A stretch of 64,000 nucleotides of DNA from Mytilinidion resinicola (lineage: Eukaryota; Ascomycota; Dothideomycetes; Mytilinidiales; Mytilinidiaceae), in contig NW_022985439.1 in assembly GCF_010093595.1 (NCBI RefSeq), forward strand, positions 1,808,512-1,872,511. Reading direction: 5' to 3'. Positions 1 through 64,000 of this stretch are shown one piece after another (the first letter of the stretch is position 1; every line of letters begins with the position of its first letter). The notes under the pieces are model-generated. The model had not been told where the DNA came from, searched no databases, and was given only the letters and a program-made list of their open reading frames with translations. Made by a program: the position numbers and the translations under genes.

Positions 1-11
1 GCGAAACAGCA

Positions 12-293
12 ATGTCAAACGCCGTGCTGCTTGCAAGCGAAAATGAGAAGCTGCGCATAGAGAATCAGCGCCAGAAACAAAAGAAGGCAAGGAAGCGCAC
101 GTATATAGCTAGAAAGGGTATTCTATCAGGTGAAGAAGCAGCCGATCGTGCACAACCTGTACAGGAAGGGGCAGCAGAGGAGGCAGCAGAGCCACCGGCC
201 GAGCGGCCACAGCGAGCAAAACCTAGGTGCAGCATGTGCGAATCAACAGAACACAATGCACGTACGTGCCCTAGGCGGCAGGCAGCTAGCTAG
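12..293 (+). pseudogene. 3' tail of a pogo/Fot-type DDE transposase (partial)
   Basis: This 93-codon open stretch is rich in Lys, Arg, Glu and Gln and ends in a CCHC zinc knuckle (C-x2-C-x4-H-x4-C, CSMCESTEHNARTC) just before the stop. A charged linker followed by such a knuckle is the usual C-terminus of fungal pogo/Fot1-like DDE transposases. The catalytic domain would lie to the left of the window, so whether the element is intact cannot be judged. No terminal inverted repeat was recognised between the stop and about 900. The frame may continue upstream of base 12, so the ATG at 12 is not necessarily the start. Family assignment rests on tail composition and the knuckle only. Confidence 0.5.
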
Positions 294-923
294 TATATAG
301 CTGCATCAAATATATTTGTTCGTGGTGGAGTAATTCGGAATATTTGGCCTCGGTAGCGTGGTTGGGTGGGCCACTAGCTTGTGCGGGCCACTAACTTGTG
401 GATTACGTTATACTTACTGTAACATACTATGGTGGGGCTCTTAAACAACAACAAGACGCCCCTCGACACCAACATGCTTTAGAAGTCTACAGTGTCTCAT
501 TATAGACATCCGTACCCTCTTCTGTTATTACTGTTACGGCTTCAATGCATCAATAAAAGTCGGGGGAAAACAGGTCAATCTGTGTACTCTCCTGTGCCAT
601 CGTCTCCCGAGTTCACCAGTTGGTCAAACTACTGAATTTCCATCTCTAATAAGTCACCATGAGGCACCACAAGCAGTGGCAAGAGAGAGAGTACGGATCT
701 TAACGACGAGTTACTGTAACTACCTCAAGTGCTCACGAGACTTTATCTTTTAACCTGGATCCTAATCTTCGTGAATGACGTTTGAATCATACCAATCAGC
801 CACAAACCCCCTTTGTAATAGTCTGTCTCTTCAATAAAAGATACAGATTACCTCACCCTGTAGATCAGACGTCAGGAACGTAACTGAGTGTGCGTGCACA
901 GCTATCATGAACCAGAAGGGTCT
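294..923. other. non-coding stretch after transposase tail
   Basis: No convincing reading frame is seen. It may include the 3' flank of the transposon. No inverted terminal repeat was recognised. Confidence 0.4.
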
Positions 924-1250
924 AGGATATTCTACAAAAAACCAGGACAAGTTAACGACCTATCGCACTCTAGGCCTGGGCATCTCAGGAACTGCAGCTA
1001 CACGTAGACGTGTAAGACACCTGTGGACGTATCATAGGAGAGAGATTACGGATGCAAAAGGCGTGCGCCGGTACATTAGAGCGGGCTAACAGAACTAAGG
1101 AATCTTAGACTACGCCGTGACTCAGGCGTAAGGGATGCCGAGCTCTACGCATACAGGTATATATACCCAAGATACCCCAAGAGGTATCATACAAGCAGGA
1201 ATCCCAAATGCAAAGAACGCGAGCCCGTGACTTAGGAGGGGGTGTAGGGT
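924..1250 (+). repeat. dispersed ~160 bp repeat, two degenerate units
   Basis: Unit one (about 924-1065) opens with TATTCTACAAAAAACCAGG and TTAACGACCTATCGC. Unit two (about 1145-1250) carries ACAGGTATATATACCC, AAGAGGTATCATA and GCGAGCCCGTGACTTAGGAGG. The same ordered words recur at 5.4-5.8 kb and 14.7-15.4 kb, so this is one interspersed family. The short frame at 907-1089 lies inside the repeat and is not treated as a gene. Confidence 0.7.
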
Positions 1251-1443
1251 ATCTTTATTTGGGATTATGGCTCGATACTACGAAAAAGACGGCCTGCCCC
1301 AATCCTACTGCCAATCCAGAAAGCTCCGCAAACTCCGTCCCGCACGCTGTCCTTTTGCCTACCTTAACACCTGCAGTTATGCCTTTGTCAAAAAGAGGAG
1401 CAAATGTTACAAAAGTACGAAAGCCAGCCCCTGTAGAGCCTAA

Positions 1444-4354
1444 TCAAGGCATGTAGGCACCACCAGCCAGCACCAGATTCATCCTCGTGAACTGCACCTT
1501 GTAGACCGGGCTCTTCTTGGTGGGGAAGGCCGATATCTGATCAGCGGTGATGCCAATATCCTTTGCCTTACCGCCTGCCTTGACGACGGCACCCGCGCCG
1601 GCTTTGCCAGCGTCGATCTTGGCACCAGCGCCGCCCTCAGCAACCACCTTTCCAGAGCTGTCCGACGTCTCGAGGAGGACGTCCCAGACGCGGACTGTGC
1701 CATCGGCGCCACCAGATACCAAGACCGTCGACTCGACGGACCAGGAGAGTGACCAGATGCCACCTTTGCCGTGTCCGCGCATGCGCTTCTTACGACGGCC
1801 CTTTTCCAAGTCCCAGAGAAGTATAGCGCCAGTGTCGTCGGCAGACGCAAGCGTCTTGCCATCTGGAGAGCAGGCTATGGCGGTGACGTTGCTAGTGTGT
1901 CCGGTGAAGAGTCGCAAAGCGTTACCGGTAGATATGTGCCACATTCGGACGCTCTTGTCGCAAGATCCCGTGAAGACGTATAGGTTGTTTGGATGGAAGG
2001 AAACACAATCCACATCGTTGTCATGTCCAACGTACATCTTCAGAGGCTCGATATGATCGGTGCTCCAAAGACGAGCGGTGCGGTCGCCCGACCCAGTCAG
2101 GAAGTAGTGGCCTTGGGGCCCCCATGTAACGTCCCATATGGGGTTGTCGTGGCTTCGATATGCAACGAGGCATGTCCAGGTCTCAAGAGACCACAAGCGG
2201 ACGGTTTTGTCGGCGGAGCAGGAGAGGAGGTACTGTGATGCGGTCGACGGCCCATCGGGATCGGGAGAGGCAATAGAGGGAGAGAAGGAAACTGCGTATA
2301 CGGGCCCGGAGTGTCCTATTAGGCGACGTGAAGACTGAGGTCGGTCCGAGCTCGAGTCATGCGGTGAAGGGGGAAGGGCTGAGCCGTCCATCGACCAGAC
2401 GCGAATGTACGACTCTGCCATTCCGGCTGCGACGAGCTCATTATCGCCAGAGAAATCGAGACAGTTGATACTGACTAAGCATTAGCGATGCTCAAAGGCA
2501 CAAATTGACGCGTCTCATCAAGAGTACTACTAACCTGTCATGGGTGTTATGGAACGTGTACATTGACACGGTTAGTCCTGGCCCAACTCCGCCAGTCCTG
2601 CCGGTAATCCTGAAGCGATCACGGTGCTCTACCACTTTCTGTACTTCCATGGCGACGTCCCGGGCAAGTGACGGTGGAAAAGGAACGACTTCGCGAGTTG
2701 GCCCGTCCTCAGTCGGCTCTCGCTTAATAATCTGTTCAAATTCGTCTACCAGTGAATGCTGGCCCGGCTGTGGCGGATTCTTGGCGTCTCTGTATGAAAG
2801 CTCCGCGCGCACATCTTCCTGCAGCTCTGCTTCCGTGGGCATCGGTCCAAGATTGAGCTTGGCAAGGACATTAGGCGCGTTGCGATCGGTGTTTGCGGAA
2901 CCAGGATTGTGCCCGGGAATGCCTTCATCTTCAGCAGGCATATCTTCATGGACAGCGCCGCGTGCGATAATCGCAGCAATGCTGCGCTCGGCTCCCGCAG
3001 CCGCTCGGTCTACCGTGTGCAGTTCCATGTGGATATTCATGATTTCCGCCACTACAGCCCCTCCTTCGGGGTTCTTTGATTCGAGGAATTGCATGAGGTT
3101 GTTGAATGCCATGATGCTCAGCGTCAAGCGGTACTTGTTCTCTAGATACACCTTCGCGATGTGGCTCTCCGTGAGATGCTGGGGTAGTTTGACTGCGGAT
3201 AAAGCACGCAGGTCGTCTTCATGCTCTCGGCTGAATGGCTCCTTGAACTTGGTGAAGAATTGTTCGCCTTCTCGTATGTAGTGATCTCTGATCAGGTCCA
3301 AGTAAGAGTAGACGAAGACAGGCCATTGCAGTCTACGGAGCTCAGGCTTGTAGAGGTCCAGACTGTCCTCAATATAAGTACGCAATACGCCAAAGGCCGT
3401 GGTGTACTTGGGTCCTCCAGATTCCTCAACTCGAGTGACAATGGGGCGGCCATCTGCGTCCTGATGTGCAGACTCTTTCCGAAGCATCGCCTCCGTACGG
3501 TTGTACCCCTTCTTGCTGAGGTACTCAAGAACCTGCGACACCACTGAGTTAGCCTTCTTACAACAAATTGCGATCAAATACAGCATCGCGGACGGTAGCT
3601 ATTCCTTGGCAGCATCTTGGCCGCGGGTATCCAAAATCTCCATGGAGCACTGCCATGGAGTAGCCGGCATGGCAGGCAGGGGTGAGTGGCTTTGAAGCTG
3701 CCCTCGCCGGGACGAGCAGGTCTGCTCTCTTATACATACCAATTTGGTTCCGTCGATGGGTCCGTGTAGCCCATTCAGCCGCGGGGTTGGCCTGGGGACG
3801 ATTGGACTGTTGGGCGCGGGCTCGTCAGTAACAAGCTCTCGTCCGTTGTTCAGTCGTGCCGGAACGAACCTCGACGACCCAAAAGAACCACCTCCCATTA
3901 CAGAGGCCGGGCCATGACTGTTCGAATGTGGGGACGCCGTGGCTGGCCAATTGGGCGCGGTTGGATTGTTGGTCGGCGGTGGTTGAAGCACATTCTCGGC
4001 TCTGGGCTTTGCAAGGCCGTGCTTCTCAAACAAGGAGCCTTTCTGTTCAGGAGGAAAAGAACGGTCCCAACCTGTCCAGCGTGGTGTGATTTTCGGTGGG
4101 TGGTCCATTGGGTTACACGGTGGCGCAGAAGCAAGATAAACGGGAGCATGAGAGTCGTTTCTACCTACAATTTGGTTGAGATTCTGCTGCGACTGGTTGC
4201 CTGGCTGTGCGCCTGCCGGGCCTCCAACAGGATTCTGTTGCGCCTGCATATGCTGCTGGGGCGGCATTCCCGCACTCGGAGGCCCTCCAGGCCCATTGCT
4301 GATACTGACGCTCCTAGAACCAGGCCCGCCTGGTCCAGAAGGCTGTCCCGACAT
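1444..4354 (-). CDS. TAF5: Transcription initiation factor TFIID subunit 5 (TAF5)
   Basis: TAF5 is the WD40 scaffold subunit of the general transcription factor TFIID. Three exons are inferred: 4354-4169, 3532-2535 and 2470-1444, which join in phase to give 736 residues, a usual length for filamentous-fungal TAF5. The start is the ATG at 4354, which opens a Gly/Pro/Gln-rich N-terminus. A LisH-type motif (VLEYLSKKGYNRTEAM) follows, then the TAF5 NTD2 helical domain (KPELRRLQWPVFVYSYLDL), and the C-terminal half holds WD40 repeats (LIGHSGPVYAVSFSP, YVGHDNDVDCVSFHP, FTGHTSNVTAIACSP). Intron 2 is GTTAGT...CAG. Intron 1 (GTAGGT at 4168) has an alternative in-frame donor at 3739 that would add 143 residues. 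The gene is head to head with MED11. Confidence 0.93.
3740..4168 (-). other. open 143-codon stretch inside TAF5 intron 1 (possible alternative exon)
   Basis: If the GTAGGT donor at 4168 is ignored, the TAF5 frame stays open for 143 more codons to a second good donor, GTATGT at 3739. Both donors are phase 0 and both join in frame to the acceptor before 3532 (VLEYL). The extra peptide is rich in Pro, Asn and Ser and has no domain that I recognise. It could be a retained exon extension or simply an open intron. Confidence 0.45.
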
Positions 4355-4823
4355 TTGAGGAGGTGTTTCGAGAAGGTGGAGGGTGTGTCGGTGCTTCTTT
4401 CTCACCACGTCGCAGATGGTGAACAGGAAGCTTCCATCGGCGGAGGGCTTTCGCGAGTAGGGATTCGGGAGTCGGCGTTGTAGAGGTGGGGCGAGCAGTA
4501 GGAGAGCTGATGGTAGATGGCGAGGATATCGTGTGGCGCAGGCAAACGGTGATCTCGTCTCGCAGGTGGTGGTTGCAGTGAATGAGGAAGTGATGTGGGC
4601 CGGGGAGCTGCGCCAAGATGTCAGCCCTATGGCACCTCCGCCCGCACCGCGCACCGCGCCACTAGGAACTGAAAGGAGACAGAAACGCTTCACCTTGGGC
4701 TATGTGGAAACTCGTTGAAGCACCTCAAACGGTGGCAGACAGGTGCACACGGGCAGAGTAATTGCTGAGCAACTACCTAACTACCCACGAACAACCCTCA
4801 ACCCTCCACCACCTCCCACCACC
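4355..4823. promoter_or_regulatory. divergent promoter between TAF5 and MED11
   Basis: 469 bases separate the TAF5 start codon (-) from the MED11 start codon (+). Open frames here on the minus strand are upstream extensions of the TAF5 frame without a plausible start. No TATA element was recognised. Two subunits of the RNA polymerase II initiation machinery therefore share one intergenic region. Confidence 0.6.
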
Positions 4824-5396
4824 ATGGCCGACACGCCCAAAACCCGCGCCGAGCAGCGCATCCAAGAACTCAGCGCCATCAACGCGCAGATCCCCCAAAT
4901 CCTCATCAACGCCAGCAGCGCCATCCGCGCCCTCACCAACTCCTCCTCCTCTTCCTCCAACAACACCGCCCCCGCCTCCCTCGCCGCCCACAAAGCAACC
5001 TTCCAAACCTCCACCCGCGCCTTCTTCACCCTCATAACCCAGATATCTGCCCAACTCACCGACCAAGCCCGCGCCCTCGAGGCCGCCGGTATCATCCCCC
5101 CCACCAACGCAAAAGCCGCGTCGCGCGAGATGACGGGCGCTGAGGCGGCGGCGCTGCTAGGAGCTGCAGGAGGCGGACCAGCTGGGGCGATCGCGGGCGC
5201 GCAGGTGCGGGACTCGGAGGCCACGGTCACGAACGGGGGATTGGGGGAGCTAGACGTGGGGTGGTTGAATGCGCGGGCGGGGGATGTGGGGAGGGGGATG
5301 GAGGCGGAGGTTCTGGCGCGGGTGAGGGAGATTCTGGAAGGGGTAGGGGGAGAAGTAGTTCGGGAGAAGGAGGATAGGGAGATGGGGGGTGTGTGA
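4824..5396 (+). CDS. MED11: Mediator complex subunit 11 (MED11)
   Basis: An unspliced frame of 190 codons. The N-terminus (ADTPKTRAEQRIQELSAINA) and the following helix with Ser-run linker match fungal MED11, a small head-module subunit of Mediator that contacts MED17 and MED22 and supports pre-initiation complex assembly. A second conserved helix covers STRAFFTLITQISAQLTDQ to ALEAAGIIPP. The C-terminal half is Ala/Gly-rich. The start at 4824 is chosen because it lies in CCACCATGG and begins the conserved part; an in-frame ATG at 4743 would add a poly-Pro leader. Mild concern: a strongly Ala-rich tail is not diagnostic, so the family call depends on the first half. Confidence 0.82.
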   Translation: MADTPKTRAEQRIQELSAINAQIPQILINASSAIRALTNSSSSSSNNTAPASLAAHKATFQTSTRAFFTLITQISAQLTDQARALEAAGIIPPTNAKAASREMTGAEAAALLGAAGGGPAGAIAGAQVRDSEATVTNGGLGELDVGWLNARAGDVGRGMEAEVLARVREILEGVGGEVVREKEDREMGGV

Positions 5397-5417
5397 GGAT
5401 GCGATCTGCTGCCGCTC

Positions 5418-5722
5418 ATATATCCTACAAAAACAGGACAGATTAACAACCTGTCGTGATCTAGGCCTAAGCACCTGAAGAATTGCGGGTGCAGGTATGC
5501 ATGGAAGACACCCCCAGAGGTATCAGGAATGTGAGTCGACGGATGTAAAGAGTGTGAGCGTATGAATTAGGAGGGTGTCATATTTCATACAAAAACAGGA
5601 AAAATTAACGACCTATCGCGATCTAGGCGTAAATACCTGGACAACTGCGGGTACAGGTATACATGGAAGACGCCCCCGGGGGTATCATAATTCCGAGTCT
5701 ACGGATGTAAAGAGTATGGCCT
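5418..5722 (+). repeat. dispersed repeat, two direct tandem units (period 162)
   Basis: The word ACAAAAACAGG begins at 5427 and again at 5589. Each is followed in order by a TTAAC.ACCT.TCG.GATCTAGGC word, a CTG.A.AA.TGCGGGT.CAGGTAT word, GGAAGAC.CCCC, GGTATCA, and CGGATGTAAAGAGT. This is the best-preserved part of the family. Confidence 0.8.
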
Positions 5723-5830
5723 CCTAATTGACGGGCTCACGCCTTTGACATCTATAGATTCTTATTCCTGATACCTCCTAGGGTGTCTTCCAGGTATATC
5801 TGCACATGCAGTTCTTCAAGTCCTGACGTT
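5723..5830 (-). repeat. dispersed repeat unit in inverted orientation
   Basis: Read on the minus strand this holds GAAGAACTGCATGTGCAG, GGAAGACACCCTAGGAGGTA, ATGTCAAAGGCGTGAGCC and GTCAATTAGGAG, the same ordered words as the direct units. It abuts the preceding unit tail to tail near 5722, making an imperfect long palindrome. Confidence 0.7.
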
Positions 5831-5992
5831 CAATCCATAGGGTGGGTCAATTTGTAGCTTTGATTGAAGACACTGTTACACGCGCCGCAAATCAAGCTAT
5901 TTTTCGCGTCATTTTTCCACTATTGAAGAGTTATGAGAATCGATTCAACACTGCGTCGTAGCAGGCAGACGCGTAGAACAAATAGACTAATT

Positions 5993-6970
5993 TTACATAT
6001 ACCGATCAGGTGCCCAAGAATAAAGCCTCAGGTGCTTCTTGTCAATACCAGCCGCCGTACACTTCCTACGAACCCACGCTTTGTGCTCTTTTTCGCCAAC
6101 ATTCAACGTGACCGTCCAGCCATGCTCTGTGGCCAACTTTAGCATGGGTATCATGTCCGGGACCAAGTTCTCGCGCCTCCATTCCAACGTCTCGTGGTTA
6201 ATCATGTGCAAATCAACGCAGAAGTCCCGTTTTGCCCGCATGGCCTCATGGGCTTCTTCGGCGCATTTCCGGACAGAGTTGCGCTGGCGCTGCCAGAAAG
6301 TTTTGACGAAAGAGCGTTGTTTGCCTTGCTCTTTCAGCCGCGTGGAGCGACGGTGGAGGGACTCGGGGTTGTTGGAGGGGCACGCTTTCAGGATAAATTC
6401 CTTCAGATGCCGCGTGATCATGAAGGACTCATAGAATGGGATCCTCATATTCGCTTTGCTTCGGTCGTACCTATGGCTGTATTTAACATGCTCGAAGTCG
6501 CGTGCGTCGCTTCTTATACGTGATATTTCTTCTGGAAGGCCCTTCATGTGCTCCACAGTCAGGGCCAGCGTGCACTCAGCGTGTAGAATGTGCTTTGCCT
6601 CGTTATGTAGTTGTTTGTCTACTTCGAGAATGTTGAAACGGTCGAACCGCTCCCACTTCTCATCTCGCAGCTTGGGTCGCATGGGTTTGTCGGTTTGGAG
6701 GACGTGTCCATACACTTTGTTTCGTAATTCCGCCGGAAGGTCCTTAAACCTGAATGGGGCAACTTCTTCGGGTGTCGTCTTGGTGGTGCGTCGCTTCTTT
6801 CTGGAGGCCTGGTCGTCGTTCTGCTCGTCGGCGGTGCGCTTTTTGCCGCGAGACGTGGTAGTTGTTTGAGTATTGGTTGGTATGAGAGATCCTTCGCCGA
6901 CGCGAGCCTTCTTGCTGACTCCCTGATCGACGTCGTCCTGATCGCGGGCGCGCTTTTGTCCAGAAGCCAT
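5993..6970 (-). CDS. F-box-like nuclear protein of unknown function
   Basis: A single-exon frame of 325 residues from the ATG at 6970. The first ~90 residues are a charged, Lys/Arg-rich segment with nuclear-localisation-like runs (KKARVGEGS, SRKKRRTTK). A short F-box-like motif follows (FRFKDLPAELRNKVYGHVL), the form common in large expanded families of dothideomycete genomes. The rest (LEVDKQLHNEAKHILHAE and onward) resembles the uncharacterised C-terminal part of those proteins. Substrate and partners are unknown. The frame stays open upstream to 7441, but that stretch is made of DNA repeats and is treated as 5' leader. Confidence 0.7.
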   Translation of the reverse strand: MASGQKRARDQDDVDQGVSKKARVGEGSLIPTNTQTTTTSRGKKRTADEQNDDQASRKKRRTTKTTPEEVAPFRFKDLPAELRNKVYGHVLQTDKPMRPKLRDEKWERFDRFNILEVDKQLHNEAKHILHAECTLALTVEHMKGLPEEISRIRSDARDFEHVKYSHRYDRSKANMRIPFYESFMITRHLKEFILKACPSNNPESLHRRSTRLKEQGKQRSFVKTFWQRQRNSVRKCAEEAHEAMRAKRDFCVDLHMINHETLEWRRENLVPDMIPMLKLATEHGWTVTLNVGEKEHKAWVRRKCTAAGIDKKHLRLYSWAPDRYM

Positions 6971-7080
6971 GCTTTGTGTATGCGTAGGGATAGGTTGAGG
7001 GGCCGGTGGAGTAAGGTCGGTGTAGTTGTTTAGAAACTTTTGAAGAGAGACTGTGGAGTGTTTGCGCTCGTCTTTGCGCG

Positions 7081-7470
7081 GTGTGCTTGGATTTGGATGA
7101 TCGGTGGCTTGGTCTGCTGGAGAGTGCGACGAGTGCGGTGAGTGTATGGCAAACACGATAAGCGAAGTTGTTCTTGAGCGTGTGCGAAGACTTAGAATAG
7201 CGGAGAGAGAGGCTATCAAGGCGTGTGGGCTGCTTTTCTCGAGGCCTGGAGGTGTGTTTGGATGTGGTGGATCGAAGGCTTGATCTGCTGGGAGTGCGAC
7301 GAGTGCGGTGCGTTTATGGCCAACGTGACAATCGATGTCGTTCCTGAGCGCGTACTTTGAGCAACGGCGGTGGAGAGGGATGCCAAGAGAGTACAGTGAA
7401 TCGATGTCTTGATCTGGTGGGTAGCGCAATAAGTGCGTCATAAGGGGATCGAAGTTATCTTTCAGCGAGT
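7081..7470. repeat. three degenerate copies of a ~130-170 bp tandem repeat
   Basis: Marker words CTTGGTCTGCTGGAGAGTGC (7108), CTTGATCTGCTGGGAGTGCG (7279) and CTTGATCTGGTGGGTAGCGC (7408) start copies spaced 171 and 129 bases apart. Copies 1 and 2 share most of their length. The array sits in the 5' region of the F-box-like gene. Confidence 0.7.
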
Positions 7471-8606
7471 GCGACGAGCAAAGTGTATAGAGAAAGGTTC
7501 AGGGACAGCTGGAAGTATTGAGCTTTTAAAAGAGAGAATGCAATGTCTATTGAAGAAATGCCACAATACAAATTGGAGTGAAGAGGAAAATGCCTATTGT
7601 ACGGCCCAAACCTGATTAGCGCCAAGCGATTCCCATCCGCTGGTGAACATCACAACCAAAGCGACTAGACGTTGAGATTCACTATGGCCTTGTTCTCTTA
7701 CACATTCTCTACCACTTGGAGACGTGCAAAAGGTCTTTTGAGGAAGTATGAATGTGATATAGATCTTTGACTTTCGGAAAAGGGGGCCTCATAGTTTGAG
7801 TCTTTCGTTATAGGAGACAGAAAACGAGCGGCTGCCACCTCTTACTCGTAACCTACTGACAATTCTGGTACTCACATCAGTCTCAGCAATGAGGGATATT
7901 CATCTGGAAGAACAGACGAGTTCAAAGATCTGAAAGGCAGCTGTGGTAGAAGTTTATGTTACATAGAACAACTCTACGCTGCCTGGTCTTGATGTTATGT
8001 ATATTACTACAATTTCTTGCCACTACTTTGTTTCTTGCGGCCTTTTCAAATACCCAGTAGACTGTAGAAGTATCCAGGCCATGCGCCTTGATGCTGGTCT
8101 GACCCATGAAGTAGGCTGGACCTCCACGTTTGCTTTGAAAGCTTGCTACGATAAGAGGAGCAAACTAGCAGCAGCTGATCCTTATTCCATAGTGTGAGGG
8201 TATACTAGGGAAGTTCACGGGTCTGTATGTGTAATGATGGAGAGAAAAGTGAAGGATGAAAAGATGAGACGTTGGCGTAATCTATCCATCTAAACCGCCA
8301 GCACGCCTTCCCAAGTACGGACTAGACCGTATTCTATCCTCCCCTCCACTACTCTGCTTTGGTGATGCGTGGCGTCATCTACACACGTGCATCTTCTCCG
8401 CTCTCTGAGAAGCTAGAAGCCTAATAGGCTTGCTCAAGTGGCGACTATGGTTCAACTAAAGCCGCGTAGAATGCTACGCTCAATTTGTCTCCGGACAGTC
8501 TCAATCAAATCTAGACACCACAGCTTCAATGACCCCGAGTGCGGTATTATTAAACTTTTAGAAAGGTCGGAGGAGGTTTCAAAGTGGTCTCTCCCTATTC
8601 CTCGTC
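7471..8606. other. intergenic, no gene seen
   Basis: Only short unrelated frames occur on either strand. Nothing resembling a known protein, tRNA or repeat unit was recognised. Confidence 0.5.
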
Positions 8607-10088
8607 ATGCTTTCCTATTTTCGAAACCTCATCCCATTGAGTCCATTCATCGCTCCCTCCATAAATTCAACCATCCAGCCCCCCTCTTCCCCAGTCCCCG
8701 CCGCCTCCACCACCCAACCCACCCTCTCCCCCATCTCAAACATCCAAGGCCATGCCTACAACCGCTTCATCCAAATATGGCTCGAAAACACCGACTTCGC
8801 CCTCGCCGCCGGTGACCCCAACATCGCCTGGCTCTCCACCCACGGCATCTCTCTCACAAATTACTGGGCCCTCACCCACCCCTCCCAGCCCAACTACCTC
8901 GCCGCCGTCTCGGGTGACCACTTCGGCCTCGACAGCGACGACTATATCTCCGTCCCCTCCAACATCCCCATCGTCGCCGATCTCCTCGACACCAAGGGGA
9001 TCGCGTGGGGCGAGTACCAAGAAGACATGCCATACGCAGGCTTCAAGGGCATCGAGTACAACAACCAGCACACCGGCGCGAACGCCTACGTGCGGAAGCA
9101 CAACCCACTCGTGCTATTTGAGTCTGTGACGCAGAACGCGACGCGGCTGTCCTTGATGAAGAGCTTCACGTCTTTCGCTGCAGACCTCGCGGCCGGGACG
9201 CTCCCGCAGTGGGCGTTTGTGACCCCGAACATGACGAATGACGGGCATGATACTTCCATTACCACTGCGGGACTGTGGGCACGAAGCTTCCTGGAACCTC
9301 TTCTTAACAACGCGTATTTCATGAACGACACGCTTGTCCTCCTTACTTTCGATGAGAATGAGCACTACGAGACGCCTAACAAGGTTTTCTCGCTCTTACT
9401 CGGCGGCGCGGTGCCGGAGTCATTAAAAGGGTTAATGGACAATACGTTCTATACCCACTACAGCGCCCTCTCGTCTCTGGAAGCGAACTTCGACCTCCCT
9501 TCCCTCGGCCGCTGGGACTGCGGCGCCAACATATTCGAACTCGTCGCCAAGAAAACCGGGTACGCGAATTACGCGGTTGATACGACGAATCTGTGGTTTA
9601 GTAGCTCGTACCCCGGGCCGTTGTCTCCGATGGATGCGAAGGCGTGGCCCGCGCCTAATACGAATGCGAAGTGTGCTGCGGGAAACGGAGTGTTGGAGAA
9701 GGTGATGAGCGTATGGGGGAGGGTTGATGGAAGCTTGCACTATGCGGATCCGTATCCGCATGATGATGGGTTGGGGGCGAACGCGAGCGTGAGCAGGTTG
9801 CCTACTCCTAGCCAGATGGCGCCGTCGACGAATTTAGTGCAGAGTGGGACTGCGAGCGGCCCGAGTCCGACCGCAACAGAGACGACGGGTTTGGTGCAGA
9901 GTGGCACTCAGCTTAGTCCTAGTCAGACGGTACCAGATACGACGGGGACAGCGCCGGGTGGGACTCTGCCTAGTTCTGCCGGTGCGTCAGTTATGTACAC
10001 TGCGGGAGCTGTGACAATGGATCTGGGAGCGGCTTGGTGTTGGGACTGGACTCTGGCTGCCTTGGGGTTGATGGCTGGATTCTTGTAG
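8607..10088 (+). CDS. Secreted phosphoesterase / acid phosphatase family protein, GPI-type tail
   Basis: A 493-residue frame. Residues ~50-330 match the phosphoesterase family (PF04185) that includes fungal acid phosphatases: ENTDFALAAGDPNIAWL, HPSQPNYLAAVSGD, an internal ITTAGLWARSFLEPLL, and VLLTFDENEHYETPNKV, which carries the metal-binding Asp/Glu/His cluster. The C-terminus is a Ser/Thr/Gly-rich stalk with two copies of a LVQSGT repeat and ends in a hydrophobic segment (WTLAALGLMAGFL), as in GPI-anchored wall proteins. N-glycosylation sequons are frequent. The N-terminus (MLSYFRNLIPLSP) is a weak signal peptide, so an upstream exon may be missing. Likely role: extracellular phosphate release. 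Confidence 0.82.
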   Translation: MLSYFRNLIPLSPFIAPSINSTIQPPSSPVPAASTTQPTLSPISNIQGHAYNRFIQIWLENTDFALAAGDPNIAWLSTHGISLTNYWALTHPSQPNYLAAVSGDHFGLDSDDYISVPSNIPIVADLLDTKGIAWGEYQEDMPYAGFKGIEYNNQHTGANAYVRKHNPLVLFESVTQNATRLSLMKSFTSFAADLAAGTLPQWAFVTPNMTNDGHDTSITTAGLWARSFLEPLLNNAYFMNDTLVLLTFDENEHYETPNKVFSLLLGGAVPESLKGLMDNTFYTHYSALSSLEANFDLPSLGRWDCGANIFELVAKKTGYANYAVDTTNLWFSSSYPGPLSPMDAKAWPAPNTNAKCAAGNGVLEKVMSVWGRVDGSLHYADPYPHDDGLGANASVSRLPTPSQMAPSTNLVQSGTASGPSPTATETTGLVQSGTQLSPSQTVPDTTGTAPGGTLPSSAGASVMYTAGAVTMDLGAAWCWDWTLAALGLMAGFL

Positions 10089-10223
10089 ACCAAGAAGGAT
10101 GACTCGGGATTATTGAAGATATAATAGAAAAGAGTTCAACATCACTTTACATTGGGAAGGAGCCCTGAGTCGTAACCGTTGCCATTTACACAGGTCTAAA
10201 TACCGATATACTACAGGACCTCA

Positions 10224-11547
10224 CTATACCCCTTTCTCCTCCACGACAGTGCTTTTCTCCTCCGTCTCAATACCTTTAGCCTCCACCTCCGCCCCCTTGT
10301 CTTCCACCACAACCCCCTTCGCCTCCACCTCCGTCGCATTCCCCTTCTCACCCTCCTTCTGCCCAACAATACTCGCCCACTCCGGCGCCGGCACACTCAG
10401 CAACCGACACACATCCCTCCTCCTCTGCCTAAACCCATCATACAACTCCTTCCACACCACCCTGTCTCTACAAGTCCCCTCATGACTCCCCCCACAATCC
10501 GGCTGCATCGCCGCCAGCCCGTCCAGCGGCCACATAACCCACGGCTTCGGCAGCGGCCAGTCGGAGAAATGCACCAGCTTCGCCTCCCGCAGCGCCGCAT
10601 CCGCGTCCCACGCCTCGTAGCCGTTGCCCAGGTAGCGCGAGTGGTTGTGCGCGCGGAACTCGCCGCTCAGCAGCGCGTACGGCCGGTGCGGCAGCACGAG
10701 CGCCGAGTCGCCGAAGCGGTCGTTGACGAGGTCCATGTCGTAGCGGCGGGCCGTGACGACGTCGGCGGCGGCGCCGGCGGCGATGAGCGCCTTGAACGCG
10801 TCGAGCTCGCGAGCGTTGGGCGTCAGCAGCATGAGCAGCGACGTCAGCGGCCAGGGCTTGTAGACGGTCCAGTAGGCGCGGGGCATGGCGATGGGCGTGG
10901 GCGGGAGCAGGAAGAGCTCGTCGAGGGGCTGGAGCAGGGTGATGTCGGAGTCGAGGTGGAGGACGCGCTTGTATTGGGTCAGGCCGAAGGCGAGGAATTT
11001 GGTGACGGAGTTGTCCCAGGTGGTTTTGGGGACGTCTAGGAGGGTTAGTATGCTGGGTTTGGGTGTGGGGAGGGTTGGAATGTAGGTACGTACTGGCTTC
11101 TTTTAATGCTTCTACGCTCAGCAGCTTCACGGGCTGCAGCTTGACTTTGTATACATCCCGCGCCATGACCAGCAACTGGCTATCACGATCCCGCGAATTG
11201 TATACTTCCGTGTCCCAGTACTCAGGGTAGAATAGTACGCGGTCTGCTTTGCTTCCGAATCGCTTCAGGGCGTCGAAGACGAGGACGCAATGGCAGAGGG
11301 CGGCGCCGTCGGTCGCATAGAGACTGTACGCATATTGGGACCATTTTGTGCCATCGGGGGCATAGTCGCTATCGGAGGACGAAGACCAGAGATTCCTATA
11401 CAAGAGGTACAGCAGGAGAACGCCGAGGATAGCTAAGGTGCGAGAACGCCGCAGGGGCCATCTGTACGACGAATCGCCATGGCGGGACTTGACGGGCGTG
11501 TAGAATCGCGGGAGGTCGTCGTTGCGCTTGATGCTACCTGTAGGCAT
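10224..11547 (-). CDS. Golgi type II glycosyltransferase, GT8 family (GNT1-like)
   Basis: Two exons, 11547-11094 and 11035-10224, joined across a GTACGT...CTAG intron, give 421 residues. Residues ~30-50 form a type II membrane anchor (TLAILGVLLLYLLYRN). The catalytic part has VLVFDALKRFGSKADRVLFY, then, after the intron, the DxD motif (HLDSDITLLQPLDELF) that binds the divalent metal and sugar nucleotide, and GDSALVLPHRPYALLSGEF. The late His-Phe motif (VHFSDWPLPKPW) is typical of GT8. Architecture fits fungal glucose N-acetyltransferase-type enzymes acting in the Golgi, but donor and acceptor cannot be told. The C-terminus is an imperfect Glu/Lys/Val repeat (EVEAKG, VVEDKG). Confidence 0.85.
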
Positions 11548-11943
11548 GCTACAGGTCGAGATGGTGTTTTTTAGGGCATGGCCATGAATTGGTCGCAAAA
11601 GAGCCGCAGGGGAAGGTCTGACGGATGCCCGGACTCTCTTACGGCGCTCAACCAATGGGGTTAGCGGTCACGTGAAAATACATATATTCATTAGATGCGT
11701 TGAAGGAACGGCTTGATTCACACAGTACACTTGAAGCAAAGCCTAAGAGTTTGTTTGTCCCTCATGTGGGTATCATATTTCGGCATAGTTTCCTACTCGT
11801 GCGCCTGACCCGGCCAGCACTTGGTTTCGTGATCCCGGATATCCTTTGCAGCATTCCAAACCAGCCTTCGCAATCCCCAGCCGTGATCCTCGTGCATTTT
11901 GAGGTGGAAATTGAGTTTTGTCAAGTCGTTCTTTTCGGAATAT

Positions 11944-12628
<685 letters not shown>

Positions 12629-13371
12629 GGCTAGTGCGAGAGGTGGTCAATCTCTTCTGATTCTTGTTGACGATGTGGAGGGGTGTATCGATGAGTGCGG
12701 GAAGATTTGGAGTTGGGTCTTTTCCGTGGGGAGAGCTAAGCGAGACTAGCGCTAAGGGGGAATAGCACGATGCCTTGATCCTTCGGGGCTCCACGGGTGC
12801 ACGGCATCCCCGAGATACATCCCCACTATTCGCTGCCACACTGCTATAACACTATATGCTACATCCGGTAGATATCTCAGAGGCACCGCTTTACATAATC
12901 CGAGAAAGGTGCAGATCCCCCCTTCAGATCAGACTATTGGGAGATGGCCAAGCCACCACATACACTGTCGTCGTCTCACTGGAACCCAGCATCTTTCTAT
13001 GCACATCGTTGCTGTCTATTGGCCGATTGAAGGGCTGGAGTAATGCTTACGCTAGCGTAAAGTAAAGGCGTGATTCCTCTGGGCGTGGCTGGGTTGTTGC
13101 TATGCCCGTAAAGAGGAGGGGAAGCCGGGTTTCACGATATCAGCAACGCACCCATCTCATTACATTCATTGTTTCTCCAAAGCCTCGGCAACTTGCACCC
13201 ATAAGCTGCCGCCTGTTTCTTTATATACCACAGTTCGCTGGATCTACTCAAACTGCGTCAGTTCAGCGAGTCAAAGCAGCAATCTATAGGCTTCAACACC
13301 TTAGCAGGCAGCCTCAAAACAGCCCAGAGAAAATATTGCTCACGATTCCATTCCACATCTCTTCGTCCATC

Positions 13372-14622
13372 ATGTCTTCCATTCCTATCATCCAAGTCCT
13401 GGACAAAGCGGATTACACAAAGCAACATATCATCTCTCTGCCGAATGCCCTACCCCTTCCCCCCTTAGCCTCCTCTTCTATCCGCATCCAAACCTCCATC
13501 ATCGCCCTCACAATCAACAACATCACCTATGCACGCATCCGCCACATAGGTGGCTGGTGGAGCATCCATCTCCTGCCCGAATCTATCCCCTCCGAATTCA
13601 GCGACACCACCAAGTACGGCCGCATCGCCGGCTGGGGCTATGCCACCATCATCGACAGCACCGTTCCCTCCCTTCCCACCGGCCACCAAGTCTACGGCTT
13701 CATCCCCATCGGCACGCTCCCCGAGGATCTCGAAGTCAAGCCCGCCGAAACTACAAAAGCAATCATCTGCACCAGCCCCCACCGACAGCAATCCTGGACA
13801 ATTTACAACCGCTACAGCGTCTTACCCCCTCCCACCTCCACTTCCACAGCTCACCTCAACTCCCTCGGCTGGGACGCCCTAATGCGCCGCCTCTTCGACA
13901 CCGGCAGCGTCATAAACGGCTACGTGCTCGCCTGGGACGACGCCAAACGCGTCGACACCGCCGGCGCCCGCTCCGCCTCCTGGAGCGCCTCCGACGCCGA
14001 CATCAGCGACGCTGCCGTCATTGTCCTCGCCGCCTCCGGCAAGACCTCCCTCAGCTTCGCCCACCAAGTCCGCCACAACCGCCCCGAAGCCGCCCAGCCA
14101 AGGCTCCTCGTGGGGGTCTCCTCCCCGCTCTCCCTCGACTTCACGAAGAAGACGGGCTTCTACGACGCCGTGCTCCTCTACTCCGACGCCGAGAGCGCCA
14201 AGCCCGCCATCGCAGCCGCCGGCGTCTCCAAGATCGCCCTTGTGGACTTTGGTGCCCGCGAGGGCGTTACGGAGAGCTGGCACGCGGCGCTCTCGCCCAC
14301 TGTATCCAGCATCATCTATATAGGGGTCGGCAGCGAATCAAAGGTGACGACCAACGAGGAGATCATCGCGGGGTTGGGGAAGCGGCAGGCGCTGGGGCTG
14401 CGGCAGGTGAATGTGTCGGCGATTCGAGAGGCGGCGCGGGCGATGGGGGAGCAGGGGTTTCAGGATGACGAGGAGGCGGCGTGGGAGGGGTTCAAGCGGG
14501 AGGGGGCGATTCCGGGGGTAGAGTTGAGGTGGGGGGATGGGATGGAGGATTTGGCGAAGGGTTGGGATGGATTGGCTACGGGGAAGATTGGGCCGGATAC
14601 TGGGCTGGTGTTTAAGTTGTGA
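13372..14622 (+). CDS. DUF2855 family protein
   Basis: An unspliced 416-residue frame, starting at the ATG at 13372 within TCCATCATGTCTTCC; the frame is open further upstream but that part looks like leader. It matches the DUF2855 family of fungi and bacteria: INNITYARIRHIGGWW, YGRIAGWGYATIIDS and GHQVYGFIPIGT at the N-terminal side, WTIYNRYSV, and a mid-region AAVIVLAASGKTSLSFAHQV that resembles the nucleotide-binding turn of zinc-free medium-chain dehydrogenases. A reductase-like fold is therefore plausible, but activity is unknown. Divergent from RPL12. Confidence 0.85.
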   Translation: MSSIPIIQVLDKADYTKQHIISLPNALPLPPLASSSIRIQTSIIALTINNITYARIRHIGGWWSIHLLPESIPSEFSDTTKYGRIAGWGYATIIDSTVPSLPTGHQVYGFIPIGTLPEDLEVKPAETTKAIICTSPHRQQSWTIYNRYSVLPPPTSTSTAHLNSLGWDALMRRLFDTGSVINGYVLAWDDAKRVDTAGARSASWSASDADISDAAVIVLAASGKTSLSFAHQVRHNRPEAAQPRLLVGVSSPLSLDFTKKTGFYDAVLLYSDAESAKPAIAAAGVSKIALVDFGAREGVTESWHAALSPTVSSIIYIGVGSESKVTTNEEIIAGLGKRQALGLRQVNVSAIREAARAMGEQGFQDDEEAAWEGFKREGAIPGVELRWGDGMEDLAKGWDGLATGKIGPDTGLVFKL

Positions 14623-14669
14623 GAGGGGGTGGTTTATTGGGAGGTGAGTGATTTGAGTGGAGCGATGCA

Positions 14670-15400
14670 GTACAGCGCGTACAGGTATATGTTGAAGACA
14701 CCCCTAGAGTCATCATGATTGCGAGGTTACGAATGTAAGAAACCTGAGCTAGCAAAATAGGAAACTATTTCCAGACGAGACAAATCATGATGAACCGAGA
14801 AATGATCGTAGACGAAGCATGGCTCTGCAACTAATTGCGAACAAGGGCATGCATATCAGACACCCCCTGGGGTACTAGAAGAGTGAAGTCACGAGTGTAT
14901 AAAACGCGAGCCCGCGAATTGGGAAGGTGAAAGAGGACGAGTCGAGAGCTCACCCTGGATTGACGATAGATCCAGAACTAACTGTGGATAAAGGTACGCA
15001 TATAAGACGCCCCTAGAGGTATCATAAATGAAATGTATCACATGTGAAGAGTGCGAGCCCGCAGATCAGGAGAGCGTAATCAAACGAGGCGAATATGGAC
15101 GATCTAAGAACTACTCGTAGATCGATCATAGGTCTGGATCTAATTGCGAATGGAGATGCAGATGTGAGATACTCCCGAAGGTATCTTGAAATTGAGACCA
15201 CGGATGTTAAGTGCGCGGGCTCGTGAATTAGGAGGGTGCCAAGGGATAAGAGAAACTAGATGGAATTTAGAATGCATCTTGTATTGGCTATAGGACGGGA
15301 TATGAATGCGAACGAAGGTGTATCTTAAAGCTAACCCCGGCCCATTCAGAGCACTACATCTGGCAAAGTATTGAACCGCGATTTGCAAATTAGAAGAGGA
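14670..15400 (+). repeat. degenerate tandem array of the dispersed ~160 bp repeat (4-5 units)
   Basis: The 'ACACCCC..GAGGTA' core recurs near 14700, 14862, 15008 and 15171, with a weaker copy near 15325. Each core follows a TAATTGCGAA or equivalent word and precedes a GCGAGCCCGTGAATTAGGAGG-like word (for example GCGAGCCCGCGAATTGGGA and GCGGGCTCGTGAATTAGGA). Spacing is about 147-164 bases. Units are more diverged than those at 5.4 kb. Confidence 0.75.
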
Positions 15401-15599
15401 TAAAAGTGAGTCCAAATACTTGAAAATTTAGGGAACATAGAGGCTGGGGTGGCTTAATAGGCTACGTTTCCAGACTATGTGTACCTTTCTACCGCTTTCC
15501 GAGGTAGTTAAGCACGTCGACCTATTTCCGGGTTTTGTATATAGTGCGGCGACCTTGAATCATTCACTCATATCAGAGCAGCGGCCGACCGCCAGACCC

Positions 15600-15607
15600 T
15601 ATAAATA
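15600..15607 (+). promoter_or_regulatory. TATA box
   Basis: TATAAATA lies 124 bases upstream of the ATG at 15731, a reasonable spacing for a fungal TATA promoter with a short leader. Confidence 0.5.
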
Positions 15608-15730
15608 CCTCCCAGAGCGTGCTTCGAAGCTGCTTCTTTGCACTCCACAACACTGACACCTCGCAGGCAAACACACCCACCACAACAGCCATTACTCCTA
15701 CATTGGAGTCTTTACATTGTCCCCGTGGGG

Positions 15731-17388
15731 ATGAAGGTCTCCGGTCTCCTTCCCAGTGTTAACGGTGTCGGTGTTGCCCTTTCGTTCGGCAACGTTGGCA
15801 AAACCTATACCGTCAACGATCACCAAGTAAGAGATCGTTGTTGCAACTGGCGTTCTGATAGCAACGCAGAGGACAGTGACGAAGACTCCTCTGACTCCAC
15901 ATCTACCGAAGACTCAGAACCTTCTCGTAGCATGAAGTCACCCCAAGCCAAAGGAGATGGTGCAAAGATCATGGAAGATAGCAGTGAGTACAACCACCTC
16001 CCCACCCTTCCTCCTTCCTTACAAACATCTACTGATTAAAGCGCGACTGTAGTAGAAGTGTACGGACAGGCGGCGGCCGCTCTTGTTTCCACCAATATTC
16101 CGACGGCAGAGGAGGTCAATGGAGAGACCGGAAAAGTTGCCGAACTTGAGCAGAACAATGCCCCTGACGATACCGCAGACATTCTTGCCTTCGTGGCGGA
16201 AGACGATGGCCGCTTGGCTCGTCTCAAGTCGGCCCCCGAGTCCAAGGGCTCGCGCGTCTTGATCTGGAACCGTCAGATGAAGGGTACTCAATACCCGCAC
16301 GCTCGCTATGGTAAGTAAGAGTACCACCATCTCAACATAAGCATCACTCACCTACTACTGCAGATGCTCGTCTCGGATGCCCGCCTCCCCCGTACGCCGA
16401 GGCAGCCGAAGAGGTAGTTGACTCTCCTTCTGAAACTACACCAACAGAGCCCGACCTAGGCACTGTCGCGGTCAATGACGCTGCGGCCTTCGAGACTAAT
16501 GGGGTGAATGAATTAGTCCTGTCGTGCTCGGTCGGTTCCTTTTTTGATAAAGATACCTCCCCGCGCGCTGACTTCCCGGGCCCGGATTATGTGATCAAAA
16601 AGCTTCTGGAGCAGATCGAAGAAGCAGACGGCCAGCCTCTACCGAAGCCTAAGGCCAATCGTCGTGTCACATCGAAATCGTCCGTTCTAAACACTACCCT
16701 TGTTTCAGACGGATTAAATATCGAGTCTGCTCACCATGAGCTGGGTGAATATCCCGATATTGAAGATACTGGTATGAGCATCGGACGTCATTTCAAAGAT
16801 GACTCCTTTTTCCGGGACACTCCAGTTCACTCTCGTCCCGCGTCACGCGCTGCGTCTCAGGTTGGCACTCACGTCGAAGACCCTAGCGGATCCGGGACTC
16901 CCTCTCGCGTTGAGTCCCGTCCTGCGACTCCCACTGGGTCCCGCATTGTCTCTCCGGCTGGATCCCGCGCTGCGTCCCACGCTGCGTCTCCCACTGGCTC
17001 TCGCGTTGCCTCTCTTGCTGGATCCCGCAGTGCCTCTCCCGCTGGATCCCCCGCTGGTTGGGAGCCCCTGCACCGTTCCCCCTCCTACGACAGCGGCAGT
17101 GGCGAGGGATCCGTCTTCGAAGTCGGTTCCCAGTTCGAACCCTCCCACCCTTACAACACCTACGTCGATGTTGGATACAACATGGAGGTGGGCCTCCGCC
17201 ACAACTGGGACGTGATCACCGCCAAGGATATCGCTGGCATGGAAGACCAGCCGTATACGAAGCCGAACGAGTTCGGTTCTGAGAAGGGCAAGGTGGCCAA
17301 GGCGTGGGGATTTGTGAAGCGGTTTCATAAGTTTGCGTGGGGCTATAATGATGTTATCGATGGGCTGACGAAGTCTTTTGGGAAGTAG
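15731..17388 (+). CDS. Hypothetical protein with Ser-Arg-Pro-Ala repeat region
   Basis: Three exons (15731-15983, 16053-16310, 16364-17388) join in phase to give 511 residues. Introns are GTGAGT..TAG and GTAAGT..CAG; a second acceptor three bases downstream of the first would drop one codon. The middle is acidic and Ser-rich. Residues ~315-400 are a low-complexity run of GSRxAS and SPxGSR units. The C-terminus (AKAWGFVKRFHKFAWGYNDV) is aromatic and conserved-looking. No domain is recognised, there is no signal peptide, and the repeat part is probably disordered. Confidence 0.65.
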
Positions 17389-18131
17389 GGGAAGCGGGGG
17401 TGGTGCTTTTGGTGGGTTCCGGTGTTTCGGAGCACGAAGATGGGGAGTGTTGTTCGCTCGATATGCTACGGCTTGTGTTGGCGAGCCTCTTCGAGAAGGG
17501 TGATCCCGACTGACTTGCTGTTTGCTTATATGTAGTTTTACTTGGATGGGTATTACTATCTTAGTACATTAGCAACCAGCTTGGACTACAATGTCTTTAA
17601 AATGTATGTGTGAGGTTGGTGATCCTGCGGAGAAGTGATGCCCTAGGCCGTCGTTGGTCTTCGTTAAGCGCCGGGGGCGCAAACAACCCCCGTCCACGGG
17701 TGAGGCACAGCAACGAGAAACATACTGACCTCACCAAACAGCTCCAGAACACTACGCCACTCAAGGGAACGTTCGTTGTAATGGTCCTCCGCACCTGCTA
17801 GGAGCCGCTGCCAAGAATTTAACGCGCCGGAGGCAGGTCTGGGAGAACGGAGGCCAACCAACGCCACGGTATGACCGTAGAGGATTGTAAAAGGCATCAA
17901 GAAATAGATATGAATGAAACAGATAGTAGGATAGAGCTGTACAAAACATTGCTTCCAGGTTTGGGGCCAAATTGAACTCTAGGGCCCATAAAAGAAGGGA
18001 AGCCCCGCAAGAAAGAGGTCAGACCGGACTTGAGCGACAGAGAGATATATACCATACCTGCTTAATTACCGAGAAATTCCTTGGACAGAATACTGCCAGA
18101 TCCCATTGAGTCGCGATCCATTCTAGCCAAT
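17389..18131. other. intergenic, no gene seen
   Basis: Short frames only. 17610-17970 is open on several frames but has no protein-like pattern. Confidence 0.5.
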
Positions 18132-18541
18132 ATGCACATTCCATCTTCCCTTCTCATACTCGCCATCTCCGCAGTCACCATCGCTATTCCCGTCAGCAAC
18201 GTAGGATCAGCCAAGCCAATACCCCAAGTATGCATGCTCGCCCAACAAGCCCATTGCCCAGAAAATCGCTAAAGGTCCACCAGATTGCCCCCCGAGATTT
18301 CCTCGACTCTATCTCCAACGCCATCACAGGCGCCATCTCCGATGCCGAAAAGGTCGGCAACATCCTCGTCAATTTTGGTGACAGAACAAAAGATTTCGTC
18401 AACTGTGTAGGAACTTTGCCGTTTACGGATTGCGTTGGCCAGTTCGAAAGCTGTGGAAAGACTGCGCCGTGGGATTGCGAGGACGGGAAGACGTGTTTAA
18501 GAGATGTCAAGGTCAATGTCGACGCGTGTTTGCCTAAATAA
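18132..18541 (+). CDS. Small secreted cysteine-rich protein
   Basis: The ATG at 18132 opens a clear signal peptide (SSLLILAISAVTIAIPVS). A 47-base intron (GTATGC at 18228 to AAAG at 18274) joins in phase to 18275-18541, giving 120 residues. The mature part has a short amphipathic stretch (RDFLDSISNAITGAISD) and six cysteines in the last ~50 residues (NC, DC, SC, DC, TC, AC), enough for three disulphides. Size and cysteine content are like fungal effector or surface peptides, but no family is recognised. The intron is near the lower size limit and its acceptor is the weakest part of the model. It converges with the HET gene. Confidence 0.6.
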
Positions 18542-18783
18542 TCGCGCAATACCTTGATAAGATGAGTATTGAATGTAGGATATTTTTCGGAGAGAGATGG
18601 TGAAGATATCATGAACCATGGTTCGAGATGGGATTCCAAGTTGCGATGATGGTATGGATGCATCGGATTTATGAGACAAAACGACAAAAAAAGAACGAAA
18701 TAGGGAGAACAAACATGACTTAGACCCACATCCTCCATTGCCACCGTCCGCCATGCTCAGTGCAGCGCAACCGTATCCACCCG

Positions 18784-21700
18784 TCACGTTTTCTCCCTCC
18801 CATACTCCATCACTGTCTCAACAACAGCTAAAAAGTTATGATCCTGATACCACAGACGCAACCACCACCATGTACCTTCGCACATGTTCCACGTGAACTT
18901 GTGTATGGCATCTATATTCGTTCTACCCCTAAGGCCATTCTCTTCGAGGAAGCCGCAGCCAAAGATCTCCCGAACGAACCGTATTCTTGAAATGCGTTCT
19001 TCGAACGCCTGCATCCGCCGAACAAAGCTCGTGGACATGAGTGAAGTTGGCCAGTGTGAGCCCAACGAGCCTAGGTAAGCGCGGTATGCTAGCGGCGTCC
19101 AGATACAATAGAGGACACAGATACCGCAAAAGGAAGCGAGTATGGCGCCTATATCCATAGCGATATAAAACTTATCTAGGCGACTGAAGTGATGTTCGCG
19201 GGCTCGTGCAGCGAGGAAGAGGGGTATTGGGAGAATCTTTAGAAACAATAAATGCAAGTTGGGAAGAATTCCCCAGTGATGTGGGAGCAGACGGCAGCAT
19301 ATCAGTACCATGGCCGTTCGTGTCATCGCTGAAGATTTGGCGAAGGTATCTTTGGCGATTAGGATGATCAGGACGATAGCAACAACCTCCAGGATACCGC
19401 TCAGGAGTATGATGGGATATTTGAGGAGGAAAAATGGTTGATACATCTCAAGATGGGTAGGCTCTCGTGTTATTGGTAGTTTGACTTTGAGCTGGCTGTC
19501 GTCTGAACATTCATCAGTAGGAATCTGAAATGTAGAAGGTCTGCTCCGCCTACCATATTGAACAGTGAGTTCAAAATGCTTCAGTAAGCTTGCTTCAAGC
19601 ACAGGAAGAGTATCGGATGAAGGTGCGAGCGTGTTTTGAAAAAGTCTGACATAGACACGAACCGGACAATTGTACAATAACTCAACGCATCGTACCCCAG
19701 ATGGGGAGTTCGTAGCCTGACATACTTTCAAGCACGCGCCCTTCAACTCTAGATGATCCAGCTCCATATCCAGGGTTTCATGGGTGTCAAGTAGCAGACA
19801 CGTATCGTGATTAGAGTCATATACGAATTCATCGTGAGGAGGGTGACATATTTCGATGACAGCTTCGAAGTTGATATCCGGATTGCGAAGAACGAATTTT
19901 TGCTTGCGGGCATACTCAGGTCCAATGACGTACACATCTACCACCGCATCATCCATGGCAACTGTGACATTGCTAAGCGTATAGCCCTTTGCTTCCCGTT
20001 TCATTGACGGCATAGCATGTATAAAGTCGTTGCTGACTGTCGAAGGCAGCCATCGGTTTTTGTGATTTTTCGTCTCTTGAAACCTTGAGCCGCGATTGAA
20101 AAGGAGAGATGCAGGCAGGTCGGTATGACTAAATAAAATTGCCATGGTCCTGAGCACTTCTTGGTCGGGGAGAACGGCAAGTTCCCGTTCGTTGAACCGT
20201 AAAATGTTGGTAAATATGGGACTTAAATCCACATAGCTAGGCCAAGATCGCCGGATGAGTGAGCACCAGAGGTACTCTAATTGGATGCACCTTTGTTTGG
20301 AAGTCGAATCCGAACCTAATGTACTATTGTTCCATCTCTTGTGTATTGCCTCTTTGCAATCTCTTTTCAGCGCGGTATAGATTCGAGCATTAAAATTTAC
20401 CTGGAAGTCGTTTTGCGTGTTTGATGAAATGGGTTTCTGCTTCCAAGAAGATAGCGGTCTCTTCAAAGCATTGGAAGCACATTGAATTCTCCCCGGGAGG
20501 CGTTCTAAACTCGAAGAATATCGAAACAAAGCTGGTGCATCGTGTTCATGTTTCTTTGATATGCCTCTGGGCGTGAATGTGCCATCCAGGCACTGGAAAT
20601 TGTAAGATCGAGACAGTACGATCTCTTCAATCGTAGACAGTCGCTGGGACCAAGAAGAAGAGAGCACATTGGCTAGGATTTCGCAAATATTTGATGCTCC
20701 AAGTCTTAGTTGCTGGATGCCCTCATCAAATACCAAGACCTGAGCAGCGGCGGCAAAGACGTGCCCTGCCTGTGTTGTACTTTGCTGCGATTGGGGAGCC
20801 TTACCTTGAACCGGAACGCAGAGAGTATCAATCCAAAAGGGCATGGTCAAATTAGAACCATGGACACGCCGAACTGTACATCTGGCGAGGTCGGCTTCTA
20901 CGGATCCAATCCGCACTGATACGGGCCAGCCTTCGCCTATCCGGTCCGGGTCCGGTAATTGATCTAGAAGTGTTTGCAATCTTTCAAGCTGGCAATATGG
21001 AAGGCTGTTCGCGGTAGAATTACCTAGACCCTCCAATGGGTTGTGTGAGATCGCAACGTATGCAGTGGATGGCGTCGCTCTTCTGAGACGTAGATCTAAC
21101 CTGCCGTGAGGATGTCGCTTGATTGAAACTACAGGTATGCCACCTTTCTCCGTGATGCAACTTAAGTCTTTCTTTAGAACGGAAATCGGAGGACAGGCAC
21201 ATTCAGGTTTTGTGTGAAGGGGAGTGTGGCCCGAAGTGTTGGAACTAATGATCAAACACTTCCGTTCAGAGCAATTGCTATGAAGAACATCTGTGGATAC
21301 AGGTCGGCGAGACAAAGCATGGTAGTATGCAACAAAATAATCAGATTCCAAACAAATCTGATATGCCAAATGGGGACACCAGCCATTGGACTTCATCCAG
21401 ACCATCAGGAGCTTCGCTGCTGGTGCGGTTTTCAGAATGACTTGTCGATAAAATGGAAATATGCGGTGTCGCATTTTATCGCGGTTGGTACTGTGATCCT
21501 GAATAAAGCGGAAGGAATCAAATGTCTCGAGGAGGAATTTTATGGATAGTAGAATCTCCGGGAGTGGCCATTGAGGGTTTTTGAGATTGCGATCCAGCCA
21601 GACACTCCAACCTAATGCGTGGTCGGTCACATCCGTCATGTCTGCGTACGATTGGGGAGCTTGTCCCGATAACATGTAGTGCTTATCCATGGATACCAAG

Positions 21701-22035
21701 TTTTCCAGTAATGGCTTCAATGCTGTGGTATCCAAGATGGGCCTTTGACATGAAGGCTGTCCGCTTACGGCGCTATAGCTTTTCCAGCGAGAGAACTCGT
21801 CCGGGTAGACACGTCGCTCAGCAAACGTGGAGACGACTCCAAACCACAACCATGATTGGAGGAAGGATGCGAACTCAAGTGGTGGGATCGAAAGGTCCAG
21901 AACATCCTCGTCCTCTGTGAAAAAGCCATAGCGTTGAGGAATACTAGAGAACTCCCCATCGTAGCTAATTTTAGCAACGAGAGGTATCTCTATTGGTTGA
22001 ACGGAGGAAGAGAGCGGGCTCGGAAGATGATCCAT
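18784..22035 (-). CDS. HET-domain-like protein with C-terminal membrane helices
   Basis: A single uninterrupted frame of 1083 residues. The HET (heterokaryon incompatibility) signature is seen near residues 325-415: YVAISHNPLEGLGN, LPYCQLERLQ and PFWIDTLCVPV, followed by LVFDEGIQ and VLSRSYNFQCLDGTF, all in the usual order. HET proteins act in non-self recognition and programmed cell death in filamentous fungi. Residues ~862-985 contain about four hydrophobic helices (IILLSGILEVVAIVLIILIA; IAMDIGAILASFCGICVLY), so the protein is probably membrane anchored. The ~300 residues before the HET part are unassigned and the region between the HET part and the helices is also of unknown function. Confidence 0.8.
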   Translation of the reverse strand: MDHLPSPLSSSVQPIEIPLVAKISYDGEFSSIPQRYGFFTEDEDVLDLSIPPLEFASFLQSWLWFGVVSTFAERRVYPDEFSRWKSYSAVSGQPSCQRPILDTTALKPLLENLVSMDKHYMLSGQAPQSYADMTDVTDHALGWSVWLDRNLKNPQWPLPEILLSIKFLLETFDSFRFIQDHSTNRDKMRHRIFPFYRQVILKTAPAAKLLMVWMKSNGWCPHLAYQICLESDYFVAYYHALSRRPVSTDVLHSNCSERKCLIISSNTSGHTPLHTKPECACPPISVLKKDLSCITEKGGIPVVSIKRHPHGRLDLRLRRATPSTAYVAISHNPLEGLGNSTANSLPYCQLERLQTLLDQLPDPDRIGEGWPVSVRIGSVEADLARCTVRRVHGSNLTMPFWIDTLCVPVQGKAPQSQQSTTQAGHVFAAAAQVLVFDEGIQQLRLGASNICEILANVLSSSWSQRLSTIEEIVLSRSYNFQCLDGTFTPRGISKKHEHDAPALFRYSSSLERLPGRIQCASNALKRPLSSWKQKPISSNTQNDFQVNFNARIYTALKRDCKEAIHKRWNNSTLGSDSTSKQRCIQLEYLWCSLIRRSWPSYVDLSPIFTNILRFNERELAVLPDQEVLRTMAILFSHTDLPASLLFNRGSRFQETKNHKNRWLPSTVSNDFIHAMPSMKREAKGYTLSNVTVAMDDAVVDVYVIGPEYARKQKFVLRNPDINFEAVIEICHPPHDEFVYDSNHDTCLLLDTHETLDMELDHLELKGACLKVCQATNSPSGVRCVELLYNCPVRVYVRLFQNTLAPSSDTLPVLEASLLKHFELTVQYGRRSRPSTFQIPTDECSDDSQLKVKLPITREPTHLEMYQPFFLLKYPIILLSGILEVVAIVLIILIAKDTFAKSSAMTRTAMVLICCRLLPHHWGILPNLHLLFLKILPIPLFLAARAREHHFSRLDKFYIAMDIGAILASFCGICVLYCIWTPLAYRAYLGSLGSHWPTSLMSTSFVRRMQAFEERISRIRFVREIFGCGFLEENGLRGRTNIDAIHKFTWNMCEGTWWWLRLWYQDHNFLAVVETVMEYGREKT

Positions 22036-22815
22036 ACTGGACGAAATCTTGATCTTTCATATAAGATGCGAGTGTAGCATCAAGAGCTCCTCTGACTTTT
22101 ATGTGAGTGAAGGGCAGTTTGGGGTGTGGCGCATAGCAGTGGGCTCAGATCCCACTACATCAGGCTGAGTGGTGCCCAGGTGGGTGCCTAGCGTGGGCTC
22201 TCCCGAGGTAAGCAAAACTCGAAACTAGCGTAGTCAAGCATGCTAGGCTACATAACAGAAAGATTGGAGACGAAGTTTGGCGACCGGGATGGCGACTTGT
22301 GGACGGTCTGACATTGTGCAAAGAGCGGTGGATGTCGGCAGTGAGGCTGAAATGAGACTAGTACTGAAGCGTCACGTGCTTGCTCCTAAAAAGGAAGTGT
22401 CTTGCAGAAGGCTGAGCGCTCCCCGCCTGGGGTACCCCTATATACTTTGAAGACTTCATGCACGATGTGGAAGGTTACCACAGTAGAAATTAGACTACCT
22501 TTTGACTGATCAGTCAGCTGCTAGCTAGGCTACTCCAAACAGTGGTATCAAGCAAGCAAAACTGAAGCTGGTGCAGTGTAATAGTCGTGCGTCTGCACGT
22601 ATGGCCTAGTTTGCATCATAATATGGAAGAGAAAGAGAACATGTTTGATATATAGCGTGAAGTCTTTGACATCACCAAGTAGAAATTTGAATTCGCCAAG
22701 GAGACCTCTCAACACACAACCATACTGTCAATTGACTAGAACCAGCTACTCAATTCATGACCTAAAAGCTCTCTACAGCACTCAAGCCCCAGGTCCCAGG
22801 CCCCACCCAACCTAT
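22036..22815. other. intergenic, no gene seen
   Basis: Upstream region of the HET gene. No frame, tRNA or known repeat was recognised. Confidence 0.5.
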
Positions 22816-23831
22816 CTACTCCTCCACCTGATCCGCCGCTCCCTCCAAATCCGCCTCCTCCGCCTCCTCCGCCACCTCGACATCAGCCTTCTTTGCTACC
22901 CCCTTTGGCACCCTCTTCAGCCTCCCGAAGACCTCGGGCGAGGGCAACTCCCTCTTGGAATAGTAGGCCTTGTACTTCTGATACTCGAGGTTGACGGCCT
23001 CGATAGTGCGATGGCCTCCCATTCTGGCCACCCACACTCTCGTCATCTCCGTGATCGTGAATCGAGGCTCATCAGCATGCTCATTGAAGATGTCGATAAT
23101 GAGTTGACGCTCCTCAACAGTCCAGCGCATGCCCCGGCGAACAGGGACTGAGGGCGCAATCTGGGGCGCGGAGCCAGACGCGACGGGCTTGAGGTTGGAA
23201 TCAGACGCAGGCGGCGAGGAGAGAGGAGAGGAGACGGGATCCAGGGCTGGAGCGACTTCGGTTTGGACGACAGGAACAGGCGCGGGGGTGCTCGCGACGG
23301 CGACATGATGGTGGACTTTGCGCTTCTTCTGGATGTGCATTTTCTTGCGATGCCAGGAGGTCTCGGCGTCGCTCTCGTCCTCGCTGAGCGTCTCGTAGGG
23401 GTCGTGGTGGACTGGTGCGCGGTTGCGACGGCGGATGCGGATGTATGCGCGTGCAGTGAGCCTCTGGTTCTTGTCAGTCTTGAGCTTCGCCTTGATAGCT
23501 TTCTCCGCAGCTTCGTAGAGTTCGGGATAGAGCTCCTTGTTGCGCTCATGACGCTCGGAGGGAGTCAGGTCTTCGTCGGTGCGTTGGGCGGGAATCTGTC
23601 TGCGCAAGACGGGCGGGGAGTGCGTAGTCGGGGAGCTGCCATGGCTGGTGATTTGGTCTTCGCCTGGGGTAGCGGTAGCGATATCGGCAGCGGATGATCT
23701 CTTGCGTGCAGTCTGGTATTGGTTAACAGCGCGTTCTTACGGGAATTTGGGGAGCTTTTCTGTACCTTTGGATCGGGGGCCGGGCCGACAGGCTTGTTGC
23801 CCTTCTTTCTCTCGTAAACTCCGCGAGGCAT
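22816..23831 (-). CDS. Basic, Pro-rich putative nuclear protein
   Basis: Two exons, 23831-23766 and 23712-22816, joined in phase across a short GTACAG...CCAG intron, give 320 residues. The N-terminus is MPRGVYERKKGNKP, very basic. The centre has KLKTDKNQRLTARAYIRIRR and a disordered Pro/Ser/Val stretch. Near residue 225 RRGMRWTVEERQLIIDIFNE resembles a Myb/SANT-like helix start, and a Glu-rich tail closes the protein. It may be a chromatin or DNA-associated protein, but no family is named with confidence. Confidence 0.65.
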
Positions 23832-24249
23832 CTTGTACAGTTGGCGCGTAGCGAAATGTATGAAGATAGTGATGCGGGAATGCGCAAGATATTGAATCGG
23901 TGCACGGCGAAATGTTTCTAGACAAACGTGGCAAGACTGTATGTATAGCTTTGGAATAGAGTCGCGGTTGCGAAGGAACTGGATGGTTGGAGAAGAGGAT
24001 GGGTGATGGTTGGAGGAGAGAGGAAGCAGTCGACGCGACGGAGAAATATATACGTAGGCGATACTATTGTGCCGACATACAATAGCAAGTGCCAGTCAAT
24101 CGTGCGATGGTATTGCGTCACAATAGGTAGGCTGGCTATTCGAGGTGAATGCCAAGACTGCCATTCTTCACCTCCCGCCGTTGACATAGCAGTATACGTA
24201 TAACTAACCGTAATATACACAAATGCAATCACGCAGGATGCCTAAACGC

Positions 24250-25249
24250 TCATACGCTCACGGGATGAATCGCATTGATGCCCCTGACAATTCCATACGA
24301 GCTGCTCGCTGCAAGAACTCCCACGAACAAAGTTTGCAGCGCGCTCCACACTGCAGTCTTCCTGTCCGTTCCCGTGAAGATGGCTTTGACATACCCGAAG
24401 GATAACAACATCACGACCGTGATCCCAATGGAAGCGAATAGCGCGTAATTGACTTGGTGGAGTGCGAAATAGGGTATCATCGGCACCAGGCCGCCAAAGA
24501 AGTAGGACAGGCCCATGACGACCGCGGAGATCCAGGCTCGGGATGTTTCTGGTTTCTCGAGGCGGAGTTCGAAGTCCATCATGAACTGTATGAGATCTTA
24601 GCATGTTGGCGTTATCAAGAAGGGGCGATGTATACTGACTCTGACCCAAGTCTCCTTATCTGTCTTCAGGTGTTCCACAAACGGCCGAACGACTTCGCGT
24701 TTCATTTTGTATTCGGCAAAGATCTCGTAGATCTCTTCCTCCTCAGCTTCAGGCTTCTCGTTCACTTCCATCTTCTCTCGTGCTTCCTCGACTTGATAGT
24801 GCTTACGCTCTGTCACAGCGGCAAGGTATCCACCGAGGCCCATAGATATTGCGCCAGCGAAGAGCTCCGCAAGGCCACCGAGAATCACCAGTCGTGCGGA
24901 GCCTATGCTATGATACATCAGTAAAGGCCTTCAAAGTACCCATGTTACACAACACCAGGGAGAGAATTGGGTATACAAAGAAATGCATGTGGATGTAGTG
25001 CTGATGATGACGAGGAGAAAGTAAAGATGTAACTTACCTCGATAAACCGGCGGTCAAGGCGAACGGCACTGTCAACCCGTCCGCGAAACCGATGATGGTA
25101 TCGCGGACGACTGCCCCATGCTTAGTGTGATGTTCTGCATGCGGAGCTGGGTTGACTGCCGTGGATTGACGTTCCAAGTCAATGTCGTCAAAGGGCGCTG
25201 TGTGACTCGACGGAGCACTTGTGGGTTCCACCGAGAAGTGAGGCATCAT
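24250..25249 (-). CDS. Vacuolar iron/manganese transporter, CCC1/VIT1 family
   Basis: Three exons (25249-25038, 24907-24640, 24585-24250) give 271 residues. The family markers are DTIIGFADGLTVPFALTAGL in exon 1, GSARLVILGGLAELFAGAIS then MGLGGYLAA in exon 2, and a cytoplasmic Glu-rich helix pair (EKPEAEEEEIYEIFAEY) that forms the metal-binding domain. Exon 3 carries the last helices (AVVMGLSYFFGGLVPMIPYF; IGITVVMLLSFGYVKAIF). Five membrane helices are expected. CCC1-type carriers load Fe2+ or Mn2+ into the vacuole. Donors are GTAAGT and GTCAGT; the second is slightly weak. Confidence 0.92.
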
Positions 25250-26438
25250 GTCGACAGGATTAGGTCGTATTTCCGAAGGTGTTGAGGTTGGGCGAGGAGC
25301 CTCAGAGCTTGCCAGGTAGCGGTGGGCGATAGTGGCAGAAGTTTCGAAAGAGTGCTTTTATTGCAGCGGAACGACTTCCGTGATATAAGTTAGGAGAGAG
25401 TCCACGTAATCAGTGAGTCCTGCAAATATGCCTCGATTAAGAGCTATATTATCACAAGTCTAGGAAGGTTGCCTGATCTGCCCTTTCTTCACTCGACTGA
25501 GGTATATCAAGAAGTTGCTGGTAGCTGGGGGTAGGAAGGTGCAGTGAAGAAACTGAAGGAATCAGAGGAGCACAGCACAAAGGTTGAAACAGTCAAGTGA
25601 GGCCGTAGTCGAAATTCCTTGCTAGCCCTTTATATGTATGGGCGAATTACTGGAGTTGGAGAGTATCACGACTGTTGCGCCGACCAATGAGAGCAAGGGT
25701 ATTTCAAAGAAATCTCCAAACCTTTGTGCAGATGTGGCCGCGACGACGCCATTGTGGCTGCTCGATCTGATAAGAGCGGCTCCAAGAAAAGCATCTTGGG
25801 CGGTCAGTTCATCAGTTATACGAGTTTTAGCATTTTACCTCATTTTGTTGTGGATATGGCCTGTTGGTGCTTGGAATGGCTCATTTTCTCCTGTATGGAG
25901 GCTAACAACTGAGACGCTGCTCACGGCTTTAACTACAGCTTGGGAAAGGGTTAAATCTAGCCATGAAGCTGTTTTTGCGATGGAAAATGACTTCACAATG
26001 AGTGGCTGATGGCATTGCGATGTTGGAGGCGTGGAGTGATGAGGAATGAAGGTTCTTCGTGGGAAAGCCTGAAGCCAAGAGCATAACCACGTGACACATC
26101 GCAAGGCATGGAATCAGAATACAAAGAGTTACTAGCGATATATGATTCGCGGATAACATTATGCCCAATTTAGTTTGTTGGCGTAGAATGGGTTTTCTAA
26201 GCACAGTTCAAGTTTCTTACTGAGAAGCACTACGACTATGCCTAGTATATTAGACGACTGATCCAAGAACCACCATTGCATTTTGAAAACTATCTTCATC
26301 CCTTCAAAATATCCCAACCATCGTGCGCAAAATCGGATCAAACAAAAAACCACAAGACTTTTCTCCCACGAAAAAACTATGTACTGTGTAACCCTCATCT
26401 CATTCCCGCACCGTCCTCCCCCTACCGCCTTCACAACC
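25250..26438. other. intergenic, no gene seen
   Basis: Promoter side of the CCC1-type gene followed by sequence with only short frames. Confidence 0.5.
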
Positions 26439-27754
26439 CTAACAAATCGGACAACATTTCCCCAACACCGTCACAGTCGGCGTATTTGTACATTCCGCCC
26501 CAACCCTATCTTCGCTCCTCTCCTTTACCCCCGCCACGCTCGTAGCCCTAGGCACACGCTGCACACAATACACCTCATCACAATTTGCCGGCTTCGTCCC
26601 CGTAGCCGTAGGGCAAGACAGCGTCGTCCCAGCTGTGCCATATCCGGATGATTTCGGAGTCGCGCAATCAGCACCACACGTTGGACACCCGGCATAGAAC
26701 GTAGCGGTAGTCGTGCTGCAGTCCTCGCGCGCTTCAAGATCACGGCGTTCTGGCGCCTGCGCGGGGGAGATCGGGCAGAGAAACTCGTCTACGAAGCAGC
26801 GGGTGGGGACGCAGGGGGGACGATGGTTGCTGTGGTTGTGACGACGCATGTTAGTCTGGGAGCTCTTTTGTTCTTGTTCCAGCTTACGCTGGCTTTTGGT
26901 GGGCCCCACCAGATCTGGGGGTCTGCTTCTGGCAAAGGCGTGGGCTCTGGTTCTCTTCTCTCATTGTACCAGCTGATAATGCCCTTCGGCGGTCCCCACT
27001 AGATCTGAGGATCTGCTTCCGGACCCGTCTCGCTAGCTGCGAACGCGCAGCTCCAACTTGGTACTGTGACCGTACTTGTGATAAGCAGACAGCCTTTTCT
27101 ACATGTTAAGACCGTTGGGCAGGCTTCCGTCGTCGTGACAGTCGGTGTGGTCGGACATGCGGGATTTGGCCCTGGGACAGTCGTTGTCGTGATGATCGCG
27201 CACTCAGGCACTACGCAAGGACGAGACAGGGCTGCGAGAGAAGGACAAGAGAGCAAGGCCGGAACGCTGTGGGTATAGCCCGGAGGCGGGACACAGTTCG
27301 GATCTGTGGTCGTCGCGGGCGCGGCACCGGTAGCTGGCTCGTCAGGCTTCTCCCAGCTCACATACGTGGAATTGGTCGCGACGGGTTCAATGGTGACGCT
27401 GACTTGGCTGCTTGGGGTGCCAGTTTCCCAGCTGACTCCGCAGTCGTAGGAAGTGCCTGTCTCGGTTGTTGTCACGACGAGACAGCTTGTTCGGCAAGTG
27501 GCTGTGGTTGGGCAGGCGCCGTAGGAGGTGACGATTGGAGTAGTTGGATAGGCTGGATTAGGGCCGGGAATGGATATGTAGGTGATAGACACGCATTTAA
27601 GTTCATGGCAAGGTGTCGTCAGAGCTGGTATCAGAGGGCAATTGATCCTGCCGGCAACGGTTTTGGTGTAGCATGTTGGGCACGGACCAGCGAGAGCGCT
27701 GGAATAACTGCAGTAGGCGATAGATTTTAGCTTGTGACAGCAAGTATTCAACAC
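26439..27754 (-). pseudogene. Cysteine-rich repeat protein gene, probably decayed
   Basis: Frame 27754-26999 encodes Cys/Thr/Pro-rich repeats (PGPNPAYPTTPIVT...ACPTTATC and PGPNPACPTTPTVT...ACPTVLTC) like secreted wall-associated fungal proteins. It has no ATG or signal peptide at its 5' end; a TGA precedes it. It ends at a TAG (27001-26999), yet the same frame continues with a near-duplicate of the preceding peptide (PEADPQI-stop-WGPPK, then PEADPQIWWGPPK 90 bases later), so the stop looks like a TGG-to-TAG change. A further Cys-rich frame to 26439 could be joined by a GTAAGC donor with a GACTAAC branch site. An intact spliced gene is possible but less likely. Confidence 0.45.
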
Positions 27755-28512
27755 TCATTGACACGTTTTGTTGCAAGGGGCAATGAAGGAAAGTATTATA
27801 TGAAGGTGACGTTATTCTTCATTCCGCCTGGTCACCTGAGTTTTCAAAAACTACTTTGAACATGTGAAAATAACGAGGAAGGGCAATAATATCTAGCTCG
27901 CTTTTATTTCGCGGGCCGCAGATTGCACATGTGCCGCGTCCGGGCATGCAGAAGTGTTCAGCAACACTGCGGAATAATCGTAGAAAGGTGACAAAAAAGT
28001 AAAAATAGATTTACATATGATACACAATGTAAGGGAGATCATTTGCAGACCGGGTATTTTATATTGATAAAGGTCGCTCCGCAGATCCGGTAGTTGCCGA
28101 GATGGTTATGAATGAAATGGGCCGGGCATATGCAAGGTACACATAGCAGGGTGCCAGTAAGGTGATCGAGAACACCTCGTCCATGTGTGTGACGACCGAG
28201 GGCACGCAGTACGAACTTCTCAATGGGCACTATACATGGAGAGGAAAAGCGCTATGGCCTCGTATATATCGAAAGGCACATATGGAGTGGAATAATTTTT
28301 TGTTTCTTGGGTAGGTCTGGCAATCAAGTTAGTCTAGTGTGGATAGTGCTTGGCGTCGTCATCCTTTGTAAGAAGTATTTGTACGGTGTCGGGGCGAGGT
28401 GAGCCAGGATTTCTTCCTATATTGGAACAGAACCAGCCCAGAGATTGGATTTCCAATTGCGCACTACCCTTGGTATGACAAGGCGTATGGCAGACTAGGA
28501 AAGAAGAGCAGC
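27755..28512. other. intergenic, no gene seen
   Basis: AT-richer stretch between the cysteine-rich remnant and QRI7. Only short frames. Confidence 0.5.
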
Positions 28513-30280
28513 TTAGCCGCTGGTGGGAATCTCGTTGACTAAATTCTCCAAAGGCCACTTTCGAATAGCGCGAATAGAGTAGCCATCTTCAAAGCCGGCC
28601 TCATACATCTCCATTCCGGCCCAGGCTATCATAGCAGCGTTATCCGTGCAAAGGCTTGGCGGTGGGAAGTACATGCTCATGCTCTGATAGCCGTGAGCAG
28701 CAAGGTTACTCGCCAGACTAAGAGCTTTAGCGTTCATCGGGAGATGTCTAAGATGAAGCAACTTACATATGTCTCAAGTAACCGTTTGATGCTACGCCTC
28801 CACTGACAACACAAGACATCAGTTGACTTGCTAGGTCAGGGTTTGTCAGCTTTATTTGGTGTAATCCGAGAACAACACGGCTAGCTAGATGCTCAAAGGC
28901 AGCTCGCATAGCTTCTCGAGCCATGGTCTTGCGCTCAATAAGGCTGATTAAGTCCGCGTCTCTTTCTACGTCGGTGATCTTCCCGGATGTCTTGTCGAAA
29001 CAGAACTTCACAGCACGCTGAACGGCGGTTGTCAACCCGGAGAAGCTGAATTCTAAGCTATTGTGCTTTGCTCCTCCGGCCGAGTTTGAAAGCGGTGGAC
29101 TGAACCTCCAACCCCACTCAGTCACTGGCTTGGAGTCACCCTTCTTCTGATTACTAGAGGCGTCGTAGTGATATTCTTGGACGTTTGTATCTGAGAATCT
29201 GCGCAACAGGTAATCTCCCGCAGTAGTGTGTTCCATTTTATATGGAGGCTTGTAATTTGCATACCCGTCCCACCATAGACGGTCTTTCACAACGTTGGCG
29301 GATGGGTCCATTTTGAGTTTTTGTTCTGAAACATTATCCTCGGAGATATCGGCAAATGCAAACTTCTCAAGCAAAGCACCATACATAGTGCCCTCGGCCC
29401 GTTCAAGGTATTCTTTTGGAAGCACCACACGAGCAACTTTATCCAAGAACTGGCCTATGGCTATATCAGCTGTTGATGCAAGAACTCTGTGCTCCGTAAG
29501 TGACTCAGATAGTACAAGTAGGGTATGACCGCCAGAGACTAGGACCGAGAGAAAGGGGAATTCGGGAATCCTTGGGCCAGTATCGCCATGTTGCCAGGAA
29601 AGCCTTGACTTCACGGGCTGTAAAGCAGCAACAAGTCGAGGTGTGAGAGCATGTGCTTGCATGTGATGGACTCCCACCAGAGGTATTTGCCATGCTACTG
29701 CCAGACCTTTGGCTGTGTCGATGCCAGTGCAAAGGTTGGAACGCATTCCCGGACCGCGGGTAACAGAGATGAAATCTGGGTGTCTTTTGTTTTTGGCTCT
29801 TGAAGGATGCTCTGGATCACTTTCCTGGTACTCTTTCCCATCCCTAAGGGCTTTGGGCCCGCCCTCTGAGCCAAAGTCGTGGTTTATAATTGCTCCATTA
29901 ACATACGGTGGGTTATTCATTGGAAGTTCCCGGATCGCTTCATTCACGAGGTCTGCCAGAGATACTTGATGGGATTCGAGGGCGACGAGCGGATGAACTC
30001 CTCCGAAAGCTGAGCTGTTGGAGGTGATTTTCTTATGAAAGTGGAGGACGGCGCGCGGTTCGCCTTCATGAATGGCTCTGCTTGAGGTCCTTGTCTCCAG
30101 GACAGCTACGGCCGTGTCATCGCAAGATGTTTCGATAGCGAGAGTTATGAGAGTCCGATGATGGCGGATAAGGAGGCATTTGGGAGTTGTTTGAAGGAGC
30201 GTTTGACGGATGCTGGGAGGAAAAGCCAGGATACGGGATACGGGAAACATGGAAGGGTAGACTAATGGGCTGCTGTGCAT
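28513..30280 (-). CDS. QRI7: tRNA N6-adenosine threonylcarbamoyltransferase, mitochondrial (Qri7/OSGEPL1)
   Basis: Two exons, 30280-28767 and 28717-28513, joined across a 49-base GTAAGT...TTAG intron, give 572 residues. Qri7 makes the t6A37 modification of mitochondrial tRNAs. Seen: the ASKHA-fold start (TLAIETSCDDTAVAVLETR), the metal-binding His pair (VHHMQAHALTPRL), FLSVLVSGGHTLLVL, GQFLDKVARVV, SFSGLTTAVQR, CVVSGGVASNGYLRHI and the closing YFPPPSLCTDNAAMIAWAG. The first ~50 residues are Arg/Ser/Leu-rich, as for mitochondrial import. The start could also be the ATG at 30250 (562 residues). An insert between the LDKVARVV part and SFSGLTT is longer than in bacteria, as in other fungal copies. 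Confidence 0.92.
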
Positions 30281-30410
30281 GTTAGCCTCGGTACTTGGAT
30301 TCAGTAGTATAGCTGTCTTCTTTGGCAGAACAGCACGACTTACCATCAATTGGTGGTGGACGCGTGAGAGAACTTCTCTGGTGGAAGGACGGGCCTGAGG
30401 GGCCGAGCAT

Positions 30411-30426
30411 AACCCTAACCCTAACC
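30411..30426. promoter_or_regulatory. telomere-like AACCCT repeats in QRI7/lipase promoter
   Basis: AACCCTAACCCTAACC, over two and a half units of the TTAGGG repeat, lies between the divergent QRI7 and patatin lipase genes. Interstitial units of this kind are binding sites for telobox (Tbf1/Teb1-type) factors in fungi. Confidence 0.5.
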
Positions 30427-30698
30427 ACCTATTATCGTTCAGCATCTGTCAGCATCTGTTCTGGTCTTTGCCTAGTCTCGCATGGAGCTACTGTAGCACG
30501 TTAAGCATAATTACTGCAGCGGGTGCTGGGATGTGGTTTTAGCCGTCGGTCAGGTACCTATGCGGTGGCGTCACGGGCATTCATTCTTTCCTCGGGGCTC
30601 TGCCTAAATCTCACGATACCACGCCATGCATACTCCCTCGCCGCCTATATACCTCTGCCCCATGATGCTCCGCATGTAGACCGCTATTCCTTCTTCTC

Positions 30699-33446
30699 AT
30701 GGCCGATGTCAAAGAGCAGACGGATGGGCCTGCGCCTAACTCATCCCCCGCCTTCGACGTCTCCCTTCTTCCGGACTACGACGACGACTTCATAAACGAA
30801 CCAGACTTTGATGAGTTCACAAGAGCCCTCGCCGCCCCGGAGAACTCCCCCTCGACCGACGATCTCACCGCCCCTCCGCCCGAGCCAAGGACCTTCATAA
30901 CCGCCCTCAACGACTGGCGGCCCATACACCAGCGCGTTCGGAGACGGAAGAAGCAGAAGAAGTCGCCGCGGCGAGGCAAAGACGAGACGCGGGAAGGCTT
31001 TGTGTATATCTTGCTCAAATGGCCTCTTCTCATTCTCGTGTTTGGCTGGCTGATCTTCCTCGGCATATCTTACTTGCTCACGCGAGTGTACATCTATCTC
31101 TATGAACATTGGATCACATGGCGCGGCCGGCGAGAGCGATTACGGAAGGCGCTGCAGAGCACACAAACATATCAGGAATGGGTCGACGCTTCAAAGGCGC
31201 TCGACGCTCACCTCCGCAATGACGCGTGGAAAAAGGTGGATGAATACGCGTACTATGACAGCAAGACCGTTCGGAGAGTGACAGACCAGATGGTCAAATT
31301 GAGGACTCGGATTGAGGCTGGCCAAGACTCTCAAAGGGCTATAGAGGAACTCCGAGGGCTTCTCGAAGCATGCGTCAAGAATAATTTCGTCGGATTTGAG
31401 AACCCGAGGCTATACAGCGAGACCTACTATGGAACGAAGAACTTGGTTCAGAGCTTTGTGGACGGACTGGAAGCGTCGCTAGAGCTTCTCTCTCGAACAG
31501 ACTTGCTAGATCAGGATAGCAAGCGGGCCATGTTTAAGCACCTAGGGACTAATTTCGGACGCACTGCCCTCTGTCTTTCTGGAGGTGCTACATTCGCATA
31601 CTATCACTTCGGTGTCGCGAAGGCGCTTTTGGATGCCAATCTAATGCCCGAGGTCATCACCGGCACTTCAGGAGGAGCTCTTGTGGCTGCACTCTTAGCT
31701 ACAAGGACGGATGACGAACTCAAACGGCTTCTAGTGCCCGCTCTCGCCTATCGTATCACTGCTTGTCACGACGACACTATAACATGGATCAAACGCTGGT
31801 ACCGTACTGGGGCCCGTTTTGACAGTGTTGACTGGGCGAAGCGATGTTCATGGTTTAGTCGAGGAAGCATGACTTTCCGAGAAGCCTATGACAGAACGGG
31901 GAGGATCCTGAACGTGTCTTGTGTACCTTCTGATCCTCATTCTCCGACCATTCTCGCAAACTACCTGACATCTCCCGACTGTGTCATATGGAGCGCAGTG
32001 TTAGCATCAGCTGCAGTACCAGGTATCTTGAACCCCGTCGTGCTCATGAAGAAGAACAAAAACGGCACGTTGGCCCCGTACTCCTTCGGCCATAAATGGA
32101 AAGACGGGTCTCTGCGGACAGATATTCCCTTAAAAGCATTGAACCTCCATTTTAACGTTCGATTCAGTATTGTCAGTCAAGTCAATCCTCATATCAATCT
32201 CTTCTTTTTCTCTTCGCGTGGCTCTGTTGGCCGACCTGTAACTCACAGGCGCGGGCGAGGCTGGCGAGGCGGCTTTCTAGGGTCTGCAACGGAGCAGTAT
32301 TTGAAGCTGGACTTGACAAAGTGGCTCAAGGTTCTACGACACCTTGAGCTACTACCGCGGCCTTTAGGACAAGACTGGAGTGAAATTTGGCTCCAGAGAT
32401 TTAGCGGCACAATAACGATATGGCCGAAGTCCATCCCATCCGACTTCTACCACATCTTGTCAGACCCCTCACCCCAAAGACTGGCCCGAATGATTCACGT
32501 TGGGCAACAATCCGCGTTTCCAAAACTCAAGTTCATCGCAAATCGTGCCAAGATTGAGCGTCTAATCCAAGAAGGCCGCCGAGCTACCAGACCCGCTCGA
32601 AACCAAGATGGAACGCTCATGAATGTTCTATCGGAAGACGATCTCCAAAGCATTCTTCGCACATCCAAACGCGGGAGAGGTAACACTACATTGTCCGCAA
32701 CCTCATCTTCCTCGGACTCTCCACGCACACGTCCTGGCTCCCCTGTGGATCTTCCTCTTGGCTTCTCCTTCACCAAAGCCTCTGATCGGGGCAAGACGAC
32801 TGCAATCTCACCTGGAGGTAGCACCTCACGACCTAAAGACGCTGATGACCAGCAACCGCCAAGCCCAAGTCTCAGCAAACGCATTACAGGCTGGTGGTCC
32901 TCTATCGCACCTCCCACCCGTGAGCGCAATCGTCCACGTGGTCTATCCCGAAAGTCTAGCCGCCAAGCTCACGGCCAGGCTGCACATTCCCCGTACGGGT
33001 ATGCCGACCGACCAACGTCGATGTTCGAGCTGCGTCCGCCACGCGAAGAAACACTGGAGGAATTGTATGCCCGGACTGGCGCATCGCCAAAACATAAAAG
33101 ACAGGGCAGTCTGTTGAAGGAGATAAAGCGACAGAGCAGAGTCTTCGTAGACGACAGCACCACTGACGACGACGACGATGATGATGATGATGATGAGTAT
33201 GAAAAGAAGCGGGCTAGTGGGAGCTCAGGTCGACCCAGGAGGTCGAATAGTGACGCTGAAGGCGGTGCCGAGTTCAAAGGCTCCAATGACTATGTTAGCG
33301 ACGCTGGCGACGAGCTCGAGGACGACGAGAGAGACAGTGACGGAGAACCTGAGGATGAAGCGACACAGCAGTTCTTAGGGAGTGGAAAGGGGGGGGACCA
33401 GAGGCACGATCATTGGGTGGATCTGGTTCCAGAAGCGAGGCATTGA
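30699..33446 (+). CDS. Patatin-like phospholipase / triacylglycerol lipase
   Basis: An unspliced 915-residue protein. A membrane helix lies at about residues 108-130 (WPLLILVFGWLIFLGISYLL). The patatin domain starts near residue 290 with LSGGATFAYYHFGVAKAL (oxyanion loop), then GTSGG with the catalytic Ser324, and the Asp of KDGSL at 469, completing the Ser-Asp dyad. This is the architecture of fungal Tgl3/4/5-type and related lipid-droplet or ER lipases. The C-terminal ~300 residues are low complexity, with an Asp run encoded by GAC/GAT triplets at about 33164-33195. The start is the ATG at 30699; the promoter is shared with QRI7. Confidence 0.92.
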   Translation: MADVKEQTDGPAPNSSPAFDVSLLPDYDDDFINEPDFDEFTRALAAPENSPSTDDLTAPPPEPRTFITALNDWRPIHQRVRRRKKQKKSPRRGKDETREGFVYILLKWPLLILVFGWLIFLGISYLLTRVYIYLYEHWITWRGRRERLRKALQSTQTYQEWVDASKALDAHLRNDAWKKVDEYAYYDSKTVRRVTDQMVKLRTRIEAGQDSQRAIEELRGLLEACVKNNFVGFENPRLYSETYYGTKNLVQSFVDGLEASLELLSRTDLLDQDSKRAMFKHLGTNFGRTALCLSGGATFAYYHFGVAKALLDANLMPEVITGTSGGALVAALLATRTDDELKRLLVPALAYRITACHDDTITWIKRWYRTGARFDSVDWAKRCSWFSRGSMTFREAYDRTGRILNVSCVPSDPHSPTILANYLTSPDCVIWSAVLASAAVPGILNPVVLMKKNKNGTLAPYSFGHKWKDGSLRTDIPLKALNLHFNVRFSIVSQVNPHINLFFFSSRGSVGRPVTHRRGRGWRGGFLGSATEQYLKLDLTKWLKVLRHLELLPRPLGQDWSEIWLQRFSGTITIWPKSIPSDFYHILSDPSPQRLARMIHVGQQSAFPKLKFIANRAKIERLIQEGRRATRPARNQDGTLMNVLSEDDLQSILRTSKRGRGNTTLSATSSSSDSPRTRPGSPVDLPLGFSFTKASDRGKTTAISPGGSTSRPKDADDQQPPSPSLSKRITGWWSSIAPPTRERNRPRGLSRKSSRQAHGQAAHSPYGYADRPTSMFELRPPREETLEELYARTGASPKHKRQGSLLKEIKRQSRVFVDDSTTDDDDDDDDDDEYEKKRASGSSGRPRRSNSDAEGGAEFKGSNDYVSDAGDELEDDERDSDGEPEDEATQQFLGSGKGGDQRHDHWVDLVPEARH

Positions 33447-33859
33447 CAGCGGCGTATTGCATATTGCTCTTCTGATGGGGCCGGAAAAGGCCATGAAGCA
33501 GCCGTCTCAGGGCTTGTACTACCAAATTATATGTTAGATATCTATCAAAGGCAGTATTGGAGATTTTGTTTGGCCACATGAGGGTCCTGCTTCGCTTCCT
33601 ACTCTGTATGAAGCACATGCAAAACGAAACATAACACTCGATTAGAGCGAACGCGTCCAATCACGTAGCTCGTACCGATAATTCCATGAATTCTGCCCGC
33701 CGAATTTCCCCATTTGCATGACGTGGCCCAATCAAACGCGCCGCGGCTTGGCACTTCAATGGTGGCCCTTTGCACATCCCCGAAGCTACTATCCATAGTT
33801 CTCCTCTCCACCCTCTCCACCCTCGCCTCTCCCACGCCGCTGTATCCAACACCGGCACC

Positions 33860-34665
33860 ATGAGCGGCACGGGCGAGAACAGGTACGTTCCCATCTCCGA
33901 GTATTCAACCGTGGAACCCTTTCAAGCTTTGTCCCCTTTCGCCACCGTGCTTCCTGCAATCTCGAGCTCCCTCTAACAAACCACGAATAGGCACTGGCGC
34001 CGCTCCTCCCAACAACCCCAACCCCAGCAGCAACAGCAGCGAGGCGACGCCCGCTCTGGCGCGAATACCCCCCGCGACGGGCGCGCCCAGCCGCTGACCG
34101 CGGTGCCCGGGAACGTGTGGGGCGTGGAGGGGAAGGGGAAGCCTGCAGTTGCGCTGAGAGGAGGGGAGAGGACACCCGATGGAGCGTCTACGCCTGTGAG
34201 GGCGCCCACGGCGCCTACGGCGCCGGCGGCGCAGGACAATCATATACCGGTTAAGGAGTTCAATGCTGGGGAGGTCAAGGAGTTCTTGAAGAAGAGTGAG
34301 TGGTTCTGTGGCGCTCTGGGAACCGGAGGGGAAATGGATGAGTGCTAATGATTGGGCAGGGTACCAGGAGGCGGTTGCAGGTATGAGCTCTGTCTGTGTT
34401 GGAGTGAGTGGTTGAGGGGAGTGCTAATAGGAGCAGATCAACCGTTGGCACATTATAAGGTTGCGGGCGATTCAGTTGCGAAGAGGAGTAGTGGTGCTTG
34501 GGGCTCGCGAGGTATTCTCTTCTCCCTTCCGCACATATATTCGCATACAGACAACATATTGACGAGCTCAATGCAGGCAACATGAGTCACCAGATGCCAA
34601 ACGGCCAGGACTTCTTCACCCAGCTGAAGAAGCAACTTCAGGCCCTCGATGCTTCCAAGGGCTAG
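33860..34665 (+). CDS. Conserved fungal small protein, five exons
   Basis: Exons 33860-33882, 33991-34295, 34360-34380, 34437-34511 and 34577-34665 join in phase to 170 residues. The N-terminus is Arg/Gln/Pro-rich (HWRRSSQQPQPQQQQQRG). The C-terminal half is better conserved-looking: IPVKEFNAGEVKEFLKK, HYKVAGDSVAKRSSGAWGSR and QDFFTQLKKQLQALDASKG. The third exon is only 21 bases. No named domain is recognised and there is no signal peptide. All four introns are GT..AG with good branch sites (TGCTAAT). Confidence 0.75.
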
Positions 34666-35600
34666 CAGCACCCGCCACACGCCCGGTGGCTCGTTCACGC
34701 GCAAAATTTCGTATTCAGCGGCATAGGCATATTCCTGGGGCATTGCCGGAGTTCGTGTGTTTACATGTCTTTGGTTTGGCTTGATATGGGTTGGTTGGGT
34801 TTCGGCTTCTTTGCGAAATTCTGAGATTCACGGCGGCGGCTTTGGCCGTTTTGAGGCATATGCGAGGCTTCTGGGGACTATGTCTTCTAGAAGTATCACA
34901 ACGAGGGGATGTGTTGGTGGATTGAGAGGCGAAGGCATTAGAAGTGGTGTCTTGTATTGATACAGGCCCTTCCCGGTCTCTATTGTGTGGGAGGATACCC
35001 CTAAACCCGTGAAAATTGTGTTGGAGGTGTGAGATTCAGCGATGGGAAAAGGAAGCGGGTGCTTCATAGCTTTGACTGAGGAAGGATCATTTCGGGGGTC
35101 TACAATTCTTGTGGATTACCGTATTGGAACCAAAAAGCACGCCTAGTGTGGGCGATCAGAATTGTCCACCTCCTATATGCAACCAGAATGAGCATTATCC
35201 TTGAACATGGGGGTTGTTATGAGCTAGGATGAGTGGTGATATAGCTTCGGTCGTGTCGTGGCTCGAGGATGCGCTGTTCCTCCTCAACAACACTTCCGCC
35301 AGTCGCAATCGACAATCTGACCAGATCTCTTCCACCACACGCCCATCTCTCTCGCATATTTGAAGCCTCATACGTAACCTTCAAGACTCCAGGCGGACGA
35401 AATTCCGAGTCTCATTCTCCAGAAAAGCCACTGGGCAAGCTCTCCGCCCGCGGAAGCCAAGCCGAAGCCACAACCTCCTCCGTATCCGCATTCGGCACCG
35501 CCTCTAGAATATATCTACGCGTCGCGGCGCCCTTATAACCACGACTACGCCCAATCAATCCGTACACTGATTTTCTACTGCTCTCTCTCCATTCACAATC
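34666..35600. other. intergenic, no gene seen
   Basis: 3' flank of the five-exon gene and promoter of the next. Frames here have no protein-like pattern. Confidence 0.5.
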
Positions 35601-36840
35601 ATGTCCTCACCACCACGAACCCCCGCCAGCCGCCCAACCTCACATCGTCGTCAACCTTCTAGCATCGACATTAATCGCCGCTCCTCAGGTGCAGCATACA
35701 GCCCCGTAACACCCCGTTCATCACACGGCTTCCAAGACTACGGCGACGTGGGCGGAGATGGAGGCGGCGAAGGCCTCGGGAGTCTCGCAGACGAACTGGC
35801 CGACGCATGGGACGACGGCGAGGAAGGCGACGGCTACGAAGAGGAGGACCAACCACTCGCCCAGAGCGTCAATGGCGACGAACCTCACTTGAACGGAGTT
35901 AACGGCGTGCCCCGCGACTCCGGCGTCGTGCTCGCGTCGTCGCCGGAGGTTGAGAAGACGCTGAGTCCGGCCCGCGCGTTGCGGAATAGCAGACATCGCC
36001 GGAAGGAGTCGATGTATGATGGGAGCGATTACGGGGATGACTCGGATCTGGAGACCAGCGAGGGGATATCGGCGGGGCTGGAGGCGCGTATGGCGGCGGT
36101 GGAGAGTCTGGCGAGGCGGGGCATGGAGATGAATGGGAGTGCGGCGGATGGGGTTGTGGGACGGGTGACGGAGCAGCTGAGGGATTTGGGGAGTCAGGCG
36201 GGGGTGGAGAGTGGTGCTACGCGGTATGTGTGCTCTCCTTGGTCCATCAAGCCCTCAAAATAGTTCGAGTCTCAAGCAATCTCAAAAACAGAAGGTATAT
36301 ACCGAATGCTAACGCTATCATAGCCTCACAACCGCCCACTCAGCTCTAGGATCCCACCTCACCCACCAAACCCGCACCCTGACCTCCCTCACCTCCTCAC
36401 TCCTCTCCCCGCTCGCCATCACCACCGGCATGCTCGACCCAGACACCATCGACGCCCTCCTCCCCCTCATAACCACAACCCTAGAACTCCTCCCCCAACC
36501 CCCCTCCGAACCCCTCTACGCCCTCGCCCAACTGACAAACCAAACTCGCGACCTCCTCCACACACTCTCCTACCTCTCCGACTCGCTGCACATGAGCCGC
36601 CAGGCCACGGGCGTGGCCACACGCCGCCTAAAGAGCGTCCAAGCCGCCGTCGGTGAATGGCGTAAAGAAGATGAAGCACGCGAAGAAGGCGTGCGGTTCA
36701 TCGAGCGTGGTGAGTGGGAGAAGCGGCTCAGCGAGCGGGAAGCAGAGAAAGTGTGCGCCGGCGTTGTTGGCGGGTTCGAGGAGGTCTGTGGGATGTGGCG
36801 GGCGCGGTTGTGCGAGGGGTTGGGAGTAGCGAGTGCGTGA
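35601..36840 (+). CDS. Conserved fungal coiled-coil protein of unknown function
   Basis: Two exons, 35601-36223 and 36324-36840, with a GTATGT donor and a GCTAAC branch site, give 379 residues. The N-terminal third is Ser/Arg/Pro-rich and disordered (RTPASRPTSHRRQPS), followed by an acidic Gly/Asp/Glu stretch. The conserved part starts at GLEARMAAVESLARRGMEM and continues through the junction (TEQLRDLGSQ...RLTTAHSAL) as predicted amphipathic helices, then LSYLSDSLHMSRQATGVATR and RFIERGEWEKRL. The helical pattern suggests a complex subunit, but I cannot name the complex. Confidence 0.75.
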
Positions 36841-37661
36841 GCATGTCTCCAAGATTTGACTCCGTATCTTTGCTTCCAATAAGCAGGCAGGGTAGGATTC
36901 GAGGATTTGTTCTGTTTTTACGTTCGCGGACGGCGATGGGTTCTGCGCTGTTTCGCCCGTTTATGGTCATGATCTACATACCCTACGCATTTTTTCTTTT
37001 GTTTGGGTTGGGATGGGGTGGGGTTGGGGATAGGTTGGTAGAGGCGTACTTCGGAGGACTTGGGGCATCAATAGGGATTGGTTTCGACCAGCCGGAATAC
37101 ATTTGCATCAGCGCTGTCGTTTCCCTCTTTTGTATCGCAGTAGATATTAGACGCATTATCTCTCGATCGCAGTACGGTTAGTGGCTTTCAGAATTAGATC
37201 GTTATTCACTATTTTATCTTCCGTCATTCTTTAAGAAAACCTGTGGAAGTCGAGTAAACCATTGTAGACGGCTAGGGAGCAAGAGACGTTCTCCAGGATC
37301 GAAATTTTCCGCCCTAGCGTGCATGGGAAGCAGTGTGATGATCGGAATCCGTATACTATTGGCACGTGGAATTGGTCCAAACGCCCCAGACTTCCTTCCC
37401 TAGACGAGACAGGTGAAAGGGCGGAGGTGAGATGAGGAAAATGGAGGTGGGCGTGTTCCAAATGCCTCAGAGGGCTTTCAAGACGTGAGACAGGAAAAAA
37501 AAAGGGCAGAGGTGAGATGAAGTGAGGTGAGGCGAGGCAGAGATCCCCGCCTCGCTGGTTAGATATCACGCGTGATGCTTATTTACTGTGAGCTTCCCCT
37601 CTACATCCATATAGCTGAGTCAATTTTGCGCTCAATTCAACTAACCACAGTGCCGCCCCGA
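36841..37661. other. intergenic, no gene seen
   Basis: A frame at 36714-37181 (+) contains a hydrophobic run but overlaps the preceding gene and has no start context; left out. Nothing else is seen. Confidence 0.45.
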
Positions 37662-37873
37662 TGGCGAAGTGCGGTCCGCGTCTGGTGACGTTGCGAGGCA
37701 TATCATCCTCAGCGGCCTGTGTCCTCAATTCGAGGACACTTGGGGTTTGGGGTTCGATTCCCGCAGCTGGATTGCCGACATAAATTTGTCGAAGAGTGGC
37801 GGCGAACCATAATCCCTTGATGGGGTTCGTCAGAGTGCTCAGGAGGGGGGCGCTCGGTAAGGTAAGTTTTTTT
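37662..37873 (+). ncRNA. possible RNA polymerase III transcript or tRNA-derived element
   Basis: TGGCGAAGTGCGG at 37662 resembles an A box and GGTTCGATTCC at 37751 matches the B box. Between them, 37719-37739 is a perfect 8-bp hairpin (GTGTCCTC/GAGGACAC, 5-base loop). A run of seven T at 37867-37873 could terminate polymerase III. No proper acceptor or T stem forms, so this is not a working tRNA as read; a tRNA-derived SINE or tRNA remnant fits better. Confidence 0.25.
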
Positions 37874-38085
37874 AATCTTTTTGCTCATGAGGTGTTCTGT
37901 TTTGGCGTGGGGGAGGGTTAGGATAAAATGGGGTCGTGATAGGATGTTCACATTCACTCTGCTCGAACGCGCAATATTTCGTCCCCGCCATTTAATAGCT
38001 TAATACTCATCTCGATTTTTAGCTTCTCTCTCTCAAGAATTTACCCCCTAGCTTCTCATTTACCGCGACCTCGCTCCGGGAGCCC

Positions 38086-38808
38086 TCACTCCTCACTCAC
38101 CATCCCCGTAAGCCTAAACACACCCCAGCCACAATTCTCCTCCGCAAACTCCCTCAAGTCAATATCCACGAACCCCGTCTCTCTAAACCCCAACCCCAGA
38201 AAACCCCGCCTCATCTGCGGCTCCGAGCACACATACACAGGAACTCCCGCCTGCTTTCCCCTCTCAAGCAACAGCTTTATCAAGCTCGACCATATCCCTC
38301 GTCCCCTATGAGACGGCTTGACATAGCTATGCGTCAACTCTACAAAGCCTCATTAAAAAGAGCCCCTTCACAAGGTGCAGCGATAGCACTCACCCAAATA
38401 GTCCACCCCCCTTCCCTCTATCCCCGCCTCAAGCTCCCTCGCCGCACGCACAACACGCTCATGCACCTCCGGGACCATATACTCCGGCACCTCCCCCTTC
38501 TTCGTTGCTGCCTCCCCCTCCCCTTCCCCCACTTCCCCTTTCCCAGTCTTGCGCGTCATAACGAGGCGCCCCACAATCTCCCCAGTCGCGTCATCAACGA
38601 CCTTCAGCCGCTCGCTCTCCGCGGCCTGGTGTGCTGCCTCAACCACCTTGGCGCAGTGCGCCAGCTGCACCGCTTCATTCGGCCAGTCCTTGTACAGGAA
38701 GCGATTGATAGCCAGGGGGAGCTTGGAGGCCGCGAGCAGGGCGGAGATGGTGGGGAGGTCGGGGGTGGTGACGGGGTGGAGGGAATAGCCTGGCGGGAGG
38801 GTGGACAT
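38086..38808 (-). CDS. GNAT-family N-acetyltransferase
   Basis: Two exons, 38808-38394 and 38339-38086, with a GTGAGT donor, give 222 residues. The C-terminal exon contains the GNAT acetyl-CoA binding motif (SYVKPSHRGRGIWSSLIKLL, of the R/Q-x-x-G-x-G/A type), then VPVYVCSEPQMRRGFLGLGF and the closing strand. The N-terminal half (GYSLHPVTTPDLPTISALLA) is the usual GNAT start, with a Gly/Glu/Lys-rich loop inserted before the intron. Fungal members of this subfamily are numerous and their substrates are mostly unknown. Confidence 0.85.
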
Positions 38809-40202
38809 TTTGGTTGCTTGGAGGGTCTGGGAGATTGTTTGTGGTAGAGTTGAGAGCTTGTTGTGTTCTTTGCGTTGGAGGAGTAAGGAGGTTGATATGG
38901 TGCCCTTAAATGCGCCTAGGATACTAGGCAACGAAATTCTTTTATAGATTATGGAGTCTTGGCGGAGACGAGACGTAACGTATTGCGCGTTCTATTCAGG
39001 CTGCTGCCGATCGGGTGAGCAGATTGCGGTAGTGCTGATTTTGAGTGCATTTCGTTTGCTTGCGTGATAATTTTACCGATGGTGTTTGTCTGAACTCGAT
39101 GGATGGATCGTGGGTCATGTAAGGATAGAAAATAGAAACGGATCACGCCAACCTCGCCACCAGCGACCTCACCTCCGGCCTCATTAGACGCAATACAGTC
39201 TCTTGTTAGGGTAGAGTTGGTAGAAGGGAAGCAGTACATGAAGGTTAGGGCGAAGGGCCGAAAGCTGTAGCCTAGCCTTGGAAGAATGGAATGACAGTTC
39301 CGAGTGTTTCGGCAACATTATCGAAAGATGATGAAAACTAAGCCTTCTCCTAATTGCCTTCTTTATAGCTGACAGGTCATCATGCCCCGCTCATCAACAG
39401 CGTACCGAAGCTGGATTTACAAAATTGGGAAATGTCACGTGATATGCTCACATCATGATAGACATATGTACATGCATTAGGTATGGACAGTGCCTAAACA
39501 TAGGCCTGCACACGTTGAGGGCCATGGCAGGCACGTGTATGTAGCCTCACCTTCCTCTACGCCTCTCTCTCGTCTACACCTGGGCATCCTCATCATTTTC
39601 ATCGAAATACAGCATGTACGAGGTCTGCTCTTTCCTGTTATGTGGCAGCTAATGCTAAGGATAAACAATCCCTACTAATATAGCGTAAAGAATCTAGGCT
39701 TCTACAAACAGCATGAGGATGTTGAAACCTGGGCCTAGATCACGTGCTTAGTAGCTCATATCTCTCTCTTTGGCAATTGGTTCATCCATCCTGGCTATAA
39801 GTCTCAAGGAGCCATATACTTCGAATTTGAAATGTAAGCTATAGAAATGATGTATCGGTTTCAAATAGAAAAGATGTGACGAGAGAATATTGGAGGACAA
39901 TGGAGAGAATGGAGTGACGTTGAATTTTCTTTTCGAAGCCCAAATAGATACACTGCCAAGGCCTTCCTAGCCACAATTGCGGTGACACAGCACCACGCTT
40001 GCAAGGCCCTATGTCATTAGTATTGCAAATTTCAAAGAAGCTTTTTCCACGGGTTCAAATGTTGACTCAATGCCTGGCGCTAAACCGAGAGTTGTATTAA
40101 AAATTAGTATCCGAGGTAAGATGAAATGCTACAGGCTACAGTTGTGACCTCACTCCGCTAGCAATATCTTGAGCACGATAGGACCTCTACGATTTGCCAT
40201 GA
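38809..40202. other. intergenic, no gene seen
   Basis: About 1.4 kb with only short frames. No tRNA, known repeat or transposon feature was recognised. Confidence 0.5.
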
Positions 40203-41698
40203 TCATGTAGAATTGCCATAATCATACAGATACCCACAGTTGCCGTTGCTAACTTGGTAACCAGAGCTGTAGGAGTCCGAAGCTATGAAGAACGAACTGG
40301 TCGAGCTTTGGCTATCGCACGTGCGGGCGGGGTTATGCAGCAAGTAGCAGCCGCCATTTTGCCAGGCGGTGCCGGTACAGTCGACTTTGTTGATGCATAG
40401 TGTACAGCAGTCGTAAGAGCTCGTGGTTTGTGCGAAGTCGTAGATAGTTGCTGCATTCGGACCCATGTTGAAGACGTTGTAGATGTAACGGTTGCCAACT
40501 GGGCCAACAATGTTATCGGCGGAGCAAGCTGCGAGACTTGTAGCTGCAGCTGCAGCTACTACGGTAGTAGTAGTCGTAGCTGTCTCGGTGAAAGACAGAG
40601 TCTAGGGAAGTTAGTGGGAGAGATTGCCCGGGTGGGGAGGTGTAAGATGGGAACTTACGGTGGTTGCGGTCAAGGTTTCGGTAGTTGAGAAGCTGTAAGA
40701 TGTTAGCGTTCAGTTGACGGAGATTAGCGGTCAGAATCGGATGTACCTTGCCGTTGTCGTAACATTGCCAGGGACGATAGTGGAGGTAGACGTCGTCTAT
40801 GGGAGAAGTGAGCGACTGTCTGAGATGACAATGAAGGAGACTTGCCGTCGTTTGCACAGTCGTGCTGGATGGAACTGGAGTGACAATCGTAATGGTTGGA
40901 CTGAGTGTTACGGTAACCATCTTGGTTGATTGAACCATTATCTCAGCGGAACCTGGAAAATTATCAGCACACAAGAACATCCCGGGGTCGCAATTCGTTC
41001 TGTGGGCACAGTTTTCCGAATAACATACATTCAACAGACTGGGGGTAATCCTTCTTCGGGACACCATGCTCGGTAGAATTCGCCCCGCGGGCCTCGAGTT
41101 GATTCCAGTTGTTCCTTTTTTGCGCAGTGCCCGGGTACCCATTGAGCGTATCAGAAACAAATTGGAAGCCACTTTCCGTTGGTACGACAGATGTGAAGGT
41201 GGATGTCGTTGTCACAGTGTCAGTCTCAGTAAACGTGGTCGTAGTACTATGAGGCATTAGTTGAGGTCTAGAAAAAAGGCTGGTAGACACTGGGCTTACC
41301 TGGTGGTTTCGGTGATGGTGTCATATTCACTCGAAGTCGTCGAGAAAGCTGTAAAAAATTAGCTTATCCGAGACGTATCGGCCCCAGGAAGCTCACATAC
41401 TATCAGTAATAGTCGATGCCGTGACTGTAGCGGTTGCTTGTATGGTCTCGGTTGAGGTGATCGTAGAGGCATTTCCAGTATGTGTCAACGTCGTTTGCGT
41501 ATATGAAGGAATGATGACCGGAGGCGCTTCGACAGTCCAGAGCTTCGTACAGGTGGGGACCGGGCAAGCGGAGTGTCTGCCCATTTTCGTGGTGCAATGG
41601 AGATTTGTGGTGGTGCTTGCCGGGTAAGTACCGTTCGTTGCGGCGGATGCAAGGGTTGAGAGAAGGAGAGGAACTCCGACAGCTGCGCGGAAAAACAT
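40203..41698 (-). CDS. Secreted Thr-rich protein with C-terminal PAN/apple-like domain
   Basis: Seven exons are inferred (41698-41401, 41348-41300, 41246-41029, 40952-40846, 40796-40747, 40692-40659, 40601-40203), all joining in phase, for 384 residues. Residues 1-20 are a signal peptide (AAVGVPLLLSTLASA). The middle is Thr/Ser/Val-rich, typical of O-glycosylated wall proteins, with a stretch of TTTTFTETDTVTTTSTFTS. The end has an apple-like pattern with paired cysteines (TTSSYDCCTLCINKVDCTG, NGGCYLLHN, TCDSQ, NCGYL). Such domains bind proteins or glycans at the cell surface. The fourth intron uses a GC donor (GCAAGT at 40845). Short exons make the model uncertain in the middle, but phases agree throughout. 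Confidence 0.75.
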
Positions 41699-43148
41699 GG
41701 CTAGAGATTATGCTGAAAACTTTTCTTCAAAGAATGTGGGTGCAGAGACTGCGATGTAAATTGAACAAAGACCAAACGAGTGTGAGAGCGAGAAAGAGCT
41801 GGAGAGGTGAAGAAGCGGACGGAGGTTATAATATAGATCCGACTCAAGTAGTGCTTTGTGGCTTAACCAAACGCAGCTGCGTTTCTGGGCTATCGCCGCA
41901 ACTGTCATGGCTGAATGAGGTCTGGCTCGAGGGGGGGCTGCTTCAGAACGTGGGGTTGACTGGGGATCATCGTGGTTGGCAAGAAAAAGACCACTTGTGT
42001 ACCTAACAACATGGCCAGAAGCTCTAGTGGGGTTTGCTTTCCCAAATGCGTTCGACGCTAGGCCATACCGACGCGTGGCGCTTCCAAGGGGGCATTATTA
42101 GGCTAGACAGACAAAAGAGTAATAATGTAAATGACAACGCGAAAGAATAGGGTCTAGGCCACGAGACATTCGGGCTGCACGCACTGTACGAGGACGTCTA
42201 ATGCGCTGAATACCTCTGAGAAATCGAATGTGCTCGCTCGTGCAGTCCCGTTTGATGCTTCCGCATAAGCTTCCTATGGACTGTACAAATGGTGCCGATC
42301 CAGAGTGGGCTGTGTAGAGACGCATTCACGGTGTAGGGTGCCAGCGCGGAGTCGCCGGTAGGTCTAGACTATGGGTTTACTAGAATGTGCCGTCGATGTT
42401 GCGGAGATGAGGTTGAGGCGGAAAAAAAGGAGACTCGGTCCGACTCGTCCTCGCATAATCGCTAGCTCACTGCCACCTGATAGAAGAGAGGCACGAGGGG
42501 CATATTTCGAGTCATCATGGAAACCGACAGTTACAATAGCCACTATGAACTACTGTAGGCAGGTCTTCTTCTTGTTTGTATAAAGTTGTTAACGGTAGCT
42601 GCATTTCTGGTATTCACAGTCTTTTGGTCACGTGATAATATCACTGCGCTTTTGTCAACCATTATTCCTTGCCTAGCGGTCTCCGCACCGTAAATAAGCT
42701 GAGATGCGCTTTTACAACCATTTTTGCTTCCGTATGTCAATACCTCATGAACATTGTTCTACGGAAGTCACGTGGTGGAATCAGGGTGGGGAAGTATTCT
42801 ATGGATAGGTGAGTTAATTGAGCTATTCCTGTAGTACATAAATTAGCTAGCCTAAGTAGTAAGGCACGGTTTCATATGTAGCTATCCTTGATTCTACTTA
42901 AAAAGTGTCTGTGAAACGCAAAATGCCCTAAGGCTTTCAATGGGCTAAGATCGAAAAGAGACGGAAGTGACTGATGTGGTTACTTTGAATCGACCGAAGG
43001 ACTTAGAAGCTACGTGGCAAAATGCACAGCGGACTGGTTAGAGAGACCGTTTCTTTGAATTGGTCGAATTTAAGAACAGAGATTATAAATGCAATAAGAG
43101 CGACAATAAGAGCGACTTCCTGGGTTGGTTTACGTTTACGCAGCACAC
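41699..43148. other. intergenic, no gene seen
   Basis: About 1.45 kb upstream of the apple-domain gene. Only short frames without protein-like pattern. Confidence 0.5.
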
Positions 43149-44428
43149 TTACTCATCAGACAACCTGTCAGTCTTCCGAACTTGCCGGCGGCGCTCTAGT
43201 GTAAGCTGTCGCCGGCATAAAGGGCAGAGATTAAAGTTAGGACCGGCTTGATTGATCAAACTCTCAAGACAGTTCCACCCAAAGATGGCCCCACAGACAC
43301 GCGCACGTACTGCTATATGCTTTTCGTGATCATACTCATCATTCTGGCAGATAGCGCAAACAGTCCCATTGACATCCTCCGTGACGCGATCGGAGATTTC
43401 AGCAGCGCTCACACGTGGGCCAGCGAGCTCCAGAGGTACGTCTTGCATGTCTAATAAGTTGAACTCTTCAAACTCATCGCCTGCGAGGCTTTCGGAGCCT
43501 CCAGAGTCGTTCTGATCGAGGTTTGGATGTTGGTTCTCCGGATGAAATGGGTCTTCATGATGGCGTTCTCCGTGCCGGGCTTCGTACCGCCAGAACCAAA
43601 GCGTCAGATCGTTTTGAACGTTGAGATCTTCTTCTGTGTTTCTGCCGTCGATGTTAGCGTCGGTCAATTGATCTTGGACCGACCTTGTTGATTGCCGGAT
43701 GAGTTGCAATGCGTCGTCCTCCTCATCCTGAGTTGCAAAGTTGAATATCTGATAGTGATTCTGTACCCTTCTTGAACAATCCCGCGCATGTCGAAAACCA
43801 TGGCGCTCTTCAAACTCCCAATACCAACGATCAAGACTGTTGCGGAGATTCTCAAGTTCGCGGTCGAGGTCTACTCGTTCAGCGGGGTATGCCGGAATCG
43901 AGCTCCGAACTGGTCAATGAACTCGATGCCATCCGCAAGTTCCAGTCGCTCATATTCCTCGAGTAACATTCGGACCTGCCTATTAGCCTATAACTGATGC
44001 GTGACGGCTTTGCTTAACTCACCAAGCTCCTCGTCTTCATAGTGAAGCTGGACGAAATGCCCGTTTTCATCGGTTTTGTTGGCCTCCCGTATGGTCGGCG
44101 CTCGTCGCGTCAGACAGTCCACGGCCCAGAAACACTCAAATTGCCGAGTAGGACGAATGAGCCTTGCAGCTGGGGAGTTATCCGTGGAGTAAAGGTCGAG
44201 TGCCAGCTCGTCAGCGTATGGTCCAGCGATTAGAGGATTGGTGTCAACAAGTGGATCCTCTTCTGCTGGTCGATGGTGGTCCGGATAGTCCTCATTAGCA
44301 CAACGTTGACGCTGCGCGCCCAGAAAGCCTAGCCTATTTATTTCTTGACGAAGACGGGCGATTAAAACTTCTGTCCGTTGCAGATCTTCCTCGGTAAGAG
44401 GTGGATAATCAGGGTGTGTTCGACTCAT
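43149..44428 (-). CDS. RING-finger-like protein lacking the His ligand
   Basis: Exons 44428-44023 and 43870-43149 join in phase (GTGAGT donor, TAG acceptor) to 375 residues. The C-terminus has a RING pattern: CAICQNDEYDHEKH, then VCGAIFGWNC, then NFNLCPLCRRQL. In the usual C-G-H-x-F-G-x-x-C core the zinc-binding His is Ala here, so zinc site formation may be impaired. The first exon starts at the ATG at 44428 and carries a helical segment (LQRTEVLIARLRQEINRLG). Exon 2 contains LENLRNSLDRWYWEFEERHG, likely coiled coil. The intron holds another protein-like frame (see findings), so exon boundaries are uncertain. Confidence 0.65.
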
Positions 44429-45507
44429 GTTTGAGATGGTTTTGTAGGATTAAAATGTTGAGAAAAGGAATGGATTTCTGGAAGCAATAGGTATATAGAT
44501 TGAGCTGTGGGTTGTTCAACTCTAGACAAAGGGGTTTGTTCGACCTCGGACAACGACATTGTTCAAAGTTCAGCTTCGCTATGAATCTCATTATGGAGAA
44601 ACGGGTTCCTAGTTCCTGGGTAAATGAGCATTGCTATTCCTTATTAGTATTGACATGATGCGGGCATATGTAGGTTCACACTGTAGAGACTCGCAGCTAG
44701 ACTTGAGTGACCAAAATGCAGTCCATAATTTTGTGGAGTAAATGTACCGAAGGGGGTGAATGAATGCGGTTTGTTTCAAAATTCAGAGTAAGACGTGACG
44801 GAGTACGTATTCTTAGCCAGCTAGCCTACGGAGTATGGTACGGTTAGCTCGGCTACCTTGATATAGAACACGGTTCCTATACTTAGCCCTCACAGTTCTA
44901 CGGTACGGTTTCGTAAGCCTTCACACACACAGAGTATATATACGGCGTACGTAGCCTACATAGATGCTCATCCAATACATCACTTACCTCGTTCAATGCA
45001 TTGTTTCACCTCCATCCTCAAGACGCATAGACTTAAATATGTTATTATAGAAAGAGCTTATGTGGTAGAGCTTAGGAAACAAGGGGAGTCGGTCAGGGAG
45101 TAAGAAATGCTGTCTGGTAGTAACAAATTGAACAACCACTCTAGTAACAAACACCTTTTCATTTCGCTCTCACCGAGAGTCAAGCAGGTGATGCAGCTTC
45201 ACCTGGTCCAAGGGTGGGGCGGAGGGATGGTAATCCACAAGCTACGAGAGGTTGAAAAGTACAGGTTGCAATCCCGGGAATAAGAGACGATGGTGTTGGT
45301 GAACGTCCAAGTGTCGTCAACGCCGATGACGGACGCCTTGCCGACTACCCGATTGCGCTATCCCACTCTTGGAGAGTTTCCGCCGTGGAACTTGCCCACA
45401 TAAAGCTTAGACATTCCCGACGATAGCCCCTCTAAATTGAACCATACAAGTATCGGATGATAGTCCTTACTCCCGACTCTCAACGACTTCAATCTCAACC
45501 TTCCAAA
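44429..45507. other. intergenic, no gene seen
   Basis: About 1.1 kb, AT-rich in the first half. Upstream of the MFS gene; an in-frame ATG at 45457 is a possible earlier start for it. Confidence 0.5.
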
Positions 45508-46968
45508 ATGGCTGAAAACGAGATAAAACTCGAATCCCAGCTCGAACCACTCCCGGCTCCCCAAGTCCCGTACTCAATATTTACGAAAGGCCAAAAGGCG
45601 GTCATTACGATCATTGTATCAGTAGCAGCGTCATTTTCTGGATTCGCGTCCAACATCTACAATCCATCGATTCCTACGATTGCTGCGGACTTCGGTGTAG
45701 CGCCAGAGCTTATCAATTTGACGGTGACGTCGTACATGATATTTCAGGGTCTGTCGCCGACCCTTTGGGGAGCCATTGCCGATGTCCAAGGTCGCCGGGT
45801 GACCTATATTTGCACGTTCTTAGTATTCTTCTCGGCGTGCATTGGTCTCGCAGAAACAACACATTACTACCAACTCGTCATTTTGCGCTGCCTGCAGAGT
45901 ACTGGAAGTGCGAGTACGATTGCCATTGGAGCAGGCGTGATTGGCGACATTACGACGCGAGAGGAAAGAGGCGGGTATATGGGCTTCTTTCAGGCCGGAT
46001 TGCTGTTTCCTACTGCAGGAGGTCCTATCTTGGGCGGAGTCTTTGCGGGAACGCTCGGGTGGAGGGCCATATTCTGGTTCTTGACCATCTTCAGTGGGAC
46101 CTTCTTGATATGTTTGGTGATATTCCTCCCAGAGACCCTGCGATCGCTCGTCGGCAATGGATCCATACCGGCGAAAGGCCTCGGAAAGTCTTTGATAGCG
46201 TACCTGCAATTGCGTCGACATGATGAGAACGAATTAGAGCTTTCCCGGACGATGAGCGGTGCTCCATCCAGGAAGAAACTGCGGCTAGATTTTACTGGAC
46301 CATTGCGAATTGTATTCGGTGGCGAGGTGACTTGGATTATCATCTTTCTCTCGATTTACTACACGGTATGGCAGATGACTATAACGGCACTGTCGACTTT
46401 CTTTCATGAGACCTATGGCCTGTCCCAAATTGAGATTGGCTTGACGTACATTGCGAATGGAGTTGGATGTATCGTGGGCACAATGACTACCGGAAGATAC
46501 CTGGATTTCGATTATCGACGCATCAAAAACAGCTTCACCGGAAACCCGGAAGACTTTCCGCTAGAACATGCTCGATTGCGGACGATCTGGCTCTGGGCCG
46601 CTATGCAGATCGCTGCAACGGTGGTGTTTGGGTGGACTTTGGACAAGAAGGTTCACATTTCTGTGCCAATAATATGTACTTTGGTGATGGGCTGGGCAAC
46701 ATGCGCCACGCAATCTGTCATAACGACGTTATTGGTGGATATATACTCGGCACGGAGCGCTTCCGCAACGGCTGCGTTAAACCTAGCGAGATGTTTAATG
46801 GGAGCTGGTGGTACTGCGGCGGTAGTCCCGATAGCAAACGGAATGGGCGTTGGCTGGGAATTTACAATGCTATCTGGGATACTCATTTTGTCTTTAGTTT
46901 TGGTTGTCGTCCAATCAAAATATGGGGCTAGGAAGAGAGTGGAAAGAGCAAAACTGGAGAGATCATAG
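45508..46968 (+). CDS. MFS drug:H+ antiporter, DHA1 family (QDR-like)
   Basis: An unspliced 486-residue transporter with about 12 membrane helices. MFS motif A is seen in the loop after helix 2 (WGAIADVQGRRVTYI), helix 4-5 has LRCLQSTGSASTIAIGAGVI, and GGPILGGVFAGTLGWRAIFW fits the motif C region of H+ antiporters. This group exports drugs, polyamines or fungal metabolites from the plasma membrane. The ATG at 45508 is preferred (AAAATGGC). It is convergent with a Zn2Cys6 regulator whose stop is 46 bases away, an arrangement often seen when a regulator controls its transporter, though that is inference. Confidence 0.9.
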   Translation: MAENEIKLESQLEPLPAPQVPYSIFTKGQKAVITIIVSVAASFSGFASNIYNPSIPTIAADFGVAPELINLTVTSYMIFQGLSPTLWGAIADVQGRRVTYICTFLVFFSACIGLAETTHYYQLVILRCLQSTGSASTIAIGAGVIGDITTREERGGYMGFFQAGLLFPTAGGPILGGVFAGTLGWRAIFWFLTIFSGTFLICLVIFLPETLRSLVGNGSIPAKGLGKSLIAYLQLRRHDENELELSRTMSGAPSRKKLRLDFTGPLRIVFGGEVTWIIIFLSIYYTVWQMTITALSTFFHETYGLSQIEIGLTYIANGVGCIVGTMTTGRYLDFDYRRIKNSFTGNPEDFPLEHARLRTIWLWAAMQIAATVVFGWTLDKKVHISVPIICTLVMGWATCATQSVITTLLVDIYSARSASATAALNLARCLMGAGGTAAVVPIANGMGVGWEFTMLSGILILSLVLVVVQSKYGARKRVERAKLERS

Positions 46969-47014
46969 ATTTTTTTAGGCTTTTATTGGATCATAAAAGA
47001 CTTACTATCCTTCA

Positions 47015-48312
47015 TTAGCAGCCGTGAATATGACAACAAACCGCGAATATAGTCATCCCAAATTCGTCCGCAGCTTGAACCCATCTTTCAACTCGCTCTC
47101 TCCGCTCTGGGGAGCCTGTTGCTTCAGACCGCCAGAGCTCGGCAATTTGAATCTCTCCCTCTTTCCAAGATTCTAGGTAAGTGTCGTACTCACGTTCCCA
47201 GTGGACTCTTTCTTGGCAATCCCAGAGCGCTTTAGTGGCTGGTAAAGGCAGCCCGGTTAATTCCTCCGCTAGGTAGGTTTTGACTCCATTAATTACGTTG
47301 AAAAGGTTGTTGAACAGATACGACGCATACATCGTACGCCTCTTGGCAGATGCCACTATCCACGTCTCCCATGTCGGGCGAGTCTGCGATAGCTCTGCGG
47401 TGCAGGCGAGTCCGGTGGCGGACGCGTGACTGGCCATCTCTTGTAAAGAGACCAAACTGGAGTGACCCACAATTTGGATATTAGAAAGTGGCGACAGGAA
47501 GGCCATCATCAAGTATATGAGGTAGGCTTGGAACGCCGCGAGAAAGTCAATCTGACTGTAGCTTTGATACTGCTTCGGTCTCAATTATAAACTCTGGATT
47601 GGACAGCCAAAATTTCACGTACTTCGCTTAACAGCCGCTGCGTCTCTCGTTGTACGTCTTCGGTTACTTTCGCTACGTTCCTAGGATCTGATCTGCACTC
47701 GTACCATTGACGGACTAGCTGATAGCAGGTTGCCAAAGTCAACGAGAGCTGTTCTGTCTCAACTTGAAGACGATGGATGATGGGAGGATATTTCTTCGGA
47801 CAGGTCATGGATTTAGGATATGTCGCTAGGACACAAGAGAGATACTGCACGGTAAATGGCTGGAGGCCCTTGGGTGTCTGATTCGAAGAGGGGACAAACG
47901 TCTCCATCCACCGGCTTCCGATTTGGATGCTATCAAGCGTGGATAATAGACTGATCTGCGTGAAGTCGAGTGTGGCAAAGTGTGCTCTCTGAGTATCGGG
48001 AGGTTTAGAACTCGCATTACCGGTGATGTCAGCTGTTCCAAGACCGAGGGTATCTGGAGTTATGGTTGAAGAAATTGGCCGAGATGAGTTCGACCTGCGC
48101 GACACGTTCTCTGTGTGAATACTGTGGCCAATACTTGACCTTGAGTGGACGCTGTAGCAGCAATGCAGAGACTTCGACACGCATCGCGAGCACGCAGGCC
48201 TTTCGAGAGTACATCGCCGTTTTGCCACTTGACATTGCTCACATGCTTTTCTCGGAGTATTTGTTGCCCATCTGAGCTGGGAGTCTCTTTCCGTTTCAAT
48301 TCGAGTGGACAT
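47015..48312 (-). CDS. Zn2Cys6 transcription factor
   Basis: Two exons, 48312-47623 and 47569-47015, with a GTACGT donor, join in phase to 414 residues. The binuclear zinc cluster is complete: C24, C27, C34, C41, C44 and C51 (ACEQCQVAKRRC and PACSRCVSKSLHC), followed by basic linker residues. The rest has the loosely conserved helical pattern of AflR-like regulators (HFATLDFTQISLLSTLDSIQ; SLVSLQEMASHASATGL). Convergent with the MFS transporter. A plain local drug-resistance or metabolite-export regulator is the most likely role; there are no biosynthetic genes next to it. Confidence 0.85.
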
Positions 48313-49191
48313 GGATAATATTAGGGAAGATTGTTGATGAGAGATGACGTTGAAAGAGGAGAAGACGTAGTCGAATTTAGTCTAGTCTTTCCTGAGCCTA
48401 GCATCGCACGTGACTGGCTCACTCAGTCTCCGAATTTTCCTCCTTCGCCAGTACCATCTCCATCATTCTCAACAAAATACTTACCAACTTCACCGGCTTC
48501 CTCTTCCCTGTGTGAGTACTATTGTCTCTTTGGAACGCGGCTGGCTGAACCTTCAAGACAAAGCAGACGGCTTCGCAATCCTCGTCTGGCTGTTCTCCTC
48601 CTCTGCGCTTACTCAGATCGTTACATTGGCCTTTTTCGGGATACAAGATCACTAAATCCAGCTATGACACGCATTGACATTGCTCTGGGTTGACTTGGCT
48701 TTTTGGATCGAAACCAGCGGCACTGATCACAGAATTTTGCCTGGTCGCCTTAGAGCGTCTCTTGCGTCACCTTCCACACTCCAAAAATGATTAGATCTTT
48801 CCGTCAGTCAGTAAAGATTAAGCCTAGAAAGTATGCCGCTAGTAGTGACTTCTTGTGCTCACAAGTCTAGCCTCTATCGTTTTCCACTGAACAGCTCGAT
48901 GGCATATCTCAGCTTGGTTCGATGCTTAGGCTGATGTTGAGCAACGCTACTAGTGGACGTGCTAGTCGTTACGGCTGGCCGGCGAACCCGAAACCAATCA
49001 TGACATGACTGCATCACCCTTTAATTGGTTTCATTCTTTACAAGGGGCCACTAAGGGGCATACTTTCTCGTTGAACGTTGCTATCATGCGGCTGGAACAC
49101 ATCTGGCCACAACCTTGGCAGTTGCCTGCACGAAAATCCATTTGGAAACGCTACGTGCCTCCGTACCTCCTTGTAATCGTCAATCTTTCAT
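48313..49191. other. intergenic, no gene seen
   Basis: Upstream of the Zn2Cys6 gene. Frames here are short or lack protein-like pattern. Confidence 0.5.
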
Positions 49192-50068
49192 TTGAACTTC
49201 TATGACCTGTTCATTCTCTGCTCCTCTAGCAGTCATCTCACCACCACGCAGGATGCGCCTTTCTATCAATATTTGCTCAAACACTCTGTAACAAAAGATC
49301 ATACGATCACTAAACCTCTCATTTCTCCTCATTACCTTCGTTCTCGTGATTTTTCTCAATTTTTATCGTCTACGACTGCCACCGCCATCTCAACCTTCTC
49401 GGATGATAGCTGTAAGAAATCTTATAAGAATCTGGACGGCCCTAATGGTTATCCGGACGGGCTATGTACAGAACTGTCAAGCCAAGGAAACTTCCAAAGC
49501 TTCATGGTAGTGGGAGAAAATCCAGGATGCTCAGGTATGAAATTTTAACCAACAGTTTAATGTCGATATCTGAATTTATTCAAGTCACCATTTACGGCAA
49601 AGATGCCGATGGGAATCTCCTTGTTCGGCAACCGTATTAGAGATTGGGACTCTAGCAACATGCTATAACGCTTCATGGGTGCATTAAAGCATCGACGGCT
49701 GCTTGCCCCCTAGCAGCTTCTCTTCCTCCACCACGATGTCAATTCCCACACGCAGTGTCACTAACCCTTCAACAACATCCGCAACATCTTATATATTACC
49801 CCTCCCGTCATCATCGTCACCACCAAAGAAGACAGTTTCAACTGGAGTGATAGTCGGAGCTATCGTCGGCGGAGTCGCGTTACTAGTCACCATACTTGGA
49901 GTCACGACCTTTCGTCTCTTCCGTCATCGTAAACCACGTCAACGAGAGAACTCACACGAGTTATCAGACTCTGGTGTTCCCAAAATGCCGTCAAAAGACC
50001 AGAAGCTCGAGATGTATGCCTCACATGGAGCCGTTGAGATGGGTCGGAATAGCATGTATATGAGCTGA
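49192..50068 (+). pseudogene. Membrane-anchored wall-associated protein, 5' end damaged
   Basis: Segments 49192-49534, 49585-49633 and 49690-50068 can be joined in phase (GTATGA and GTATTA donors). The encoded parts are a Cys-containing ectodomain (DDSCKKSYKNLDGPNGYPDG, then FMVVGENPGCS/VTIYGKDADG), a Ser/Thr/Pro stalk, one membrane helix (GVIVGAIVGGVALLVTILGV) and a short basic tail, typical of fungal single-pass surface proteins. No ATG opens the first segment; a hydrophobic signal-like stretch (LSFLLITFVLVIFLNF) lies in another frame at 49316-49363. In a different frame the second intron reads as a natural continuation (CSATVLEIGTLATCYNASWV) ending in TAA. A decayed gene is therefore likely. 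Confidence 0.45.
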
Positions 50069-50362
50069 TGAAGGAAGGATCATTACAGGGTGCCGGCGGA
50101 AAGAGCGATCAAATGTACAGCTGAGTCTCGGACATGCTTACTGCCAGGTTTACTACCCTAATGGTCGGCTCGCCTATGCATCAGCTTGTCTCTATTTCTG
50201 CAAACGAATTCCGTGAAACATTGAGCCCTGTCGCACTCGTAGAAAAGAGCGGAAATTAGTAGTTTCTTGTGAACATTTCACTCCTGCATGCTGCGTCTCA
50301 TGCCCATTCACCACTTTGAGCTCCTGCTAACGAGCCTGAGGTGGGCCATTCAAATTCTCTCC
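50069..50362. other. short intergenic interval
   Basis: No gene seen between convergent genes. Confidence 0.4.
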
Positions 50363-51688
50363 TCAAGACTCCGCAAGATGGTAATACACAGCCGCCAATG
50401 CGGCCGATAGCGTGGCAACCATCCACTGCCCGATGCCAAATCCAGACTCTTGTGTCTTCATCGCCAACGCCACGACGACCGATACAACGAAACTAAGGAC
50501 CAGGATGACGCAGAGACATAGACTTAGTAGCGGCTTGTTCGGTCCTTCGATGATATGAACGCCCCAGCCTAGTGTCAGCTCGTTCGGTACGCTCTGTTTC
50601 AGAATGCTCGAATGCAACTTCTTCGGCATGCGGTCGAAGAACAACCGACTCTGGCTTCCAGCGTGCTGCTCGTGGTTCCAGAAATAGTGGAAGAATGTTC
50701 TATAGTCAATCGGTGGTAGCGGGTCTAGCGGGCATTCACGGTAGTGGTAATGTTGCTCCTTAACCTTTTGGTGAGGCGGGATAGCCATCGGCTTATCATA
50801 CACACCTACGCGGTGGCTGTCAACGACGCCGAAGCGCACGAATTGGATGTCAACTGGTTTGAAGAGGAAGCCAAATCGGCGGCTGCGGCGGAGGGAGTGG
50901 TAGCGAGCGTGGACTAAGGCGAAGAAGGCACTGTCAGTCTGGACTTCGGTGATGCCGTTGGTTGTTCTGGAGGTTAAGGGGATCTCGCCAAGGGTGATGC
51001 GGAGGGTGCCGGTGTTGACGCATAATTCAAAAAAGCGGTATGTGGTTTGGGTGTTGCCGGGGTCGTTGAAGTTGATGTCTTGGGGTAGTGGATAGACGTT
51101 CTGGGTGCTCGAATTGGAATATCCAGGGCCCCCTAACGTCTGGCCGGGGTTTTGCTGTTGGGAACTAACGCCCGTGGATCCGGAACTCGCAGGCAATGAT
51201 ACGGTATTGTTGATTGCACTGGGCCCATCTTGAAGCGTTACGCCCACCAGGGACGGCATAGTCCGGTCGTGATCTCTTTCCTTTCTCTCCCTATCTAGCT
51301 CAGATCCATCCGGCTTGTGTTTTTCCAGTGCTTTGAACCAATGGTGTAATGTCTCGTTAATCCATCCAACATCTAGCTTCTGTCCTGCGTCTAAATCAGG
51401 CGGCGCATAACTGCCGCGCGTAGCCGTGCTTTCTTCGAGACGCGGCCAAGTATTTTCCGTTAGTTCCTCGTACGCGGATGTTTTGGCTTTCTCAAGCTTC
51501 GTCGCGGGAACTGTTGCCACCACGGTACCTGTTTCTAGACTCCCGGTATATTGCCAAAGGCCCCTTTTTACCGTCTGCAAACTCATGTGGTATTCTTTTA
51601 CCGAGACCTGGCTCAAGTGCTCTATGCGGAGCTGCCGTCTGAAGAACTCTAGCGCATGGATATCATCACACTTGTAGTCGCCGTACAT
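50363..51688 (-). CDS. Hypothetical protein with two C-terminal membrane helices
   Basis: A single-exon 441-residue frame from the ATG at 51688 (MYGDYKCDDIHALEFFRRQL). The first two-thirds are soluble and polar, with a Ser/Gln-rich linker. IQFVRFGVVDSHRVGVYDKP and FFHYFWNHEQHAGSQSRLFF look conserved. The end carries two hydrophobic helices (LCLCVILVLSFVVSVVVALA; WMVATLSAALAAVYYHLA). There is no signal peptide, so it is probably tail-anchored. Proteins of this shape are common in dothideomycetes; I know of no function. Confidence 0.7.
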   Translation of the reverse strand: MYGDYKCDDIHALEFFRRQLRIEHLSQVSVKEYHMSLQTVKRGLWQYTGSLETGTVVATVPATKLEKAKTSAYEELTENTWPRLEESTATRGSYAPPDLDAGQKLDVGWINETLHHWFKALEKHKPDGSELDRERKERDHDRTMPSLVGVTLQDGPSAINNTVSLPASSGSTGVSSQQQNPGQTLGGPGYSNSSTQNVYPLPQDINFNDPGNTQTTYRFFELCVNTGTLRITLGEIPLTSRTTNGITEVQTDSAFFALVHARYHSLRRSRRFGFLFKPVDIQFVRFGVVDSHRVGVYDKPMAIPPHQKVKEQHYHYRECPLDPLPPIDYRTFFHYFWNHEQHAGSQSRLFFDRMPKKLHSSILKQSVPNELTLGWGVHIIEGPNKPLLSLCLCVILVLSFVVSVVVALAMKTQESGFGIGQWMVATLSAALAAVYYHLAES

Positions 51689-51808
51689 TGCCTCGCCACA
51701 GCTCTGAGAAAAGCAGAAGATTATTAGCAGGTATACTCAGAATCAAGGACCTAAAGTAAATCCCCGTCGCTAATGCAGTAACTAAGGTTGCTGAGTTCAA
51801 GAATGGCT

Positions 51809-52682
51809 CTAGTATGTACATAGAGGTCTCGTTGGCTTCCGGAATTTACGTAGAAATTGGGACTTCATAAAAGTGTCACGACTTACACATGTCCACTCAA
51901 GCCGCTCATAACCCAACTTTACCCGCGGACGTAAAATTACTTTGAGTCCAGCAATAAGGCGAGCGAAAAGCCTCAGAGGCAGAGGTAGTCTGGATAACCC
52001 AGCATTGGCGGACCTTGGCGGGGGCGGAGTACAAGACGGCGAGACAATTTTGTCTTTTTCATTGACGTCTGACGTCTCTCTAGATTCCTCTTTGTGAGGG
52101 ACCTCTATTATTTTTTCTGGCTCGCCATCGTACAGCACCTCTATCGTTTCTTCCAGTTCCTCTCCGCATGGTGCTTCTCTAACTTCCGCAGGTGGAGCCC
52201 TATATGGGGTCAAGGGCACCCAAGGGTCGTTTCTTTTGTCCGACATGTCCTCGATTTCCTGGAAGCTGTCTCCGATGGCATTGCTATCGCGAACTTCCTC
52301 GTTACCAGAATGGAAACGGTTAGGCGGTGTTGGAGGTGGCTCCCTTGAAGGGCTCTCCAGTTCATTTTCGTCAAAAATGGATCCCGCTGGAGATATTTCA
52401 TGGTCCTCGAATACTGAAGACGCTTCGTCGTTCTCAAACACTGGGTGCGAGTGGTCTTGCACTTGCTGCATTCTAAGCTCATTGGCTTTGAGCCTTTTAC
52501 CAATCTCCTCAGCCTCCCGGGAGAAATCACCTGAAGTATCCCAAATCAGTCGGAAAGATCTGTCCTTACTTTGAACCTTGCACTTTTTATAGAAGACTTG
52601 AAGCTCATCTAGAATCCTTTCATGTTCGAAGTATATTTCAATATGAAGATCTCGCTCCCTTTCAGAGAAGCTGCCATCGTGT
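51809..52682 (-). CDS. Probable 3' exon of the composite regulator, or separate gene
   Basis: A frame open from a good acceptor (TTTTCAG at 52683) to a stop at 51809. The first ~65 residues are a predicted coiled coil (HIEIYFEHERILDELQVFYK), followed by an acidic disordered stretch and a basic C-terminus (LPLPLRLFARLIAGLKVIL). The only early in-frame ATG is at 52471, well inside the frame, so it is more likely an exon than a free-standing gene. Linking it in phase to the frame above needs a GC donor (AAAAG/GCTACT at 52735), because that frame otherwise stops at 52726. Confidence 0.5.
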
Positions 52683-52725
52683 CTGAAAAGTTTTTTTCTT
52701 GGTAGTTAAGAAAAGACTCGCTAAA

Positions 52726-54932
52726 CTAAAGTAGCCTTTTAACGCTTTCCAGTTCTTTGGGAGAGTCCTTTAGCTTTTCGCTCATAATATAGGTGTTTTC
52801 ATATGCTGTCCTGACCTTGAAAACGGAGAGGTTGAGGCCAAGAGATGCGTGCTTCAATATATTAAAAGCGGGAGAGCGGGGCTGGCTAAACATAATTTTT
52901 CGAAACGTGTTTGTTGCATCCTTCGTTTGCAAGAGGCCATGGGAGCGAGGAGGCTCATTCGGCGCCTCTTCATCTTGCAGCCCCACGCTCTTCATTGGTG
53001 ATATCGCAGGAGGTGATCTTTCATAGCTGAAGGCTTGGTCTCTCGGCGTTGGCTCGGCGCTCGTGATGTCCCCGCTTCCAATCGATGCGATGGATTCACC
53101 CTCACCCTGTGTGTCTAATTTGGGTTGGCTCGCGTCTTCATCATCCTCTTGAGTGATACGTTTGCCCCTGGATCTACCTCTAGAGAAATTCAAGAACTGT
53201 TTTGGAGCAAACGGGCCTTCAGAGAGCTCGCTGACCTGGGAAGGCTTCGGTGTCTGAGATATCTCGACGTCATCTTCTCCCGCCATTGTCCCCACGAAGC
53301 ATTTGCCTAGCATTTTTTCGAGGTTGACCCAAGGATGCATTCCCATGAATAATTTCTCGCAATCTTTGCCAGCTGCCCTCCCTAGCTCTAATTCACCACC
53401 AGGATGGAAGGGAAAATACGGCGTGATGTTGTAAACTTTCCCTTGAAAAGAAGACCATGCCGGTCTTCCTTCAGTGCCGTTGTTATGTTTCAGCTGCTTA
53501 GGAGTAACTCGAAGGACGGAAGGAACACCCGATAAGTTTTCGCCAGAGTTCGTCACATTTACCCAGTCCAGTGGCCCTTTTTGCTCTTTAAGTTGGACCT
53601 TGGCTTCCCGTAGGCCGTGTTTCTTTGCAGGATTCGATGAGAGTGCGTTTCGATTTTTCCAGACGTCTGATTTCCGGGTCTGCGCGTCTTCCTTTACGTC
53701 GAAATGAGCACTGGGGAAAGTAGCCGTGTTATTTGCAGTAGATACAGGAACTGGATCGGGAGGGGCAACAGAAGACTTATTTGGCGCCGGCACATGTTTA
53801 TACACACAGTCGTAAGAACTGTCCTTGCAAAATGCACACGGCCTCTGCTCGTCACATGGCTGTTTCCGTGCGCGACAGTTGTTACACGCCTATGACTCAG
53901 TTAGAAAGAGAAGACAGAGCAGTACCGTCTAGAGCGCGTACCTGAGTTGCTCGCACTTGCTTTCGTTTCATGGCACCATACTGGGACCCAACCGGCCCAT
54001 ATGAGGCGGACTGGTTGTACTGGCTGCTACTGCTGGGCGGATACATATGGTCAGAAGACATGGGCTGCGGGGCGTACTGTTCCTGCGGGCTGGCAATGGT
54101 GTCGCCATTTGGCAAGCCAGCAGACATCCCGTTGAGAGACATGCCGTGCAGAGGCATTCCGTCGGAAGGGAGGAGGTTGGGTTGCTGGCGGGAATCCTGT
54201 CTTTCGGGAAGCTGAGAGATAGTTTCAACACTGTCATCCAAGAATCCGCCCTGAGGTGGCGCTTGAGAGTTGTGGACCTCTGATTCTTGATTGTCTTTGA
54301 TTCTTCGCTGGACTGGGCGTGTTTCTGCCTCGCGCCGCTTTGCGTCGTCTTCCCAAAGGAAGAACCTGCACTCGTGCATAAAACAGGTGTAATACCCGCG
54401 CCCTCTTTGCGTCGATTGCAATGAAGCAACTAAGTGGCGGGCGGGCTTACGGGGACTACAGTTACCTTAGGCAATATTAGCTACAAGCATAAGGGGGTAG
54501 ATGCAGTACTTACATTTCCACACTCCATATTCGAATAGTCCTTCCTGGTTAAGACTTGAAGCCGATGTCAGCTCCTGATAACGCTTGTCATGCGCACCAA
54601 GACTCACTCAGTTTCATTGATGATGAGAATACCAGCAGCTGGTCCTGGTGGGTGTTGAGCCACCTGAAGTGGGTCCGTGGTGGCTGTGATGTGCCAACCA
54701 GGTTGATATTCAGCTTTGTTGCGCAATGATTCAGAGCTAGATCCAGCGCGGCGCTCGATATCTTCGAGCCTTTTCTTTAAAGTCTTGCCTGCGGACTGTG
54801 AGCTGCTGAATCCCGGTATTTACGACGGGCAATTACCTACGGTAGTTGCGTTGAGCAATGCGGTGCTGAATTCGTCTCCGTTCAGCCAGATCCGAGATCT
54901 TGGTGAATGATATTGTTGATGTATACTCCGCA
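52726..54932 (-). CDS. Composite regulator: bZIP basic region, GRF zinc finger, Zn2Cys6 cluster, cytochrome b5-like haem domain
   Basis: Exons 54932-54841, 54788-54608, 54554-54514, 54465-53942 and 53889-52726 join in phase, about 666 residues without the unknown 5' exon. In order: a bZIP-like basic region (ERRRIQHRIAQRNYRK), a short Pro/Ala linker, a GRF zinc finger split over exons 3-4 (WKCNCSPRKPARH, GRGYYTC, HECRFFLW), a Gln/Ser/Met linker, a complete Zn2Cys6 cluster (ACNNCRARKQPC, RPCAFCKDSSYDC), and a cytochrome b5-like domain with both haem histidines (FHPGGELELGRAAGKD at 53406 and MHPWVN at 53337). The last two lie in one uninterrupted exon. The first intron donors and the third are canonical (GTAGGT, GTGAGT with a GCTGAC branch). 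The 5' start and the C-terminus are unresolved. Confidence 0.6.
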
Positions 54933-54959
54933 CTGTAAGAGGGCAAGGAAGCTTGCTCA

Positions 54960-55260
54960 TGGTGGGTACTTTTGGATGATGTATCAGCCCCCAATTTTGT
55001 TCATGATCTCGGCGCCTTGGACTTCCTCAGCAGAACTCACTCGCTGTCCTCAATTACCGGGATATCCTCAGCAAATGTTGGTGAGTGCTGAGCCGCCCAG
55101 ATGGGTTCCATGACGGTTATGATAACTAGGGTCGATCTTCAGCCTTGTGGCGAAATTGCTTCGGTGATGAGATAATAATATCGACGAGACTATCCGAGTG
55201 TGAAGAGAGTATGCAAGAGCTGATGAACTGCTAAATTACAGCACACTCTTAGCCGCTTTC
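54960..55260 (-). pseudogene. degenerate tandem copy of the bZIP second exon
   Basis: The minus-strand stretch around 55141 (CACAAGGCTGAAGATCGACC, then CATGGAACCCATCTGGG and GCGAGTGAGTTCTG) parallels 54712 (AACAAAGCTGAATATCAACC, GACCCACTTCAGGTGG, CTGAGTGAGTCTTG) about 430 bases apart. The copy has in-frame stops, so it is a dead partial duplication. Confidence 0.55.
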
Positions 55261-55890
55261 TCCAGAATTGCAGGTGTCAGAGTATGTAGCCTGTGTCCAA
55301 GGCTGAAACGATGAGGCTCATAAATCCTAATCAGACGATCAACAGGAATGATACGGTGGTTTAGGTCCTGTAATCACGAAGAGGAAAGTTGATTGTATAG
55401 ACTACAGCACTCTGAGCCCGAAGAATGTTCATTCTATCAGAAAGCAGGCGGGTCGTGTTCAGGCTCGTTCGCCCCCGAGGCTGAGATGAAGGTTATTCTC
55501 ACGTGTGTGAAGCGCTTACCCTGGTACGTCCTTGGCGCTACATCGGGAGTGATGATTGGTTAGATTTCCTAGGCTGTATGGAACACAGGAAGTAGTTGAG
55601 CGATTAGTCTGCTTGTAGTTCTTAGATTCAAGTCTTAGAAGCCCGAGTTTTATAGATCGAAAAGTCCCTGGAAAAGTTTTGCTGAACGAACTTGGCCTGT
55701 TTTGCCAAAGTGACCACTGCAAACCCCAAGTACGTGGGGCTTCCTGAAACCATTTCTCATACATATACAAGGGGGCACTATGTCTCTAGTATCAATTCTG
55801 TATCGTTTGGGACCTAAACGCCACCTCCAGGAACCGAAGCATCCCAACCATAAGCCCGTATCCAGAACCCAATATCAACCACATTCTTAA
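55261..55890. other. intergenic, no gene seen
   Basis: Upstream flank of the composite regulator. Frames such as 55516-55770 (-) lack protein-like pattern. Confidence 0.5.
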
Positions 55891-56878
55891 TCATCCTTGC
55901 GCCTTCCCATCACTATTGGCTCCGCCGCCAGTCACACTAGCCACAAACTCATTGTATCGGAATACCTCCCCTCGCCCTCCTTGCCCGCCAAGTCCCATTC
56001 CCTTCCCTCCTTTGCTGAACGCCTTCCGACCACTGAACCCCTCCACCACCTTATCAATCTCTCTCTCGCTCAGCTTGCTCTCGCCGGGCTCAGGCGCCGT
56101 ATGTAACAGAGCATCCTTCAACTCCGCCAGGTCGATCTGACCCGAGTCGTCGTCATCGAATGCGGAGAATGCCGCATTAAGCTCGGACGGATGCGACAAT
56201 GGTGCGAGTAATCCAGCCAGTGTGTTCAAGTATGTTGCCAGGTTCATCGTTTGGAATCCGGCGGGAAAGTATGCAGATAATGAGGCAGGCGAGCTGTCCA
56301 GTCCCAGCTGGTTCAGCATCTCGGCGACGTCGGCTGCGGCGATGGTGCCAGTGTTGGAGCGATCGAGCACGCTGAAGGATTCGCGCATGCTATGGAGGAG
56401 AGGGGGTGGTATTTTGGTCATTGCGTCGCCGGAGCTGGCGGTACGCGTGAGGGGTACGGGGCGTGAAGACGATGCTCTTGGTGAGTCCGTGTCGTCGTAT
56501 GAGGGGAGAGGGTCAGTTGGCCGGAGCGTGGCAGCTGTGGCGCTGGAACGCGTTGGCGATGTCGGTGGTTCTGGTGTAGCGGTCGTCCCGCGGGTTGTGA
56601 GCCATGTTGGCGGGGCGTTGCTGGTTGCGGTTGGGCGAAGGGACGCTTGTGAGATTTTCTCCGGCGATAGATTGGAAGGAGTGGAGGGTTTGAGGGGAGA
56701 GCTGGTAGGCGTTGTGGCTCTGACGGTTGCTGGAGAGGTGAGAGGGGAGTTTGGCCGTCTGAAGGGTGATGTGCGCGGGCTATTGAAGGAGAGTGGAGAG
56801 GGCTTGTATGGGTTTGGAGTGGCAGACTGGAATTGTGAGCGCACGGAAGCAAATCCTGGCAATTTTCATACATACCAT
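55891..56878 (-). CDS. EF-hand protein (calmodulin / myosin light chain-like) with disordered N-terminus
   Basis: The ATG (56878-56876) forms a three-base coding exon followed by a 49-base intron (GTATGT...CCAG); exon 2 is 56826-55891, total 312 residues, starting MSATPNPYKPSPLSFNS. The first ~140 residues are Ser/Pro/Thr-rich and disordered. EF-hand 1 (SFSVLDRSNTGTIAAADVAE) has a weak loop and EF-hand 2 (FDDDDSGQIDLAEL) a canonical 12-residue Ca2+ loop. The layout resembles fungal proteins with a calmodulin-like C-terminus that may bind myosin or other IQ partners. Function is not established. Confidence 0.85.
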
Positions 56879-57323
56879 GACTATTTATCGTGTAGTAGAA
56901 GTGCTGTGAAGTGTGACGAATGATCCTAATCGCGTAGAGCCTGTGGTGTTGATGTTTGGCCTACTTGGAATTGGCGCGGCAACCGCCGAGGGCACGTGAC
57001 CTGGGCGTCGAAATAAAGTTGTTAGCGTGCTGGCTTCTACGCAAGGCCATGCGCAACGCAGTGCTCGGGGGTCTCTCCGCAGTGCAGCAATCCGATGCAC
57101 GAGAGGGGACGCTACCAGGCTACTCGGCTCCTGAAATCACCCAATTCGATTCCTCCACCCTCGTCAATTATGCCTTGACTCCCTCCTTTCGCTCTACAGC
57201 AACCCTATACCTATTTGCGCCATCCCTATCCGGCAGGACACCCAGGGCGCATTCCTCCATCCCTCAAGATCCTGGTGATCGTCTTCCAGGGACGGACTTG
57301 ACCCTGATATTGGATAGACCCGA

Positions 57324-59934
57324 ATGGCTTCAGCGATGGCCCAACGCCCGTCTGTCAATGGCGTTCCCTCTGCCCAACACGTCCTCCAGCGCCAATCGTC
57401 CCTTTCCTCCTTCCCTCAGCCTCAATCCCGCTCGCCGTCGTCCCAATCTACGCGAAATACCCGCCCTGGGCGCTCTCCGCAGCCGCCGACTGTCAGAGAG
57501 TCAGGAGGCTCCTCTGAATCCTCAGCAAGCCTCTCCCACGAATCCTCCATGTCCGTCCTACCAAGTGCCCCGAAACGCAGATTGCGCTCGCAATACCCCG
57601 CCGAGTCATCCGAGAATCATGTCGAGTACATTCTGGTCGCATCGTTTGACATTGACCATGGATCCGTCATGGAGCACCAATACCCAGCTCCCATCAGTGG
57701 AGACGAGCACATGTTAGCTGAATTGATGTTGCCAGATCAAACCCACATGCGCAGTCAGGATTGGACAATCTTCTTCCTGCATAAGGACACGAGCGCAGAG
57801 GAAGAGGCCAGGGAAGAGCGGAGAGAGCGGAGAAGACAGAGGCGGAGACGGAAGGAGGGTCTGGATGGTGACGATCCAGCGACGAATGGAGGCGAGGCCA
57901 ACGAGGATATGGAGGGTCTAGATGATGATGATTTCGACACCGAAGACGAAGAGGACGAAGAGGATGACGGCATTGAGGGGCCTCCCCTCGTATATGTGTT
58001 GAATCTTGTTAATACCAAGCAAGATATCACGGTTAAAAGGTAAGCTTACAGCCCTTCACTTAGAGACAATAGCCGGCTGATCCCTATCAAAGAGGCGCAA
58101 TTGTCAAGGCTATGGCCATATGTACGCGGCATTCCTTTTTACATATTTACAAGGTATGGACCATAGGCCAATGTATTGTCGTTGCCATATTGATCATGTT
58201 TAGCCTCTTCTCCTCTTGGCGCTCGAGGAGTACTTCCGTGTTCCTGTTCCTGAGACGCTCGCTTCTCTATATAACGCCGTGAATTCGATGGACCTCTCCC
58301 TGATGCCAAAGCTATCGCCCTTAGAGGGTTTCATTCTTCAAGCTAGCGACGCCAAAGACATGTTCGTAGAGAAGTTTGACCAGATGATCAAACAGCGTAT
58401 GATTGAGGATGCTGAACGAAATTCAGTACCTTCCTCATCAGGGTCGAACATGTCTCCAGCACGGCACAACGCTACCAAATACGTTCTTCCACGAGATACT
58501 CACGAGTTCGACTCGCGTGTGCATTATAACGGTATTCCCGTACCGATCAAAGTGCCAACAGCCATCAGCCCCGAGACCGTTGGCGACTTCTCTCTGATTA
58601 AGCTGATTCAGACTTTCTCGACACCACATGCCACTTCTCCGCAGCCATTCGCCCTTCATCCCCATCTCACTACGAGCGGTGCCTACACTCACCCCATAAT
58701 TGTTCTCGTCAATGCGCTACTTACTCAAAAACGTATCGTCTTTCTCGGTCACAACAGGCCATCTGGAGAGGTAGCCGAGGCTGTACTGGCTGCATGTGCA
58801 CTCGCTTCTGGTGGCCAGCTCCGAGGCTTCACTCGGCACGCGTTTCCATACACTGACCTTACCAAGATCGACGATCTACTGAAAGTTCCTGGCTTTATCG
58901 CTGGTGTAACAAATCAAATCTTCACGCATAAAGTAGAATGGTGGGACTTGCTTTGTGACCTTCCCACAGGTCGTATGAAGATCAGTAGCCGCATTGAAGC
59001 CGCTCCTGTCTCCGAAGGGGTACAATTCTTCCAACAACAGCAAGCTGGGCTTGGAGGCAACCCAAGCATTGGCGCACAGATCGCCAGTGCAGTGACAGCA
59101 GGCGAAGGTAAGGGCGCTGTCGACTTGACTGGCGATAATGCCTTCATGGATGGCTTGTTGCAAGCAATTGCCAACCGTCACGGCGAGGCTGCCATCCGAA
59201 GTAAATGGCGTTTCTGGGTCCTCAAGTTTACGCGCTTAGCTGCTGCATTCGAGGAACTCGTATACGGCGCGTCCGCATTGTACATCGGACCGCACGAGAC
59301 CGAGGACGGAGCAGGCGCATATGGCGTATCCGGACACGGCTACGTCTGGAACGACGACATATCCCGCATGAAAGAGCTAGCTGCGAACACCCATCGTATC
59401 GAAGGATGGCGGGTTACTCGGAGCTATTTCACATTCATCCAAGATCTAGCAAGGCGGTGGGAGAAGCGACCTGTGCGCGGGATCGACCTACAACATCAGC
59501 ACGATCGACTTCGTTGCGCAAGGCTTAGTCACGACCAAAGTGCCGCCATCTACCTCGCTTTCGCTCAGGCTGTGGAAGAGGCCGGTCCTAGCTACTCGCC
59601 GTCTGACTCGATGGCGGATCTTTCATCCGGCGTCAACAGTATCAGTATGGATGCGAGTGGTGAGTTGTCGCCGCGGAGACCACCGAGCGAGCAGCTGCAG
59701 TACGACACCATTCTGCAACTGCTGACAGTCGTCCCGGAGACGAACAGCGGCCTGTTCTACATTTCCTTAGGACTATTCCACCCACGGCCAGACGTACGCA
59801 TCGCAGTTGTCAAGCTGCTGGAGCGTATCGTGGAGCATCCTGCAGGCCGACATTTCTGGGCTAGCCTAGGTCGATTCGCAAAGCTAGCGTTTTTCAGAGT
59901 AAAGAGAGAGGAGGAGACTGGAGCGGGGAGGTGA
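57324..59934 (+). CDS. AFI1: AFI1/SPA-domain polarity protein (DENN-like)
   Basis: Three exons, 57324-58039, 58093-58153 and 58204-59934, join in phase to 835 residues. The AFI1 N-terminal domain opens at [21 protein letters not shown] charged loop ([14 protein letters not shown]; acidic run) follows, then [20 protein letters not shown]. The SPA (stabilisation of polarity axis) half contains [40 protein letters not shown] and [19 protein letters not shown]. Afi1 is a DENN-related partner of the GTPase Arf3 and helps keep polarity landmarks at growth sites; in hyphae a role in tip growth is inferred. Divergent from the EF-hand gene. Confidence 0.88.
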
Positions 59935-60417
59935 TACGAGTGACTGATGAGATCGCCTCATTCGGCCGTCAGTGGTTCATCACAGCATGATTTACGAGAC
60001 GATGAAGTGGTACGGGTGTGCCAATTGGAAGATTTACAAGCATTTTCGTGGATTTAAACTACCTATTGCGGAAGACGAGCTCTCAGCATAAGATTTTCCA
60101 TATACCATTGCGTTATACAGTGTAAGCATCGTCTGAGTCATTTAAAGAGCCCCAAGAGGGCAAATTATCAAAGACTTCTTTCACTTTACCATGCTCTATT
60201 AGCAGTCACCCACATCACATGCTTCACGCCGCAAGACTAGGTGTTGAGGTAAGGTTTGCTTGAGTGCTGATGTGGAGTATCTAAGCCTTTGCAGTTGTTG
60301 GTGTGAAGTCGCTGTTGAAGCCCTTCTCTCCATCCACATGTGGAAGGTTTCTTTTAGTAGGTCTCTCGACATTGGTGTGAACTGTATCGGGTCTGTCTCC
60401 ATCCTCGTCATACATCG
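59935..60417. other. intergenic between AFI1 and the first F-box gene
   Basis: Shared 3' flank of convergent genes. No frame is supported. Confidence 0.5.
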
Positions 60418-61056
60418 TCAAGCACTGGGGAACCAGGTCTCACGGTGACTCTGCAACATCGCAATCTCCTTCACCAAGCGTCCCATACGGACACCAGTCT
60501 CGTCGCGCACGTTGAAGGGGAAGCTGGAGATATAGTGCACTTCGATTTTCGTGCACGGCGGACTGGCCACCTGCATATCCTGCCACGTCGCCCGGTGATC
60601 GGTGTCGGCGCCAGGTGTAGCGAGGCCGATCATCGGCATGGTGAACTCGAACGGTCGGATCGCTCTCAATTCGATAGTGGAGGTATCTTGAGCACGAGGA
60701 TTGCGAATTTGGTTTCTCCTGAAACCCGGCGGGTCTTCGACTTCGCTACTACGCGGCTTCAGGAAGGGATTGAGATGCTTGGCCGTGATGACCTTGACGA
60801 CTTGAGGCGGATCATACACCCGACCATTCCAGCCGGCGTAAGTGACCTCTTCTTCTTCGTATATGGCTGGTGGCGAGGACGGGTGGCGAGGCGTGAGCCA
60901 CATAGCTTGCTGGAGTGGAGAGGAGTTATCAATGGCTTCCTTCCACTGCTTGCAGACGCGCTGAGCTTGGAAGATATTCTGAATTGGAAGCTTGAGGAGG
61001 ATGAATTCGAGCAGCTCGGTGACGCCGAGGACGCGTTTGGCTGCTGACGCCTCCAT
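60418..61056 (-). CDS. F-box protein, paralogue A
   Basis: A 212-residue single-exon frame. The N-terminus is an F-box (TELLEFILLKLPIQNIFQAQ, then RVCKQWKEAIDNSSPLQQAM) that would bind Skp1 in an SCF ubiquitin ligase. The rest is unique to this subfamily: TWQDMQVASPPCTKIEVHY and RDETGVRMGRLVKEIAML. It lies head to head with a paralogue at 61696. Target is unknown. Confidence 0.85.
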   Translation of the reverse strand: MEASAAKRVLGVTELLEFILLKLPIQNIFQAQRVCKQWKEAIDNSSPLQQAMWLTPRHPSSPPAIYEEEEVTYAGWNGRVYDPPQVVKVITAKHLNPFLKPRSSEVEDPPGFRRNQIRNPRAQDTSTIELRAIRPFEFTMPMIGLATPGADTDHRATWQDMQVASPPCTKIEVHYISSFPFNVRDETGVRMGRLVKEIAMLQSHRETWFPSA

Positions 61057-61695
61057 TTTTTCTATTATGGAGGTGGTATGGCGACTATGGATGAGGAAGC
61101 TGGATGGGCGTTGTGAGCTAGGATTGTTGTGGTTTTAAGGTGAGTTCGGTCCGTTATTGTACCGAGATGTCACGGGCTGGCCCAAGACACCTACCAAAAC
61201 ATTCACTAAGACGTGTCTCAGGAAGAACACCAAGACAGGGATTCACCTATAGTATAGCTATAAACTAGCCCCACGGCCCTCCACAGCTCTTTATAGTACA
61301 TTAATTTATTTACTTCAACTCCTTAAACCTATGCCCATGATACGAGAGGATCATGCTAATTTGACTTGATATGGTCCCATTCACCGACCGTTCTTGGCCG
61401 AGGATACTCCGTTATAATTCTCTTGATCTAGTGATAGGCAAGTTCAGGCTATAAAAGCATATACACTAGCACTGCAGGGCGTGATGATGGAAACAAAAAC
61501 TCTAAAAAGCGCTTCTAGTGAACAGCGGCTAAGAGCGGAAGTTGTAGCAGAATGCCACCATGACGAAAGGTGAATGGAAGTGCATAGATTCAAGTCAAAC
61601 ACAAAAACCCCTCCGTCATTGAAGAACCTAGAACCTCACCGATAACAACCACGATCGCAGCTCACAACATCCACTGCCGCCATCTCACCCCGAAA
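61057..61695. promoter_or_regulatory. bidirectional promoter between two paralogous F-box genes
   Basis: 639 bases separate the two start codons. No TATA element was recognised. Both genes start with nearly the same codons, which suggests an inverted duplication with the promoter between the copies. Confidence 0.5.
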
Positions 61696-62523
61696 ATGGA
61701 GGCGTCGGCGACCAGCCGTGCCCTCGGTATCACCGAGCTTCTTGAGCTTGTCCTTCTCGAGCTTCCTCAACGAGACCTCTACCAGGCCCAGCGCATCTGC
61801 AAAGGCTGGAAAACCGTCATTTCCAACTCCTCCCCCATCCAAGAAGTCATGTGGCTCTCGCCCGCCAGTCCCTCCTCACCACCCGCCAAGTACGAAAAGA
61901 CTGAGACCCTCCTCGACTATCCCCTCGTCATCAAATACCTCTCCACCTCCCACCTGAACCCCCTTTTCCACGGCCGCTACGACCCCGATCCTTCCCTATC
62001 CGGACCGACTTGGAAGGTAGAACCAGGCAACAACGATGACGATGGCGACATAATCCACGTGGAATCTCTAAACAAGATCCTACCTTTCTTACCGACGACC
62101 GACTATGGAGCATCCAATGTCAACTGCAAGGCTACGTGGGAGCAAATGCAGGTAGCGAGCCCGCCTTGCAAGGCCATCCAGATAGCGAGGATCTGGGAAG
62201 CTCCTCTGGTCCTTCGAGATGAGACTGGGGTCCGCATGGGACAGTTGGTGAGGGTGATTGCGTCGTTGGAGCGGGCCCACCGTGCTGCAGAGGCTGCAGC
62301 GAGGGCTAGAGCAGATGCAAGAGCCGAAGAGGAACGAATCGCAGCGCGTACGAGGGGTCGTAGGACTGGTGTGTATTTTCCTGTGTATTCGCCTAGGAGC
62401 CCCACCTCCTATTCGGGTTATCAGCCTCACTCGCCTAAGAGAGGGGGAGGTAAAGCTGCAAAACCAGGTGGTCGCTGTGGGGACGAAGTGGATGGCCCGC
62501 CGGGCAATCCGTGGGTTGAGTGA
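61696..62523 (+). CDS. F-box protein, paralogue B
   Basis: A 275-residue single-exon frame and clear paralogue of the gene at 60418-61056: same start (MEASA), F-box (TELLELVLLELPQRDLYQAQ) and the shared downstream block TWEQMQVASPPCKAIQIAR and RDETGVRMGQLVRVIASLE. It differs by a longer C-terminus: an Ala/Arg/Glu helix, then a Ser/Pro/Tyr/Gly-rich tail ending GPPGNPWVE. Probably an SCF adaptor. Confidence 0.85.
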   Translation: MEASATSRALGITELLELVLLELPQRDLYQAQRICKGWKTVISNSSPIQEVMWLSPASPSSPPAKYEKTETLLDYPLVIKYLSTSHLNPLFHGRYDPDPSLSGPTWKVEPGNNDDDGDIIHVESLNKILPFLPTTDYGASNVNCKATWEQMQVASPPCKAIQIARIWEAPLVLRDETGVRMGQLVRVIASLERAHRAAEAAARARADARAEEERIAARTRGRRTGVYFPVYSPRSPTSYSGYQPHSPKRGGGKAAKPGGRCGDEVDGPPGNPWVE

Positions 62524-62864
62524 GCTGGGTAGGTGTATGAGAGTCTGGGGGTTGTGCTACTTTATGAGGAGCATAAAGGCGGATTTGACAGTGTTGACAC
62601 CGACCATCGATAGGCCCACGGATTCATGTTGTTCACTCGTCAAGGGACTTTTCAGTCGGGGATGGAGACGAGAGTAGAAGTTGAATGGCTAGCCTTTCGA
62701 TAGACACGAAAACGTCCAAAGATATCCTACCTGAAATACCTACCAGTGGACTGTGACACATATGATGAGCGTGAGTTCTCTCAAATCCTAGTGTAATGAG
62801 AGGCGAAAGTGAGTTCAGCATGCTCCACCTAAGTTACTCGCCCTTATTCCGATTCCATATCTCA
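62524..62864. other. intergenic, no gene seen
   Basis: 3' flank of paralogue B. A frame at 62258-62677 overlaps the F-box gene and has no protein-like pattern. Confidence 0.5.
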
Positions 62865-63686
62865 TTACAAGAACAAAAGTTTAACTAGAGTACTGCAGAA
62901 ACTCAGCAAAACCACAATAGAAGCACCCCATAGAAGCGTGCGCGCCGTGGCTAAAAGCTCGCTCGGGTCAAAGACAACGCCCAAGAAGAGAGGGAAAGTG
63001 ACCGCAGCCACATACGTCCAGCGAACCCTGTTGAAGAATAAGACAGGAGCGAGCACCCACGGCAAATACGTCCAGAAGAACCGCTGGCACTCCCAAAGGA
63101 AGGTTCCGACAGTTACGAGAAAAGCACTGCCGTCCAAGATCTTTGTGATCCAAAATCTGTCGTATTCTGGACGGCGCAGCTCCCATTGTGGCATGAATGC
63201 GGACATATAGAGCTCAACCAAAAGTAGGGAGATTTCGAGCACCACTGCGATCATTGTCACAATTGGGAGAATACCCCCAAGCGCATGAAGGAAGTTATCT
63301 CTTAGATCTCTCGGTGCAGAACGAACGCGTTGCGCGAACAAATGAGCGCATTGCTGGAGCCAACCACCGCGCCGCTCGAGCTCAGCCGCACTCATCCCCG
63401 TAAAAAAGGCCGGAGTCCTGTCGCTCTTCTAACTCGAACTATCCAGCAACGGGATCCACGTTGTAGCATCTTTCGTTGAACTAAGAACATCCCGTTTTAG
63501 TTCGTCGATGATGTTAGCAATCAAGGCTTCGTGGTGCCACAGAATTTCCAAGTGGGAGCTTAGATTTAAGCGCTTGAAGTTGAACCATTTGTAGCCCTAG
63601 ACGTCTTCGTTGAATCAGCCATGCCTGACATAGAACCTGGGGTTCCTGTTATCCCATCCGCGGTCTACGAATATGTTGTCGTCCAT
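62865..63686 (-). pseudogene. Multi-pass membrane protein gene with in-frame stops
   Basis: From the ATG at 63686 one frame reads MDDNIFVDRGWDNRN, a TGA and a TAG, then YKWFNFKRLNLSSHLEILWH and TKDATTWIPLLDSSS, a TAG at 63431, then KSDRTPAFFTG and the clean frame MSAAELERRGGWL (63395) with about four membrane helices (LGGILPIVTMIAVVLEISLL; GASIVVLLSFCSTLV). A 33-base phase-0 segment would remove the first two stops, but that is too short for a fungal intron. The 63395 frame alone (176 residues) could still be a small intact gene. No family is recognised. Confidence 0.45.
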
Positions 63687-63834
63687 GGTGTTCTCTTAGG
63701 ATTTCAGCGAGCTCTGAAATGACTACTAGTAAAATCTGTGAAGGGGTGTTGATAGAACGCAAATAATCAGAATAATGCGGCTGTTCTATTGTAAGTCTTG
63801 GAAGTCAATTCATGAGGAGAGCTTGGGTTTTGTT

Positions 63835-64000
63835 TTAGGGGTTTCTGGGTATACTGTAATGTGTTCGTGCTTCAAAAAACTTTAGGCCATTAACAAAGGC
63901 CGTCTTGCCCGCCCGGCGGATGAAAAAGGGCAACATAGGCAGCATCAAAGGCCCTGCCAACAACCCAAACACAAAGTAGACCAAGAACCGCAGGCCAACT
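63835..64000 (-). CDS. 3' end of a membrane protein gene (truncated by window edge)
   Basis: Minus-strand frame entering from the right edge and ending in TAA at 63837-63835: RFLVYFVFGLLAGPLMLPML, then FIRRAGKTAFVNGLKFFEAR and HYSIPRNP. One hydrophobic helix is seen. The frame is free of stops for all of its 54 codons. The rest of the gene lies outside. Confidence 0.5.
   Translation of the reverse strand, partial: VGLRFLVYFVFGLLAGPLMLPMLPFFIRRAGKTAFVNGLKFFEARTHYSIPRNP

Follow-up and report, generated by a model that had tools for sequence, protein, structure and literature searches.

What kind of gene joins several DNA-binding modules to a cytochrome b5 domain? On the minus strand of a 64,000-nucleotide stretch of the Mytilinidion resinicola genome (the window), a preliminary description recognized a Zn2Cys6 (C6) cluster fused to a b5-like domain behind GRF and bZIP-type modules, and proposed that the product is a haem- or redox-responsive DNA-binding regulator. 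Our analysis leads to another answer, which we consider moderately probable as a whole, a grading that reflects its repeated-swapping part: that the window contains the variable middle of a fast-changing locus, where host-gene fragments are repeatedly exchanged and may serve as baits, rather than a dedicated regulator.

Results

A six-exon gene model joins four modules

An open chain of six exons (55111-52726, minus strand) runs from an ATG at 55111 to a TAG at 52726 and encodes 702 residues, along which a bZIP-like region is followed by a GRF finger, a complete Zn2Cys6 cluster and a cytochrome b5 domain. Cluster and b5 domain lie, as first described, within one uninterrupted exon (53889-52726, minus strand), which is open for 387 codons and in which Pfam finds both Zn_clus and Cyt-b5. 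The upstream exons indeed join in phase, through five GT-AG introns, and introns 2, 4 and 5 occupy the intron positions of related genes (P0122 among those compared). Exon 2 probably starts at 54968 instead of 54932, a shift made because the residues SLPSYSAEY are then common to a counterpart in Lophium mytilinum. The span originally given, 52726-54932, contains the modules as claimed but is too short, with the ATG at 55111 and the Lophium counterpart continuing into the region of the neighbouring gene P0176 (52471-50363). The model comprises:

55041-55111, minus strand: exon 1, with the ATG and an N-terminus common to Lophium
54841-54968, minus strand: exon 2, bZIP-type basic region, start shifted from 54932 after the Lophium comparison
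54608-54788, minus strand: exon 3, remainder of the bZIP-type region and a linker
54514-54554, minus strand: exon 4, in which the GRF piece begins
53942-54465, minus strand: exon 5, GRF finger and the stretch preceding the C6 cluster
52726-53889, minus strand: exon 6, C6 cluster, b5 domain and a unique tail ending in TAG

The tail after the b5 part had no other match in a search of the M. resinicola genome and, when joined to the next frame, no match in Pfam.

A reading artefact is rejected by the open frame, the GT-AG introns and the agreement of intron positions with those of the source genes. Assembly error is unlikely, the pieces being diverged copies (17-31% DNA difference) and not identical joins. 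Read-through of two adjacent genes is likewise unlikely as an origin of the C6 and b5 combination, for which there is one exon, with no in-frame ATG between the two parts and with a C6 copy that enters former intron sequence.

The modules are copies of fragments of other host genes

When the M. resinicola genome was searched with 4.9 kb of window DNA, three matches were returned, namely the locus itself, a region of contig C35 (84%) and a region of contig C5 (83%); the same search found no second copy of the mosaic. The adjacent 8.7 kb upstream, searched likewise as a control, gave no match beyond itself and a repeated inverted element. As read from these alignments, the window gene is a mosaic of DNA-level copies from three other host genes (bZIP on C5, C6 on C35 and b5 on C3), together with a GRF piece related to a fourth:

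54732-54904, minus strand: bZIP fragment including intron 2; its 173 bp are 83% identical in DNA to C5:1207852-1208024
54328-54543, minus strand: GRF fragment with intron 4, related to the C17:1003915 region (protein 49% over 63 columns)
53760-54189, minus strand: C6 fragment, which includes intron 5 and is about 83% identical in DNA to the C35 gene, its last bases aligning to that gene's next intron
53251-53655, minus strand: b5 fragment, 62% identical to P0002 in protein over 135 columns; DNA 69% over 53575-53253 (323 bp)

All pieces lie in sense and in frame, and the bZIP and C6 copies retain introns. The fragments end inside exons, and their origin therefore looks like the copying of DNA pieces, not intron-to-intron exon shuffling.

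The C6 piece is recognized by Pfam as Zn_clus above cut-off (E 8.3e-07, residues 1-31 of the exon 53889-52726 product). On C35 it matches the gene that encodes the C6 protein P0122, with about 404 columns aligned, intron 5 included (83-84% DNA identity). The cluster and the preceding stretch of the window gene are a copy of part of this Zn2Cys6 transcription factor gene of the same genome; unlike P0122, the window gene is without the rest of the 1122-residue factor. The two C6 parts differ at 10 of 37 residues, changes that need not all have occurred on the window side, and all six cysteines are kept. Moreover, the alignment runs past the source exon end into the C35 gene's intron, the GT of which is lost in the window, with the subsequent bases translated.

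At window positions 53753-53766, bases that align to the intron of the C35 gene are read as coding, an apparent conversion of intron to exon.

The upstream GRF finger claimed earlier is supported, marginally, by a Pfam score of 26.5 against a cut-off of 25.9 bits in the joined protein (690 residues), and lies exactly at the cut-off in the single exon; by eye, its four zinc ligands are kept. The single further GRF match found in the M. resinicola genome, the C17 region, has its intron at the same position as the window piece, of which it appears to be a relative that need not be the direct source. Extending the GRF similarity into the adjacent linker was not accepted, since 71 of 500 shuffles aligned as well.

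The bZIP-type basic region reported earlier stands as a matter of ancestry, its recognition resting on the DNA identity to the bZIP-type gene on C5, where the 173 aligned bp include an intron. It does not stand as a called domain: Pfam gives no bZIP match in this region even at E 10, a long leucine zipper is not seen by eye, and we do not assign the region to the bZIP family. A related Periconia protein, P0140, also misses the bZIP_1 cut-off (18.5 against 27.6 bits). The basic-region Asn, which is kept in both the C5 gene and Lophium and which we take to be an invariant bZIP residue, is His in the window protein.

The b5 piece is assigned to the cytochrome b5 family by its Pfam profile match (Cyt-b5, E 1e-18, residues 129-202 of the same exon product) and by both axial histidines. 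The latter, in the motifs HPGG and HPWV, are present as first reported and invariant in a 26-row alignment. An AlphaFold2 model of this part (mean pLDDT 82.0) matched solved b5 domains in a fold search, the best being the b5 domain of rice RLF (8tgb, E 2.8e-11), with 3lf5 also among the best. With both haem ligands kept and a b5 fold predicted, the modelled domain may still bind haem. By sequence and predicted fold it belongs with fungal b5 proteins of the P0002 kind and with the RLF and Ncb5or b5 domains in the PDB. P0002 itself (BDZ99DRAFT_408981) is encoded in M. resinicola on the same contig as the window (C3), 84 kb from the locus. In a b5 tree of 50 rows, the window domain is not securely placed, its long branch (0.49) arising from an open fork; extension of the b5 similarity into the adjacent linker was not accepted (26 of 500 shuffles were as good).

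Two further b5 proteins drew attention in these comparisons. P0070 of Coniosporium apollinis (643 residues) has a long additional N-terminal part, which could mark a further fusion or the merging of two gene models, and P0077, filed under Persea americana, groups with fungal proteins in the b5 tree and may be a fungal sequence in a plant record.

Repeats occur elsewhere in the window. Inverted copies of about 208 bp (73% identity) at 60851-61059 and 61693-61900, some 6 kb upstream of the gene and with relatives on C7, resemble the termini of a DNA transposon or foldback element. At 44794-45020, a sequence of some 226 bp is repeated, with at least 38 further genome matches at 94-98% identity, and the left end of the window (1-412) lies within a repeated element with at least about 40 matches, several at 99-100%.

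The pieces differ in divergence and constraint

In every piece compared with its source (bZIP, C6 and b5), nonsynonymous divergence is below synonymous divergence, although pairwise values of this kind combine changes in the chimera with those in its constrained source gene. For the bZIP piece, dN is 0.063 and dS 0.57 (40 codons; dN equalled or exceeded dS in 0 of 1000 bootstraps), and for the C6 cluster with its preceding stretch the values are 0.10 and 0.28 (96 codons; 9 of 1000), a pairwise ratio of about 0.36 that is compatible with relaxed constraint. The b5 piece gives the clearest sign of constraint (pN 0.144, pS 0.893; 107 codons; 0 of 1000), and its pS equals the value from random codon choice (0.895, sd 0.066). 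Because synonymous change in the b5 piece is at this random level and dS is lower in the others, the pieces look unequal in age, with b5 the oldest, although the true b5 source may be a lost paralogue. An open frame with both histidines retained argues for selection, which has probably kept the b5 part.

The combination of domains was not found among the database proteins listed

The preliminary description did not know the combination as a described architecture, and database searches agree with it. No listed match contains Zn_clus and Cyt-b5 in one protein, across three protein searches spanning candidate lengths of about 213-677, 380-1207 and 604-1921 residues. The best 120 of 208 matches in the first search each have Cyt-b5 and none has Zn_clus, so that the window b5 domain, fused behind a C6 cluster, differs from these relatives of the P0002 kind, which show Cyt-b5 only. 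None of the 57 matches in the second search has both domains, and none of the 12 in the third, where the scored candidates were the 7992 sharing most words, has Cyt-b5. Literature searches found no paper on a Zn2Cys6-cytochrome b5 fusion architecture; a narrow search on fungal NACHT proteins and allorecognition likewise found none, and broader ones gave no title describing such a fragment-swapping locus among the matches listed.

A Lophium counterpart has the same ends and a different middle

The counterpart in Lophium mytilinum, P0177 (BU16DRAFT_613580, 1117 aa), is an automatic gene model, and the comparison covers two species. At the N-terminus, the window protein and P0177 are identical at 60 of 86 positions (70%) up to the residues GSSSE, and at 54% over 120 columns; at the other end, a C-terminal module of 223 residues is 93% identical between M. 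resinicola and P0177. Orthology of the two genes is proposed from these shared ends.

Between them, Pfam finds GATA and RRM domains in P0177; GRF, C6 and b5 are absent. No match was found between the middles of the two proteins (best E 0.94). When the M. resinicola genome was searched with the first 732 residues of P0177, its middle resembled a GATA gene on C9 (76% over 104) and an RRM gene on C14 (77% over 100), and a third fragment resembled a C20 ORF in which Pfam finds nothing (46% over 50; the wider alignment was equalled by 0 of 500 shuffles). These three lookalikes are separate genes in M. resinicola, the genome searched; the pieces of P0177 itself would presumably derive from Lophium's own genes.

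In the same search, only residues 18-72 of P0177 matched the window locus. This, with the unmatched middles, suggests that the bZIP piece probably predates the split between M. resinicola and Lophium, the remaining pieces having been exchanged or added separately.

The C-terminal module recurs with diverse partners

The Lophium gene extends into a region that is annotated in M. resinicola as a separate gene, P0176 (BDZ99DRAFT_191738, 641 aa; 52471 to 50363, minus strand):

51887-52471, minus strand: first annotated coding exon of P0176, the open frame itself extending back to 52705
50363-51703, minus strand: second annotated exon of P0176
50366-51034, minus strand: C-terminal module of 223 residues, 93% identical to that of Lophium, with two hydrophobic helices at its end in the model

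To connect the chimera to the following frame through an open junction, candidate introns of 40-200 nt are available, every one with a weak donor; the shortest extends from GTTTAG at 52726 to 52671. In M. resinicola, the chimera and P0176 could thus be a single gene, two genes or a broken one; the single-gene view is considered because Lophium's automatic gene model spans both halves.

The module is predicted as a mixed alpha/beta part followed by two C-terminal helices (mean pLDDT 78.6), which, their sequence being hydrophobic, may span a membrane. With P0176 as query, no PDB entry matched the module by sequence, and the best hit of a fold search had an E of 0.8. Ten other proteins carrying the module (P0178-P0187) have varied Pfam content: three have a kinase, and single proteins have HET with NACHT (P0184), ankyrin, NDT80, or Zn_clus with CorA. 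One more has a Zn_clus match below threshold, and the last two have no domain. The query that found them included the C6 region, so that Zn_clus members may be over-represented. By Pfam, neither NB-ARC nor NACHT was found in the 690-residue joined protein, P0176 or P0177.

Five further places in M. resinicola match the module (on C16, C30, C34, C37 and C42). Among the upstream frames scanned, those at C16, C30 and C42, IBR appears at C42 and ankyrin at C30, and nothing in two frames at C16. For the C16 paralogue, the one whose upstream part was searched, that part matched two neighbouring stretches at C23 and gave no sign of a mosaic; the window gene and its Lophium counterpart are accordingly the only genes for which a mosaic has been established.

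Two of these module carriers have partners of separate interest. P0187 from Pseudogymnoascus combines an NDT80/PhoG DNA-binding domain, another transcription-factor domain before the module, with the C-terminal module in one protein, and at C42:15900-23900 IBR half-RING frames lie upstream of a module copy, perhaps an E3 ligase fused to it.

Discussion

A locus that probably exchanges host-gene fragments

That fragments of host genes are swapped between fixed ends is, in our judgement, likely. Pieces of genes that encode nucleic-acid-binding and other proteins would be copied, together with their introns, in sense into the middle of the locus, most simply during break repair or else by ectopic recombination, and later replaced, so that the locus repeatedly gains and loses such pieces. 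The C-terminal module is the common part, and the fragments would therefore probably be displayed by a protein anchored through its hydrophobic helices. Parts of host nucleic-acid-binding proteins presented in this way would most simply be baits: a fixed module, exchanged host-derived pieces and a relative with HET and NACHT suggest recognition of attackers of host regulators. We put forward this bait function, argued by analogy, as a tentative proposal. Doubtful as yet, too, is its most specific form, a membrane-anchored fungal receptor locus outside the NLR family that would diversify by repeatedly copying host transcription-factor and RNA-binding fragments into mid-gene as baits against hostile proteins attacking those regulators.

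Known systems offer partial parallels. In PMC5819176, a major integration clade of grass NLRs is described in which homologous genes are fused to different domains from other host genes. The window locus is alike in that homologous genes carry different host-derived domains: between the window gene and P0177 (two species) the domains differ and the rest is conserved, and the domains are copied from other host genes (the C5, C35 and C3 copies). It differs in that no NB-ARC or LRR was found in the window gene and each gene has several short fragments; in addition, our comparison covers two fungal genera, and an immune role is a proposal. For Sordariales fungi, zinc-finger or kinase domains of NLRs have been proposed as integrated decoys (PMC12258605). 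The window's C-terminal module likewise occurs with HET and NACHT, in P0184; unlike those NLRs, the window gene and P0177 are without a nucleotide-binding domain.

Alternative explanations

A decaying or accidental chimera, made of chance fragments and lacking a selected function apart perhaps from its b5 part, is unlikely. It would fit the failure to find the fused protein among listed database matches, the stop at 52726 with onward links only through weak splice sites, and the wear in the bZIP and C6 parts; however, 702 codons remain open across six exons, dN is below dS in all three pieces, strongly so for b5, and Lophium has a comparable fragment-built middle.

The regulator first proposed, in which bZIP, GRF and C6 would bind nucleic acid and b5 would sense haem or redox state, appears quite improbable. 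The six cysteines of the C6 cluster, the GRF ligands and both b5 histidines are kept, and the b5 part has a predicted fold and is under constraint. Against this, the modules look like acquired fragments, and the Lophium counterpart has GATA and RRM instead of GRF, C6 and b5, so that the gene has no conserved role in haem sensing. Two of the DNA-binding modules also show wear: Zn_clus scores above cut-off with its six cysteines but differs from its source gene at more than a quarter of its residues, and the basic region has Asn replaced by His. The Lophium gene, moreover, includes the C-terminal hydrophobic module. It is the missing haem domain in the counterpart, together with the wear in bZIP and C6, that makes the regulator reading less likely.

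Capture and transport of the fragments to the locus by a transposon such as a Helitron is very unlikely: such elements do capture gene fragments, as reported for Helitrons in a fungus (PMC4289320), and positions 60851-61900 contain a repeated inverted element, but no strong inverted repeats surround the gene (the best within 50000-57500 is 28 nt at 75%) and the genome has no second mosaic copy.

Implications

In summary, the window gene encodes a protein put together from parts of several genes, parts that are seemingly unequal in age. If fragments are swapped while the ends stay fixed, the locus would be a fungal counterpart, outside the NLR family, of the integrated-domain loci of plants, and the swapped pieces would point to host regulators that rivals may attack.
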